Below are positions 1 to 56,018 of a stretch of DNA of 56,018 bases, in pieces. Numbering within the stretch: the first letter of the stretch is position 1; each line of letters begins with the position of its first letter. Under the pieces are notes generated by a model. The model searched no databases and had not been told where the DNA came from. It saw only the letters and a list, made by a program, of their open reading frames with translations. Made by a program: the position numbers and the translations under genes. The DNA comes from Mangrovicoccus sp. HB161399 (GTDB lineage Bacteria > Pseudomonadota > Alphaproteobacteria > Rhodobacterales > Rhodobacteraceae), in the NCBI RefSeq assembly GCF_013184745.1, contig NZ_JAATVU010000036.1:1-56018 (forward strand), written 5' to 3'.

Positions 1-279
1 GAGAACCGCAGGAACCGCTGAGACGGTTGTCCCCGGCCCCGGGAGGCAGAAGCCCCCCGCAGCCAGGGACCGGAAAAGGGCGCCAATGCGCCCGGAACCG
101 GCCCGAAGGGGCCGGGACGGCTTTGACGCGGCGGTCATCGCGCCGCGCCGAGCATCGGTGCCGGTGCGGGCTCGTTCGAGAACACCAAGAAGAAGACCCC
201 CGCCCGCCCGGTCCGAGACAAGGGAGACGCGACGCCCGCAAGGGCGCCGCAAGGAGCAACCGCGAAGGGAGAGACCGCC
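1..279. other. Leader region upstream of the symporter operon, no gene seen
   Basis: No convincing reading frame is present. A GC hairpin lies at 98-115, with arms CCGGCCC and GGGCCGG around a 4-nt loop. It could terminate a gene lying to the left or sit in the 5' leader of the symporter mRNA. No T-tract follows it, so its role is unclear. A purine-rich ribosome binding site (GAAGGGAGAG) lies just before the start at 280. Confidence 0.4.
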
Positions 280-534
280 ATGGCGGACAATTCTGACAAT
301 GAATACTGGGAGGCCAATCTCGGCCTCATCAAGATGTGCTTGGTGATCTGGGCACTGGTTTCCTTCGGCTTCGGCATCCTGCTGCGGCCGCTTCTGAAAG
401 GCATTTCCGTCGGCGGCACCGACCTGGGCTTCTGGTTCGCCCAGCAGGGGTCGATCCTCGTCTTCCTGGCGCTGATCTTCTTCTACGCCTGGCGGATGAA
501 CGCGCTCGACCGCAAGTTCGGCGTCGAAGAGTAA
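280..534 (+). CDS. Sodium/solute symporter small subunit (DUF4212)
   Basis: An 84-residue protein with two hydrophobic membrane segments, about residues 16-36 and 50-68, and short charged tails. Size, layout and the position directly upstream of a sodium:solute symporter match the DUF4212 family, the small partner of VC_2705-type symporters. The start at 280 follows a purine-rich ribosome binding site, and the gap to the large subunit is 15 bases, so the two are surely co-transcribed. The inferred role is assembly or stability of the large subunit in the inner membrane. The substrate is not visible in this subunit. Confidence 0.9.
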   Translation: MADNSDNEYWEANLGLIKMCLVIWALVSFGFGILLRPLLKGISVGGTDLGFWFAQQGSILVFLALIFFYAWRMNALDRKFGVEE

Positions 535-549
535 GGGGACCGGGGACAG

Positions 550-2331
550 ATGGATCAGTTCACCCTCAACCTGCTGTTCGTGGGCGCGTCCTTCGCGCTC
601 TACATCGGCATCGCGATCTGGGCCCGCGCGGGCTCCACGTCGGAATTCTACGCGGCCGGCCGCGGCGTCCACCCGGTCGTCAACGGCATGGCCACCGGCG
701 CGGACTGGATGTCGGCAGCCTCCTTCCTTTCCATGGCAGGCCTCATCGCCTTCGTCGGCTATGACAACTCGGCCTACCTGATGGGCTGGACCGGCGGCTA
801 CGTGCTGCTGGCGCTGCTGCTCGCGCCCTACCTGCGCAAGTTCGGCAAGTTCACCGTTCCGGAATTCGTCGGCGACCGCTTCTACTCGAAGACGGCGCGC
901 CTCGTGGCCGTGCTCTGCCTGATCATCGCCTCGATCACCTACGTGATCGGCCAGATGACCGGCGTCGGCGTGGCCTTCGGCCGCTTCCTGGAAGTCGACA
1001 ACACCACCGGCCTGCTGATCGGTGCCGTCGTCGTCTTCGCCTATGCCGTGTTCGGCGGCATGAAGGGCGTCACCTACACCCAGGTGGCCCAGTACTGCGT
1101 GCTGATCACCGCCTACACCATCCCGGCGATCTTCATCTCGCTGCAGCTGACCGGCAACGCGCTGCCGCCGCTGGGCCTGTTCGGCGACCACCTGGCCTCG
1201 GGCGAGCCGCTGCTGACCCGCCTCGACCAGATCGTCACCGAGCTGGGCTTCGCCAGCTACACCGAGCGTCACGGCGACCTGCTGAACCTGGTGCTCTTCA
1301 CCCTGTCGCTGATGATCGGGACGGCCGGCCTGCCGCACGTCATCATGCGGTTCTTCACCGTGCCGACCGTGGCCGCGGCCCGCTGGTCCGCCGGCTGGGC
1401 GCTGGTCTTCATCGCGCTGCTCTACCTGGTCGCTCCGGCCGTCGGCGCCATGGCGCGGATGAACATCACCGACCAGATGTGGCCGAACGGCACCCAGGCC
1501 GAGTCCGTGACCCTCGACCAGATCGAGAACGATCCGGCCTATGACTGGATGAAGACCTGGTCCAAGACCGGCATGCTGGCCTTCGACGACAAGAACGGCG
1601 ACGGCAAGATCCAGTACTACAACGACAAGTCCGCCGCGATGCAGGAAAAGGCCGCTGCCGCGGGCTGGTCCGGCAACGAGCTGACCATCAACAACGACAT
1701 CCTGGTTCTCGCCAACCCGGAAATCGCCAACCTGCCCGGCTGGGTGATCGGCCTGGTGGCCGCGGGCGGTCTCGCCGCCGCGCTCTCCACCGCAGCGGGC
1801 CTGCTTCTGGCCATCTCCTCCGCCGTCTCGCACGACCTGTTCAAGGGCCAGCTGACCCCGGACATGTCGGAGAAGTCGGAACTGCTGACCGCGCGGATCG
1901 CCATGGCCGTCTCGATCGCCGTCGCCACCTATCTGGGCATCAACCCGCCCGGCTTCGCGGCACAGACCGTGGCGCTTGCCTTCGGCCTGGCGGCATCGTC
2001 GATCTTCCCGGCGCTGATGATGGGCATCTTCTCGAAGCGCATCAACGACAAGGGTGCCGTCGCCGGCATGCTGGTCGGCATCGGGGTGACGCTGGTCTAC
2101 ATCTTCCTGCACAAGGGCTGGTTTTTCATTCCTGACACCAACTCCTTCACCGATGCGAACCCGCTGTTCCTCGGCATCAAGTCGACCTCCTTCGGGGCCG
2201 TCGGGGCGCTGCTGAACTTCGCGACCGCCATCGCGGTGTCCCGGGCGACCGAAGAGCCGCCGCAGGAAATCCAGGACCTGGTGGCCTCCGTCCGCATCCC
2301 CCGCGGTGCAGGCGCAGCCGTCGACCACTGA
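550..2331 (+). CDS. Sodium:solute symporter large subunit, VC_2705/ActP-like
   Basis: A 593-residue inner-membrane transporter of the SSS family with about 13 hydrophobic helices. The early FYAAGRGVHPVVNGMATGAD stretch and the GGLAAALSTAAGLLLAISSA region are typical of acetate/propionate-type symporters. It likely carries a small carboxylate such as acetate together with sodium; the substrate is inferred from family and neighbours. A soluble loop at about residues 305-395 interrupts the helices and contains an EF-hand-like segment, DKNGDGKIQYYN (residues 347-358). The small subunit precedes it and a cNMP/CBS/DUF294 protein follows, an arrangement seen with acetate uptake genes in other Proteobacteria. 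Confidence 0.9.
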   Translation: MDQFTLNLLFVGASFALYIGIAIWARAGSTSEFYAAGRGVHPVVNGMATGADWMSAASFLSMAGLIAFVGYDNSAYLMGWTGGYVLLALLLAPYLRKFGKFTVPEFVGDRFYSKTARLVAVLCLIIASITYVIGQMTGVGVAFGRFLEVDNTTGLLIGAVVVFAYAVFGGMKGVTYTQVAQYCVLITAYTIPAIFISLQLTGNALPPLGLFGDHLASGEPLLTRLDQIVTELGFASYTERHGDLLNLVLFTLSLMIGTAGLPHVIMRFFTVPTVAAARWSAGWALVFIALLYLVAPAVGAMARMNITDQMWPNGTQAESVTLDQIENDPAYDWMKTWSKTGMLAFDDKNGDGKIQYYNDKSAAMQEKAAAAGWSGNELTINNDILVLANPEIANLPGWVIGLVAAGGLAAALSTAAGLLLAISSAVSHDLFKGQLTPDMSEKSELLTARIAMAVSIAVATYLGINPPGFAAQTVALAFGLAASSIFPALMMGIFSKRINDKGAVAGMLVGIGVTLVYIFLHKGWFFIPDTNSFTDANPLFLGIKSTSFGAVGALLNFATAIAVSRATEEPPQEIQDLVASVRIPRGAGAAVDH

Positions 2332-2358
2332 GTTCCGCGACGGACATAGCGACAAAAA

Positions 2359-2385
2359 ATCAGGCCGGTTCCGTACCGGCCTGAT
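2359..2385 (+). terminator. Perfect 11-bp hairpin after the symporter gene
   Basis: Arms ATCAGGCCGGT and ACCGGCCTGAT enclose a 5-nt loop. It lies 27 bases after the symporter stop. On the plus strand it is preceded by A6 and not followed by T, so the canonical U-tract is on the minus strand. It may be a bidirectional or mainly antisense terminator. Confidence 0.6.
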
Positions 2386-2451
2386 CTGCATCAAGGTTCC
2401 GATGTGCTACCCTGCCCTGTACTGGCACCGAGCGGATAGCGAGACCATCCG

Positions 2452-4278
2452 ATGACCCTGACCCGCGACGAGATCGAGGCCTTCCTGGTTTCCGTCCACC
2501 CCTATGACAGTTTCGAGCGCGGCGATCTTGCCCGCACCGCCGGCTGCTTCCAGCCCGTCCCCTTCGCGAAGGATTCCGAGATCTACGCGCTCGGCGCGGA
2601 GCTGCCCGGCATCTACCTGATCTACCAGGGCACCGTCGACGTCCGCGACCACCGCGGCGCCAAGGTGTCGATCCTCGGCTGCCGCAACTCCTTCGGCGAG
2701 CGCGGCCTGATGCGCGACGGCCTGGCCGCCACCTCCGCCTACGCGATCGAGGAGGCGACGCTCCTCCTGCTGCCTGCCGCGGAATTTTCCAGGCTGATGA
2801 AGGAGAACGCGGCCTTCTCGCGCTTCTTCCGCCGCTCCGGCGCCGAACGCGAGGAGCGCGGCACCTCGCTGGCCACCATGCCCGTGCGCCAGATCCTCGC
2901 CGGTCCGCCGATCACCTGCCCGCCCTCGACGCCGATCATCGAGGCGGCGCGGATCATGCGCGACCGCAACATATCGAGCCTCGCCGTGGTCGAGGGCGAC
3001 CGGCTGGCGGGCATCCTGACCACGTCCGACCTGTCGAACCGCTGCCTGGCCGAGGGCATCGACGCCAAGCTGCCGGTCAAGCACATCATGACCGCCGATC
3101 CGGTGACGCTCTCGCCGGACAGCCTCGGCACCGACGTGCTGCACGTCATGCATGAACGGCATATCGGCCATCTGCCGATCGTCGAGAAGGACATGCTGGT
3201 CGGCATGGTCACCCAGACCGACCTGACCCGGCTGCAGGCCGTGACCTCGGCGCAGTTCGTCTCGGACATCGCCCGCGGCCGCTCGGTCGCTGCACTGGCC
3301 AAGGTCACCGCGCAAATCCCGCAGCTTCTGGTGCAGCTGGTCGGCGGCGGCAACCGCCACGATGTCGTCACGAGGCTGATCACCGACATCGCCGATGCCT
3401 GCACGCGGCGGCTGCTGCGGCTGGCGGAGGACAAGCTCGGCCCGCCGCCCGTGCCCTATGTCTGGTGCGCCTGCGGCAGCCAGGGCCGGCGCGAGCAGAC
3501 CGGCGTATCGGACCAGGACAACTGCCTGATCATCGACGACCGCATGGCCGAGGGAGACGACGCCTATTTCCTGAAGCTCGCCGATTTCGTCTGCGACGGG
3601 CTGAACGACTGCGGCTACTACTACTGCCCGGGCGACATGATGGCGACCGCCGACCGCTGGCGCCAGCCGCTGAAGGTCTGGCGCGAGTATTTCCGCGGCT
3701 GGATCTCGAAGCCGAATCCCGAGGCGCAGATGCTGTCCTCGGTGATGTTCGACCTGCGCCCGATCGGCGGCACCGAAAGCCTGTGGCGCGCGCTGCAAGC
3801 CGAGACGCTTCAGATGGCCAGCGAGAACTCGATCTTCACCGCGCACATGATCGGCAACTCGCTGAAGCACACGCCGCCGCTGGGACTGATCCGCGGCTTC
3901 GCCACCATCCGTTCGGGCGAGCACAAGAACCGGCTCGACCTGAAGCTGAACGGCGTGGTTCCGATCGTCGATCTCGGCCGCGTGTATGCGCTCCAGGGCC
4001 GCCTGTCCGAGGTCAACACCCGCGCCCGGCTGGAGGCGGCGCGCGACCGCGGCGTCCTGTCGAAGGCCGGCGCCGGCGACCTGATCGACGCCTATGACCT
4101 GGTCGCGCAGTCGCGGCTGGACCATCAGGCGGCGCTGGTGCGGCGCGGGGAGAAGCCGGACAACTACCTGGCGCCGACGGAACTTTCGGATTTCGAGCGC
4201 AGCCACCTGCGCGATGCCTTCGTGGTGGTCAGGACGATGCAGTCCGCCATCGGCCAGGGCAAGGGAATGATTACCTAG
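2452..4278 (+). CDS. cNMP-binding / CBS pair / DUF294 nucleotidyltransferase-like protein
   Basis: A soluble 608-residue regulatory protein. A cyclic-nucleotide-binding fold occupies about residues 15-135, followed by two CBS domains (about 150-270). Then come a DUF294 nucleotidyltransferase-like domain containing GSQGRREQTGVSDQD (from about residue 342) and a DUF294 C-terminal substrate-binding-like domain. The G-S and D-x-D type residues of the nucleotidyltransferase motif are present, as in GlnD-like enzymes. The family is known next to symporter/acetate genes and is presumed to sense nucleotides; no reaction has been shown that I can cite. It starts about 120 bases after the symporter, beyond a hairpin, so it may have its own promoter. 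Confidence 0.85.
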   Translation: MTLTRDEIEAFLVSVHPYDSFERGDLARTAGCFQPVPFAKDSEIYALGAELPGIYLIYQGTVDVRDHRGAKVSILGCRNSFGERGLMRDGLAATSAYAIEEATLLLLPAAEFSRLMKENAAFSRFFRRSGAEREERGTSLATMPVRQILAGPPITCPPSTPIIEAARIMRDRNISSLAVVEGDRLAGILTTSDLSNRCLAEGIDAKLPVKHIMTADPVTLSPDSLGTDVLHVMHERHIGHLPIVEKDMLVGMVTQTDLTRLQAVTSAQFVSDIARGRSVAALAKVTAQIPQLLVQLVGGGNRHDVVTRLITDIADACTRRLLRLAEDKLGPPPVPYVWCACGSQGRREQTGVSDQDNCLIIDDRMAEGDDAYFLKLADFVCDGLNDCGYYYCPGDMMATADRWRQPLKVWREYFRGWISKPNPEAQMLSSVMFDLRPIGGTESLWRALQAETLQMASENSIFTAHMIGNSLKHTPPLGLIRGFATIRSGEHKNRLDLKLNGVVPIVDLGRVYALQGRLSEVNTRARLEAARDRGVLSKAGAGDLIDAYDLVAQSRLDHQAALVRRGEKPDNYLAPTELSDFERSHLRDAFVVVRTMQSAIGQGKGMIT

Positions 4279-4313
4279 CCGCTTGAGGAGGCGGCTTTGC
4301 CCCCGGCGGGGGC
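4277..4313 (+). terminator. Two consecutive hairpins after the DUF294 gene
   Basis: The first hairpin (4277-4296) has arms AGCCGC and GCGGCT and is followed by TTT. The second (4299-4313) has arms GCCCCC and GGGGGC around GGC. The first could act as a weak terminator or attenuator between the DUF294 gene and the next gene. The second lies close to the next gene's ribosome binding site and could affect its translation. Confidence 0.45.
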
Positions 4314-4328
4314 AGGAAGGGAGGACAC

Positions 4329-4850
4329 ATGTTCTTTGAACTCATCGCCACCGTCTTTGCAGGCGTCGGCGCGGCCGGCCTTGCGCTGGCGCTGAACTGG
4401 ATCTCGGGCGGGCGGCTGCCGCGCTGGACGATGCCGGTCGCGGCCGGGATCGGCATGATCGCCATGACGGTCTGGTCGGAATACAACTGGTACGACCGCA
4501 CCGTCGCGGGCATGCCGGAGGGGCTGGAGGTCGCGCAGGTCAACGAGGCGCGCCAGTTCTACCGTCCCTGGACCTATGCGGCGCCGATGGTCGACCGCTT
4601 CATGGCGGTCGACGTGGCGCGGATGCAGAGCAACCCGGACCAGCCGGGGCAGCATATCGCCAACATCTACCTGATGGGCCGCTGGCAGCCGGTGCGCAGC
4701 TTCCCGGTCGCGATCGACTGCGACGGCCACCGCCGCGCCGCGCTGGTCGAGGATGCGGGCTTCGACGCCTCCGGCGCCGTCGAGGGCGCGCAATGGACCG
4801 ATGTCCCGGCCAGCGACCCGCTGCTCGCTGCAACCTGCGCGAGGGGATGA
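4329..4850 (+). CDS. Conserved hypothetical membrane protein
   Basis: A 173-residue protein with two N-terminal hydrophobic segments (about residues 3-25 and 37-52) and a C-terminal domain of about 120 residues, probably outside the cytoplasm. I do not recognise a named domain. It contains a WSEYNWYDRT stretch and one conserved-looking cysteine in AIDCDG. The start at 4329 follows GGGAGGACAC, a good ribosome binding site. The stop is 4 bases before the degenerate receiver gene, indicating an operon with the receiver and exonuclease genes. Function unknown. Confidence 0.75.
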   Translation: MFFELIATVFAGVGAAGLALALNWISGGRLPRWTMPVAAGIGMIAMTVWSEYNWYDRTVAGMPEGLEVAQVNEARQFYRPWTYAAPMVDRFMAVDVARMQSNPDQPGQHIANIYLMGRWQPVRSFPVAIDCDGHRRAALVEDAGFDASGAVEGAQWTDVPASDPLLAATCARG

Positions 4851-4854
4851 AACC

Positions 4855-5259
4855 ATGACGGAGATGGCCCTGCCCGCCGCCCGCAAGGTGATGCTTGTCG
4901 AATCCGAGGACAGCCTCGCCCGCGCCATGGACCACGTGGTGACCGCCGACGGCCATGCCTGCGCCCGGCTCGCCCCCGGCGACCGGATCGTCGAGCGCAT
5001 CGCCCGCGAGCATCCCGACCTGGTGATGCTGGACCTCACCCATGGCGAGACTGCCGCGCTGCTCGACGCCTGCCAGTCGATCCGCCGCGACCGGTCGCTC
5101 GACGGGGTGCGCATCCTCATGCTGCAGAAGGGCGGCAGCTCGCTCGACCGCCGCCGCGGACGCGCGCTCGGCGCCGACGGCGTGGTCTCACTGCCCTTCC
5201 GGCTGGAGGACCTGCGCGCCGAGATGCGCCGCCTTCTCGCGGAGCAGCCGGTCCACTGA
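4855..5259 (+). CDS. Degenerate response-regulator receiver protein
   Basis: A 134-residue stand-alone receiver-like domain. The start chosen is ATG at 4855 because the first receiver strand (KVMLVESEDS) follows within ten residues. The acidic pocket is Glu16/Glu18 rather than two aspartates, the phospho-acceptor-like Asp is Asp60 in VMLDL, and the conserved lysine of the K-P motif is replaced (SLPF). It therefore may not be phosphorylated normally. There is no output domain. The gene ends one base before the pseudo-kinase/exonuclease start, so the pair are tightly coupled and probably work together. Confidence 0.75.
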   Translation: MTEMALPAARKVMLVESEDSLARAMDHVVTADGHACARLAPGDRIVERIAREHPDLVMLDLTHGETAALLDACQSIRRDRSLDGVRILMLQKGGSSLDRRRGRALGADGVVSLPFRLEDLRAEMRRLLAEQPVH

Positions 5260-5260
5260 C

Positions 5261-7363
5261 ATGCTGGCCAAGCTCTCCCTGCGGCTGAGGATCCTGCTGT
5301 TCTTCGCCCTGCTCGGCTTCGGCAGCCTCGCCATCCTCGGCGGCGCCGGAGCCTTCGCCCTCTCGCGCGGCCCCGACGGCAGCGCGGCGCAGGTGCTCCT
5401 GACCGCCGGACTGATGGCGGGATTCGGGATCTTCGCGCTGGTCGCCTTCGTCTGGCGCCTCTTCGACGAGAATGTCGCGCGGCCGATCGGAACCGTCGCC
5501 GCCGCGCTGCGCGCCCGCGCCCATGGCGGCGTGCATGACGAGCTTGAACCGGAGGTCGCGATCTATCTCGGCGATCTTGCCCCTGCCGCCTCGGCCGTGG
5601 CCGGGACCCTGGCGGAGGCGCGCGGTTCCGTCGCCCGCGCCGTGGAAGAGCAGACAGCCGCGCTGACCATGCAGACCGAGAAGCTCAAGGCGCTTGTCTC
5701 CGACGTGCCGGTCGGGCTGATCGTCGTCAGCCCGGCGCACCAGATCGTCTTCTACAACACGCCCGCGCGCGAGATGCTGGCCGGAACCGGCCGTCCGCGG
5801 CTGGGCCGCCCGGTCTTCGACCTCCTGCGCGAGGGCCCGATCCGCAAGACCTACGAACGGCTGCGCGCAACCGGCACCCATGACGACGATGCCGAACTCC
5901 TGGTTTCCACCACCGGCTGCGCCCGCGCGCTGTCCGCCCATATCCGGCTGATCCGCAAGGATCTGGGCATGACCCACGAACATCCGGGCTACGTGCTGAC
6001 GCTGCGCGACGTGACGGCCGAGCTGTCGGCGCATCGCGACCGCGAGCGGCTGCTGCACGACCTGGTCGACCGGCTGCGCCGCCCGGCCGGGCGGCTGAAG
6101 GCACTGATCGAGGTGGAGGCCGACCGCACGGGCACGGCCCTGCCCGCCGATATCCGCCACGGCGCGCTGGAGCTGACCGACGAGGTGCAGGAGGCGGTCG
6201 ATGCCTATGACGCCAACTGGCGCAGCTGGTGGCCCTTGCGCGAAGTGCGCGCCGCCGAGCTGATCGACGGGCTGCGCGCCCATCTGGACGAGGCGGGCCC
6301 GGCGCTCGAGGCGCGGCCGCCCGAACTGCTGCTGACCTGCGACGGGGTGGCGATGGTCGACCTGCTGACCGTGCTGGCCCGCGCCGTCGCGGCCGAGGAG
6401 CTGGCCACGGTCGTGTCGCTTGCCATGGAGCCCGACGAGCCCGGCGCCGAGATCCGGCTGAGCTGGCGCGGCGAGCCGATGAGCGTCTCGGTGCTGGAGC
6501 GCGCCCTCGCCCAGCCGCTGGAACCCGAGACCGACACGCTGACCGGGCGCGAGGTGCTTGACCGCCACGGCAGCGAGATCTGGCCGGAATGGGACCATGA
6601 CGGCACGTCCTGGCTGACCATCCCGATCCATGCCGCCCGTCCGGTGCCGCCGGTGGCGCCGCCGGAGGGCTTCGTGCCCGAGCGAAACGCGGTCTATGAT
6701 TTCGATCTGCTGGCCCATACCGACCATGCCGCGGTGGACGCGACGCCGCTGTCGCGCCTGACCTACGTGATCTTCGACACCGAGACGACCGGGCTGGACC
6801 CGAATGGCGGCGACGAGATCGTCCAGATCGCCGCCCTGCGCGCGGTCAACGGACGGCTGGTGCCCGGCGAGGTGATCGACAAGCTTGTCGATCCCGGCCG
6901 CCCGATCCCGCCCGGCTCGACCAGGATCCACGGCATCACCGACGAGATGGTCCGCGGCCAGCCCGGCATTGCCGAGGCCGGGGCCTATTTCCACCGCTTC
7001 GCCCATCGCGCCGTGCTGGTCGCGCATAACGCGCCCTTCGACATGGCCTTCTTCCACCGCCACGCGCCCGCGATCGGCGCCGCCTTCGACAATCCGGTGC
7101 TCGACACGGTGCTGCTGTCGGCGATCCTCTTCGGCCAGCAGGAGGAACACACGCTCGACGCGCTGGCCGCGCGCTTCGGCGTCACCATCCCCGAGGAGGC
7201 GCGCCATACCGCGCTCGGCGACACGCGGGCCACGGCCGAGGTCTTCCTGCGGATGATCCCGATGCTCGAGGCCAAGGGGCTCTTCACCTTCGGCGACGTG
7301 CTCGACGCGATGGCGCGGAATTCCCGGCTGATGCGGGAGATGAAGGCGCGGGTCGGGGCCTGA
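5261..7363 (+). CDS. Membrane-anchored pseudo-histidine kinase fused to DEDDh 3'-5' exonuclease
   Basis: A 700-residue protein. Two N-terminal transmembrane helices are followed by a HAMP/linker region, a PAS-like domain (about residues 145-260), a helical segment resembling a kinase dimerisation helix but lacking the phospho-acceptor histidine (LLHDLVDRLRRPAG), and a weak ATPase-like remnant. The C-terminus (about 498-680) is a DnaQ-type exonuclease with FDTETTG, HNAPFD and RHTALGDTRAT, which supply all DEDDh residues. The nuclease is probably active and resembles the DNA polymerase III epsilon family; the kinase part looks catalytically dead. The start at 5261 was chosen because the first hydrophobic helix follows directly. 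The combination beside an acetate-type symporter recurs in Proteobacteria, but its job is unknown. Confidence 0.85.
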   Translation: MLAKLSLRLRILLFFALLGFGSLAILGGAGAFALSRGPDGSAAQVLLTAGLMAGFGIFALVAFVWRLFDENVARPIGTVAAALRARAHGGVHDELEPEVAIYLGDLAPAASAVAGTLAEARGSVARAVEEQTAALTMQTEKLKALVSDVPVGLIVVSPAHQIVFYNTPAREMLAGTGRPRLGRPVFDLLREGPIRKTYERLRATGTHDDDAELLVSTTGCARALSAHIRLIRKDLGMTHEHPGYVLTLRDVTAELSAHRDRERLLHDLVDRLRRPAGRLKALIEVEADRTGTALPADIRHGALELTDEVQEAVDAYDANWRSWWPLREVRAAELIDGLRAHLDEAGPALEARPPELLLTCDGVAMVDLLTVLARAVAAEELATVVSLAMEPDEPGAEIRLSWRGEPMSVSVLERALAQPLEPETDTLTGREVLDRHGSEIWPEWDHDGTSWLTIPIHAARPVPPVAPPEGFVPERNAVYDFDLLAHTDHAAVDATPLSRLTYVIFDTETTGLDPNGGDEIVQIAALRAVNGRLVPGEVIDKLVDPGRPIPPGSTRIHGITDEMVRGQPGIAEAGAYFHRFAHRAVLVAHNAPFDMAFFHRHAPAIGAAFDNPVLDTVLLSAILFGQQEEHTLDALAARFGVTIPEEARHTALGDTRATAEVFLRMIPMLEAKGLFTFGDVLDAMARNSRLMREMKARVGA

Positions 7364-7366
7364 GCC

Positions 7367-8575
7367 TCAGCCCGCGGGAATGCCCAGCACGGCCACGCCG
7401 AGGCAGAGCGCCGAAAGCGCCCCGTGCCAGGCGGCGCGGCGCTTCTCGCCCTGTTCCCGGGCGATCAGCATGGCGACGAGGCATTGCAGCGCGTAGAATA
7501 GCGCGAAGGCCCGCGAGGCCAGCGCCACCAGCGCGTTGACATCCGTCGCCCAGATCACCGAGACGGCCACCGTGCCGATGGCGATATAGGCATGGCGCGG
7601 CGTGACATGGCCATGGGTCGTGTCCGAGATCAGCCCGCTGGCACCCAGCGAGTCCGCCACCGCCGCGCTGAACTGGCTGGCGATGGCGCCGAAGGCGACG
7701 ACGAAGGGCAGGATCGGCGAGACCCGCCCGATCACCTCGATCACCCCGGCCACATCGGCGCCTTCGGGAAAGAACGGATAGAGCGGGATCATCAGCGCGA
7801 AGAACACCAGATAGACCGCCGAGGACAGGGCCTGCGCCCGCTTCATCGCCCTCTCCCTTGTCGCTCCGTCATAGAGCGATCCCATGAAGCGCGTCGTCTC
7901 GAAGCCCTGCACCACGATCAAGAGCCCCATGAGGAAGCGCAGCGTGTCCCAATCGAATTCCGGCGCCGCGCCGGGATCGCTCCAGCCATAGCCCCCGGGC
8001 AGCCGCGCCGCGAACAGCCCCAGCGCCGCCAGAAGCGCGGCGATGGCGGCGAGGTTGGCGCTGACGGTGAAGCGCTCGGCCCGCTCCACGCCCTTCAGCC
8101 CGCGCGTCACCCCGGTCAGCGCGATCCCCGCGACTAGCGCCGTGGCGACGAGCGCGGCGAAGCGCGGATCGGAGATGCCTGCGAGCTTCGCCAGGAAGCT
8201 GCCGAGCAGCACGAGGTAATAGGCGACCGAGATGAAATAGGCGCCGGTCAGCACCAGATGCGACAGGGTCTCGATCGACGGGATGTGGTGGCCGCGCGGC
8301 GCCTCTGCGCAGCGCGCCTCGCCATGGCGGATGTTGTAGCGGATCGCGCCGCCGATCAGCCAGGCGATGCCCGCGAGCGCAGCCATCGCGGGCACCGCCC
8401 AGAGTCCCACCCGGCCCGAGACCAGCGGCACCGACACCAGGAAGCCGCTGCCGATGATCGACGCCAGGGGCGTCAGCATCGCCCGCCAGGCCGTGCTGGC
8501 CCGGAGCGGCCCGAAGGCGAGGACGGCGAAGACCGCCGCCAGCACGGCGGCGACGAGGATTTCGGTCAGATCCAT
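7367..8575 (-). CDS. APC-superfamily-like membrane permease
   Basis: A 402-residue protein with about 11 hydrophobic helices. The early GSGFLVSVPL segment resembles the unwound first helix of LeuT-fold transporters, and the general layout suits the amino acid/polyamine/cation superfamily. I cannot name a substrate. It converges with the exonuclease gene (3-base gap) and starts after livM, with only 4 bases between them, so it is likely the last gene of the ABC importer transcript. It might supply a secondary uptake route for a related compound. Confidence 0.7.
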   Translation of the reverse strand: MDLTEILVAAVLAAVFAVLAFGPLRASTAWRAMLTPLASIIGSGFLVSVPLVSGRVGLWAVPAMAALAGIAWLIGGAIRYNIRHGEARCAEAPRGHHIPSIETLSHLVLTGAYFISVAYYLVLLGSFLAKLAGISDPRFAALVATALVAGIALTGVTRGLKGVERAERFTVSANLAAIAALLAALGLFAARLPGGYGWSDPGAAPEFDWDTLRFLMGLLIVVQGFETTRFMGSLYDGATRERAMKRAQALSSAVYLVFFALMIPLYPFFPEGADVAGVIEVIGRVSPILPFVVAFGAIASQFSAAVADSLGASGLISDTTHGHVTPRHAYIAIGTVAVSVIWATDVNALVALASRAFALFYALQCLVAMLIAREQGEKRRAAWHGALSALCLGVAVLGIPAG

Positions 8576-8579
8576 CGCC

Positions 8580-9686
8580 CTAGCGTCCGGCCTTCAGCCG
8601 CCCGGCGATTCCCGAGGGGAAGAAATAGACGCTGAGGATGAAGAGGATGCCCAGCCACATCAGCCAGCGGTCGGGTTCCAGGAACACCGCGAGCGCCGGA
8701 AGGTCGGCGGCCACCGCGCCCTGCGCAGCCGCCATCAGGTCCTGCAGGTAGCCGCGCGCCAGCATGAAGAGCGTCACGCCGATCACCGCGCCCCAGATCG
8801 TGCCCATGCCGCCGATCACCACCATCAGCAGAAGGTCGACCATGATCGGGAAGCCTAGCACCGTGTCCGGCCCGACATAGCGCAGCCAGACCGCGTAGAG
8901 TGCGCCCGCCAGCGCCGCGATCCCGGCCGAGATGCAGGTGACGGCGATGCGGTAGCGCACCACGCGGTAGCCGATCGCCTCGGCGCGGAACTCGTTCTCG
9001 CGGATCGCCATCAGCACCGAGCCGAAGGGCGAGACAGTCAGCCGCCGCATCAGCGCCAGCAGCACCAGCATGGAGGCGAAGACAAGGTAATAGGCGGCGA
9101 GCTTGCCGTTGGCCTTCACCTCGGTGAACAGGCCGCCGGTTTCCCCGCCGCCGAAGATCGCTCCGGGCAGCGCCGCTGGGTCGATCCCGGTCAGCGGCTC
9201 GGACAGGTATTTCGCCGCCGGGCTCAGCGCGCGGGGGATCTGGAAGCTCAGCCCGTCCTCGCCCCCCGTCAGCCCGGAAAGCTGGCTGACCAGCACGGCA
9301 ACGGCGGAAGCCACGGCGAGGGTGATCATCGCGAAGAAGATCGCTCGGACCCTGAGCGAGAACAGCCCGATCAGCGCCGCCAGCACCACCGCGACCGCCA
9401 TGCCCGCCCCGGCGCCGAGGACCAGCCCCGGCGCCTCGCGGCCGAGATGCGTGGAGGCCAGCGCCACGCCATAGGCGCCCATGCCGAAGAACATCACATG
9501 GGCGAAGCTGACGATTCCGGCATAGCCCAGAAGCAGGTCATAGGAGGCAGCGAGCACGATGAAGACGCAGATCCGCGCCGCCGTGTCCATGGCCCGGACG
9601 CCGGGAAACAGGAAGGGCGCCGCCGCCAGCGCGGCAAGGATCGCCGCCACGACGGCAGCCAGCAGCCAGGAGCGGCGCGCCGTCAT
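8580..9686 (-). CDS. livM: Branched-chain amino acid ABC importer permease LivM
   Basis: A 368-residue inner-membrane permease with about ten helices and the LivM-type sequence LLLGYAGIVSFAHVMFFGMG. It forms the channel with LivH, powered by LivG and LivF. The start ATG at 9686 overlaps the livH stop by four bases (ATGA), showing translational coupling. Length is somewhat above the usual LivM because of an extra loop of about 40 residues (LTGGEDGLSF to LFTEVKANGK). The substrate is not certain: this family also serves urea, amides and aromatic compounds. Confidence 0.88.
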   Translation of the reverse strand: MTARRSWLLAAVVAAILAALAAAPFLFPGVRAMDTAARICVFIVLAASYDLLLGYAGIVSFAHVMFFGMGAYGVALASTHLGREAPGLVLGAGAGMAVAVVLAALIGLFSLRVRAIFFAMITLAVASAVAVLVSQLSGLTGGEDGLSFQIPRALSPAAKYLSEPLTGIDPAALPGAIFGGGETGGLFTEVKANGKLAAYYLVFASMLVLLALMRRLTVSPFGSVLMAIRENEFRAEAIGYRVVRYRIAVTCISAGIAALAGALYAVWLRYVGPDTVLGFPIMVDLLLMVVIGGMGTIWGAVIGVTLFMLARGYLQDLMAAAQGAVAADLPALAVFLEPDRWLMWLGILFILSVYFFPSGIAGRLKAGR

Positions 9687-10810
9687 TTGCGGCCTCCGGC
9701 GGGCATCATCCCTTCGGGACGCCACATCAGGATCAGCACCATCAGGCCGATGTCGCTGACCAGCGCTGCCTTGGGCTCGAGGAAGGCCACATAGTTCTGG
9801 GTGAGCCCGACCAGCAGCGCGCCGAGAAAGCAGCCCTCCACCGAGCCGAGACCGCCGATGATCACCACGATGAAGACCAGCACCATGATCTCGGCCCCCA
9901 TCGAGGCGGTCACGACCTCCTGGTAGAGCCCCCACATCACCCCGCCGAGCCCGGCAAGCGCCGAGCCGGCAACGAAGACGCCGACGAAGACCAGCCGCAG
10001 CCGGTAGCCGAGCGCCTCGACCATCTCGCCGTTCTGCACGCCCGCGCGCACGATCAGCCCGACGGTCGTGTGGCGCATCACCGCGCGGATGGCGAGGAAG
10101 ATCGCCAGCCCGACGCCCACCGCCATCAGCCGGTAGGTCTCGATCGCCGCGCCGTGGAAGGTCAGCGCGCCCTTCAGCATCTCGGGCCGCGCAATGAAGA
10201 TTTCCGCCGGGCCCCAGACCACGTGGATCATCTGCTCCGCCACGATCAGCCCGCCCATGGTGACGAGGATCTGCTTGAGATGCGCGCCGTAGACCGGGCG
10301 GACGATGACGCGCTCGAACACCCCGCCGAGGATGCCGGTCACCGCCATTGCGGCAAGCGCAGCCAGCCCGATCAGCGCCAGGTTGGCGGCAAGGCTCTCT
10401 GCGCCTGCAAGTCCGGGAAAGGCCAGGAGCACGGTGATGCCGACGAAGGCGCCGATCGAGACGAAGGCGCCATGGCCGAAATTGATCACGTCCATCAGCC
10501 CGAAGACCAGCGTCAGCCCCGAGGCCATGACGAAGATCATCATCCCCATCGCCAGCCCCGAGACGGTCAGCGTCAGCCAGGAGGACAGGCGGATGTCGAA
10601 GGGCGCGAGGTCGAAGATCCGGGTGCGCAGCGAGCCGTCCTCGTTCAGCACCGGCTCCAGAAGCGGCCAGGAGGCCTGCGCCCAGATCGCTAGGTAGCCG
10701 AGCAGGATGGCCGCCGGGACAAGCAGCCAGGGGATCAGCGGGCGCAGCCGCTCGGACAGCCCGGCCCGCTCGATGCGGGGGCGGTGCGCGGGCGCGGCGG
10801 CATGGCTCAT
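9683..10810 (-). CDS. livH: Branched-chain amino acid ABC importer permease LivH
   Basis: A 375-residue permease with the LivH-type sequence GLTLVFGLMDVINFGHGAFV. An N-terminal extension of about 90 residues contains one helix and a periplasmic segment (SWPLLEPVLNEDGSLRTRIF) before the conserved core, so the protein is longer than typical LivH (about 290-310). The start overlaps the livF stop by four bases. It pairs with LivM in the inner membrane. Substrate unproven. Confidence 0.88.
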   Translation of the reverse strand: MSHAAAPAHRPRIERAGLSERLRPLIPWLLVPAAILLGYLAIWAQASWPLLEPVLNEDGSLRTRIFDLAPFDIRLSSWLTLTVSGLAMGMMIFVMASGLTLVFGLMDVINFGHGAFVSIGAFVGITVLLAFPGLAGAESLAANLALIGLAALAAMAVTGILGGVFERVIVRPVYGAHLKQILVTMGGLIVAEQMIHVVWGPAEIFIARPEMLKGALTFHGAAIETYRLMAVGVGLAIFLAIRAVMRHTTVGLIVRAGVQNGEMVEALGYRLRLVFVGVFVAGSALAGLGGVMWGLYQEVVTASMGAEIMVLVFIVVIIGGLGSVEGCFLGALLVGLTQNYVAFLEPKAALVSDIGLMVLILMWRPEGMMPAGGRK

Positions 10811-13143
10811 CGGCGCGCCTCCAGGTGCAGGCCCATCAGCCGGTCCTGCAGCGCGGCATCGCCCGCCAGCTCCGCCATCCGCCCGGCCCAGACCGTGCGG
10901 CCGTCATCCATCACTGCCGCGTGGTCGCCGAGCGCCCTGGCCACCGCGAAATTCTGTTCAACCATCAGGATCGTCGCCCCTTCCGATTTCAGCTGCCTCA
11001 GCGCGCCGACCAGCACCGAGACGATGGCCGGGGCCAGCCCCTTGGTCGGCTCGTCGATCAGGTAGAGCTGGCGCGGCTCCACCATGACCCGCGCCAGGGA
11101 CAGCATCTGCTTCTGCCCGCCCGACAGCGTCCCCGCCGGCCGGTGCCAGAAGGTCGCCAGCGCCGGGAAGGCCGCGGTCAGCCAGTCGAGCCGGTCCTGC
11201 CGCATGTGCCGGGTGCGCGCGCCGAGACGCATGTTCTCCTCCACCGTGAGATCGCCGAAGATGCCCATCTCCTCGGGGACATAGCCGATGCCTGCCCGCG
11301 CGATGGCCGAGGGGCCGAGCCCGCCCAGCTCCTGCCCGGCAAAGCCGATCCGGCCCTGGCGCAGCTTCCACAGCCCCATGACCGTGCGCAGCGTGGTGGT
11401 CTTGCCGACACCGTTGCGGCCGAGCAGCATGGTCACCTCGCCCGCGGGCACGTCGAGATCGACGCCCTGCAGCACCTTGTAGCGGCCGATATCGGCATGG
11501 ACCTCCGACAGCGTCAGGAGCGGCGGATGGCCCGGCCCCGCCTCTTCCTCCGCCGCGGCCCCGGGCATGTCCGCGGCCGCGGCGTCCGAGGGGCGGCCGA
11601 AGAGCGGACGGCGATGGGGCGGCTCCGCATTGCCTGCTGCCTGCGGACGGAACAGCCCGGCTCCCGGCGGCATCGCGATGCCCAGCTCGCGCAGCTCGTC
11701 GGGACTGGGCGCAGGCGGGCGCGGCGGCAGGCGGCCGGGCGTCCGGACCGGCGGCGGCGGCTCCGGCGCGCGCCCGGCAAGACGCGGCACCGAGACGGCA
11801 TCCTCGGGCGCCACCTCCGGCGGAAGCGACGCGCCGCCGCCGGACGCAGACAAGCCGGCCATCCGCATCGCCGGAATGCCCAGTTCGCGCAATTCCTCGG
11901 GCGACGGCGGCGGCGGCCGCGGCGGCAGCCGTCCGCGCGAGGGCGGAGGCGTCCCGTTCCCGTCCGGCGGCCCGGCAAGTTCGCCATCCTCCGGCGCTCC
12001 GCCGACCGAGGGCACCGGCGGCATTGCAGCCCCGCCGCCGTCCTGTGCCGGAGGGATGCTGCTGCCAAACGGATCAGGTTGCCAGGCGTCCTGCTGCAGC
12101 GCGCCCAAACCTCCATCCGGCTCCTGCGTCCCCGCAAAATCCTGCGGCTGGGCCTCGTTGGCCGGAAAGACCGGCAAAGGCGCTTCGGGCGATGGCAGGT
12201 CTCCGCCCTGCCAGTTCCCCGGCTGCGCGTCCTGCGGTTCCGCGAAGGGCGGCACCTGTCCCCAAGTTCCGTCACCGTGCCCCTGAGACCCCGCGAAATC
12301 GCCCGGCTGCTGATCTGCGGGATACGGCGGCGGCAGGTCTCCGCCCTGCCAGCCGCCCGGCTGCAACTCCTGAGGCTGCGGGCCGGACAGGGGCGCCTGC
12401 CCCCGCGAGCGATCCTCTGATCCTTGGGACCCCGTGACGTCGCCCGGCTGCTGGCCGCCGGGCGGAAAACCTGGCTGTTGATCGTCGGAAGACGGCGGCA
12501 CGTCTCCGCCTTGCCAGCCGCCCGTCTGCATCTCCTGAGGCTGCGGGCCGGACAGGGGCGCCTGCCCCCGCGCGCCGTCCTCCCTGCCCTGAGACCCCGC
12601 AAAGTTTCCCGGTTGCTGGCCGCCGGGCGGAAAACCCGGCTGTTGACCATCGGGAAGCGGAGGCACGTCGCCGCCCTGCCAGCCGCTCGGCAGCATCCCC
12701 TGCGGCTCCGCAACTGGCGGCACGTCTCCACCCTGCCAAATGCCAGGCGGCGTCCCATGCTCCTGCGCATCGGCATTCCAGGCTCCGCCCGGCGCGAACG
12801 GTTGCCAGGACGGGACGTCCGCCTGCGCAGCGTCCTGCTGCATCGGCGTGCCGGTGCCGGACGCTTGCCCGGCTGCCGTGGCGGGGTTCTCCGGCTCCGG
12901 CGGCTGCCAGCCGGCATGTCCGCGCGGGACCGGCGCCATGCCGATGCCGAGCTCGCCGAGTTCGTCGGGCGACGGCGGCGGCGGCCGCGGCGGCAGGCGG
13001 TCACCGGGCTGCGCCCCGGCGCTGTCCGGCGGCAGCGGCAGCTCCGCCTCTCCGCCCTCTTCCAGCCTGCGGCGCACCCGCGCCATGGCGCGGACCAGCC
13101 GCTCGGCCATCTGGCCGGACTCCTGCTTGCCGTCGTCAGACAT
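10807..13143 (-). CDS. livF: LivF-type ABC ATPase with about 540-residue Pro/Gln/Gly-rich repeat extension
   Basis: A 778-residue protein. Residues 541-778 are a complete LivF ATPase: Walker A GRNGVGKTT (575-583), signature LSGGQ (673-677), Walker B LYLIDEPT (693-700) and the LivF-type VEQN switch. Residues 1-540 form a low-complexity extension rich in Pro, Gln, Gly and Asp. It has five WQGGD(V/L)P copies at residues 136, 155, 210, 265 and 311, and three copies of [19 protein letters not shown]-like modules at 49, 405 and 471. The first ATG overlaps the livG stop by eight bases. An internal ATG at 11568 could start a normal-length LivF, but no ribosome binding site is visible there. The extension is open over 1.6 kb with no stop, so I read it as one protein. 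Confidence 0.82.
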   Translation of the reverse strand: MSDDGKQESGQMAERLVRAMARVRRRLEEGGEAELPLPPDSAGAQPGDRLPPRPPPPSPDELGELGIGMAPVPRGHAGWQPPEPENPATAAGQASGTGTPMQQDAAQADVPSWQPFAPGGAWNADAQEHGTPPGIWQGGDVPPVAEPQGMLPSGWQGGDVPPLPDGQQPGFPPGGQQPGNFAGSQGREDGARGQAPLSGPQPQEMQTGGWQGGDVPPSSDDQQPGFPPGGQQPGDVTGSQGSEDRSRGQAPLSGPQPQELQPGGWQGGDLPPPYPADQQPGDFAGSQGHGDGTWGQVPPFAEPQDAQPGNWQGGDLPSPEAPLPVFPANEAQPQDFAGTQEPDGGLGALQQDAWQPDPFGSSIPPAQDGGGAAMPPVPSVGGAPEDGELAGPPDGNGTPPPSRGRLPPRPPPPSPEELRELGIPAMRMAGLSASGGGASLPPEVAPEDAVSVPRLAGRAPEPPPPVRTPGRLPPRPPAPSPDELRELGIAMPPGAGLFRPQAAGNAEPPHRRPLFGRPSDAAAADMPGAAAEEEAGPGHPPLLTLSEVHADIGRYKVLQGVDLDVPAGEVTMLLGRNGVGKTTTLRTVMGLWKLRQGRIGFAGQELGGLGPSAIARAGIGYVPEEMGIFGDLTVEENMRLGARTRHMRQDRLDWLTAAFPALATFWHRPAGTLSGGQKQMLSLARVMVEPRQLYLIDEPTKGLAPAIVSVLVGALRQLKSEGATILMVEQNFAVARALGDHAAVMDDGRTVWAGRMAELAGDAALQDRLMGLHLEARR
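12352..12681 (-). repeat. 165-bp tandem repeat encoding 55-residue units in the LivF extension
   Basis: Two head-to-tail 165-bp units encode residues 155-209 and 210-264 of the extended LivF. Near-identical DNA recurs at exactly 165-base spacing (for example around 12371 and 12536), showing recent tandem duplication. Shorter, diverged copies flank the block. Confidence 0.85.
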
Positions 13144-13915
13144 CGGTCAGCGCCTGCCCCATGTAGACCTCCTGGACGATCTCCGAGTCCATCACCTCGT
13201 CCGGCGGTCCGTCCGCCAGAAGCACGCCGTTATGCAGCACGATGATCCGGTCGGCGAGCTCGCGGATCACGTCCATCTTGTGTTCCACCAGAAGCACCGT
13301 GCGTCCCGGCTGCCCCTTCAGCCCGGCGACGAGATCGAGCACATGCGGCGCCTCGTCGGCGCTCATCCCGGCGGTCGGTTCGTCGAACATGAAGACCCGC
13401 GGCTCCAGCGCCATCAGAAGAGCGACCTCCAGCTTCCTCTGGTCGCCATGCGACAGCGCCGTCACCGGCATTTCCGCCAGGCTCAGCAGCCGCACCTGCT
13501 GCAGCAGGCGCTCCGCCTCGTCGAGCAGTTCCCAGTCGCCCATCGCGCGGGAGAACATGCGGAATCCGCGGCCCTCGCGCGCCTGCATGGCGAGGCGGAC
13601 ATTTTCCAGGACACTGAGCCCGGGAAACAGGTTGGTCAGCTGGAAGGCCCGCCCCATCCCGCGCCGCGTCCGGGCCGAGGCGCTCAGCCGGGTGACGTCG
13701 CGGCCTTCCAGCAGGACCCGCCCGGCACTGGCGCGGATCTGGCCCGAGACCAGGTTGAAATAGGTGGTCTTCCCTGCGCCGTTCGGCCCGACGATCGCGG
13801 TGAGCTCGCCCTCGCGGAAGCGGCAGCTGACCCCGTCCACGGCGACATGGCCGCCGAAGCGCACGGTCAGCCCGCGGGTTTCCAGAAGGGCGGTCTCTGT
13901 CTCGTCTCGGCGCAC
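13136..13915 (-). CDS. livG: Branched-chain amino acid ABC importer ATPase LivG
   Basis: A 259-residue ATPase with Walker A GPNGAGKTT, Walker B VFMFDEPTAG and the H-loop VEHKMD typical of LivG. The signature motif is ALSHGDQRKLE, the usual LivG variant of LSGGQ. The start is uncertain: I chose GTG at 13915, which gives standard LivG length and leaves 46 bases after the binding-protein gene. An upstream ATG at 14005 would overlap that gene by 44 bases and add 30 non-conserved residues. It works as a heterodimer with the extended LivF. Confidence 0.8.
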   Translation of the reverse strand: MRRDETETALLETRGLTVRFGGHVAVDGVSCRFREGELTAIVGPNGAGKTTYFNLVSGQIRASAGRVLLEGRDVTRLSASARTRRGMGRAFQLTNLFPGLSVLENVRLAMQAREGRGFRMFSRAMGDWELLDEAERLLQQVRLLSLAEMPVTALSHGDQRKLEVALLMALEPRVFMFDEPTAGMSADEAPHVLDLVAGLKGQPGRTVLLVEHKMDVIRELADRIIVLHNGVLLADGPPDEVMDSEIVQEVYMGQALTDV

Positions 13916-13961
13916 GCTCGGTCCCGGATCGGGGGGCGCGGAGGCCGCGCCCGGTGAGGTC

Positions 13962-15131
13962 TCAGTTGCGGATCGGCACGGGCAGGTCGTCCGTGTCAAG
14001 TTCACGTACCAGTTCCGGGATGCCCCAGTCGACCTCAGGATCGACCTTGATGCGGAAATGGTACATCGACTGCAGCGCCTGGTGGTCTTCCGGGCGGAAG
14101 GTCATCGGACCCTTCGGCGTCTCCCAGGTCATGCCCTCCATCGCCGCGATCAGGTCCTCGGTATCGGCCGAGCCCGCCGCCTTCACGGCCTCCGCCACGG
14201 CGATGCCCGCAGCCATGCCGCCCGCGGTGAAGAAGTCCGGCGGCGCGCCGAAACGCTCCTGATGCGTCTTCACCAGCCAGTCGTTCACCGGGTTCTGCGG
14301 GATGTCGTAGTAGTAGTAGGTCGCGCCCTCCATGCCGGGCAGCTCCTTGTAGGCGGTCAGCGCGGCGAGGATGTTGCCCCCCGTGGCGATCTCGATGCCG
14401 AAGCGGCCGGGCTCCATCGCATTGATCTTGCCCATCGGGTTGCCGCCGCCCGCCCAGAGCAGGAACAGCTTCTTCTCGCCCTCGATGCCCTCCATCGAGG
14501 TGAAGATCCGCTCCGCCGCCGCGGTGAAGTCGGTCGTGTCGGTGGGGACGTATTCCTCGTGGACGATCTCCGCTCCGGTGGTCTCCAGCGCCTCTCGGAA
14601 GGCGGCAATGCCGTCGCGGCCGAAGGCGTAGTCCTGCGCGAGCGTGGCCACCTTCACCCCTTCGCCGCCGATCGCGATCGCGTTGGCGATGGCATCCTGC
14701 GAGGAATTCCGCCCGGTGCGGAAGATGTAGCGGTTCCAGTTCTCACCGGTGATCGAATCCGCGACGGCAGGCTCGACGATCAGGATCTTCTCGTAATCCT
14801 GCGCTACCGGCAGCATTGCCAGCGCCACGCCCGAGCTGACCGGACCGACGGCAAGATCGACCTCGTCATCGCCGTAGGCCTCCTCCAGCATGGCGCGTCC
14901 GAGCTCGGGCTTCAGCTGGGTGTCCTTCTCGATCACCACGATCTTCTCGCCGTTCACCTCCATCGTGCCGCCGGTGGCATATTCCAGCCCCAGCATCAGC
15001 CCGTCATGGGACTGCTTGGCATAGGCTTCGTAGGGGCCGGTCTTGCCGTAGACATGGGCGATGGTGATGTCGGCCATGGCAGTCGTCGCCATCAGCCCGG
15101 CGCAAAGCCCGGCCGCGATTCCCGTTTTCAT
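13962..15131 (-). CDS. Periplasmic substrate-binding protein of the Liv-type ABC importer
   Basis: A 389-residue protein with a clear signal peptide (MKTGIAAGLCAGLMATTAMA, cleavage before DITIAH). It has the two-lobed type I periplasmic-binding fold of the LivJ/amide family. The start ATG at 15131 has an AGGGAGAG ribosome binding site. First gene of the importer operon, upstream of livG-livF-livH-livM. This class of receptor binds branched-chain amino acids, amides, urea or aromatic compounds; the pocket cannot be assigned by eye. Confidence 0.85.
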   Translation of the reverse strand: MKTGIAAGLCAGLMATTAMADITIAHVYGKTGPYEAYAKQSHDGLMLGLEYATGGTMEVNGEKIVVIEKDTQLKPELGRAMLEEAYGDDEVDLAVGPVSSGVALAMLPVAQDYEKILIVEPAVADSITGENWNRYIFRTGRNSSQDAIANAIAIGGEGVKVATLAQDYAFGRDGIAAFREALETTGAEIVHEEYVPTDTTDFTAAAERIFTSMEGIEGEKKLFLLWAGGGNPMGKINAMEPGRFGIEIATGGNILAALTAYKELPGMEGATYYYYDIPQNPVNDWLVKTHQERFGAPPDFFTAGGMAAGIAVAEAVKAAGSADTEDLIAAMEGMTWETPKGPMTFRPEDHQALQSMYHFRIKVDPEVDWGIPELVRELDTDDLPVPIRN

Positions 15132-15296
15132 GCTGTCTCTCCCTGTTCCGCGCGGGCATTCCCGCTGCGGCCTCCTGCCAGAGGCTAGGCGCGGAACGGG
15201 CGGCCGGTCAACAGCGCGGAGACGGTCTTGCCGCAACGAGAGCGTTTGTTAACCCGCTGATGCATAAGGCTTGGACAGCGGAGGACGGAGGAGGCG

Positions 15297-16271
15297 ATGA
15301 CAGGTTCCGCGGCGCCGGATCTGGTGCTGGTCGGCCAGAAGGGCCGGGTCGGATGCGAGGCGCTGCTGTGCCTGGCCTCGCTGCGCGCGAGCGATCCCGG
15401 TTTCGCCGGGCAGATCTGGCTGGCCGAGCCGCAGCCGGGACCGCTCTGGCCCGCCGATCCGCGGATGGAAGGCGACCTTCGCGCCGCCTGCCTGGAGCTG
15501 GGCGCCGAGCTCCTGCCCTTCGACAGCCGCCATTTCGGCGCGGCCTATCCGCAGGGCAACAAGATCGAGGCGCTCGCCGCCCTGCCTGCAGGCCGCCCCT
15601 TCCTGTTCCTCGACAGCGACATGCTTGTCCTGCCCCCCCTGTCCGGCATCGGCTGCGTCCGGCCGACGGCCTCGGACCGGGTGCGCGACACCTGGCCGAA
15701 ACCGCCGCCCTTCGGTCCGGACCGAACGGCGATCTGGGACGCGGTCTTCGCGCTCTCGGGCACGGACCGCGCGTCGACGCTGGACCCCCGCTTTCCGCCC
15801 GGCCATCCCCGGCGCGATCTCTACCTCAATGCAGGCTGGGTCGCCGGTCCCTGCGCGCGGCGCTTCGGCCTGCTCTGGGCGGAGGTGGCCACGGCGATCC
15901 GCGACCGCACCCCGCCCGAGCTTGCCGCGCAGGCGCTGGACCCGTGGCTCGACCAGATCGCCCTGCCCGTGGTGCTGGCCCGTCTCGGCGGCGGACGGCC
16001 GCGCGAGCCCCTCGACGGCACGCGGCTCTGGCACTACCGCACGCTCGCGCTGCTCTACGCCACTGCTCCCGAGCCGGTTGTCGACCTGCTGGAGCGCGCC
16101 GCCGCGCCGAACCGGATCAAGAAGCACCTCAAGCGGCACAAATCCTTCCACCGCGCGATCTGGCGCGGCGACGGGGCAAGGGCGCGGGCGCTGTTCCGGC
16201 GCGACCGGCTGCCCGCGTCGGAGGCCGTGATCCGCAACCGGCTGCGCGCTGCCGGGCTATGGCTGCGCTGA
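15297..16271 (+). CDS. Putative GT-A fold glycosyltransferase-like protein
   Basis: A 324-residue soluble protein with FLFLDSDMLVLPP, the D-x-D region that binds metal and nucleotide sugar in GT-A glycosyltransferases, preceded by an NKIEAL stretch as in several nucleotide-diphospho-sugar transferase families. The start at 15297 follows GGAGGCG. The gene is monocistronic, divergent from the ABC importer, and its last 15 bases overlap the end of the next gene on the other strand. Acceptor unknown. Confidence 0.65.
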   Translation: MTGSAAPDLVLVGQKGRVGCEALLCLASLRASDPGFAGQIWLAEPQPGPLWPADPRMEGDLRAACLELGAELLPFDSRHFGAAYPQGNKIEALAALPAGRPFLFLDSDMLVLPPLSGIGCVRPTASDRVRDTWPKPPPFGPDRTAIWDAVFALSGTDRASTLDPRFPPGHPRRDLYLNAGWVAGPCARRFGLLWAEVATAIRDRTPPELAAQALDPWLDQIALPVVLARLGGGRPREPLDGTRLWHYRTLALLYATAPEPVVDLLERAAAPNRIKKHLKRHKSFHRAIWRGDGARARALFRRDRLPASEAVIRNRLRAAGLWLR

Positions 16272-16619
16272 GCGGTTGCCCAGGATCAGCCAGGCCGCGA
16301 AGGCCGCCTCGACCGCGAAGAACCAGACCGCCTGCATCCCCGCGCCGTCGATCACGATGCCTGCCAGGCGCCCGGCCGCAGCTCCCGCATAGGCGGCCCC
16401 CACCACCTGAAGCGCGACGGGCGACTTCACCAGAAGCCCCGCCAGCCCGAGCCCGACGAAGAGCGCGCCATTGGCGGCGCGGATCTCGCTCATCCCCATG
16501 GTGCTGCCGTCGACGGTGGCGAGGCTCAGCACCTGCAGCGTGTAGCCCGGGGCGAGGAAGCCCACCAGACCGAAGAGGATGGTCGCCGCCATTGCGGCCA
16601 TGTTGAAGATGCGTCGCAT
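16257..16619 (-). CDS. Small membrane protein, DUF4345-like
   Basis: A 120-residue protein with four hydrophobic helices and the sequence SEIRAANGALFVGLGLAGLL, which fits the DUF4345 type of small membrane proteins. Function unknown. It converges with the glycosyltransferase-like gene (15-base overlap). It is downstream of, and separated by a terminator from, the alaS transcript. Confidence 0.65.
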   Translation of the reverse strand: MRRIFNMAAMAATILFGLVGFLAPGYTLQVLSLATVDGSTMGMSEIRAANGALFVGLGLAGLLVKSPVALQVVGAAYAGAAAGRLAGIVIDGAGMQAVWFFAVEAAFAAWLILGNRSAQP

Positions 16620-16697
16620 GCGCCTGCTCCTTGCTGCTTTGCAGGAGATACGGCGGCACAGCCGGAGCGGATCGGAAAAAACCGCGGAAACGGAAAA

Positions 16698-16723
16698 GGC
16701 CCGCTCCCTTGCGGGACCGGGCC
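16698..16723 (-). terminator. Rho-independent terminator of the alaS-DUF1330 transcript
   Basis: On the minus strand the arms GGCCCG and CGGGCC plus an inner 4-bp stem enclose a small loop and are followed by TTTTCC. It sits 25 bases past the DUF1330 stop. Confidence 0.75.
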
Positions 16724-16747
16724 TCGGTCATTCCGGCAGCGCCGACA

Positions 16748-17037
16748 TCAGGCTTCGGCGATCTCGACGAAGACCATGTCGCGTTCCGATGCGCCCTTCG
16801 CGAAGGACAGGGCCTCCTGGTATTCCGGGCTGTTGTAGCAGGCCTCGGCCGCTTCGATGCTGTCGAAGCGGACCACGACGTTGCGCGGGCGCTCGGTGCC
16901 CTCGATCCACTTGTAGCGGGTGCCGCGGGCAAGGAACGTGCCGCCGTGCTTCTCGATGGCGGGACCGGCAAGCTTGGCGTACTTGCCGTATTCCTCGTCA
17001 TTGGTCACGGAAACATGAGTGATCCACAGCGCAGCCA

Positions 17038-17038
<1 letters not shown>
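16748..17038 (-). CDS. DUF1330 family protein
   Basis: A 96-residue protein of the DUF1330 family, a dimeric alpha-beta barrel of ABM-like shape. Typical features are KYAKLAGPAIEKHGG and the RPRNVVVRFDS strand. The start chosen is ATG at 17038, spaced correctly from GGAGG in the end of alaS; a GTG three bases upstream is less well placed. The first base overlaps the alaS stop, so it is translated from the alaS message. Function is unproven, possibly detoxification. Confidence 0.85.
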
Positions 17039-19698
<2,660 letters not shown>

Positions 19699-19783
19699 GG
19701 CTCAGCGTCTCTTGCCGGTTCGGTTCCCGCCTCTCTATCGCCCAAGGCGCGGGGTGTCCACATCGCAGGCACGCATGAAAAAA

Positions 19784-19802
19784 CCCCGCCGGAAAGGCGG
19801 GG
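19784..19802 (-). terminator. Rho-independent terminator of recA
   Basis: On the minus strand CCCCGCC / GGCGGGG around a 5-nt loop is followed by T6. It lies 32 bases after the recA stop. Confidence 0.85.
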
Positions 19803-19833
19803 TTCGGCGGCAATCCGGGCCTTGCGGCGGGCC

Positions 19834-20913
19834 TCAGCCCTCCATCACCTCGTCGTCGCCGCTGCCGTCATTCTCGCCCATGTGGAAATCCAGCCCGTGG
19901 GCCGCGCGGATCTGGTCCTCGATCTCCAGCGCGATCTTCGTGTTCTGGCGCAGGAAGGTCTTGGCGTTCTCGCGCCCCTGCCCGATCCGCTCGTCTCCAT
20001 AGGAATACCAGGAGCCCGATTTCGCCACGACCCCGGCCTTGACGCCCAGGTCCAGCAGCTCGCCCATCTTGGAGATGCCCTCGCCGTAGATGATGTCGAA
20101 TTCGACCTGCTTGAAGGGCGGAGCGACCTTGTTCTTGACGATCTTCACCCGGGTGGCGTTACCCACGACCTCGTCGCGGTCCTTGACCGAACCGATGCGG
20201 CGGATGTCGAGACGGACCGAAGAGTAGAATTTCAGCGCGTTGCCGCCGGTGGTGGTCTCGGGCGAGCCGAACATGACGCCGATCTTCATGCGGATCTGGT
20301 TGATGAAGATCACCATGCATTTCGAGCGGCTGATCGAGGCGGTCAGCTTGCGCATCGCCTGGCTCATCAGACGGGCCTGCGCGCCGACCTGGGCATCGCC
20401 CATGTCGCCCTCGAGCTCGGATTTCGGCGTCAGCGCGGCCACGGAGTCGACGACGATCATGCTGACGGCGCCGGAGCGGATCAGCGTGTCGGTGATTTCC
20501 AGCGCCTGCTCGCCCGTGTCGGGCTGGCTGATCAGCAGCTCGTCGAGATTGACGCCGAGCTTGCGGGCATATTGCGGGTCGAGCGCGTGTTCGGCGTCGA
20601 CGAAGGCGCAGATCCCGCCCTTCTTCTGTTCCTCGGCGATGCAGTGCAGCGTCAGCGTGGTCTTGCCCGAACTTTCCGGGCCGAAGATCTCGATCACCCG
20701 GCCCTTGGGCAGGCCGCCGATGCCGAGGGCGATGTCGAGGCCCAGCGAGCCGGTCGAGGTCGCCTCGATGTCCTGTGCGGGATTGTCCTGGCCGAGCTTC
20801 ATGATCGAGCCCTTGCCGAACTGCCGTTCGATTTGCGCCAGAGCTGAATCCAGCGCCTTCTGCTTGTCCATAGTGCGTGTTCCGCCCAGATCGAGGAGGT
20901 TTGCCGAAGCCAT
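19834..20913 (-). CDS. recA: Recombinase A
   Basis: A 359-residue RecA with Walker [10 protein letters not shown] and the conserved [21 protein letters not shown]-terminus. It drives homologous recombination and LexA self-cleavage. The start ATG at 20913 has an AAGGA ribosome binding site; an upstream in-frame start at 20952 has no conserved sequence. A LexA box (GTTC-N7-GTTC) lies 50 bases upstream. The C-terminal tail is acidic, as usual. Confidence 0.97.
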
Positions 20914-20962
20914 TCTGCCTGTCCTTATCTCATGCCCGTCAGAGGGCGGCAATGCCGGTTAT

Positions 20963-20977
20963 GTTCTGCTCTTGTTC
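20963..20977 (-). promoter_or_regulatory. LexA/SOS box of recA (GTTC-N7-GTTC)
   Basis: A perfect alphaproteobacterial SOS box, GTTC-TGCTCTT-GTTC on the plus strand, 50 bases before the recA start. A second pair of GAAC half-sites with 6-base spacing follows at 20988-21001 and may be a weaker operator. Confidence 0.85.
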
Positions 20978-21100
20978 TCAATATGAAGAACAGACCGGAA
21001 CATTTCAACTCAAATTCTCCCGAAACTATCCGGGCGAGTCGGTTAAGGCAGGCTTAAGCAGGACCGGCGGAGGCCGAGAAGGCCTCCCGCTGCCGGTGTC

Positions 21101-22600
21101 CTAGGTGATGTCCACCAGGAACGAACGCAGCGGCAGGCCTCGGTCGCCGCTGAAATTGTTGAAGCTCATGTCGTGCAGCACATGGCCGCGCCGCGCATCG
21201 GTGCAGCATCCGTAGGGCCCGCCGACGGAGCAGCCGGCCAGCTCCTGCTTTGAGCGCACCATGAGATCGCGGCCGAGGAACCGCGCCCCCACGGCATCTA
21301 TCGGCAGATCCGCCGGATTGCCGCCAGGCGGCAGGAAATAGATGCCATAGGGACGGCTTTCCTGCAGCATCACCTGCGGTGGCGCGCAGGGCTGGGTCCG
21401 GCCCCAGTCGATCGACAGGATCACCGACTTGCCGTCTTCCTGCAGCTTGGCGCCGGTCACCCGCGGTCCCAGCTCATTGTCGGCGCCGTGGTCGAGATTG
21501 AGCAGATGCGCCGCCATCCGGGCGCCGGCGATGGCATAGCCGCCGTACTGGTAGTGGATGTCCCACCAGTCGCGCGGCAGGTCGTACATCTCGATGCCGT
21601 GATGCGCCTTCTCGCGCTGCTCGATGGCGCGCAGATAGCCGACCCGTGCAGCATTGGTGCCGCATTCCGCGACCAGGTATTCATAGCCGCCGATCATGTT
21701 CACGATGAAGTCCATCTCGGGATAGCGCGCCCAGATGTGGTCCCAGACTGCCAGGATCGTGTCGATGAATTCCGGCGTGGTCAGGCGGCGGTTCTGCAGC
21801 GCGTTGGCATCGCTCTCGCCCTGGGTCCAGAAGCAGCGCATCGGGATGTCCTGGCCATCCGCCGCCGCGATGGCGAGCTGCTCCATGAAGAAGTCCAGAG
21901 CCGGGCCCGGCTTGCCGGTGGCAGCGTCCCACCAATGCGGGCCGGAGGACGGTCCTGCCGAGCGGCGGTCCAGCGGCGTGCCGCCGGTGGCGCCGTTGAC
22001 GAAGTCGACCGACAGGTTGCGCGATCCCCGCAATCCGCGCGCCAGTGCCGCCGAGAAGCCGCCCCAGCCGCCGCGCTCCTCCATCAGCGACATGTTCGAC
22101 TGCCCGCCGCAGACGAAGCGCAGGTCGTGGGTCACCTTTGCCGCGGGTCCGTACTCCAGATCGCCCTGCGTCATCTGCTGGAGGATCAGCTCCTGGCCGA
22201 TCCGCATGACCCGCAGGGCCAGCTTGCTGCCGGCCGTGGCCATCTGTCCGACGGTGCCCAGGAAGGTGCGCCCGCCCCCGGCGACAATCCGCGCCCCTGG
22301 CTGCGCCAGGATGACGGCATCGGTACCGTCGACAACGTGCGACAGGTCGGCGGTGGCGTTGCCTCCCAGTTCCAGCGCGGCGCCGCGCGCCACCGGGGCC
22401 CATTGGAACGGGCGCCGCCCGTCGACCCGGATCGGACGGGACATGAACTCGTTCGTCGGAATGCCGAGCCCGGCCGCCGCGCGCGGTGCCGCCGCAACCC
22501 CGATGTCCCCGGCCGACAGGGCCCTCAGGAGCGCCACCTTGTCCTGCTCCCGCATTTCCGCCAGCTTCTTGTTCATGAGGGAGTTCATGGCGCCATCCAC
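21101..22600 (-). CDS. SGNH-fold esterase, sialate O-acetylesterase-like
   Basis: A 499-residue protein. The SGNH hydrolase domain begins at CGGQSNMS (nucleophile Ser168) and continues with FWTQGESDA and the DIH triad end near WWDIHYQYGG, as in the SASA/CE6 carbohydrate esterases. The N-terminal 150 residues are beta-rich and unassigned. The C-terminus has paired cysteines (GPYGCCTDARRG). No signal peptide is visible. The start could be GTG at 22600 or ATG at 22588. Likely reaction: deacetylation of a carbohydrate; target unknown. It is unlinked in function to recA beside it. Confidence 0.75.
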   Translation of the reverse strand: MDGAMNSLMNKKLAEMREQDKVALLRALSAGDIGVAAAPRAAAGLGIPTNEFMSRPIRVDGRRPFQWAPVARGAALELGGNATADLSHVVDGTDAVILAQPGARIVAGGGRTFLGTVGQMATAGSKLALRVMRIGQELILQQMTQGDLEYGPAAKVTHDLRFVCGGQSNMSLMEERGGWGGFSAALARGLRGSRNLSVDFVNGATGGTPLDRRSAGPSSGPHWWDAATGKPGPALDFFMEQLAIAAADGQDIPMRCFWTQGESDANALQNRRLTTPEFIDTILAVWDHIWARYPEMDFIVNMIGGYEYLVAECGTNAARVGYLRAIEQREKAHHGIEMYDLPRDWWDIHYQYGGYAIAGARMAAHLLNLDHGADNELGPRVTGAKLQEDGKSVILSIDWGRTQPCAPPQVMLQESRPYGIYFLPPGGNPADLPIDAVGARFLGRDLMVRSKQELAGCSVGGPYGCCTDARRGHVLHDMSFNNFSGDRGLPLRSFLVDIT

Positions 22601-22779
22601 CGCAATCCAGCCAATCCCGAGCCGCAGCGTGGCAGGGGCACAAACGGGCTAGAAGTCCGCCCGCGTTGCGTCAACCATCAAGCGAGGACCTGCGCCGGAA
22701 AACCGCTCTTCCGGGACCGGCCCCTGGGCAGCTGTCGCTTCGGCAGGCAGGCATCCGGACCAGGGGCGGAAACACTAGC

Positions 22780-22805
22780 CGCATCCCCGCAGCACTGCGG
22801 ATGCG
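22780..22805 (-). terminator. Hairpin downstream of the first tRNA(CAU)
   Basis: A stem of CGCATCC and GCAG against CTGCGGATGCG, with a two-base bulge, lies 30 bases downstream of the tRNA on the minus strand. No clear T-tract follows in that direction, so termination is only possible. Confidence 0.4.
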
Positions 22806-22835
22806 TTTCGGTACAGCCTGTGATGGAGGATATTT

Positions 22836-22912
22836 TGGTAGCGGAGGAGGGACTTGAACCCCCGACACGCGGATTATGATTCCGCTGCTCTAACCAACTG
22901 AGCTACTCCGCC
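22836..22912 (-). tRNA. tRNA-Met(CAU), copy 1
   Basis: A 77-nt cloverleaf with encoded CCA. The anticodon stem GCGGA/TCCGC holds the loop ATCATAA with anticodon CAT. The T-arm GTCGGGGGTTCAAGTCCC and acceptor stem GGCGGAG/CTCCGCT are well formed. It lacks the mismatched first pair of initiator tRNA, so it is elongator Met. A lysidine-modified Ile2 tRNA also has CAU and cannot be excluded. Confidence 0.93.
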
Positions 22913-22925
22913 AAGAAGTGAGGCG

Positions 22926-22954
22926 TCACTATTGCGCCCGGCGGGCAGCGTCAA
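22926..22954 (-). promoter_or_regulatory. Promoter of tRNA copy 1
   Basis: Minus-strand -35 TTGACG and -10 TAGTGA with a 17-base spacer ending CAA. The -10 lies 14 bases from the tRNA 5' end, the same spacing as in the second copy. Confidence 0.6.
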
Positions 22955-23163
22955 GGCCGGGATTTGCGGTGGCTGAGATTTTCCCGGGCAGACGTGGCGG
23001 CAACCGCGGTTCGCCCCGGCCGGCGAGCCTGGTCCCTGCCCCGCAGGTCACGACTCTCAAGCAGATGACTGCCAGCATCATGCCACAGTGGCAGGGCGGC
23101 TGACCGGGGTCTCCTTCGCTCGGCTGGTTCCCGGCGTGCCCGCCGCAGGAACAGTTCGGCAGC

Positions 23164-23634
23164 TCACCCCTCCCCCTGCTGCGGCGGGGAATTTTTCCGG
23201 GGCTTGGCATCGTTGTTCAGCGCGACCGTGGCCTTCAGGAGCATCTCGCCAACCGGGGCGCGCTCTCCCGCATGCTGCGTAACATCGACCGCTGCCCAGA
23301 GCACCCCCATGGTCGCCGCCGCCAACTTGCGCAGAGGGGCTTCCATATCTTCGGGGCCAGGCTCCAATCCCTCCGGCTGGGCATAGATGAGCCTGTCCCG
23401 CGCCTTGGCGTTGTCCTTGAGGATCTTCGCCAGCTCATCCAGATCGGCAAAGCGTTCGCGGACCGTCCGAGACAGCAGGCCGAGCCGGTCTTCCACGCCC
23501 TCATGCGTGTCGATCAGCCCGAGCGTGGCAGCATGATGGACATGCTTCCCGCTTGCCTCGATGCGCAGACTGCTCTGGTCGCGAACCGGTGCAAGCGCAA
23601 GCGATGGCTTCATGTGCAGCACCATCTCCATCAC
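23164..23634 (-). CDS. Hypothetical protein in decaying segment
   Basis: A 156-residue protein, not recognised. It is helical and charged in the middle (ERFADLDELAKILKDNAKARD), with a Pro/Lys-rich tail. The GTG start overlaps the stop of the preceding gene by four bases (GTGA), or ATG at 23631 overlaps it by one base, as in a coupled pair. Codon use is less GC-biased than in the flanking genes, pointing to acquired DNA between the twin tRNAs. Function unknown. Confidence 0.5.
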   Translation of the reverse strand: MMEMVLHMKPSLALAPVRDQSSLRIEASGKHVHHAATLGLIDTHEGVEDRLGLLSRTVRERFADLDELAKILKDNAKARDRLIYAQPEGLEPGPEDMEAPLRKLAAATMGVLWAAVDVTQHAGERAPVGEMLLKATVALNNDAKPRKNSPPQQGEG

Positions 23635-23936
23635 GCGCTCGCAGAGCCAGTCGGCTTGCCGTAGCCTGCGCGCCTCGCGCTCTCCACGAGCGCAGCCACG
23701 GCCTCCTCCATCGCGTGCGATAACAGGAAGGTCGCAGGCAGGCGATTCCCGCGCGCGCCTTCGCGGTACTTCATGTCTTCGAGCGTGGCGATCCCGCCTG
23801 CCCTATAGAGGGACCGCACCGCGTTGTGCGCCCGATGGCAGGCCAAGTCCGGGAGCAGGGGGAACCTGTCCCGCACCCACATTGCCATGTCGCTTTCGAG
23901 GACCTGCCGCAATCCGTCGTGCATCCGCTCGCCCAC
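23631..23936 (-). CDS. Hypothetical protein, probably the C-terminal part of a frameshifted gene
   Basis: A 101-residue reading frame with natural-looking protein (MHDGLRQVLESDMAMWVRD). It has no good ribosome binding site. A second frame just upstream on the same strand (to about 24039) encodes VAQGVIALENAIPEIAAG and runs up to this one, suggesting a single older gene broken by a frameshift near 23940-23950. No family recognised. It is coupled to the next gene by a four-base overlap. Confidence 0.45.
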   Translation of the reverse strand: MGERMHDGLRQVLESDMAMWVRDRFPLLPDLACHRAHNAVRSLYRAGGIATLEDMKYREGARGNRLPATFLLSHAMEEAVAALVESARRAGYGKPTGSASA

Positions 23937-24337
23937 CAGGGGTCCCTTTCACTGCATGCTTCCAGGAGCTCGGCTCGCCCAAAATACCCGCCGCGATCTC
24001 CGGGATCGCATTCTCAAGCGCAATAACGCCTTGAGCCACGCGGCCATCGCCGCATCAAGGGTAGTCAACCTGTCGAAGCATCTTCCGGAAAGGGAAGACC
24101 TGCCCGTTATTCCGCGCGCATTCCATTTGCCGCGCAAGCGTTGGCCAAGCCTCTGATCCGACGAAAAAATCCTTGGAAGGCCCTGCGAACCTGGCCGCGT
24201 TCGACCGAAACAGCCCACGCACCAAATCCTAAAGCGTGCTAAGAACTAGCAGCGCACAGGCACCGTCCGGACCTGAGGCCCATGACAGAAAGGCGACCCA
24301 AAGGCCGCCATCGCATTGTGCTTCAACGGGAAGTTTT

Positions 24338-24414
24338 TGGTAGCGGAGGAGGGACTTGAACCCCCGACACGCGGATTATGATTCCGCTGCTCTAACCAAC
24401 TGAGCTACTCCGCC
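24338..24414 (-). tRNA. tRNA-Met(CAU), copy 2
   Basis: A 77-nt gene identical over its full length to the copy at 22836-22912, with encoded CCA. Only the flanks differ. It lies 1.4 kb upstream of the first copy on the same strand. Confidence 0.93.
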
Positions 24415-24427
24415 AAGGAGTGGCCGC

Positions 24428-24456
24428 GAGATATTGTGATGCGGCGCAGGGGTCAA
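24428..24456 (-). promoter_or_regulatory. Promoter of tRNA copy 2
   Basis: Minus-strand -35 TTGACC and -10 TATCTC with a 17-base spacer ending CAA, 14 bases from the tRNA. It has the same architecture as copy 1, with a diverged spacer. Confidence 0.6.
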
Positions 24457-24624
24457 GAGGAAAAACCAGACCTCCGGCGAGAAAATTCCGGCACCCTGCC
24501 CGTCCCCGCAGGACCGCCTCAGCAACCGGTTTTCCGCCGACGCGAAAATTTGATGGAACCAACGGGCCGGGCTGCGCGTTTTACCATCCCGGGCGCGCGA
24601 CCCGGGACAGCAACAGGAAGAGAG

Positions 24625-25074
24625 ATGTTCAAGAAAATCTTGGTGCCGGTCGATCTGGCACATCAATCCAGCTTGTCGCGCAGCCTCGAGCTTGCCGCGC
24701 GTCTGGCACGCGAGCACGGGGCGACCGCATGGTATGTCGGCGTGACGGCCGACACGCCGGGCAAGCTGGGGCACAGCCCGGCCGAATACGGCAAGCGGCT
24801 CGAGGCCTTCGCCGCATCCGAGGCCGAGACACACGGGCACCAGGCGGCCAGCACCGCCTATGTCGCCAACGACCCCGCCGTCGACCTGACCGCGGTCCTG
24901 CTCAGGGCCGCCACCGACATCGAGGCGGATCTGATCGTCATGGCCACGCATGGCCCGGCCTTCACCGACCGCATCTGGCCCTCGCACGGCGAGCAGATCG
25001 CACGGAGATTCCCCGGCTCCGTCTTCCTCGTCCGCCAGGACCCAATCCACCCTGACGAAAGGACCGCCACGTGA
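24625..25074 (+). CDS. Universal stress protein family
   Basis: A 149-residue single UspA domain starting FKKILVPVDLA and ending with the ATP-binding-like region MATHGPAFTDRI. The usual G-x2-G-x9-G-S/T motif is not intact, so ATP binding is uncertain. The start at 24625 follows GGAAGAGAG. Its stop overlaps the BCCT transporter start by three bases, so the USP may modulate that transporter, as USP partners do for some osmolyte transporters. Confidence 0.85.
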   Translation: MFKKILVPVDLAHQSSLSRSLELAARLAREHGATAWYVGVTADTPGKLGHSPAEYGKRLEAFAASEAETHGHQAASTAYVANDPAVDLTAVLLRAATDIEADLIVMATHGPAFTDRIWPSHGEQIARRFPGSVFLVRQDPIHPDERTAT

Positions 25075-26729
25075 GCGACAACACCGATCCCTCCGTCACT
25101 CCGGAAACCGGCATCCCCGAACCCGAGGGCGTAAGCGACCTGATCGACACCGATTACGAGATCGGCCAGGACAACCTGGAGGGCCAGCTCGGCCCGTTCG
25201 GCTTCGACATCCACAACCCGGTCTTCGCCGTCTCGGGCCTCGCCATCGTGGCCTTCGTCTTCTACACCCTCGCCCTGCCCGAGCAGGCCGGCAGCCTCTT
25301 CTCGGCGATGTTCGACTTCGTCACCAAGGGCTTCGACTGGTTCTTCCTGGGCGCGGCGAACATCTTCGTGATCTTCTGCCTGCTGCTGATCGTGACGCCG
25401 CTGGGCAACATCCGGCTCGGCGGCTCCGAGGCCACCCCGGACTACAACTACGTCGGCTGGTTCGCGATGCTCTTCGCCGCGGGCATGGGCATCGGTCTGG
25501 TCTTCTACGGCGTGGCCGAGCCGATGAGCCATTTCTCCTCCTCGCTGGGCGGCATCTCCGTGGGCGAGGACGGCGTGCGGACCGACTGGGCGCCGCTCGG
25601 CGCGGCCGAGGGCGACGAAGCCGCCGCGATCCGGCTGGGCATGGCGGCGACGATCTTCCACTGGGGGCTGCACCCCTGGGCGATCTACGCCATCGTGGCG
25701 CTGGCCCTGGCGCTGTTCTCCTACAACAAGGGCCTGCCGCTGACGATCCGCTCGGCCTTCTACCCGATCCTGGGCGAGCGGGTCTGGGGCTGGCCCGGCC
25801 ATGTCATCGACATCCTCGCGGTCTTCGCGACGCTCTTCGGCCTGGCCACGTCGCTCGGCTTCGGCGCCACCCAGGCCAATGCCGGCCTGAACGAGCTCTT
25901 CGGCATCCCGATCGGCGACACAACCGAAGTGATCCTGATCACCTGCATCACCGCCATCGCGCTGGTGTCGGTCGTGCGCGGCCTCGACGGCGGGGTGAAA
26001 ATCCTCTCCGAGATCAACATGGTCATCGCCATCGTGCTGCTGCTCTTCGTGCTGCTGGCAGGCTCGACCGTCGCGGTGCTGACCGGCTTCGTCGACTATC
26101 TCTGGGCCTATATCGAGTACCTGCCCGCGCTCTCGAACCCGGTCGGGCGCGAGGACGTGAACTTCATGCAGGGCTGGACCTCGTTCTACTGGGCGTGGTG
26201 GATCAGCTGGTCGCCCTTCGTCGGCATGTTCATCGCCCGCGTCAGCCGCGGCCGGACGGTGCGCGAATTCATGATCTGCGTGCTGCTGATCCCGTCGCTG
26301 GTCTGCGTCCTGTGGATGTCGGTCTTCGGCGGCGTGGCGATCCAGCAGGTGCTCCAGGACGGCTACACCGCTGCGCAGGATGCCGACCTGCCGCTGAAGC
26401 TCTTCAAGATGCTGGACCAGCTGCCGCTGGCGGGCATCACTTCGCTGGTGGGCATCGTGCTGGTGATCGTGTTCTTCGTCACCTCCTCGGACTCCGGTTC
26501 CCTGGTGATCGACACCATCACCGCGGGCGGCAAGGTCGACGCGCCGGTGCCGCAGCGGGTCTTCTGGGCGGTCTTCGAGGGCGCGGTCGCAATCGTGCTG
26601 CTCCTGTCGGCCGGCGGGCTCGGCTCGCTGCAGTCGATGGTGATCTCCACCGGCCTGCCCTTCACAGTCGTGCTGCTGGTGATGTGCGTCGCGATCTGGA
26701 AGGGCCTCGCCTCCGAGCGCAGGGCCTGA
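25071..26729 (+). CDS. BCCT family osmolyte (betaine/choline-type) transporter
   Basis: A 552-residue inner-membrane protein with 12 helices. The BCCT hallmark WTSFYWAWWISWSPFVGMF followed by ARVSRGRT is present, as is the aromatic region in GLVFYGVAEPMSHF. It imports a quaternary ammonium compound such as glycine betaine, using Na+ or H+. The start is GTG at 25071 within the GTGA overlap. It converges on the patatin gene across a hairpin. The exact substrate cannot be read. Confidence 0.9.
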   Translation: MSDNTDPSVTPETGIPEPEGVSDLIDTDYEIGQDNLEGQLGPFGFDIHNPVFAVSGLAIVAFVFYTLALPEQAGSLFSAMFDFVTKGFDWFFLGAANIFVIFCLLLIVTPLGNIRLGGSEATPDYNYVGWFAMLFAAGMGIGLVFYGVAEPMSHFSSSLGGISVGEDGVRTDWAPLGAAEGDEAAAIRLGMAATIFHWGLHPWAIYAIVALALALFSYNKGLPLTIRSAFYPILGERVWGWPGHVIDILAVFATLFGLATSLGFGATQANAGLNELFGIPIGDTTEVILITCITAIALVSVVRGLDGGVKILSEINMVIAIVLLLFVLLAGSTVAVLTGFVDYLWAYIEYLPALSNPVGREDVNFMQGWTSFYWAWWISWSPFVGMFIARVSRGRTVREFMICVLLIPSLVCVLWMSVFGGVAIQQVLQDGYTAAQDADLPLKLFKMLDQLPLAGITSLVGIVLVIVFFVTSSDSGSLVIDTITAGGKVDAPVPQRVFWAVFEGAVAIVLLLSAGGLGSLQSMVISTGLPFTVVLLVMCVAIWKGLASERRA

Positions 26730-26735
26730 TCCCGG

Positions 26736-26760
26736 ACGGAGGCGCCGCCCGTGCCTCCGT
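26736..26760. terminator. Hairpin between convergent BCCT and patatin genes
   Basis: Arms ACGGAGGC and GCCTCCGT enclose a 9-base loop. It may terminate the two convergent genes in both directions, but lacks a T-tract. Confidence 0.45.
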
Positions 26761-27675
26761 TCACATCCCGGCCAGGGCGCGGATCTCCCCCGCCCGCGCC
26801 ATCACCGCCCTATGCCCGGCGTCGATTGCCTCCGCCGCCCGGTCGAATTCCAGGATGCCGAGATCGCGCAGCGGCAGCTCCAGCATCAGCTCCGGCGGCG
26901 CGGCGGCCAGGCGCATCCGCATGACCGAGGCCGCGACGATGTCCACCGAGGCCCAGACCACGTCCATGTAGTGCGGCGCGGAAGGCCCCGAAGGCAGTGC
27001 CGCATCCGGCGCCCCGAGCCAGGCGCCCAGCCCTGCCGCCTGCCCGCCTGCCCTCAAGGGTCCCAGCCACGCCCGGCCCCGCGCCGCCGCGGGCTCCGGC
27101 GGCGTCCAGAATCCCGCCGGGCCGAACCCGTTGGGATCCACTGCCAGAACCGGCCCGTCCCCGAGCATGCGGCACCCCGCAACCGGCACCGGATCCGACA
27201 GCGCCCCGTCGACCAGCCATTGCCCGCCGTGATGGACCGGAGCCAGGACGCCGGGGATGGAGACCGAGGCGCGCACTGCCGGGCGCAGCGGGCCGCTGGC
27301 GAACCAGACAACGCGCCCGGTCCGCAGATCCGTGGCCACCGCGCCGAAGGGCCGCTCCAGCTCCTCGATCCGCTCCGGCAGGCCGAACATGTCCAGGAGC
27401 CGCGGGATCTCGTTCCCCGCCACGATGCCGCCGCCCGAGAGGCGCAGATCGACATAGCGCATGAAATTCGTCCGGGTCAGGCCGCGCGCCCAGTCCTCGA
27501 AGGCGCCGAGCTGGCCCGCCGCCCAGACCGCGCCGGCCAGCGCGCCCATCGAGCTTCCCGCCACCCGGTCGACGGCAATGCCGAGGTCGTCCAGCGCCCG
27601 GAACACGCCGACATGCCCGAAGCCGCGCGCGCCGCCCATGCCGAGCGCCAGCCCCAGCGCGCGCCGTTCAGGCAC
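26761..27675 (-). CDS. Patatin-like phospholipase / RssA-like hydrolase
   Basis: A 304-residue protein with the Ser-Asp dyad of patatins: oxyanion loop GMGGARGFG (12-20), GSSMG with Ser42, and DGA with Asp156. Similar in size to the RssA/NTE class. It acts as a lipid acyl hydrolase, probably cytoplasmic. It starts 46 bases after the uvrA stop, with a strong hairpin in the gap. Confidence 0.87.
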   Translation of the reverse strand: MPERRALGLALGMGGARGFGHVGVFRALDDLGIAVDRVAGSSMGALAGAVWAAGQLGAFEDWARGLTRTNFMRYVDLRLSGGGIVAGNEIPRLLDMFGLPERIEELERPFGAVATDLRTGRVVWFASGPLRPAVRASVSIPGVLAPVHHGGQWLVDGALSDPVPVAGCRMLGDGPVLAVDPNGFGPAGFWTPPEPAAARGRAWLGPLRAGGQAAGLGAWLGAPDAALPSGPSAPHYMDVVWASVDIVAASVMRMRLAAAPPELMLELPLRDLGILEFDRAAEAIDAGHRAVMARAGEIRALAGM

Positions 27676-27684
27676 GCGGACCCT

Positions 27685-27707
27685 CCCTCTCCCCGCCGGG
27701 GAGAGGG
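27685..27707. repeat. Palindromic repeat between uvrA and the patatin gene
   Basis: A perfect 10-bp hairpin, CCCTCTCCCC / GGGGAGAGGG with loop GCC, followed by a partial second copy of the right arm. Sequences of this kind are common dispersed repeats in GC-rich genomes. It could also terminate uvrA. Confidence 0.6.
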
Positions 27708-27720
27708 CCGGGGAGAGGGG

Positions 27721-30597
27721 TCATTCGGCCGCCACGCGGCGCGGCTTCAGCATGTCGCGCAGGTAGCGCCCGGTATGGCTGGTCTCGACCTCGGCCACTT
27801 CTTCGGGCGTGCCCGCCGCGACCACCGTGCCGCCGCCGTCGCCGCCCTCGGGACCGATGTCGATGATCCAGTCGGCGGTCTTGATCACGTCGAGATTGTG
27901 CTCGATCACCACCACCGTGTTGCCCTGCTCCACCAGCTCGTGCAGAACCTCGAGCAGCTTGCGGACGTCCTCGAAATGCAGCCCCGTGGTCGGCTCGTCG
28001 AGAATGTAGAGCGTCCGGCCCGTCGAGCGCTTCGACAGCTCCTTCGACAGCTTCACCCGCTGCGCCTCGCCGCCCGACAGCGTCGTCGCCTGCTGGCCGA
28101 CCTTGATGTAGCCGAGGCCGACCTGCACAAGCGCATCCATCTTCTCGCGGATCGAGGGCACCGCCTTGAAGAAGACCTGGGCATCCTCGACGGTCATGTC
28201 CAGCACGTCGGCGATCGACTTGCCCTTGAACTCCACCTCCAGCGTCTCGCGGTTGTAGCGCTTGCCGTGGCAGGTTTCGCAGGTGACGTAGACATCGGGC
28301 AGGAAGTGCATCTCGATCTTGATGACGCCGTCGCCCTGGCAGGCCTCGCAGCGCCCGCCCTTGACGTTGAAGCTGAACCGCCCGGGCTTGTAGCCGCGCG
28401 CCTGCGCCTCGGGCAGCCCGGCGAACCAGTCGCGGATCGGCGTGAAGGCCCCCGTGTAGGTCGCGGGGTTCGAGCGCGGCGTGCGCCCGATCGGACGCTG
28501 GTCGATGTCAATCACCTTGTCGAGATGCTCGAAGCCCTTGATGGTCTCGCACGGGCTCGGCGTCTCGCGGGCGCCGTTGAGCTTCATCGCCGCGTTCTTG
28601 TAGAGCGTCTCGATGGTCAGCGTCGACTTGCCGCCGCCCGACACCCCGGTGACGCAGACGAACTTGCCCAGCGGGAATTCGGCGGTCACGTCCTTGAGGT
28701 TGTTTCCGCTCGCCTTCACCACGGTCAGCTTCTTGCCGTTGCCCGGACGCCGCTCGGCGGGCACGGCGATCTCGCGGCGGCCGGCAAGATAGTCGCCGGT
28801 GATGCTGTCCGGGTTGGCAATGATCTCGGCCGGCGTGCCCGAGGCGATCACCTGCCCGCCATGCACCCCGGCGCCGGGGCCGATGTCGAGCACGTAATCG
28901 GCATGGCGGATCGCGTCCTCGTCATGTTCGACCACGATCACCGTGTTGCCCTGGTCGCGCAGGTTCTTCAGCGTGGTCAGCAGCCGGTCGTTGTCGCGCT
29001 GGTGCAGGCCGATCGACGGCTCGTCGAGCACGTAGAGCACGCCGGTCAGACCCGAGCCGATCTGCGAGGCCAGACGGATCCGCTGGCTTTCGCCGCCCGA
29101 GAGCGTGCCCGCGTTGCGCGACATGGTCAGGTATTCGAGGCCCACATTGTTGAGGAAGCCCAGCCGCTCGCGGATTTCCTTGAGGATGGCGCGGGCGATC
29201 TCGTTCTTCTGCTTCGACAGCGCCGCGGGCACGGTGCCGATCCAGTCGAAGGCGTCCTTGATCGACATCTCCACCACTTCGCCGACATGCAGCCCGCCGA
29301 TCTTCACCGCCAGCGCCTCCTGGCGCAGCCGGTGGCCGCCGCAGGTATGGCAGGGCCGGTTGTTCTGGTAGCGCTCGAATTCCTCGCGCACCCAGTTGCT
29401 GTCGGTCTCGCGGTAGCGGCGCTCCATGTTGGGGATCACGCCCTCGAAGACGCGCTCCACCTGGTAGATGCGCCCGCCCTCGTCATAGCGGAAGGGGATT
29501 TCCTCGTTGCCCGAGCCGAACAGGAAGATCTGCTGGACATGCTTCGGCAGCTTCTTCCAGGGCAGCTTCTTGTCGAACTCGTAATGCTTGGCGATGGAGT
29601 CGATGGTCTGGGTGAAATACGGGCTCTTGCCCTTCCGCCAGGGCGCCAGCGCGCCGTTGTCCAGCGTCAGGGTCTGGTCCGGCACCACCAGCCGCTCGTC
29701 GAAGAACAGCTCCACCCCCAGCCCGTCGCAATCCGGGCAGGCGCCGAAGGGCGCGTTGAAGGAGAACAGCCGCGGCTCGATTTCCGGGATGGTGAAGCCC
29801 GAGACCGGGCAAGCGAAATTCTCCGAGAAGGTGATGCGTTCCGGCTCGGGCGCGTTGCCCTCGTCATCGGCGCGCGGCGCGGTTTCCAGGATGGCGATGC
29901 CCTGCGCCAGGTCCAGCGCGGTGCGCAGGGAGTCCGCCAGCCGCGTCTCCATCCCCTCGCGCACGACGATCCGGTCGACCACGACGTCGATGTCGTGGCG
30001 GAACTTCTTGTCCAGCGCCGGCGGCTCGTCCAGCTCGTGGAAGGTGCCGTCGATTTTGACCCGCTGGAAGCCCTGCTTGCGCAGCTCCAGCATCTCCTTG
30101 CGGTACTCGCCCTTGCGGTCGCGCACGATGGGAGCCAGCAGGTAGCCGCGGGTGCCCTGCTCCATCTCCATGATGCGGTCGACCATGTCCTGCACCTGCT
30201 GCGCTTCGATCGGCAGCCCGGTCGCCGGGGAATAGGGCGTGCCCGCGCGGGCGAAGAGCAGGCGTAGATAGTCGTAGATCTCGGTGACGGTGCCGACGGT
30301 GGAGCGCGGGTTCTTCGAGGTGGTCTTCTGCTCGATCGAGATCGCCGGGCTCAGGCCCGAGATGTGGTCGACATCGGGCTTTTCCATCATGTCGAGGAAC
30401 TGCCGCGCATAGGCCGAGAGGCTCTCGACATAGCGGCGCTGGCCCTCGGCATAGATCGTGTCGAAGGCCAGGCTGGACTTGCCCGAGCCCGACAGGCCGG
30501 TGATCACCACCAGCTCGTCGCGGGGGATGTCCACGTCGATGCCCTTGAGGTTGTGCTCCCGCGCGCCCCGGACTTCGATCTTCTTCAACTCGGCCAT
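27721..30597 (-). CDS. uvrA: Excinuclease ABC subunit A
   Basis: A 958-residue UvrA with two ABC ATPase modules (GLSGSGKSS near the N-terminus and GVSGGGKST in the second half). Zinc-finger cysteine clusters are visible ([16 protein letters not shown]). It recognises bulky DNA lesions together with UvrB. The start ATG at 30597 gives the normal N-terminus [19 protein letters not shown] LexA box lies 68 bases upstream, so it belongs to the SOS regulon. Confidence 0.97.
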
Positions 30598-30664
30598 GCC
30601 ACACCCTCCGGCTTCAACCCCGGTAAGATAGGCATGTCGCGCTGAGTCTCCAATGGGAAATGCC

Positions 30665-30679
30665 GAACAAAAAGTGAAC
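30665..30679 (-). promoter_or_regulatory. LexA/SOS box of uvrA (GTTC-N7-GTTC)
   Basis: GTTC-ACTTTTT-GTTC on the minus strand, 68 bases before the uvrA start. Half-sites and spacing match the alphaproteobacterial LexA operator, as at recA. Confidence 0.8.
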
Positions 30680-30746
30680 CCACGAAGGTTCTCCGGGCTT
30701 GGCATGCCGCCCGCCCGGAGAAGGCCGGTCCGCGCCTGCCTGGGGC

Positions 30747-31529
30747 TCAGGCCATCAGCGCGTTGCTGGTGTGCTGGCCGACGACGCCGTCGACCTTCAG
30801 CCCGGCCATGCGCTGGAATTCCATCACCGCCGCCCGCGTGTCGCCGCCGAAGATGCCGTCGACGTCGAGATCCAGTCCGAGCTTCAGGCTGAGCCGGGAT
30901 TGCAGCTCCTCGACCTCCGGGCCGCGGTCGCCGAAGTCCAGAACCGAGCTGGCGGCGGGACCTGAGACGCCGCCGAACTGGCCCTCGTCGGACCATTTCC
31001 GGATCAGCTGCTCGGAGGCCTCGAAATGCATCGCATCCTCGGTGCGGAAGGCCGCCCCCCAGTAGAATCCGTGGCGGATGAAATACTCGTAGACCTCCAG
31101 CAGGCCCTTCTGAACGCGGTTGTCGCCGCGCGCGTCGACGCCGCCGCCGAAGGTCAGGTCGATGGCCGTGCCCCAGGAATGGTTGGAAATCGCCGTGCTG
31201 GAGCCGCGCACCTTGCGGCAGCAGAGCATCCCCGCCGTGCCGACATCCGCCGCGACCGCAGGCTTGTCGCGCTCGATCTCGGCGAAGACGGTCTTCAGCA
31301 CGGCGATGGCCGGGATCAGCCCGGTAACGCGGAACGGGCCGACGCTTTCGGTGCGGATCAGGGAAAGGATGCGCGAATTCGTCGGATGGCGGCAATCGGA
31401 GCCGTAATTCCCGCGGGGCGAGCCGATCAGCCGGAGCATGGTGGAGTTGCGCGCGCTGCGCAGGTCGCCGTTGATCGTCCGGCGGTCGATGCTCAGGTCG
31501 CGGAATTGGACTGTGCTGTCAAAAGGCAT
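30747..31529 (-). CDS. M15 (VanY/endolysin-like) peptidase with peptidoglycan-binding domain
   Basis: A 260-residue protein. The M15 catalytic part (about 40-175) has the zinc ligands in [10 protein letters not shown] (His117, Asp124) and DAMHFE (His168). A PG_binding_1 domain occupies about 199-258. It probably cleaves peptide bridges of peptidoglycan. No signal peptide is visible, as in phage endolysins, though its neighbours are chromosomal housekeeping genes. The start ATG at 31529 has AGGAGA. Cys45, Cys103 and Cys104 may form disulphides. Confidence 0.8.
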
Positions 31530-31869
31530 TGAAAAAATCTCCTGTCTTCAAAATACGCGGAAGCTACCACATCCACGCCATTAACGCCAGGTAAATCATC
31601 TGGCATCAAGACGGCGCCGTCATGCCGTGGCCGACCACCCGACCGCATGATAGCTCCCGCCGCCCGGGTGCGCCCGGCGAAATCCGGCAGGAAAGCCGGG
31701 AGCCGGACCATCGGGCAATGCCTGCAATCCGCCTTCCCTCATGTCAGCGCACTGATCCGGACATGCGAATGCCGGCAGGGGCCCGGCCGGCCCTGCATCT
31801 CGACAACCGAAAAGTGCGGCCGCGGGTCAGCGCCGTTTCCCGGCCCTGCCCCTCCCGGCCGCCGTCACC
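31530..31869. other. Intergenic region, no gene seen
   Basis: This 340-base gap separates the M15 peptidase start from the end of the small OB-like gene. I find no credible frame, only short GC-rich open frames. It includes an AT-richer section near 31540-31610 that may hold the peptidase promoter. Confidence 0.4.
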
Positions 31870-32220
31870 TCATGCGAGAGCCGGATCGACCACGTAGCGG
31901 CGGCCGTTGATTTCCACCGCCCCTGCGCGCATCTCCATCTGCTCCGCATTGGCCGAGCGCTTGCCGGTCAGGGTCACTTCTGCGCCCTCGGCCAGCATGT
32001 CGCTTGCCGGACCCTGCGGTCCGGCAAGCACGGCCGTCCACATCTGGCCGTCGGCCTCGACGCTCAGGATGCCGTCAGGGGCAACCCGGTGGGCATCGGC
32101 AACGATGCCGGTCAGTTCGAATTGTCCGTCTTCTCTCCAGCGGCTGCCGTGACGGTCCAGGGCGGGCCGTCCGGTAAGGGTCGCGGCAAGGTCCGCGAAG
32201 CTGTGGCGGGCATGGTGCAT
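31870..32220 (-). CDS. Small hypothetical protein, DUF6152/OB-like
   Basis: A 116-residue protein beginning MHHARHSFADLA, reminiscent of HHSF-type DUF6152 proteins, with strands FELTGIVADAHRV and TLTGKRSA that suggest an OB-like barrel. The signal peptide usual in that family is missing. A perfect 11-bp palindrome lies inside the coding sequence (32003-32028). Confidence in the family is low. Confidence 0.55.
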   Translation of the reverse strand: MHHARHSFADLAATLTGRPALDRHGSRWREDGQFELTGIVADAHRVAPDGILSVEADGQMWTAVLAGPQGPASDMLAEGAEVTLTGKRSANAEQMEMRAGAVEINGRRYVVDPALA

Positions 32221-32311
32221 ATCGCCGTCCTCCGTCTGATCCGGGAGACACCCTAGCCCGATTCCCCGGAGGATTTCCCCTGAAATTGCCGTGAGGCCGC
32301 AGAGACGGAAA

Positions 32312-32335
32312 AGGCCCGCCGGTGCCGGCGGGCCT
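32312..32335 (-). terminator. Rho-independent terminator of acnA
   Basis: AGGCCCGCCGG / CCGGCGGGCCT around 2 bases, followed by TTTTCC on the minus strand, 35 bases after the acnA stop. Confidence 0.75.
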
Positions 32336-32369
32336 GTCGCTGTCCTTTTTCAGGGCGTCCGCCCGGAGA

Positions 32370-35120
<2,751 letters not shown>

Positions 35121-35213
35121 GGGGTCATGCCTTCCAATAAAGTGGGTCCATGCACGGACGGTATGTATCCTTTGACCTCGGTCCGGCAAGGGGGTGCGGC
35201 CTTTTGCATACCG

Positions 35214-35223
35214 TTGCATGCAA
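35214..35223. promoter_or_regulatory. Palindrome TTGCATGCAA in the acnA/DUF1223 divergent region
   Basis: A perfect 10-bp palindrome within a larger TTTTGCA...TGCAAAA inverted repeat (from about 35202) in an AT-rich stretch 94 bases before the acnA start. It looks like an operator. I cannot match it with confidence to a known regulator. Confidence 0.4.
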
Positions 35224-35333
35224 AAAAACTGCGTCGCGCGCAACACTCGCAATTTCTCTCTCAAAAGGGTGATTGGCGCGGCGTAGGTCGATGGCCTATC
35301 CCTTCCTTGTACTGGCGGACGAACGGGACAGAG

Positions 35334-36029
35334 ATGCGACATATCATCGGTGCGACCTGCATGAGCTTGACCCTTGCGGGACTCCCTGCAGCCGCGGATC
35401 CGGTGGTGGTTCTGGAACTCTACACCTCGCAGGGCTGCTCGGCCTGCCCGCCGGCGGACGAACTGCTCAACGAACTGGCGGACGAGGACGGCGTGCTCGC
35501 CTTCTCCTTCCACGTCGATTACTGGGACTATATCGGCTGGACCGACACGTTCGGCAGCCGCGAGAACGGCCAGCGCCAGAAGGTCTATGCCAAGGGCTTC
35601 GGCGAACGGATGGTCTACACCCCGCAGCTGGTGATCCAGGGCCAGGCCGCGATGGTCGGCCACAAGGCCGAGAAAATCGAGGCGATGATCCAGAAGCTGC
35701 GCGGCCACAAGCCCGAGGCGCGCCTCGACGCGGTGCGCGACGGCGACATGGTGCGCGTGACCGTAGCCCCGATCGCCCAGCCCGCGGCGGCTTCCGAGCT
35801 CTATCTGGTGCGCTACCAGCCCGAAGCGACGGTGAAGATCGGCAAGGGCGAGAATGCCGGGCGCGAGATCACCTATTCGAACATCGTCACCGACTGGCAC
35901 CTGGCCGAGTACTGGGACGGCAGCAGCCCCGAGGAATACGACCTGCCGGTGATGGGCGACCAGCCGGTGGCCGTGCTGCTGCAGAGGCGCGGCCAGGGCC
36001 CCGTGGTCGCCGCCGCCCTCGCCCGCTGA
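35334..36029 (+). CDS. DUF1223 thioredoxin-like periplasmic protein
   Basis: A 231-residue protein with an N-terminal signal-like stretch (GATCMSLTLAGLPAAAD) and the thioredoxin-like redox motif SQGCSACPPAD. The family is DUF1223, secreted and probably exported to the periplasm. The start ATG at 35334 follows GGGACAGAG. Function unproven; redox or chaperone activity is suggested by the Cys pair. Confidence 0.85.
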   Translation: MRHIIGATCMSLTLAGLPAAADPVVVLELYTSQGCSACPPADELLNELADEDGVLAFSFHVDYWDYIGWTDTFGSRENGQRQKVYAKGFGERMVYTPQLVIQGQAAMVGHKAEKIEAMIQKLRGHKPEARLDAVRDGDMVRVTVAPIAQPAAASELYLVRYQPEATVKIGKGENAGREITYSNIVTDWHLAEYWDGSSPEEYDLPVMGDQPVAVLLQRRGQGPVVAAALAR

Positions 36030-36141
36030 GCCGCGGCACCATCCCCCATCTTCCGGCGGCCTGCCGTTGCAGGTTCCCCTACCGGCACGGCGGGCCCGGC
36101 TGAACGCCCCGCATCGGCCCCTGCCCGCAGGCCTGTGCCGG

Positions 36142-37068
36142 TCAGCTGTCCGCGGCGGCGGCCTTCGCCCGCTGGCGCGCCGCTCGCTTCGCCTGGCGCT
36201 CGGGCTTCCAGCGGCGGTGGATCCACAGCCACTGGTCCATGTTCTGCCGGATCCGCGCCTCCAGGCTGTCATTCAGCGCCTGGGTCATGGTCCTCGCATC
36301 GGAATGCGGCACCGGCTCCTCGACCACCAGGTCGAAACCGCCGTCGCCGCGGCGGATGCCGTAGACCGGCACCAGAAGCGCGCGGTATTTCAGCGCCATC
36401 TCCGCCGCCGACATTGCCGTCGGCGCGGGCTGGCCGAAGAACTGCAGGATCTCGCCCTTGTTGACGTACTGGTCGGGCAGGATCGCCACCGCATTTCCCT
36501 GGCGAAGGAAGCGGATCATCCGCGCCAGACCGGAGCGGCCGCGCGGGAAGATCGGCGCCGCGATGGCCTCCAGCATGGCAAGGAAATCGGCGTCCAGCGC
36601 CTCGTCGTTCAGCGGCCGGTAGATCGCGCCGATCTGGTGGCCGCGCATCGCCATCGCCCCGCGCATCGCGTCGAAATTGCCGAAATGGCCCGAAACCACG
36701 ATGACCGGCCGTCCTTCCGCCCTGGCAGCGTCCAGTGCCGCCACGCCCGGCCCTGTGAAAGGCTCGTCCCGGATCAGGTCGAGAAAGTCCTGCCCGGCCG
36801 CCAGCTCGGTCAGCATCCGGCCGACATTCGCGGGCACGCGCCGCATCAGGCGCTTCACCTCGGCTTCGGGCAGATCCGGCATGACATGGGCGAGGTTCGC
36901 GCGGATCCGCGCGCGGTAGCCTGCGACCGGCGCCACGACCCAGGCCATCAGCGCCGCCACCACGCGGCAGCGCAGCCGGAACGGCAGGATGCGCGGCCAG
37001 GTCGTCAGCGCCCGGATCGCCGCCGCCTCGAGTGCGGCCTGCCTTTCGGATTTCGTCTTCTTCGCCAT
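36142..37068 (-). CDS. Lipid A / lysophospholipid acyltransferase (LpxL/HtrB family)
   Basis: A 308-residue inner-membrane-associated protein with the HxxxxD catalytic motif in VSGHFGNFD and the PDQYVNKG segment of LpxL-type enzymes. The N-terminal hydrophobic stretch is about residues 27-50. It transfers an acyl chain to lipid A or to a lyso-lipid; acceptor and chain length cannot be read. The start ATG at 37068 fits. Basic C-terminal tail. Confidence 0.85.
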   Translation of the reverse strand: MAKKTKSERQAALEAAAIRALTTWPRILPFRLRCRVVAALMAWVVAPVAGYRARIRANLAHVMPDLPEAEVKRLMRRVPANVGRMLTELAAGQDFLDLIRDEPFTGPGVAALDAARAEGRPVIVVSGHFGNFDAMRGAMAMRGHQIGAIYRPLNDEALDADFLAMLEAIAAPIFPRGRSGLARMIRFLRQGNAVAILPDQYVNKGEILQFFGQPAPTAMSAAEMALKYRALLVPVYGIRRGDGGFDLVVEEPVPHSDARTMTQALNDSLEARIRQNMDQWLWIHRRWKPERQAKRAARQRAKAAAADS

Positions 37069-37166
37069 GGACCTACTCCGTGCTGACAGCGGGGCTGTCC
37101 CGGGCAGGTCTTAACGGGGATCTCCCCGGCCGGCAATCGCGGGGCGGCCGGGCGGCGGGGACAGGC

Positions 37167-38213
37167 CTATTCCTCGTCATCCTCCTCGTCGCCGAGCAGC
37201 AGCAGCTCTCCGGCCGCTTCCATCTCCCGGATGGCGGCGACGATGTTGCCCATCGCCTCCTCGGCGTCCTTGGCCTTCACCTTGCCGAGCTCGTTGACCT
37301 CGTCGCGCAGCGCCTGGGCCATGCGCTGGGACATGTTGTCGAGGATGAATTCCCCGGCCTTGGCGTCGTTGCCCTGCGCCCCGCCGAGCGCCGTCACCAG
37401 CACCGACTGGTCGACCGCGCGGGTGATCTTCGGGATGTCGCGCGGGTCGATCCGGGTGGGAATGTTGGAGAAGGTGAAGATCGCCTTGCGGACCTCCTCG
37501 GCGAAACCCGCGTCCTTTTCCTCCAGCCCTTCGAGCACGTCGTCGCGGGTCAGCGCAGCGGTCGAGTTCAGGATCGCGCCGACGCGCTGCACCGGCCCGT
37601 CGCTGAAGGCCATGGCCGGCTTCGAAGCCAGCTGGGTGGCAATCGCCGTGCCGATGGTCTGAACGGTTTCGGGATCGATGCCGGTGGTCTGGGAAATGGC
37701 GAAGGCGATCCGCCTGGCCTTGGGACCTTCCATCTTGCCGAGAATTTCCGCCGCCTTGGGCACCGGCAGCTTCGACAGGATCACGGCCGCGACTTCCTCG
37801 GCCTCGCCGTCCATCACCTCGACCAGCCGCTCGGTTTCCAGCCCCTGGATCGCGCCCCAGGGATCCTTGTGGATCGGAACGCCGGCCTGCTTGCGGATGC
37901 GCGCGGCCGTCGAGGGGCTGATCATGCCGTCGAGCGCGTCGAGCGCGCCCGCCAGGCCGCCGGGAAAGGTCATGCCGACGGAGCCCAGCTCCTCGAGGAA
38001 TTCCTCGATCACCTCGTCCAGCGTGGCGGAGTCGATCTGCCGGATGGCGCCCATCTCGTGGGTCAGCTCTTCCTGCAGCGATTCGGGCAGCTCGGCGAGC
38101 TGCAGCTCCGCGCCCTCCTGCATCAGCACGCGCACGATGATCGCCGCCTTGCGCTTCTGCGTGAGCTCGGGCGCAGGGCTGCTGGAGCGGACGAAAGATG
38201 GCATCTGGCTCAT
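37167..38213 (-). CDS. FliG-like flagellar motor switch protein (orphan, divergent)
   Basis: A 348-residue protein with the three-part FliG plan: N-terminal helical domain, middle domain, and C-terminal domain with RAVDQSVLVTALGG and NMSQRMAQALRDEVN. The EHPQ motif of the middle domain is replaced (GEAEEVAAVIL), and no other flagellar genes are in view. The start ATG at 38213 has GGAGG. It may be an alternate-system FliG or a protein with a repurposed fold. The C-terminus ends with an acidic run. Confidence 0.75.
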   Translation of the reverse strand: MSQMPSFVRSSSPAPELTQKRKAAIIVRVLMQEGAELQLAELPESLQEELTHEMGAIRQIDSATLDEVIEEFLEELGSVGMTFPGGLAGALDALDGMISPSTAARIRKQAGVPIHKDPWGAIQGLETERLVEVMDGEAEEVAAVILSKLPVPKAAEILGKMEGPKARRIAFAISQTTGIDPETVQTIGTAIATQLASKPAMAFSDGPVQRVGAILNSTAALTRDDVLEGLEEKDAGFAEEVRKAIFTFSNIPTRIDPRDIPKITRAVDQSVLVTALGGAQGNDAKAGEFILDNMSQRMAQALRDEVNELGKVKAKDAEEAMGNIVAAIREMEAAGELLLLGDEEDDEE

Positions 38214-38320
38214 GGGACGACCTCCGACTTCTGCCGACGCGGCCACCTTTATGGAGCGGGCTTAAGGGCGGGTTTACGGCACTCCGCCCGATCAGGAATT
38301 GTTACCGGCCGCCGGAGCGG

Positions 38321-38345
38321 CGCGGGCCCCGGCACAGGGCCCGCG
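38321..38345 (-). terminator. GC hairpin after purB
   Basis: CGCGGGCCC / GGGCCCGCG around a 7-base loop lies between the purB stop and the fliG start. There is no T-tract; it may terminate purB or simply be structured. Confidence 0.35.
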
Positions 38346-38382
38346 GAACCGGCGCCGGAAATCCCGGCACCAGCGCGGCGGC

Positions 38383-39687
38383 TCAGCTGCCGAAGACGCG
38401 CGCGAAGATCGTGTCGACGTGCTTGGTGTGGTAGCCGAGGTCGAATTTCTCCTCGATCTCGGCCGGGCTCAGCGCCGCAGTCACCTCTGCATCGCCGAGA
38501 AGCTCGGTCTTGAAGTCCTTGCCTTCTTCCCAGACCTTCATCGCGTTGCGCTGCACCAGGCGATAGGCGTCCTCGCGGCTCACGCCCGCCTGGGTCAGTG
38601 CCAGGAGCACGCGCTGCGACATCACCAGGCCGCGGAACTTGTTCATGTTGGCCAGCATGTTGTCCGGATAGACCACCAGCTTGTCGATCACCGTGGTCAG
38701 GCGCGACAGCGCGAAGTCCAGCGTCACGGTGGTGTCGGGGCCAATGTTGCGCTCCACCGAGCTGTGCGAGATGTCGCGCTCGTGCCACAGCGCCACGTTC
38801 TCCATCGCCGGAACGACGGCCATGCGCACGAGCCGCGCCAGGCCGGTGAGGTTCTCGGTCAGGACCGGGTTGCGCTTGTGCGGCATGGCCGAGCTGCCCT
38901 TCTGGCCCTTGGAGAAGAACTCCTCGGCTTCCAGCACCTCGGTGCGCTGCATGTGGCGGATCTCGGTGGCGACGTTCTCGATGGACGAAGCCACGACGCC
39001 CAGCGCGGCGAAGAAGGCGGCATGGCGGTCGCGCGGGATCACCTGGGTGGAGATCGGCTCGGGCTTCAGGCCCATCTTGGCGCAGACATGCTCCTCGACG
39101 GCCGGGTCGATATTGGCGAAGGTGCCGACCGCGCCGGAGATCGCGCCGGTGGCGATCTCGTCGCGCGCCACCTGGAGGCGGGTCTTGTTGCGGTCCATCT
39201 CGGCGTAGAAGCGCGCGAAGGTCAGGCCCATCGTGGTGGGTTCCGCATGGATGCCGTGGCTGCGGCCGATGCGGACGGTGTCCTTGTGCTCGAAGGCACG
39301 GCGCTTCAGCGCGTCCAGCAGCTTGTCCATGTCGGCCAGCAGGATGTCGGCGGCGCGCACCAGCTGGACGTTGAAAGTGGTGTCCAGCACGTCCGAGGAG
39401 GTCATGCCCTGATGGACGAAGCGCGCCTCGTCATTGCCGATGATCTCGGCCAGGTGGGTCAGGAAGGCGATCACGTCATGCTTGGTGACGGCCTCGATCT
39501 CGTCGATCCGGGCGACGTTGAAATCCACGTCCTTCGCCTTCCAGACGGCCGCCGCGTTTTCCTTCGGGATCACGCCCAGTTCGGCTTGCGCATCGCAGGC
39601 ATGGGCTTCAATCTCGTACCAGATGCGGAACTTGGTCTCCGGGGACCAGATGGCAACCATGTCGGGACGGGAATAGCGTGGGATCAT
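38383..39687 (-). CDS. purB: Adenylosuccinate lyase
   Basis: A 434-residue enzyme of the fumarase/aspartase superfamily with the signature [11 protein letters not shown]. It acts twice in purine synthesis, releasing fumarate from SAICAR and adenylosuccinate. The start ATG at 39687 gives the standard [11 protein letters not shown]-terminus. Confidence 0.96.
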
Positions 39688-39793
39688 CGTCGGACCTTTC
39701 CTGCGGCTTGGCGCCCCGCCCATACGGGCAAGCGCGCGGCGACGCAAGCCTGCCCGCGGCGGATCGCCTCTCCGGCGCGCAGGGAGCCGCGCC

Positions 39794-40210
39794 ATGAGCG
39801 GCTTCGCCCTCGGCGGCATGCGGGACCTTGCAGGCAACGTCACCACGCTCAACTGGATCAAGCCCGGCGCCGAGCGCGATACCGAGGCCTGCCTCGGCTA
39901 CGCGCAGGGGCGGTTGGCGCGCGGCTACTGGATCGCGCTGATGACGGTGCTGCCGACCCCGGCGGATTTCGAGTTCGACGGCACCACGCTGCGCTCGGGC
40001 GGCAGGCTGGGGCTGCCGCAGCGCTCTGCCGCGGCCGAAGACGCCCGTCCCCGCGTGCATGACCTGATCCTCGAAGAGCGCGGCCGGCCCGCCTATGTGG
40101 CCCTGCAGAAGGGCGCGCTGGCCAGGCAGGCAGTGACGGGCGCGGCCCGGCTGGCAAAGGTGCTGCCCGAGATCCGCCATGACGGCCGGCCGACGGCGGC
40201 AGGGCAGTAA
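39794..40210 (+). CDS. Hypothetical protein
   Basis: A 138-residue protein without a recognised domain. It starts MSGFALGGMRDLAGN and has an alternating hydrophobic/aromatic stretch GYWIALMTVLPTPADFEF. Its stop is three bases before the next tiny gene, so the three genes at 39794-40830 form a compact operon divergent from purB. Function unknown. Confidence 0.6.
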   Translation: MSGFALGGMRDLAGNVTTLNWIKPGAERDTEACLGYAQGRLARGYWIALMTVLPTPADFEFDGTTLRSGGRLGLPQRSAAAEDARPRVHDLILEERGRPAYVALQKGALARQAVTGAARLAKVLPEIRHDGRPTAAGQ

Positions 40211-40213
40211 CCG

Positions 40214-40384
40214 ATGGGCGGCGGCGGGCTGCAATGGAATCTCGTCCGTCCCTGCCCGTTCCTGCTGGCGGTGCAGGTCGCGCCCGACGGGACGGCGCGG
40301 ACCCCGGAATTCGCGGTGGACCTGAGCTCCGGCTACGACGCGCGCGCCAAGCTGCGCCGCTACATGGAAGGCGCGATGCCATGA
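40214..40384 (+). CDS. Small hypothetical protein, 56 residues
   Basis: An ATG at 40214 opens a 56-residue frame (MGGGGLQWNLVRPCPFLLAV) ending in a TGA that overlaps the next start by four bases (ATGA). The spacing and overlap favour a real coupled gene although it is short. No domain recognised. Confidence 0.5.
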   Translation: MGGGGLQWNLVRPCPFLLAVQVAPDGTARTPEFAVDLSSGYDARAKLRRYMEGAMP

Positions 40385-40830
40385 CCCTTGCCCAGGCCCT
40401 GCCCGCCGCGGCGGAACTCTTCACGCCCAGCGCGCTTGCGGGACGATGGCAGGTCACGCGGCGGATCGAGGACGCGCTGGCCGGCGGCACGGCGCGGCTC
40501 GCAGGAGAGGCTGTCTTCTCCCCCGACGGCGAGGGCCTGCGCTACGAGGAGAGCGGGACGCTGACCCTGCCGACCGGGCAGAGCTTTGCCGCCGCGCAGA
40601 GCTATCTCTGGCGCTTCGATCCTCTGCCGCGGGTGCTGTTCGCGGATGGGCGGCTGTTCCATGCCTTCGATCCCGCCGAACCGGAGGCGGAGATCGTGCA
40701 TCTGTGCGGCGGCGACCTCTACCGCGGGCGCTACCGTGTCTCAGCGGAGCACTGGGAGGCCGAATGGCGGGTGAAGGGCCCGCGCAAGGACCAGCAGAGC
40801 CTGATCACCTACCGCCGGGTTCTTCTGTGA
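40381..40830 (+). CDS. DUF6314 family protein
   Basis: A 149-residue protein matching DUF6314 by its start GRWQVTRRIED, the strand SQRSTG-like region around YRGRYRVS, and the EWRVKGPRKDQ end. Probably a lipocalin-like beta barrel; role unknown. It starts in the ATGA overlap with the 56-residue gene. The last 26 bases overlap the convergent monooxygenase-like gene. Confidence 0.75.
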   Translation: MTLAQALPAAAELFTPSALAGRWQVTRRIEDALAGGTARLAGEAVFSPDGEGLRYEESGTLTLPTGQSFAAAQSYLWRFDPLPRVLFADGRLFHAFDPAEPEAEIVHLCGGDLYRGRYRVSAEHWEAEWRVKGPRKDQQSLITYRRVLL

Positions 40831-41095
40831 TCTCGTAGTCCCGCGCGATCCCGGCCGTCGCCCGGCCCCAGTCCGAGCCTCTTACCCGCGCCTGGTGCGC
40901 CTCGAAGGCAGCCCGGTCGCGGAACAGCTCTTCCACCGTCCAGGCCAGCGGGTCCTCGGCCGGCAGGACCTCGAAGCGCAGGCAGCCGGGCTCCGCCCGC
41001 GTCAGGCGGACATGCTCGGGCAGATGCGCCCGCACGGCGGCAGCCTCGGCATCGCCGGAACAGATCAGGCGGCCGGTCAGGCGGATTGCGGTCAT
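40805..41095 (-). CDS. ABM family quinol monooxygenase-like protein
   Basis: A 96-residue antibiotic-biosynthesis-monooxygenase fold with the usual EHVRLTRAEPGCLRFEVL segment and WTVEELFRDRAAFEAHQ. Such dimers are usually small quinol monooxygenases or simple detoxification proteins. It converges with the DUF6314 gene. Substrate unknown. Confidence 0.8.
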   Translation of the reverse strand: MTAIRLTGRLICSGDAEAAAVRAHLPEHVRLTRAEPGCLRFEVLPAEDPLAWTVEELFRDRAAFEAHQARVRGSDWGRATAGIARDYEITEEPGGR

Positions 41096-41170
41096 CGGCA
41101 GGTCTCCCTCTTGGCCTCCTCTAGCAGGCTGGGGCCGCGGGCGTGAAGTCCCGGACCGCCCGGGACGGGA

Positions 41171-41641
41171 TCACGCCGTCTCGAGCCTGAACTTCAGGAA
41201 CCGTGCGCCCGAATGTTCCACCTCGCCCTCGGGCCGGGCGCCGAGCCGGGCGAGCGCGCCAAGATGGCGGCGCGAGGGCGGCAGCAGGAAGGTGACCCGG
41301 GGAATGCGCGGATCGGCCTGCGCGAAGGCCAGCGCCTTCCTCGCGATCGCCGGACCGAGCCCGAACCGGTCGGGGCGCAGCACCAGGCCGAAGTCCCATT
41401 CCTCCCCCTCCTTCTGGAAACCGCCCCAGCCGCAATAGGCGCCATCAGCAAGGAAGGCCCAATGGCCCAGCCCGTCGCGGTGCCAGCAGGCCTCCTTGGC
41501 GGCGACGAACGACCGGGCGGCCCCGATGTCCCAGGGGCCGGACAGCAGCGGCATGTGCTCTGCCATCCGCGGGTCCGACATATGTGCGGCGATCAGGGCG
41601 GGATCGATCCCGGAGAGGCGGTCAAAGGAGAGGTCTGGCAT
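41171..41641 (-). CDS. GNAT family N-acetyltransferase
   Basis: A 156-residue acetyltransferase fold of the RimJ/RimL type. The acetyl-CoA region is in DRFGLGPAIARKALAFA (a variant of Q/RxxGxG/A). Substrate unknown. A single gene with 75 bases before the next start to its left. Confidence 0.75.
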   Translation of the reverse strand: MPDLSFDRLSGIDPALIAAHMSDPRMAEHMPLLSGPWDIGAARSFVAAKEACWHRDGLGHWAFLADGAYCGWGGFQKEGEEWDFGLVLRPDRFGLGPAIARKALAFAQADPRIPRVTFLLPPSRRHLGALARLGARPEGEVEHSGARFLKFRLETA

Positions 41642-41749
41642 CGGCAGGCTCCGGCAGCGGCATTGCCCTGCACAATCCCCGCCCGCAGCCGCGGATCAAG
41701 CCCCCGGCACCCCGCGCGGCATCACGTCCCCGCGGGGCAGCCGTAACAT

Positions 41750-42670
41750 TCAGTACTTGGACGGAACGTAGAGCTCGGGCGGCAGCACCGCGCGCTCGTA
41801 TTCGGGGTTGTACTTCCGCTCGGGCAGCGCAATCTCCTCGTGCGGCACAGGCTCGTAGGGGATCATCGACAGCAGGTGGTCGATGCAGTTGAGCCGCGCG
41901 CGCTTCTTGTCGTTGCCCGGCACGATGTACCACGGCGCCTCGGGAATGTTGGTGCGCGCCATCATCTCTTCCTTGGCCTTGGTATAGGCCTCCCAGCGCA
42001 CGCGCGACTGCAGGTCCATCGGGCTCAGCTTCCACTGCTTCAGCGGATCGTGGATCCGCATCAGGAAGCGCATCTGCTGCTCCTCGTCGGTGATCGAGAA
42101 CCAGTACTTGACCACCCGGATGCCCGAGCGCACCAGCATTCTCTCGAATTCCGGCACGTCCTCGAAGAACTGCTCCACCTGGTCCTCGTCGGCGAAGCCC
42201 ATCACCCGCTCGACCCCCGCGCGGTTGTACCAGGAGCGGTCGAACAGGACGATCTCGCCCGCGGCAGGCAGATGCGGCACGTAGCGCTGGAAGTACCACT
42301 GGCTCTTCTCGCGTTCGGACGGCGCCGGCAGGGCCACGGTCCGGCACACGCGCGGGTTCAGGCGCTGGGTGATCCGCTTGATCACCCCGCCCTTGCCGGC
42401 GCTGTCGCGGCCCTCGAAGATCACCACGATCTTCTCGCCCTTGTGCTGCACCCAGTCATGCATCTTGATCAGCTCGGACTGCAGGTACAGCAGCTTGCGG
42501 AAATAGTCCTTGCGTTCCAGGCTCGGCGGATGCGCCTTCTCGTAGATCTTGCGGATCTCCAGGGACAGCGCCGGTTCGGACATCTCCAGCTCGTAGTCTT
42601 CGTCCAGCGTGTCGGCGAGTTCCGCCTCGAGCCAGTCCATCTGCCTGGGGTCCTTCTGTCCGTCCATCAT
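41750..42670 (-). CDS. ppk2: Polyphosphate kinase 2
   Basis: A 306-residue PPK2 (class I-like) with Walker A FEGRDSAGKGG and the lid motif FDRSWYNRAGVERVMGF. It uses polyphosphate to phosphorylate nucleoside diphosphates or the reverse. The start is ATG at 42670 or the next ATG at 42667; both follow GGAG. Confidence 0.92.
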   Translation of the reverse strand: MMDGQKDPRQMDWLEAELADTLDEDYELEMSEPALSLEIRKIYEKAHPPSLERKDYFRKLLYLQSELIKMHDWVQHKGEKIVVIFEGRDSAGKGGVIKRITQRLNPRVCRTVALPAPSEREKSQWYFQRYVPHLPAAGEIVLFDRSWYNRAGVERVMGFADEDQVEQFFEDVPEFERMLVRSGIRVVKYWFSITDEEQQMRFLMRIHDPLKQWKLSPMDLQSRVRWEAYTKAKEEMMARTNIPEAPWYIVPGNDKKRARLNCIDHLLSMIPYEPVPHEEIALPERKYNPEYERAVLPPELYVPSKY

Positions 42671-43047
42671 CCATCCATCTCCGCTCGGCCCGCGCAACCG
42701 GGGCGCGCAGGGGATTCAGGCCGCGCTATAGCGCGCGCTCTGCAACACATTTGTGACGCGGCGCCAGCTGGGTGGCAAGAACCGGCGCCCCCGAACGGCG
42801 GCGCCGGCCGGAGCGCCGGGCAGAAGCGCGCCCAAGCGGCGCGGACCCGGAATGCGGCGCGACAAGCGGCAGCGGTCCGCCACCCCCACCCAGTTGACCC
42901 GGGCCGCTGCGCATGCCCCGTTGAGTTCCCCCCGCCGGCCGGCCTATTTCCGCTGCATCGGGTTCCGGAACCTCCCTGGACCGGTCCCTGCCCTGTCTTC
43001 CCCCCGCAGGCCCGCCGTCCCGACGGCAAGGGCCGGGCCAGCCGCAC
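42671..43047. other. Intergenic region between ppk2 and a GNAT gene, no gene seen
   Basis: This 377-base gap separates divergent genes and should hold their promoters. It contains only unconvincing GC-rich open frames. No clear -35/-10 pair is visible. Confidence 0.4.
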
Positions 43048-43590
43048 ATGGAGAGCGAATTGGAAACGATCAGGAACGCAACGCCCGAGGATGCCGCCGC
43101 CATTGCCGAGATCTACAACGACGCGGTCCTGAACACGACGGCGATCTGGAACGACCATGTCTCGGACGCGGCCGGGCGCGCCGCCTGGATGGCCGAGCGG
43201 CAGGGCGCGGGCTATCCGGTTCTCGTCGCCATCGAAGGCGACACCCTGATGGGCTACGCCACCTACGGACCGTTCCGCCCGCATGACGGCTACCGCCATT
43301 CCGCCGAACTGTCGATCTATGTCCGCTCCGGCCTGCGCGGCAAGGGCACGGGCAGCCGCCTCCTGGCCGCGCTGACCGGCATCGCGGAAGACAGCGGCAT
43401 CCGCGTGCTGGTCGGCGGGATCGAGGCGGGCAATGCCGCCTCCATCGCGCTCCACCGCCGACACGGCTTTGCCGAGACCGGGCGGCTGCCGCAGGTCGGC
43501 ACGAAATTCGGCCGCTGGCTGGACCTCGTGTTCATGACGCGCGTCCTCGGCGGCCCGGAGGCTCAGCCCTCGGTGCCCGCTGCCGACTGA
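43048..43590 (+). CDS. GNAT N-acetyltransferase, phosphinothricin acetyltransferase-like
   Basis: A 180-residue GNAT enzyme beginning IRNATPEDAAAIAEIYNDAV and with the acetyl-CoA loop VRSGLRGKGTGSRLL, as in PAT/YncA-type enzymes that acetylate small amines. The C-terminus overlaps the amidohydrolase pseudogene on the other strand by 28 bases. Substrate unknown. Confidence 0.83.
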   Translation: MESELETIRNATPEDAAAIAEIYNDAVLNTTAIWNDHVSDAAGRAAWMAERQGAGYPVLVAIEGDTLMGYATYGPFRPHDGYRHSAELSIYVRSGLRGKGTGSRLLAALTGIAEDSGIRVLVGGIEAGNAASIALHRRHGFAETGRLPQVGTKFGRWLDLVFMTRVLGGPEAQPSVPAAD

Positions 43591-44921
43591 AGCGCGCCGA
43601 TCATCGCGTCGGCCCGCGACAGCAGATCGTCCAGGTCGACGCGGGTCAGCTCCCCGTCCCGCTTGTGGATGACCCCGTCGATCATGACGAAGGACACGTC
43701 CTGCGGCTCCGCAGCATGGGTCAGCGCGAAACCGGCGCCGACCGCGGGCCGGGTGCCGAGGCTTTCCATGTCCACCGCGATCAGGTCGGCCGGGCCGCCT
43801 TCCGCCAGCGTGCCGGTGCCTTCGGGCGCGCCGATCGCCTCTGCCCCCGCCCGCGCCGCCCAGTCGAAGACCGTGGCATCGGACAGCGCCTGCCGCTCTT
43901 CCGCAAAGCCGTCGGCCAGATCGGCGGCCAGGCGCATCACCTCGAACATGTTGACCTGCCCGGCCAGCACCGTGTTGTCGACCGACAGACCCATCTTCAG
44001 CCCGGCCACCGCCATCTTGCCGGGATCGGGCACGCCGTAGCCGACCTCCATCTCGGTCCAGGGCGAGATCACCAGCGGCGCGCCGCCCTCGGCCAGCAGC
44101 CGCAGGTCGTCCTCCGAGGCCGAGGTCATGTGAACGACATGCAGGTCCGGCCCGAGCAGCCCGGCGCCGGACAGCACCCCGACATTGCCCTGCCCCGCCG
44201 CGTCCCGGCTGCCGCCCATGTGGAAGGTGACCGACAGCCCGAGTCTGCGGGCCGCGGCGATCTCCTCCTCCCACACCGCACGCACCGACCGGTCCGGTCC
44301 GCGCAGCGCCACGCCGAGCTCGACCCGGTCACGGCCCCAGCGCGCGGCCAGCGCCTGCAGATGGGGGAGGTCCATCATCTCGTCCGCCGCAGCAGCCTGC
44401 GGATAGCCTTAGCTGAACCGTCCCTTCAGCCCGGAGGCCTCCATCGCGGCGATCCCGGCCTCGGCGAATTCCGGCGCCTTGACGTTGTGCGCCCAGTTGT
44501 TCGCCCAGGTGATGCCGCCATTGACCGCCAAAGCGGCGGCCAGCTCCACCGACAGCGCCGAGGCCTCGGGCGTCCAGGCGGCGGAGAGCGGCTTCATCGC
44601 GTCGGCGAAGCCGCCGTCATCGGTCCGTTCGTGCCCGCGGGCGATGGAGTTCCACATGTGCCAGTGGCCGTCGACCAGGCCGGGCGCTATGAGGTGGTCC
44701 GACAGGTCGATCGCCTCGGCGTCCCCTGCATCGAGCCCCTCGTCCATCGCGGCAATGCGGCCGTCCTCGACCAGGATGTCCATGGGTTCGGGATCGGTCC
44801 AGCCGCCCTGCATGGTAACGACCCTGGAGCCGGTCAGCAGGACCGCGCGGGCATCGGCCTCCTGCGCTTCGGACATGGCGGGCAGGAAGGCGATGGCGGG
44901 AAAGAGGGGAAGGTAGCGCAA
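43563..44921 (-). pseudogene. Amidohydrolase interrupted by one in-frame TAA
   Basis: One continuous frame of 453 codons with an N-terminal signal-like stretch. It encodes a metal-dependent amidohydrolase of the TrzA/ATZ-like class: HxH in DGHWHMW, later His in FHMGG and HMTS, and Asp-Asn in SVDN. A single TAA at 44409-44411 splits it. The flanks read FS-stop-GYPQAAAADE, so the stop probably replaced a Tyr codon. The downstream part still has good protein sequence, so the event is recent. The upstream piece alone (44409-44921) would lack most of the metal site. Confidence 0.8.
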
Positions 44922-45014
44922 GAGAGGTCCTTTCAGGGCCGCGGTTCCGGTGCTCGTCCGGAAATGCGCGTCCCCACGGGGCGTTCCCCGGCCTCCCGGT
45001 TCCGTGACCGGCCG

Positions 45015-45974
45015 TCAGCCCTTCCAGGCGAAGAAGCCGGTCCCTGCCTGCGACAGCAGCTCCGCCGCCAGCGCCCTGCCCAGATCCGCGGCATCGCCGA
45101 CCGGTCCGCGCGTCTCGCCGGAGATCGATTCCGACCCGTCGGGGCGCAGGATCTCGCCGCGCAGCCAGACATCGCCGCCCTCCAGCAGCGCCAGCCCGGC
45201 GATCGGGGTCTCGCAGGAGCCGTCGAGCGCGGCGAGGAAGGCCCGCTCCGCCGCCAGCCGGTCCGCCGTGGGGCCGTCATGGATCGCCTCCAGCAGCGCG
45301 GCCGTGGCCATGTCGGCGCTGCGCCGCTCGATCCCGATGGCGCCCTGCGCGACGGCGGGCAGCATCTCCTCGGGGTCGATTGCGCCGCGGGCGACGTCTT
45401 CCATGCCCAGCCGGTTGAGCCCCGCCATGGCGAGGAAGGTCGCTTGTGCCACCCCGTCCTGCAGCTTGCGCATCCGCGTCTGGACGTTGCCGCGGAACTC
45501 CACCAGCTTGAGGTCCGGACGGCGGTTCGCCAGCTGCGCCCGGCGTCGCAGCGAGGACGACCCCACCACCGCGCCTTCCGGCAGATCGGCAATCGAGGCC
45601 GCGGCCGGCGAGACGAAGGCGTCGCGCACGTCCTCGCGCGGCAGGTAGCAATCCAGCAGCAGCCCCCCGGGCTGCTCGGTCGGCATGTCCTTCATCGAAT
45701 GCACCGCCACGTCGATGTCGCCGCGGCTCAGCGCCTCCTCGATCTCGCGGGTGAACAGGCCCTTGTTGCCGATCTCCTTGAGCGGCCGGTCCGCGGCGAT
45801 CAGCGCGCGGTTGTCGCCCGTGGTGTGGATCACCACCACCTCGAAGGCCTCCCGCGGCAGCCCGTGCGCCGCGGCCAGCCGGTCGCAGGTCTCGTTGGCC
45901 TGCGCCAGCGCCAGCGGCGAGCCTCGCGTGCCGAGTTTGAGGGGGTCAGCGGGGGTGGGCATGTCCTTTTTCAT
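45015..45974 (-). CDS. hemC: Porphobilinogen deaminase (hydroxymethylbilane synthase)
   Basis: A 319-residue enzyme with KLGTRGSPLALAQAN, GSSSLRRRAQL and the cofactor-binding cysteine in DGSCETPIAG. It makes hydroxymethylbilane in heme synthesis. The start chosen is ATG at 45974; another in-frame ATG at 45962 is possible. It is divergent from hemE over a 134-base shared promoter region. Confidence 0.95.
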   Translation of the reverse strand: MKKDMPTPADPLKLGTRGSPLALAQANETCDRLAAAHGLPREAFEVVVIHTTGDNRALIAADRPLKEIGNKGLFTREIEEALSRGDIDVAVHSMKDMPTEQPGGLLLDCYLPREDVRDAFVSPAAASIADLPEGAVVGSSSLRRRAQLANRRPDLKLVEFRGNVQTRMRKLQDGVAQATFLAMAGLNRLGMEDVARGAIDPEEMLPAVAQGAIGIERRSADMATAALLEAIHDGPTADRLAAERAFLAALDGSCETPIAGLALLEGGDVWLRGEILRPDGSESISGETRGPVGDAADLGRALAAELLSQAGTGFFAWKG

Positions 45975-46108
45975 GGCGCCCGCTTTAGCGCCCCCGTCGA
46001 TCGGTGGCAATCGCCCGCGCGGGCCCGAACCGGGGCGGCCGCCGGGCGGGACGGATTGACTTTGCCCCGCCGCCCCGGCAGTCACGCCCTGACGAGCGAG
46101 AGGACCCC

Positions 46109-47149
46109 ATGGCAGAGATGAAGAAGCTGCTGCGCAGCCTGAACGGCGAAACCCTGGACGTGCCCCCGATCTGGATGATGCGGCAGGCCGGGCGCTATCT
46201 GCCCGAATACCGGGCCACCCGCGAGAAGGCCGGGGATTTCCTCAGCCTCTGCTACACGCCGGAGCTGGCCGCCGAAGTGACGCTCCAGCCGATCCGCCGC
46301 TACGGCTTCGACGCGGCGATCCTGTTCGCCGACATCCTGCTGATCCCCGATGCGCTCGGGGCCGAAGTCGGCTTCGTCAAGGGCGAGGGCCCGAAGCTGT
46401 CGACCGTGACCAGCGATGCCGATTTCGCGAAGCTCGGCGATCCCGGCGACATCCACGGAACGCTTTCCCCGGTCTACGAGACGCTGCGCATCCTAAAGCG
46501 GGAGCTTCCCTCCGAGACCGCGCTGATCGGCTTTGCCGGCGCGCCCTGGACGGTGGCGACCTACATGATCGCGGGCCACGGCACGCCCGACCAGGGTCCG
46601 GCGCACAAGCTCAAGGACGAGAACCGCGGGCTCTTCGAACAGCTCATGCTGCGGCTGACCGCGGCCACGATCGAGTATCTCTCGGCGCAGGTCGAGGCCG
46701 GGGCCGAGGTGATCAAGCTGTTCGACAGCTGGGCGGGCTCGCTGGAGGGCGCGGATTTCGCCGCCTATTCGCTCGCGCCGATCCGCGCCATCACCCGCGC
46801 CCTGCACGACCGCCATCCCGGCATCCCGGTCATCGCCTTCCCGCGCGGGACCAGCCCCGAGAACTACGTCAATTTCGCGAAGAATTCCGGCGTGCAGGCC
46901 GTCGCCATCGACGAGCATGCCGATGCCGGCTGGGCAGCAAGGGAACTGCAGCCGCTGGTCTGCGTGCAGGGCAACCTCGCACCCGGGCACATGGTCACCG
47001 GCGGCCAGGCGCTGGTCGACGACGTGCGGCGCATACGCAGCGCCTTCTCCGGCGGCCCGCACATCTTCAATCTCGGCCACGGCATCACCCCGGACGCGGA
47101 TCCGGAGAATGTCGCGCTGATGATCGAAACCCTGCGCGAGACCCTCTGA
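46109..47149 (+). CDS. hemE: Uroporphyrinogen decarboxylase
   Basis: A 346-residue enzyme with the N-terminal signature [11 protein letters not shown] and the [13 protein letters not shown] motif. It converts uroporphyrinogen III to coproporphyrinogen III. The start ATG at 46109 follows GAGAGGA. It is paired with hemC on the other strand. Confidence 0.96.
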
Positions 47150-47641
47150 CAGGGCGCCGCGCCTCCGGCGCATCCGGATACCGCAAGGCCCGGGGACCCG
47201 CAGGTCCCCGGTGCCGCGCCCCGCGCCGCCGCCTGCCTGTCCATGCCGCCAGCCCCGGGGCCGGCCAAATGGCTTGCGCCCCGCCCCCTCCGGCGCTGAC
47301 AACGGGAGAGCCGCGCGGCACTTCCTCTTGGCACGCAGCCCTGCGTCCGCTTCCGGACGCACCATGCGCGAGCCTGATGGCGCGGCCCGCCCGACAACCA
47401 TGCCCGATGATCATTTCCCCCGTGTCACGGACATGCCGACCTTGCAGGCGGTCCGGAGAACCGCCGGGGCCATAGCGACCATTTGCGGAAATCTGCCCGG
47501 CATTCAGCAGGGGCTGAGGGCTGGCACACGGCCATCGGCCCAATGAGGCAGGCGCGAAACCGGAGCGCGGGACACCGCCGGGCAGGCAGGTCTAGGCGCC
47601 CGGAGACGCAGGGGACGGGCGCGCGGCCCGTCCCGGCGCGT
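47150..47641. other. Intergenic region after hemE, no gene seen
   Basis: A gap of 492 bases. Apart from the hairpin at 47190-47211 I find no supported feature. Short open frames here have arginine- and proline-rich translations typical of shadow frames. Confidence 0.4.
47190..47211 (+). terminator. GC hairpin downstream of hemE
   Basis: A perfect 9-bp stem, CCGGGGACC / GGTCCCCGG with loop CGCA, lies 41 bases after the hemE stop. No T-tract; likely termination or 3' stabilisation. Confidence 0.45.
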
Positions 47642-48004
47642 TCACTCCGCCGGAGCGGCCAGCGCCTCGGCGCGGGAGGCGGCCGCGTCGAGCCGTGCCG
47701 CCATGTCCTCGCCCAACGGCGACGGCTCGGCCGCCCGCGCCCGCAGCTCCTCGATCAGCGCCTCCTGGCTCGCCACCTGGCCGGTCAGCTCGGCCACCTG
47801 GTCCTCCAGCCCTGCCGTCTTGTCGGCCAGCATCAGCCCGGCCATCAGCAGCATCCGCAGCTCCGGCATGCGGCCGATCTGCTCGGCCAGGATCTGCGCC
47901 TCGGCATCCAGCAGCCGTGCCGCCGCTTCGAGAAAGGGCTGCTCGCCCTCCTGGCAGGCCACGTCGAAGCCGCGCCCGCCGATATTGATGGTGACTTCAG
48001 GCAT
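47642..48004 (-). CDS. zapA: Cell division protein ZapA
   Basis: A 120-residue protein with the ZapA N-terminal fold (MPEVTINIGGRGFDVACQEG) and a C-terminal coiled coil. ZapA bundles FtsZ filaments at the division ring. It overlaps its coiled-coil neighbour by eight bases and is the downstream gene of the pair. Confidence 0.88.
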   Translation of the reverse strand: MPEVTINIGGRGFDVACQEGEQPFLEAAARLLDAEAQILAEQIGRMPELRMLLMAGLMLADKTAGLEDQVAELTGQVASQEALIEELRARAAEPSPLGEDMAARLDAAASRAEALAAPAE

Positions 48005-48992
48005 GTCCGTCCTCCTTCAGCGCCGGGGCCAGCGCGGCGAGAATGCTGTCGAGTTCGGCGCGGTCGGCCGCGCGGGCCGCCTCCAGCGCCGCCAGATCGG
48101 CCTTCAGCGCCTCGTCGACCAGCGTGGCCTCGGACAGCCCCGCCTCGATCGCGCCGCGCAGGGCCGCGTTGTTGGTCCTGAGCTGGGCATTCACCCGCTG
48201 CAGTTCGGCCACCGCCGCCTCGGAGCGGCTCAGCACCGCCTGCAGCGCCTCCGCCTCGTTGCGCGAAGCCATGGTCAGCGCCCGCTCGCCGCTTTTCAGC
48301 TCCTCGAGCCGGGCGGCCAGGGCCGCGCATTCCTGCTGTGCCGCCGCAAGGTTGGCCTCGGCCTGTTCCGCCCGCGCCCGTGCGGAGCCGAGCTCCGGCT
48401 TCAGCTGTTCGAGTTCCCCGGTCACCGCCGCAAGGGCTTCCTCGTCGCCGCGGCGCCGCTCCAGCTCCTCGGTGACGCGCTCCGCCTCGGCGCTCCATTG
48501 CTGGACCTCGCTGGCCAGCCCCTCGGACTGGGCCCGCGCGCCGTCCAGCTCGGCTGCCAGCCGCTCCGCCTCGGTCCGTGCCGCCTCCAGCTCCTCGGGA
48601 TCGGCCGCGGCCGCCCCGGCGGCCTCCAGCTCGGCCGACAGCCGCGCGATCTCTTCCTGTGCCGCGGCAAGGTCCTCCGCCAGCCGCTCCGCCTCGGACC
48701 GTGCCGCCTCCAGCTCCTCGGGATCGCCGCCCTGCCCGGCAGCGGCCTCGAGTTCGGCCTCGAGTTCCGCGGCGCGCGCCTCGGCCGCCTCTGCGCGGGC
48801 TTCCGCCGCCGCAACCGCCGCACCGTCCTGCGCGACGTCCTCCAGCGCGTCCAGCGCCTCGGCGGCTGCCGCCTCGGCCGCCTCCGCCCGCGCGCGTTCC
48901 TGCGCCAGCGCATCCGCGGTTTCCGCCAGCCGCCGTTCGATGGCCCCCAGGGCCGCCTCGAAACGCCCGGCTAAAGTCTCCAAATCGCTCAT
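47997..48992 (-). CDS. Long coiled-coil protein upstream of ZapA
   Basis: A 331-residue, almost wholly helical protein rich in Ala, Glu, Arg and Gln. The start ATG at 48992 has AGGAC. It contains a 41-residue (123-bp) internal duplication (DPEELEAARSEAERLA and DPEELEAARTEAERLA). Counterparts beside zapA in relatives seem shorter. It is likely a divisome-linked scaffold or ZapA partner, inferred only from the eight-base overlap with zapA. Confidence 0.75.
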   Translation of the reverse strand: MSDLETLAGRFEAALGAIERRLAETADALAQERARAEAAEAAAAEALDALEDVAQDGAAVAAAEARAEAAEARAAELEAELEAAAGQGGDPEELEAARSEAERLAEDLAAAQEEIARLSAELEAAGAAAADPEELEAARTEAERLAAELDGARAQSEGLASEVQQWSAEAERVTEELERRRGDEEALAAVTGELEQLKPELGSARARAEQAEANLAAAQQECAALAARLEELKSGERALTMASRNEAEALQAVLSRSEAAVAELQRVNAQLRTNNAALRGAIEAGLSEATLVDEALKADLAALEAARAADRAELDSILAALAPALKEDGHA

Positions 48993-49232
48993 ATGCCCGT
49001 CCTGTAGCGATGCCGCCCGGTTTTCGTATTCTTGCACCCATGACTACAGACTTGACCGGGGGGAGCAAGGGCCGAGCCCCGGCGTTGCGGCGGCAATCAG
49101 CCGTCAACCACCCGATCCCGACCTTGTTAGCGCTTGCACATTACTGATGTGTTGCTAAGAGGCGGTCCGAACTGCCCCGGGGCGCCGCGCGCCCCGCCGG
49201 ACCAACCACACTGCCGGACGAGGAGACCTCAC

Positions 49233-51251
49233 GTGACCATTTTGCCCGCGCAAGAGACGCATCCCGAGCATTGGAAGAAGGCGAGCGCGATCCGCGCGCT
49301 GACCCTCGACGCCGTTGCAGGCGCGAATTCCGGCCATTCCGGCATGCCGATGGGGATGGCCGACGTGGCCACCGTCCTCTACGAGAAGCACCTGAAATTC
49401 GACGCCTCCGCGCCGGACTGGGCCGACCGCGACCGCTTCATCCTGTCGGCGGGCCACGGTTCCATGCTGCTCTACTCGCTGCTCTATCTCACCGGCGCGC
49501 CGGAGATGACCATCGAGGAGATCAAGAATTTCCGCCAGTGGGGCGCCAAGACCGCGGGCCATCCCGAATACGGCCACGCGCCGGGGATCGAGACCACCAC
49601 CGGGCCGCTGGGCCAGGGCATCTCCAATGCCGTGGGCTTCGCCATCGCCGAGGAAGTCCTGCGCGCGCGCTTCGGCAGGAAGCTGGTCGACCACTACACC
49701 TACTGCATCGCCGGCGACGGCTGCCTGATGGAAGGCGTCTCCCAGGAGGCGATCGGCCTTGCAGGCAAGCAGGAGCTGTCGAAGCTCATCGTGCTGTGGG
49801 ACAACAACAACATCACCATCGACGGCACCGTCGAGATCGCCGACAAGACCGACCAGATGGCCCGCTTCCGCGCCTCCGGCTGGTCCGTCTTCGAATGCGA
49901 CGGCCATGATCCCGAGGATATCGACCAGGCGATTGCTGCCGCGAAGAAATCCTCGAAACCCTCGATGATCGCCTGCAAGACGCATATCGCCATCGGCTCC
50001 GCCGCGCAGGACACGCCCAAGGGCCACGGCGCGCTGACCGATCCGAAGGTCGTCGCCGACGCCAAGGCGGCCTATGGCTGGACCTACGGCCCCTACGAGG
50101 TGCCCGCGGACATCAAGTCGGCCTGGGAAGCCATCGGCGCGCGAGGCGCCGCCGCCCGTGCCGAGTGGACGGAGCGCCTCGAAGCCACCTCCGCCGCCCG
50201 CCAGGCCGAGTTCGCCCGCGTCATGGCCGGCGAGCCGCCGAAGCGCCTCGGCGCCACCGTGCGCGCGCTGAAGAAGTCCTTCGTCGAGGACATGCCGAAG
50301 CTCGCCACCCGCGCCGCCTCCCAGAAGGCTCTGGACGCGATCAACCCGGTCGCGCCGGAAACCGTCGGCGGCTCTGCCGACCTGACCGGCTCGAACAACA
50401 CCAAGGCGGGCGGCATCGAGGTCTTCGATCCGTCGAACCGCAAGGGCCGCTACATCCATTACGGCATCCGCGAGCACGGCATGGCCGCCGCGATGAACGG
50501 CATAGCGCTGCATGGCGGCGTGAAGCCCTATGGCGGCACCTTCATGTGCTTCGCCGACTATGCCCGCGGCGCGATGCGCCTGTCGGCCCTGATGGGCGTT
50601 CCCGCGGTCTATGTGCTGAGCCATGACTCGATCGGCCTCGGCGAGGACGGCCCGACCCACCAGCCGGTGGAGCACCTGGCCATGCTGCGTGCGACGCCGA
50701 ACACGCTGGTCTTCCGCCCGGCCGACGCCACCGAGACCGCAGAGGCCTGGGAAGTCGCGCTGGAGCAGAAAGCCACCCCGTCGGTGCTGGCGCTGTCCCG
50801 CCAGGGCACGCCCGCGCTGCGCGACAGCTATTCGGCCAAGAACCTGACCGCCCGCGGCGGCTACATCATGGCCGAAGCCACCGGCAAGCGGCAGGCGATC
50901 CTGATGGCCACGGGCACCGAGGTCGCCATCGCCATGAAGGCGCGCGAGATCCTCGAGGCCGAGGGCATCGGCACCCGCGTCGTCTCCATGCCATGCTGGG
51001 AGCTCTTCGAGCAGCAGGACGAAGCATGGCGCCGCAAGGTCCTGCCCGCAGGTCCGGTCCGCGTTGCCGTCGAGGCAGGCGTCCGCTTCGGCTGGGACCG
51101 CTGGCTCTGCGACGAGCGCGGCCGCCGCGAGAAGGCGGGCTTCGTCGGAATGGAGGGCTTCGGTGCCTCCGCCCCGGCCGAAGTGCTCTACGAGAAGTTC
51201 GGCATCACCGCCGAGGCAGCCGCCCAGAAGGTGCGCGACCTGCTGGCCTGA
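49233..51251 (+). CDS. tkt: Transketolase
   Basis: A 672-residue thiamine-diphosphate enzyme with the [13 protein letters not shown]...NNN diphosphate-binding motif and the GIREHGM segment. It moves two-carbon units in the pentose phosphate and Calvin pathways. The start is GTG at 49233, preceded by GAGGAG. The terminator 22 bases after the stop is strong. Confidence 0.95.
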
Positions 51252-51273
51252 CGCCGCCCTGACTGCATGGAAA

Positions 51274-51304
51274 GGCCCGGACGGTTCCCCCGTCCGGGCC
51301 TTTT
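51274..51304 (+). terminator. Rho-independent terminator of tkt
   Basis: An 11-bp perfect stem, GGCCCGGACGG / CCGTCCGGGCC with a 5-base loop, followed by TTTT. Confidence 0.9.
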
Positions 51305-51503
51305 GCGTTCCCGCCCCATTTCCGCCGCGAAATGATCCCGGACCTGCCCCCTCAGCTCCTCCTTGCGGCCACGCAGCGGGACTAGAACCTCTCCATCGCA
51401 AGCAAGCGACCAGGTCCCGGGGCCGAGCCTCATTGCCCCCACGCCGCGGAGCCCCGGGACCTCAAGCCTCTCCCCAAGACATTCCCGCCGCCCGAGGCTT
51501 GCC

Positions 51504-51917
51504 TCACTCGCCGCGGATGAAGTCGCCCGAACGGATGCGCCGGTCTTCGGACAGCGGGCCGTGATAGGTGTAGACCCAGGCCCGGACCGCGCCCTCCGGA
51601 CCCTCCACCGTCCATTCCGCCCGGCGGAAGTCGCAGCGCTTCGGCTGCGCGGGGCGGAAGCGTTCATAGGCGTCGAGCATCTCGAGCAGCCCGCGCTTCG
51701 GCGGCAGCGAGAACAATTCGCCATGGACCAGCTCGCCGGCCGCCGCGCTGGGGACCAGCCCGGGATACCAGTGGATCAGGTAGAGCCGCCCGGGGAAGGT
51801 GGCGGGGCCGATCAGCCGGCCCTCGCGCTTCAGCCGCTTCGCCGCCGGGACATGCGCGACGGCCGGGCGCAGCGTCCCGTAGACGAAGACCGGAAGGTCG
51901 CGGCTCAGCCGCGGCAT
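51504..51917 (-). CDS. Gamma-glutamylcyclotransferase-like (AIG2/BtrG fold) protein
   Basis: A 137-residue protein with FVYGTLRP, the start of the GGCT/AIG2 family, and the conserved Glu region in GELFSLP. It may turn gamma-glutamyl amines into 5-oxoproline; substrate not certain. The start ATG at 51917 overlaps the end of the GNAT gene by 13 bases, so they form an operon. Confidence 0.8.
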   Translation of the reverse strand: MPRLSRDLPVFVYGTLRPAVAHVPAAKRLKREGRLIGPATFPGRLYLIHWYPGLVPSAAAGELVHGELFSLPPKRGLLEMLDAYERFRPAQPKRCDFRRAEWTVEGPEGAVRAWVYTYHGPLSEDRRIRSGDFIRGE

Positions 51918-52606
51918 GCCGCCAAGCTCCGGATCTGCCGTCCCTCCGCATCGAAATTCTCGGGCGCGAGCCAGGCCGCGAAGCCCGCCTTCAGCGCGGG
52001 CCAGTCGCCGTCGGTCGCGGCGAACCAAGCGGTGTCGCGGTTGCGGCCCTTGTACACCGTCGCCTGGCGGAAGATGCCCTCGTAGCGGAACCCCAGCCGC
52101 TCGGCTGCCCGCCGGGACGGCGCGTTCAGCGCGTCGCATTTCCATTCGTAGCGGCGGTAGCCGAGCGTGTCGAAGACGTGGGACATCATCAGCGCCATCG
52201 CCTCGGTCGCATGAACAGTGCCCTGCAAGGCCTTGGAGAACATGATGAACCCCACCTCGATGCAGCCAACCTCCGGCGCAATCCTGAGGAAGGAGGCAAA
52301 GCCCAGCAGACGCTCCGTGGCGCGGTCGACGATGGCGGAAAACAGCGGGTCGCAGCTGGCTACGGCAGTTTCCATCCAGGCCTCCAGCCCGGCCGGATCG
52401 GCGAAGGGCCCCTGCGGCATGTAGGTCCACAGCGCCGCGTTCTCCGCCCCGCCGACCTCGGCGAAGAGCGGCACCGAATGGGCCATGGCCAGCGGCTCCA
52501 GCCGGACATGGCGGCCCTCCAGCACCATGGGTTCCGGCCGCGGCCGGGGCAGCGCCACCGCCACGTCCTCGCCGACCGGCTGGCCGAATTCGTTGATCCT
52601 CGTCAT
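51905..52606 (-). CDS. GNAT family N-acetyltransferase (RimJ-like)
   Basis: A 233-residue GNAT protein with VRLEPLAMAHSVPLF at the N-terminus and the NAPSRRAAERLGFRYEG segment of the RimJ/RimL type. The start ATG at 52606 follows AAGGAG. Likely acetylates a protein N-terminus or a small amine. Overlaps the following GGCT gene. Confidence 0.82.
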   Translation of the reverse strand: MTRINEFGQPVGEDVAVALPRPRPEPMVLEGRHVRLEPLAMAHSVPLFAEVGGAENAALWTYMPQGPFADPAGLEAWMETAVASCDPLFSAIVDRATERLLGFASFLRIAPEVGCIEVGFIMFSKALQGTVHATEAMALMMSHVFDTLGYRRYEWKCDALNAPSRRAAERLGFRYEGIFRQATVYKGRNRDTAWFAATDGDWPALKAGFAAWLAPENFDAEGRQIRSLAACRG

Positions 52607-52690
52607 CGCACGCACTCCTTCACATCCGGACCAGACTGCACGGCCCCGCCCGGAAGGACAGAGCCAGAGGCCCGGAGAGATGGCGCCAGA

Positions 52691-53581
52691 TCAGATCCAC
52701 TTGGCCAGCGGCGGCAGGCTCATCAGCACGGCATTCGGATCATGGCCGGTCTCCAGCCCGAACTTGGTGCCGCGGTCATAGACCAGGTTGTATTCCGCAT
52801 AGAGGCCGCGATGCACCAGCTGCGCCTCCTTCTCGGCGGGCCCCCAGGCCATGGTGCGGCGGGTCTCGGTCACCGGCAGGAAGGCCGGGAGGAAAGCCTC
52901 GCCCACGGATTTCGTGAAGGCGAAATCGGCTTCCCAGTTTCCGGTGTTCAGGTCGTCGTAGAAGATGCCGCCGACGCCGCGGGCGCGCTTGCGGTGGGGG
53001 ATGTAGAAATACTCGTCCGCCCAGTGCTTGAAGCGCTCGTAATAGTCCGGGTCGTGCAGGTTGCAGGCAGCTTCCAGCGACTTGTGGAAATGCTGGGTGT
53101 CCTCGCCGTATTCGAGGCAGGGATTCAGGTCGGCGCCGCCACCGAACCACCAGGCCTTCGGCGTCCAGAACATCCGCGTGTTCATGTGGACGGCCGGAGT
53201 GTGCGGATTCTGCATGTGGGCGACCAGCGAGATGCCCGAAGCCCAGAACCTGGGATCCTCCGACAGGTCCAGGTCCTTTCGCGCCGCCATGGATTTCTGC
53301 GCCTTCTCGCCCAGATGCCCGTGCACGGTGGAGACATTGACGCCGACCTTCTCGAAGACCCGGCCGCCGCGCATCACCGACATCAGCCCGCCGCCCGCAT
53401 CCGAGCCGTCGCCGGAGGCACGGCGGGTCTCGGTCACCTCGAACCGGCCCGCGGGCTCGCCGGCGAAGGGGCCGCTGGCCTGGCTGTCCTCCAGTGCTTC
53501 GAAGGCCGCGACGATGCTGTCGCGCAGGCTGCGGAACCAGGCGGAAGCGGCAGCTTTCTCGCGGGCGAAATCTTCGGTCAT
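52691..53581 (-). CDS. hemF: Oxygen-dependent coproporphyrinogen III oxidase
   Basis: A 296-residue HemF with HMNTRMFWTPKAWWFGGG and DLNP, the family signature, and a conserved His/Asp environment. It forms protoporphyrinogen IX using oxygen. The start ATG at 53581 has GAGGAG; TTG at 53590 would be too close to it. Third heme gene in the window besides hemC and hemE. Confidence 0.95.
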   Translation of the reverse strand: MTEDFAREKAAASAWFRSLRDSIVAAFEALEDSQASGPFAGEPAGRFEVTETRRASGDGSDAGGGLMSVMRGGRVFEKVGVNVSTVHGHLGEKAQKSMAARKDLDLSEDPRFWASGISLVAHMQNPHTPAVHMNTRMFWTPKAWWFGGGADLNPCLEYGEDTQHFHKSLEAACNLHDPDYYERFKHWADEYFYIPHRKRARGVGGIFYDDLNTGNWEADFAFTKSVGEAFLPAFLPVTETRRTMAWGPAEKEAQLVHRGLYAEYNLVYDRGTKFGLETGHDPNAVLMSLPPLAKWI

Positions 53582-53705
53582 CTCGGGCAACTCCTCGTCT
53601 GCCCGCTCGGTCTAAAGCGTTTCGGACCGAGAGTGTATCACCTTTCGCCGCCCGCCCCGCCCGATTGCGGCAGCGGGCGCCGCCGCGGACCGGGTCCGGA
53701 AGCCG

Positions 53706-54185
53706 TCAGAGCTTGCCTTCGGAGGCCTTCTTCATCTCGGCCTGGAACTGGCGGCGCAGCTCGCGGCGCACTTCGGCGGCGCGGTGGCGCTTCTGTTCCT
53801 CCTCGGTGAGGACCTGCAGCTCGGGCACGGGCGAGGATTTCCCCTCCTCATCCACGGCGACCATGGTGAAGTAGCACGAATTGGTGTGGCGCGACACGCC
53901 CGAGCGGATGTCCTGCGCCTCGACACGGATGCCGATCTCCATCGAGGTGCGGCCGACATGGTTGACGCTGGCCTTGAAGGTCACCAGCTCGCCGACGTTG
54001 ATCGGCTGCTTGAAGGTCACCTGGTCGACCGAAAGCGTCACCGCGTAGCGCTTGGAGAATCGCGAGGCGCAGGAAAAGGCCACGCGGTCGAGCAGGTTCA
54101 GCAGCGCCCCGCCATGCACCTTGCCGCTGAAATTGGCCATGTCGGGGGTCATGAGGACGGTCATTTCTAGTTTGCGGGGGTCCAT
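53706..54185 (-). CDS. Acyl-CoA thioesterase (hotdog fold)
   Basis: A 159-residue YciA/BACH-type thioesterase with MANFSGKVHGGALLNLLDRVA, the hotdog helix containing the catalytic Asp, and the strand TLSVDQVTFKQPI. It hydrolyses acyl-CoA. The start is ATG at 54185 or GTG at 54194. The C-terminal tail is charged and helical. Confidence 0.88.
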   Translation of the reverse strand: MDPRKLEMTVLMTPDMANFSGKVHGGALLNLLDRVAFSCASRFSKRYAVTLSVDQVTFKQPINVGELVTFKASVNHVGRTSMEIGIRVEAQDIRSGVSRHTNSCYFTMVAVDEEGKSSPVPELQVLTEEEQKRHRAAEVRRELRRQFQAEMKKASEGKL

Positions 54186-54303
54186 GGGGCTCACTCGTGG
54201 CTCGGAAACCCCGCCAATCTAGGCGCTTCCGCGCCGGGAGCAAGACGCCGCGGGGCCGCGGGCCGGGCAGCCGAAAAATCTTGCGCAGCCACGCATTTCC
54301 CGC

Positions 54304-54332
54304 TTGCAACCGGGGCACGGGTTTTCTAGAAG
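54304..54332 (+). promoter_or_regulatory. Probable promoter of tRNA-Glu
   Basis: -35 TTGCAA, 17-base spacer, -10 TAGAAG, 18 bases before the tRNA 5' end. Confidence 0.5.
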
Positions 54333-54350
54333 CCGCCCTACGCAAGCGCG

Positions 54351-54424
54351 GTCCGTTCGTCTATCGGTTAGGACGCCAGGTTTTCAACCTGGAAAGAGGG
54401 GTTCGATTCCCCTACGGACTGCCA
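54351..54424 (+). tRNA. tRNA-Glu(UUC)
   Basis: A complete cloverleaf with anticodon TTC in loop TTTTCAA, acceptor GTCCGTT/ACGGACT, T-arm AGGGGTTCGATTCCCCT and encoded CCA. The DNA immediately downstream changes character, so the 3' end may serve as an integration site. Confidence 0.95.
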
Positions 54425-54724
54425 AAATATCAGAATATCAATGCGTTACGCACCGGTGGGACATCTCAGTCTTCCGCCGGTTCACTATGCTTTTCGCGAG
54501 AAGTGTCCCACTCGCCTACCCCACAGATGAGATTGCCGCAGCCGGGATTCGCATGTCTTGGTGCTGGCGGAGCTCGCCAAGCTCCTTCCCTCTGCCAGAG
54601 TACCTGATCCCGCTGCCGCGCGGCGATCCGCCGAAACAAGACCCCCCTGCCGAGGGCAAGCGGCAGGGGGGGGGTCGCATGACGACCTACGACCATTCTC
54701 ACAATCAATAATAGGACAGCCGTT
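54425..54724. other. Left edge of an integrated element after tRNA-Glu
   Basis: Holds an inverted repeat of GTGGGACA (54456-54463) with TGTCCCAC (54504-54511) and a strong hairpin at 54640-54675: a 13-bp stem with a G8 run and an 8-base loop. A 74-codon frame from 54487 to 54711 exists but has no recognisable fold. The stretch has more AT-rich patches than the chromosome to its left. Confidence 0.5.
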
Positions 54725-55627
54725 ATGACATATCATAGCGCCATCGGGTTCGAGACTCAATCGCAAGTTCCAACCAACAATCTCGGCCTCGCCCTGAGCT
54801 ATGCAAGGATGGGCATCCCGGTCTTTCCCGCCAAGGACGGCTCGACCAAGGACAGGAACGGCAAGGCTGACCGGCGGCCATGGACCAAGCGCGGGCATCT
54901 CGACGCCACAATGGACGAGGAGCAAATCTCGCGGTGGTGGACACGCCACCCCTCTGCCGTCCCTGCTCTGCCAATGGGAGCGGCCAGCGGACTCGCCTGT
55001 CTCGACCTCGACCGCAAGGGTGGCAAGGACGATGTATCGGCGATCCGCGAGGCGCACGGACTCGACGCCGAATCCCCGCCCGATGGTGCAGTGGTGGTCG
55101 AGACGCCAAGTACCGGTCGACATCTGATCTTCGCACATGCCAATGGCGTGACGAATTCGGCGATGCATCTGCCCGAGGGGTGCGATATTCGTGGTGAAGG
55201 CGGCTGGATCGTGGCTCCCGGAGCGATGGATGCCAGAGGCAAGTACAAGGTCCTTTCCGGCGATCTGGAACTGGGGATCATGCTGGACTTGCTCCCGAGC
55301 TTTCCCAAGGTGCTCCGTGCGCCCGAACGCAAGCAAGGCGCGGTCGCGTCGGCACACGGTCACGCGGACATCGATGAGATGAAAGACGCCCTCGGCTACA
55401 TACCGCATGACGGCTCCGAACACCACTGGAGCTCTATTTTGCGCGGTCTCTGCCATGCCACCGGCGGTTCCGAAACCGGGCTGGGTCTCGCCCTCGGCTG
55501 GTCCGCTGTATACGAGGGTTTCTCGATCTCGGAGGTCACCAGCAAATGGCACTCCTACTGCCGCAAACTCGGGACGGTCGAGAACCCGATAACCGAGCGG
55601 ACCATATTCGCCGAGGCGCGCGACTGA
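54725..55627 (+). CDS. Bifunctional primase/polymerase (prim-pol) fragment
   Basis: A 300-residue protein. Residues about 15-195 are an archaeo-eukaryotic type prim-pol domain, with metal-binding acid residues in LACLDLDRKGG and the GRHLIF segment. A primase C-terminal region (about 225-298) contains HHWSSILRGLCHATGG. Full-length relatives on phages and plasmids usually carry a helicase domain after this. Here the protein ends abruptly in EARD-stop at the edge of an IS3-like remnant, so I infer truncation by IS insertion. The ATG at 54725 has an AGGAC ribosome binding site. Confidence 0.8.
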   Translation: MTYHSAIGFETQSQVPTNNLGLALSYARMGIPVFPAKDGSTKDRNGKADRRPWTKRGHLDATMDEEQISRWWTRHPSAVPALPMGAASGLACLDLDRKGGKDDVSAIREAHGLDAESPPDGAVVVETPSTGRHLIFAHANGVTNSAMHLPEGCDIRGEGGWIVAPGAMDARGKYKVLSGDLELGIMLDLLPSFPKVLRAPERKQGAVASAHGHADIDEMKDALGYIPHDGSEHHWSSILRGLCHATGGSETGLGLALGWSAVYEGFSISEVTSKWHSYCRKLGTVENPITERTIFAEARD

Positions 55628-55827
55628 GGTGGCTCCCAAAATCCGGACACCCTGCCAAGCTTGCCGCCAACGAGTACGAGGACTGACAGCTTGGCTGGCA
55701 AACGGAAGAACTACAGCGCGGAGTTCAAGGCGAAGGTGGCCGTGGAGGCGATCAGGGGCGAGATGACGGTCGCCGAGCTGGTGGCGAAGCATGGCGTGCA
55801 TCGGACGGTGGTCAACACCTGGAGCGA

Positions 55828-55861
55828 GGGTCCGCCCGCCACCGGTCCGAGGGCGTGACCC
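55828..55861 (+). repeat. Hairpin element copy 1 with loop GCCACCGGTCCGA
   Basis: Outer arms GGGTC / GACCC and inner arms GCCC / GGGC enclose the 13-nt loop GCCACCGGTCCGA (55838-55850). It lies in a 44-nt segment, 55823-55866. Confidence 0.85.
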
Positions 55862-55949
55862 GAACCCAGGCGATCGAGGGGATGACCGGGGTGATTTCTG
55901 GCAAGGCCGATGCGAAGGCCGCCGGGAAAGAGGGCGAGATCGAGAGTGA

Positions 55950-55983
55950 GCCTGCCCGCGCCACCGGTCCGAGCGGAGCAGGC
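55950..55983 (+). repeat. Hairpin element copy 2 with the same loop and a different stem
   Basis: Outer arms GCCTGC / GCAGGC and inner arms CCGC / GCGG enclose the identical loop GCCACCGGTCCGA (55960-55972). It lies in a 44-nt segment, 55945-55988, that aligns with copy 1 without gaps. Confidence 0.85.
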
Positions 55984-56018
55984 GAACGCACGCCAAGATC
56001 GGCCAGCTGGTGGTGGAA

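Follow-up and report, generated by a model that had tools for sequence, protein, structure and literature searches.

The window, the 56,018-nt stretch of DNA analysed here, ends within an IS3-type orfA that is interrupted by two 44-nt segments with the same loop and different stems, which raises the question of what these segments are and how they came to lie in a transposase gene. The window is a contig ending at 56018, so the remainder of the IS3 element lies outside view; the source genome (G000) is a 7.18-Mb draft in 323 contigs. The features of the interrupted gene are as follows.

55691-55822, plus strand: 5' part of IS3-type orfA, ending at element 1; TTG start at 55691, frame open from 55661
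55823-55866, plus strand: hairpin element 1 (family F1), in orfA sense; covariance model R1 match 55822-55866, 33.7 bits, E 8.2e-7; empty site in L251
55838-55850, plus strand: loop of element 1, 13 nt, GCCACCGGTCCGA, read directly in the window
55867-55944, plus strand: middle part of orfA, flanked by both elements; aligned to L251 and L253
55945-55988, plus strand: hairpin element 2 (family F1), in orfA sense; covariance model R1 match 55944-55988, 48 bits, E 1.1e-10; empty sites in L253 and L251
55960-55972, plus strand: loop of element 2, 13 nt, GCCACCGGTCCGA, read directly in the window
55989-56018, plus strand: continuation of orfA, truncated at the contig end; aligned to L251 and L253

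Two hairpin segments in an IS3-type orfA

Reading of the sequence confirmed that the two segments align without gaps and have AGYGAG, the 13-nt loop and CGAAC in common. All five compensatory changes assigned to the stem pairs 7/38, 8/37, 10/35, 12/32 and 14/30 are present, and the right arm of each segment contains one bulged base. The interrupted gene was correctly named as an IS3-type orfA: the upstream frame at 55661-55822 matches the Pfam family HTH_Tnp_1 with an E of 3.6e-5, just over the cut-off. A Pfam scan of the 25-aa frame of the middle part alone gave no match. No third exact loop exists in the window, as had been judged by eye, and the third match of model R1 there is at chance level (E 0.16).

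Upstream, at 54350-55627, a tRNA-Glu precedes a frame of 300 aa (54725-55627) that we take to resemble a primase/polymerase domain, and then comes the broken IS3. The region may mark the boundary of an integrated element.

Insertion replaces target bases and shifts the frame

Two relatives represent the orfA without one or both segments. L251, from genome G001, is the same IS3 orfA and is empty at both window sites, whereas L253, from contig 306 of G000 and 94% identical to the window IS3 orfA, has the first insert and lacks the second. L251 has an F2-like hairpin (see below) elsewhere in its orfA, upstream of window site 1. Five exact comparisons of filled and empty sites were measured as the length between fixed anchors.

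Window site 1 against L251: net +38 nt
Window site 2 against L253: net +38 nt
L185 against the Sagittula stellata copy: net +38 nt
L226 against the Ruegeria copy: net +37 nt
L232 against the Sagittula sp. P11 copy: net +37 nt; alignment gives the same result for the copies of Frigidibacter and Sulfitobacter

At the window sites the anchors are 45 versus 7 nt apart (site 1) and 51 versus 13 nt apart (site 2), which reproduces the predicted net gain of 38 nt per segment. The placement of both sites at a Lys codon was only roughly right, the homologous residues being W-R-R-Q (site 1) and E-R-L-H or E-K-L-H (site 2). None of the five comparisons shows the target-site duplications that the original prediction proposed to look for; about six target bases are replaced per insertion instead. 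All five measured inserts (+37 or +38) shift the reading frame. Both orientations relative to the host gene occur, and the hairpin of L232 is antisense to its transposase gene. Beyond the element itself the target preference is weak and confined to the left side, with T at -9 in 42%, A or G at -5 and G at -4.

A family of covarying hairpins

A search of the genome and its relatives for the loop between complementary arms revealed abundant further copies. The exact loop GCCACCGGTCCGA occurs 56 times in G000, versus once for the reversed pattern, and 55, 33 and 5 times in G001, G002 and G003, all three counted here as congeneric with G000. Each of the other genomes examined has at most two occurrences, and the six such places inspected lack a good stem. 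A stem score of at least 20 was reached by 74 of the 121 distinct loop contexts, versus 12% with the right arms shuffled; loops without good stems (L005, L035, L049-L054 and most of L118-L197) were excluded as chance, and L198-L223 lay outside the stem scoring. The loop consensus is better written GCCAYYGGTYCRA. The pattern GCCAYHGGTCCGAG, present in 8 of 21 genomes, has 83, 114, 87 and 9 copies in G000, G001, G002 and G003, with the reversed pattern at 0 in each.

The elements are about 43-45 nt long, with a near-constant loop of 13 nt on a stem of about 10 bp that frequently has one bulged base and varies in sequence while keeping its pairing. Their anatomy can be written R-N-Y-GA-stem-loop-stem-GA-R-N-G, in which two terminal pairs covary and GA faces GA as a mismatch. 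We built a gap-free alignment (A2) of 39 elements, omitting 3 of 42 as near-copies and excluding both window copies and their like. It supports 12 pairs, with 96.2% of cells paired versus 76.1% in shuffled controls and a covariation of 0.538 versus 0.153, the inner-pair figures being inflated since rows had to form 9 or more of 10 inner pairs and to have Y-GA and GA-R. Pairing drops to 26-40% in slid registers, and the outermost pair, which lay outside the row selection, occurs as four pair types and holds in 38 of 39 rows. The two terminal pairs, scored at 92 sites whose flanks differ, are formed in fractions of 0.85 and 0.95, versus 0.66 and 0.50 when shuffled.

Two ideas on the origin of the arms were rejected. 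By eye, a few sites had suggested that the element takes the place of the loop in a short inverted repeat of the target; pairing at the 92 sites ends after the terminal pairs, with none above chance beyond them. Copying of the stem arms from nearby DNA was discarded, as arm 9-mers recur within the ±1 kb around their own element at chance level (84 elements, 20 shuffles; left arm 25, shuffles 21-49; right arm 45, shuffles 31-70). In three members (L140:3046-3090, L129:7189-7233 and L205:3400-3444) the loop is GCCAYYGGTTCGA, which contains the GGTTCGA of the tRNA T-loop; here the beginning of the loop recurs in the left arm, which would permit an alternative fold.

Covariance model R1, whose alignment excludes both window copies, recovers the two segments, at E 1.1e-10 for element 2 and 8.2e-7 for element 1. 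The original prediction of a mobile family of small palindromes, or of a recognition site, thus gains support on the side of a family from copy number, covarying stems and exact empty sites. It had also named two outcomes that would speak against it; further copies exist, and the segments are not variants of the normal transposase gene.

Distribution

Model R1 was positive in 53 of 120 Rhodobacteraceae genomes at E<=0.001 and in about 44 at 1e-5; the copy counts per genome are lower bounds, as at most 52 candidates were scored in each. A class-wide sample gave 3 of 190 genomes at E<=1e-5, namely the source genome, another of the Rhodobacteraceae and G457, which lies outside the family. The three equal-score matches of G457 (L387, L389 and L391; E 7e-6), in a genome from another family of Alphaproteobacteria, point to a possible transfer beyond Rhodobacteraceae. 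A stricter pattern is present in 10 of 295 family genomes. Furthermore, a 49-nt query matches 24 plasmid records, of which 15 are from Paracoccus, two from Tritonibacter and two from Mesorhizobium, with single matches in Azospirillum, Limimaricola, Sagittula, Ponticoccus and Alloyangia. As these surveys and plasmid matches show, the hairpin family is centred on Rhodobacteraceae yet found beyond it.

The hairpins sit mainly in transposase genes

For up to three stop-free frames abutting each of 50 elements outside Mangrovicoccus (146 frames), we determined the Pfam matches; L387 was dropped from the 51 listed elements because it left no room for frames. The families matched by the abutting frames (16 + 19, in overlapping batches) are of the transposase, integrase-core or helix-turn-helix (HTH) kind, four of the HTH families not being transposase-specific, with the exception of one weak Xre-like HTH (E 8e-4). 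Single scans of 18 abutting frames yielded transposase-type matches for 10 and no Pfam match for 8. As a control, 57 frames at distances of mostly 0.7-1.5 kb from the element (0.26 kb in L387) were taken in 29 of these loci, after 6 of 63 had been omitted as too close to an element. These frames match 35 Pfam families, and among the 25 families listed 19 are non-transposase.

Thus, among nameable host genes, the hairpins sit mainly in transposase genes. They occur in several unrelated insertion sequence families, whose names beyond Pfam were judged from translations. In L360, an orfA cut by the hairpin is followed by a full orfB-like frame. L417, L420 and L422 are perhaps exceptions to the transposase context. 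Separately, a good-stem hairpin at L233:1485-1528 lies in what appears by eye to be a gene-transfer-agent gene, a frame with no Pfam match, and may fall outside the transposase rule.

IS5 copies with many inserts

Relative to the intact IS5 transposase of Thioclava nitratireducens (L283), the inserts of the IS5 copies in these genomes comprise 66 distinct ones that map to about 15 positions; the most in one copy is 12 (L325). Besides F1, the inserts comprise at least three loop families, F2-F4.

F2: ..GAGGAGG..GGTCCGGGGGACC..CCGACGA, 40-45 nt
F3: ..GAGACGGGACCGTGGCGCC.., 40-45 nt
F4: CCCCTCTCGGGCATTG.., 40-45 nt

These families are carried by the IS5 copies L287, L301, L099 and L325 at reference positions 160, 302, 359, 395, 469, 645 and 792. 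By eye, F2 and F3 appear to have a YGA..GAR foot in common. At position 216 (L094, L099, L325 and L309), an F1 form with GTTGCC..GGCGAC is nested within another F1 element, immediately following its loop. Inserts at positions 432, 645, 837 and 880 are antisense.

Site homoplasy was counted on a tree of 42 IS5 copies; the set for tree and omega had 9 of 61 rows dropped as near relatives or, for L315/L253 and L240/L325, as the same contig stretches. The counts are rough, an earlier IS5 tree having strong support on 8 of 46 inner branches, and amount to at least 7 changes at sites 432 (15/29 filled), 792 (9/32 filled) and 518 (7/31 filled) and at least 6 at site 53 (8/25 filled).

Such a pattern could arise if the insertions were old, inherited with the insertion sequence and shuffled among its copies by recombination, the hairpin itself having little or no present mobility. 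Among the genomes of the genus, the stem at a given IS5 site is mostly conserved across divergent copies, the second stem of the window IS3 is common to its relative in G003, and the copies of one insertion sequence are many and similar on a poorly resolved tree, all of which agrees with that explanation; recombination among copies could explain part of the homoplasy. Against it, the flanks are lineage-specific up to the insert: filled pairs have a relative flank divergence of 0.80 in the range of 4-15 nt, rising to 0.93-1.00 farther out, so that long gene-conversion tracts were rejected, there being no homogenised flank beyond about 15 nt. By eye, the elements at one site differ less than their flanks. 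Moreover, site 432 holds three different stems, one of them in a MAG of another lineage (L178), the same IS5 positions are occupied by different stems and loop families, and the same kind of element occurs in different insertion sequence families. We consider this explanation improbable.

Fate of the filled genes

The IS5 copies L285 and L287, with four inserts each, differ by a dS of 0.56 at an omega of 0.11 over 304 codons, a conservation by which the inserts would be either recent or of little harm. Two other filled IS5 pairs have omega values of 0.74 and 0.61. In the lower insert classes omega has medians of 0.18, 0.15 and 0.16, compared with 0.22 at nine or more inserts per pair. IS5 copies with 4-5 inserts contain 0 stops in the aligned codons, with an amino-acid identity to the reference of 0.87-0.90. 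In addition, an IS1182-like element with one hairpin is found at four loci with a common IS end. These hairpin-bearing copies share that end, and the element was thus already filled when it was copied, most simply by action in trans. Its copies fall into two subgroups that differ by up to one silent and four replacement codons among 34.

Filled transposase genes might keep working if the element acted at the RNA level, through ribosome skipping or mRNA excision, for which phage T4 gene 60 and the byp elements of yeast mitochondria are precedents. The stop-free and well-conserved IS5 copies with 4-5 inserts, the covariation of stems and terminal pairs and the copying of a filled insertion sequence to four loci would all accord with such a role. 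The antisense inserts of L232 and of the four IS5 positions speak against it, as do the higher median omega at nine or more inserts per pair and the excess of replacement over silent codons among the four IS1182-like copies. In 190 elements, departures from pairing are near equal for G.T and A.C, at 33:23 (p 0.23) and 27:22 (p 0.57), and the loop strand thus lacks the G.U excess by which an RNA role was sought. Stems that covary, with departures that show no RNA bias, support the selection on the hairpin that had been postulated. An RNA-level role therefore has a low probability in our judgement, and on small numbers inactivation of the filled gene is favoured over bypass or splicing. Of decay after insertion, the two IS5 pairs and the IS1182-like codons give a thin hint.

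A putative model of mobility

The segments are probably non-autonomous mobile DNA hairpins that insert into insertion sequences and disable them, a movement that we infer from sequence comparison. In this model, the hairpin would be recognised by its shape and loop, as single-stranded DNA or as a cruciform, which fits a stem that drifts in sequence with loop, foot and pairing all retained. The enzyme acting on it would be supplied from elsewhere. The hairpin would parasitise insertion sequences and turn them off, and intact relatives could still spread the filled copies in trans.

Two observations sit uneasily with the model. Identical cores at more than one unrelated site make up 5 of 237 distinct cores, each of the five at two unrelated sites, and this scarcity, together with the site-specific stems of IS5, is odd for free jumping. 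The low omega of L285 versus L287 also fits a harmless insert and counts against the model. Core pairs differing by 1-2 letters number 314, of which 136 are at unrelated sites.

As candidate movers, RAYT, reverse transcriptase and IS91-type transposases were each rejected, being missing from several high-copy genomes. Y1_Tnp (PF01797) was detected in 2 of 16 genomes, with G010 the sole positive among the high-copy genomes tested, and was absent from G000-G003, G065, G085, G021, G041 and G044, drafts that may miss genes. RVT_1 exceeded the cut-off in 3 of 16 genomes, with none in G000, G002, G003, G065 and G085. Y2_Tnp (IS91-type) is present in G000, G001, G010, G044 and G050. It is thus very unlikely that the segments are REP-type repeats moved by RAYT or retro-moved by a reverse transcriptase: size, bulged hairpin and copy number resemble REPs as described in PMC3733652, but the two enzymes have these gaps, the base frequencies contain no GTAG or CGTC foot and the elements lie inside transposase genes rather than in extragenic DNA.

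Relation to known systems

In PMC3733652, REPs are short imperfect hairpins in many copies, with sub-families that differ in stem and loop; their loops are mostly short and they are mainly extragenic, the CGTC class, without a known transposase, is mostly alphaproteobacterial, and Rickettsia palindromic elements are named as well. Our family is likewise a short imperfect palindrome in many copies, but it differs from REPs so described by a constant 13-nt loop with variable stems, by an NN-GA..GA-NN foot without a GTAG or CGTC tag (A/G, N and Y before GA, and R, N and G after, at 92 sites), and by lying in transposase frames, as seen from abutting frames and empty sites, with about six target bases replaced.

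Like MITEs, the hairpins are small, non-autonomous, gene-less repeats; however, they are too short and make no target-site duplication at the five sites. With the bypassing elements of T4 gene 60 and the mitochondrial byps they have in common hairpins of a few tens of nucleotides in reading frames, whereas the present hairpins occur in both orientations and their filled genes give a hint of decay. Rickettsia palindromic elements are larger and enter many kinds of genes, often in frame. They resemble our family as short palindromic repeats within genes and differ in that the hairpins sit mainly in transposase genes and that the measured inserts of +37 and +38 shift the frame.

An Rfam search of the window end gave no match up to E 1, and two matches from five loci fall well short of the gathering score, BASRCI153 (25.5 versus 137 bits) and snaR-A (23 versus 98 bits), the latter overlapping elements in L168. 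The open-access literature yielded no report related by title for the 11-letter loop core in four spellings and, among the papers listed, no description of the family by wording. These searches gave no named family for the hairpins; REP repeats come closest among described elements, but the family departs from them in foot, place and transposase.

Implications

Tentatively, and with a probability well below that of the mobile hairpin itself, the segments may belong to a system recognised by shape that homes repeatedly to fixed sites in transposase genes and disarms insertion sequences, an immune-like hyperparasite in which the loop families would have the GA foot and one enzyme in common. To our knowledge, few bacterial processes stop insertion sequences. 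A 44-nt hairpin that sits mainly in transposase genes and recurs at equal positions of divergent insertion sequence lineages, with up to twelve related inserts in some copies, suggests either a hyperparasite of transposons or a silencing process. It leads to the question of how a hairpin whose only marks are a 13-nt loop and a GA/GA foot is mobilised. As members are common in Rhodobacteraceae and easily searched for, the proposal is testable.
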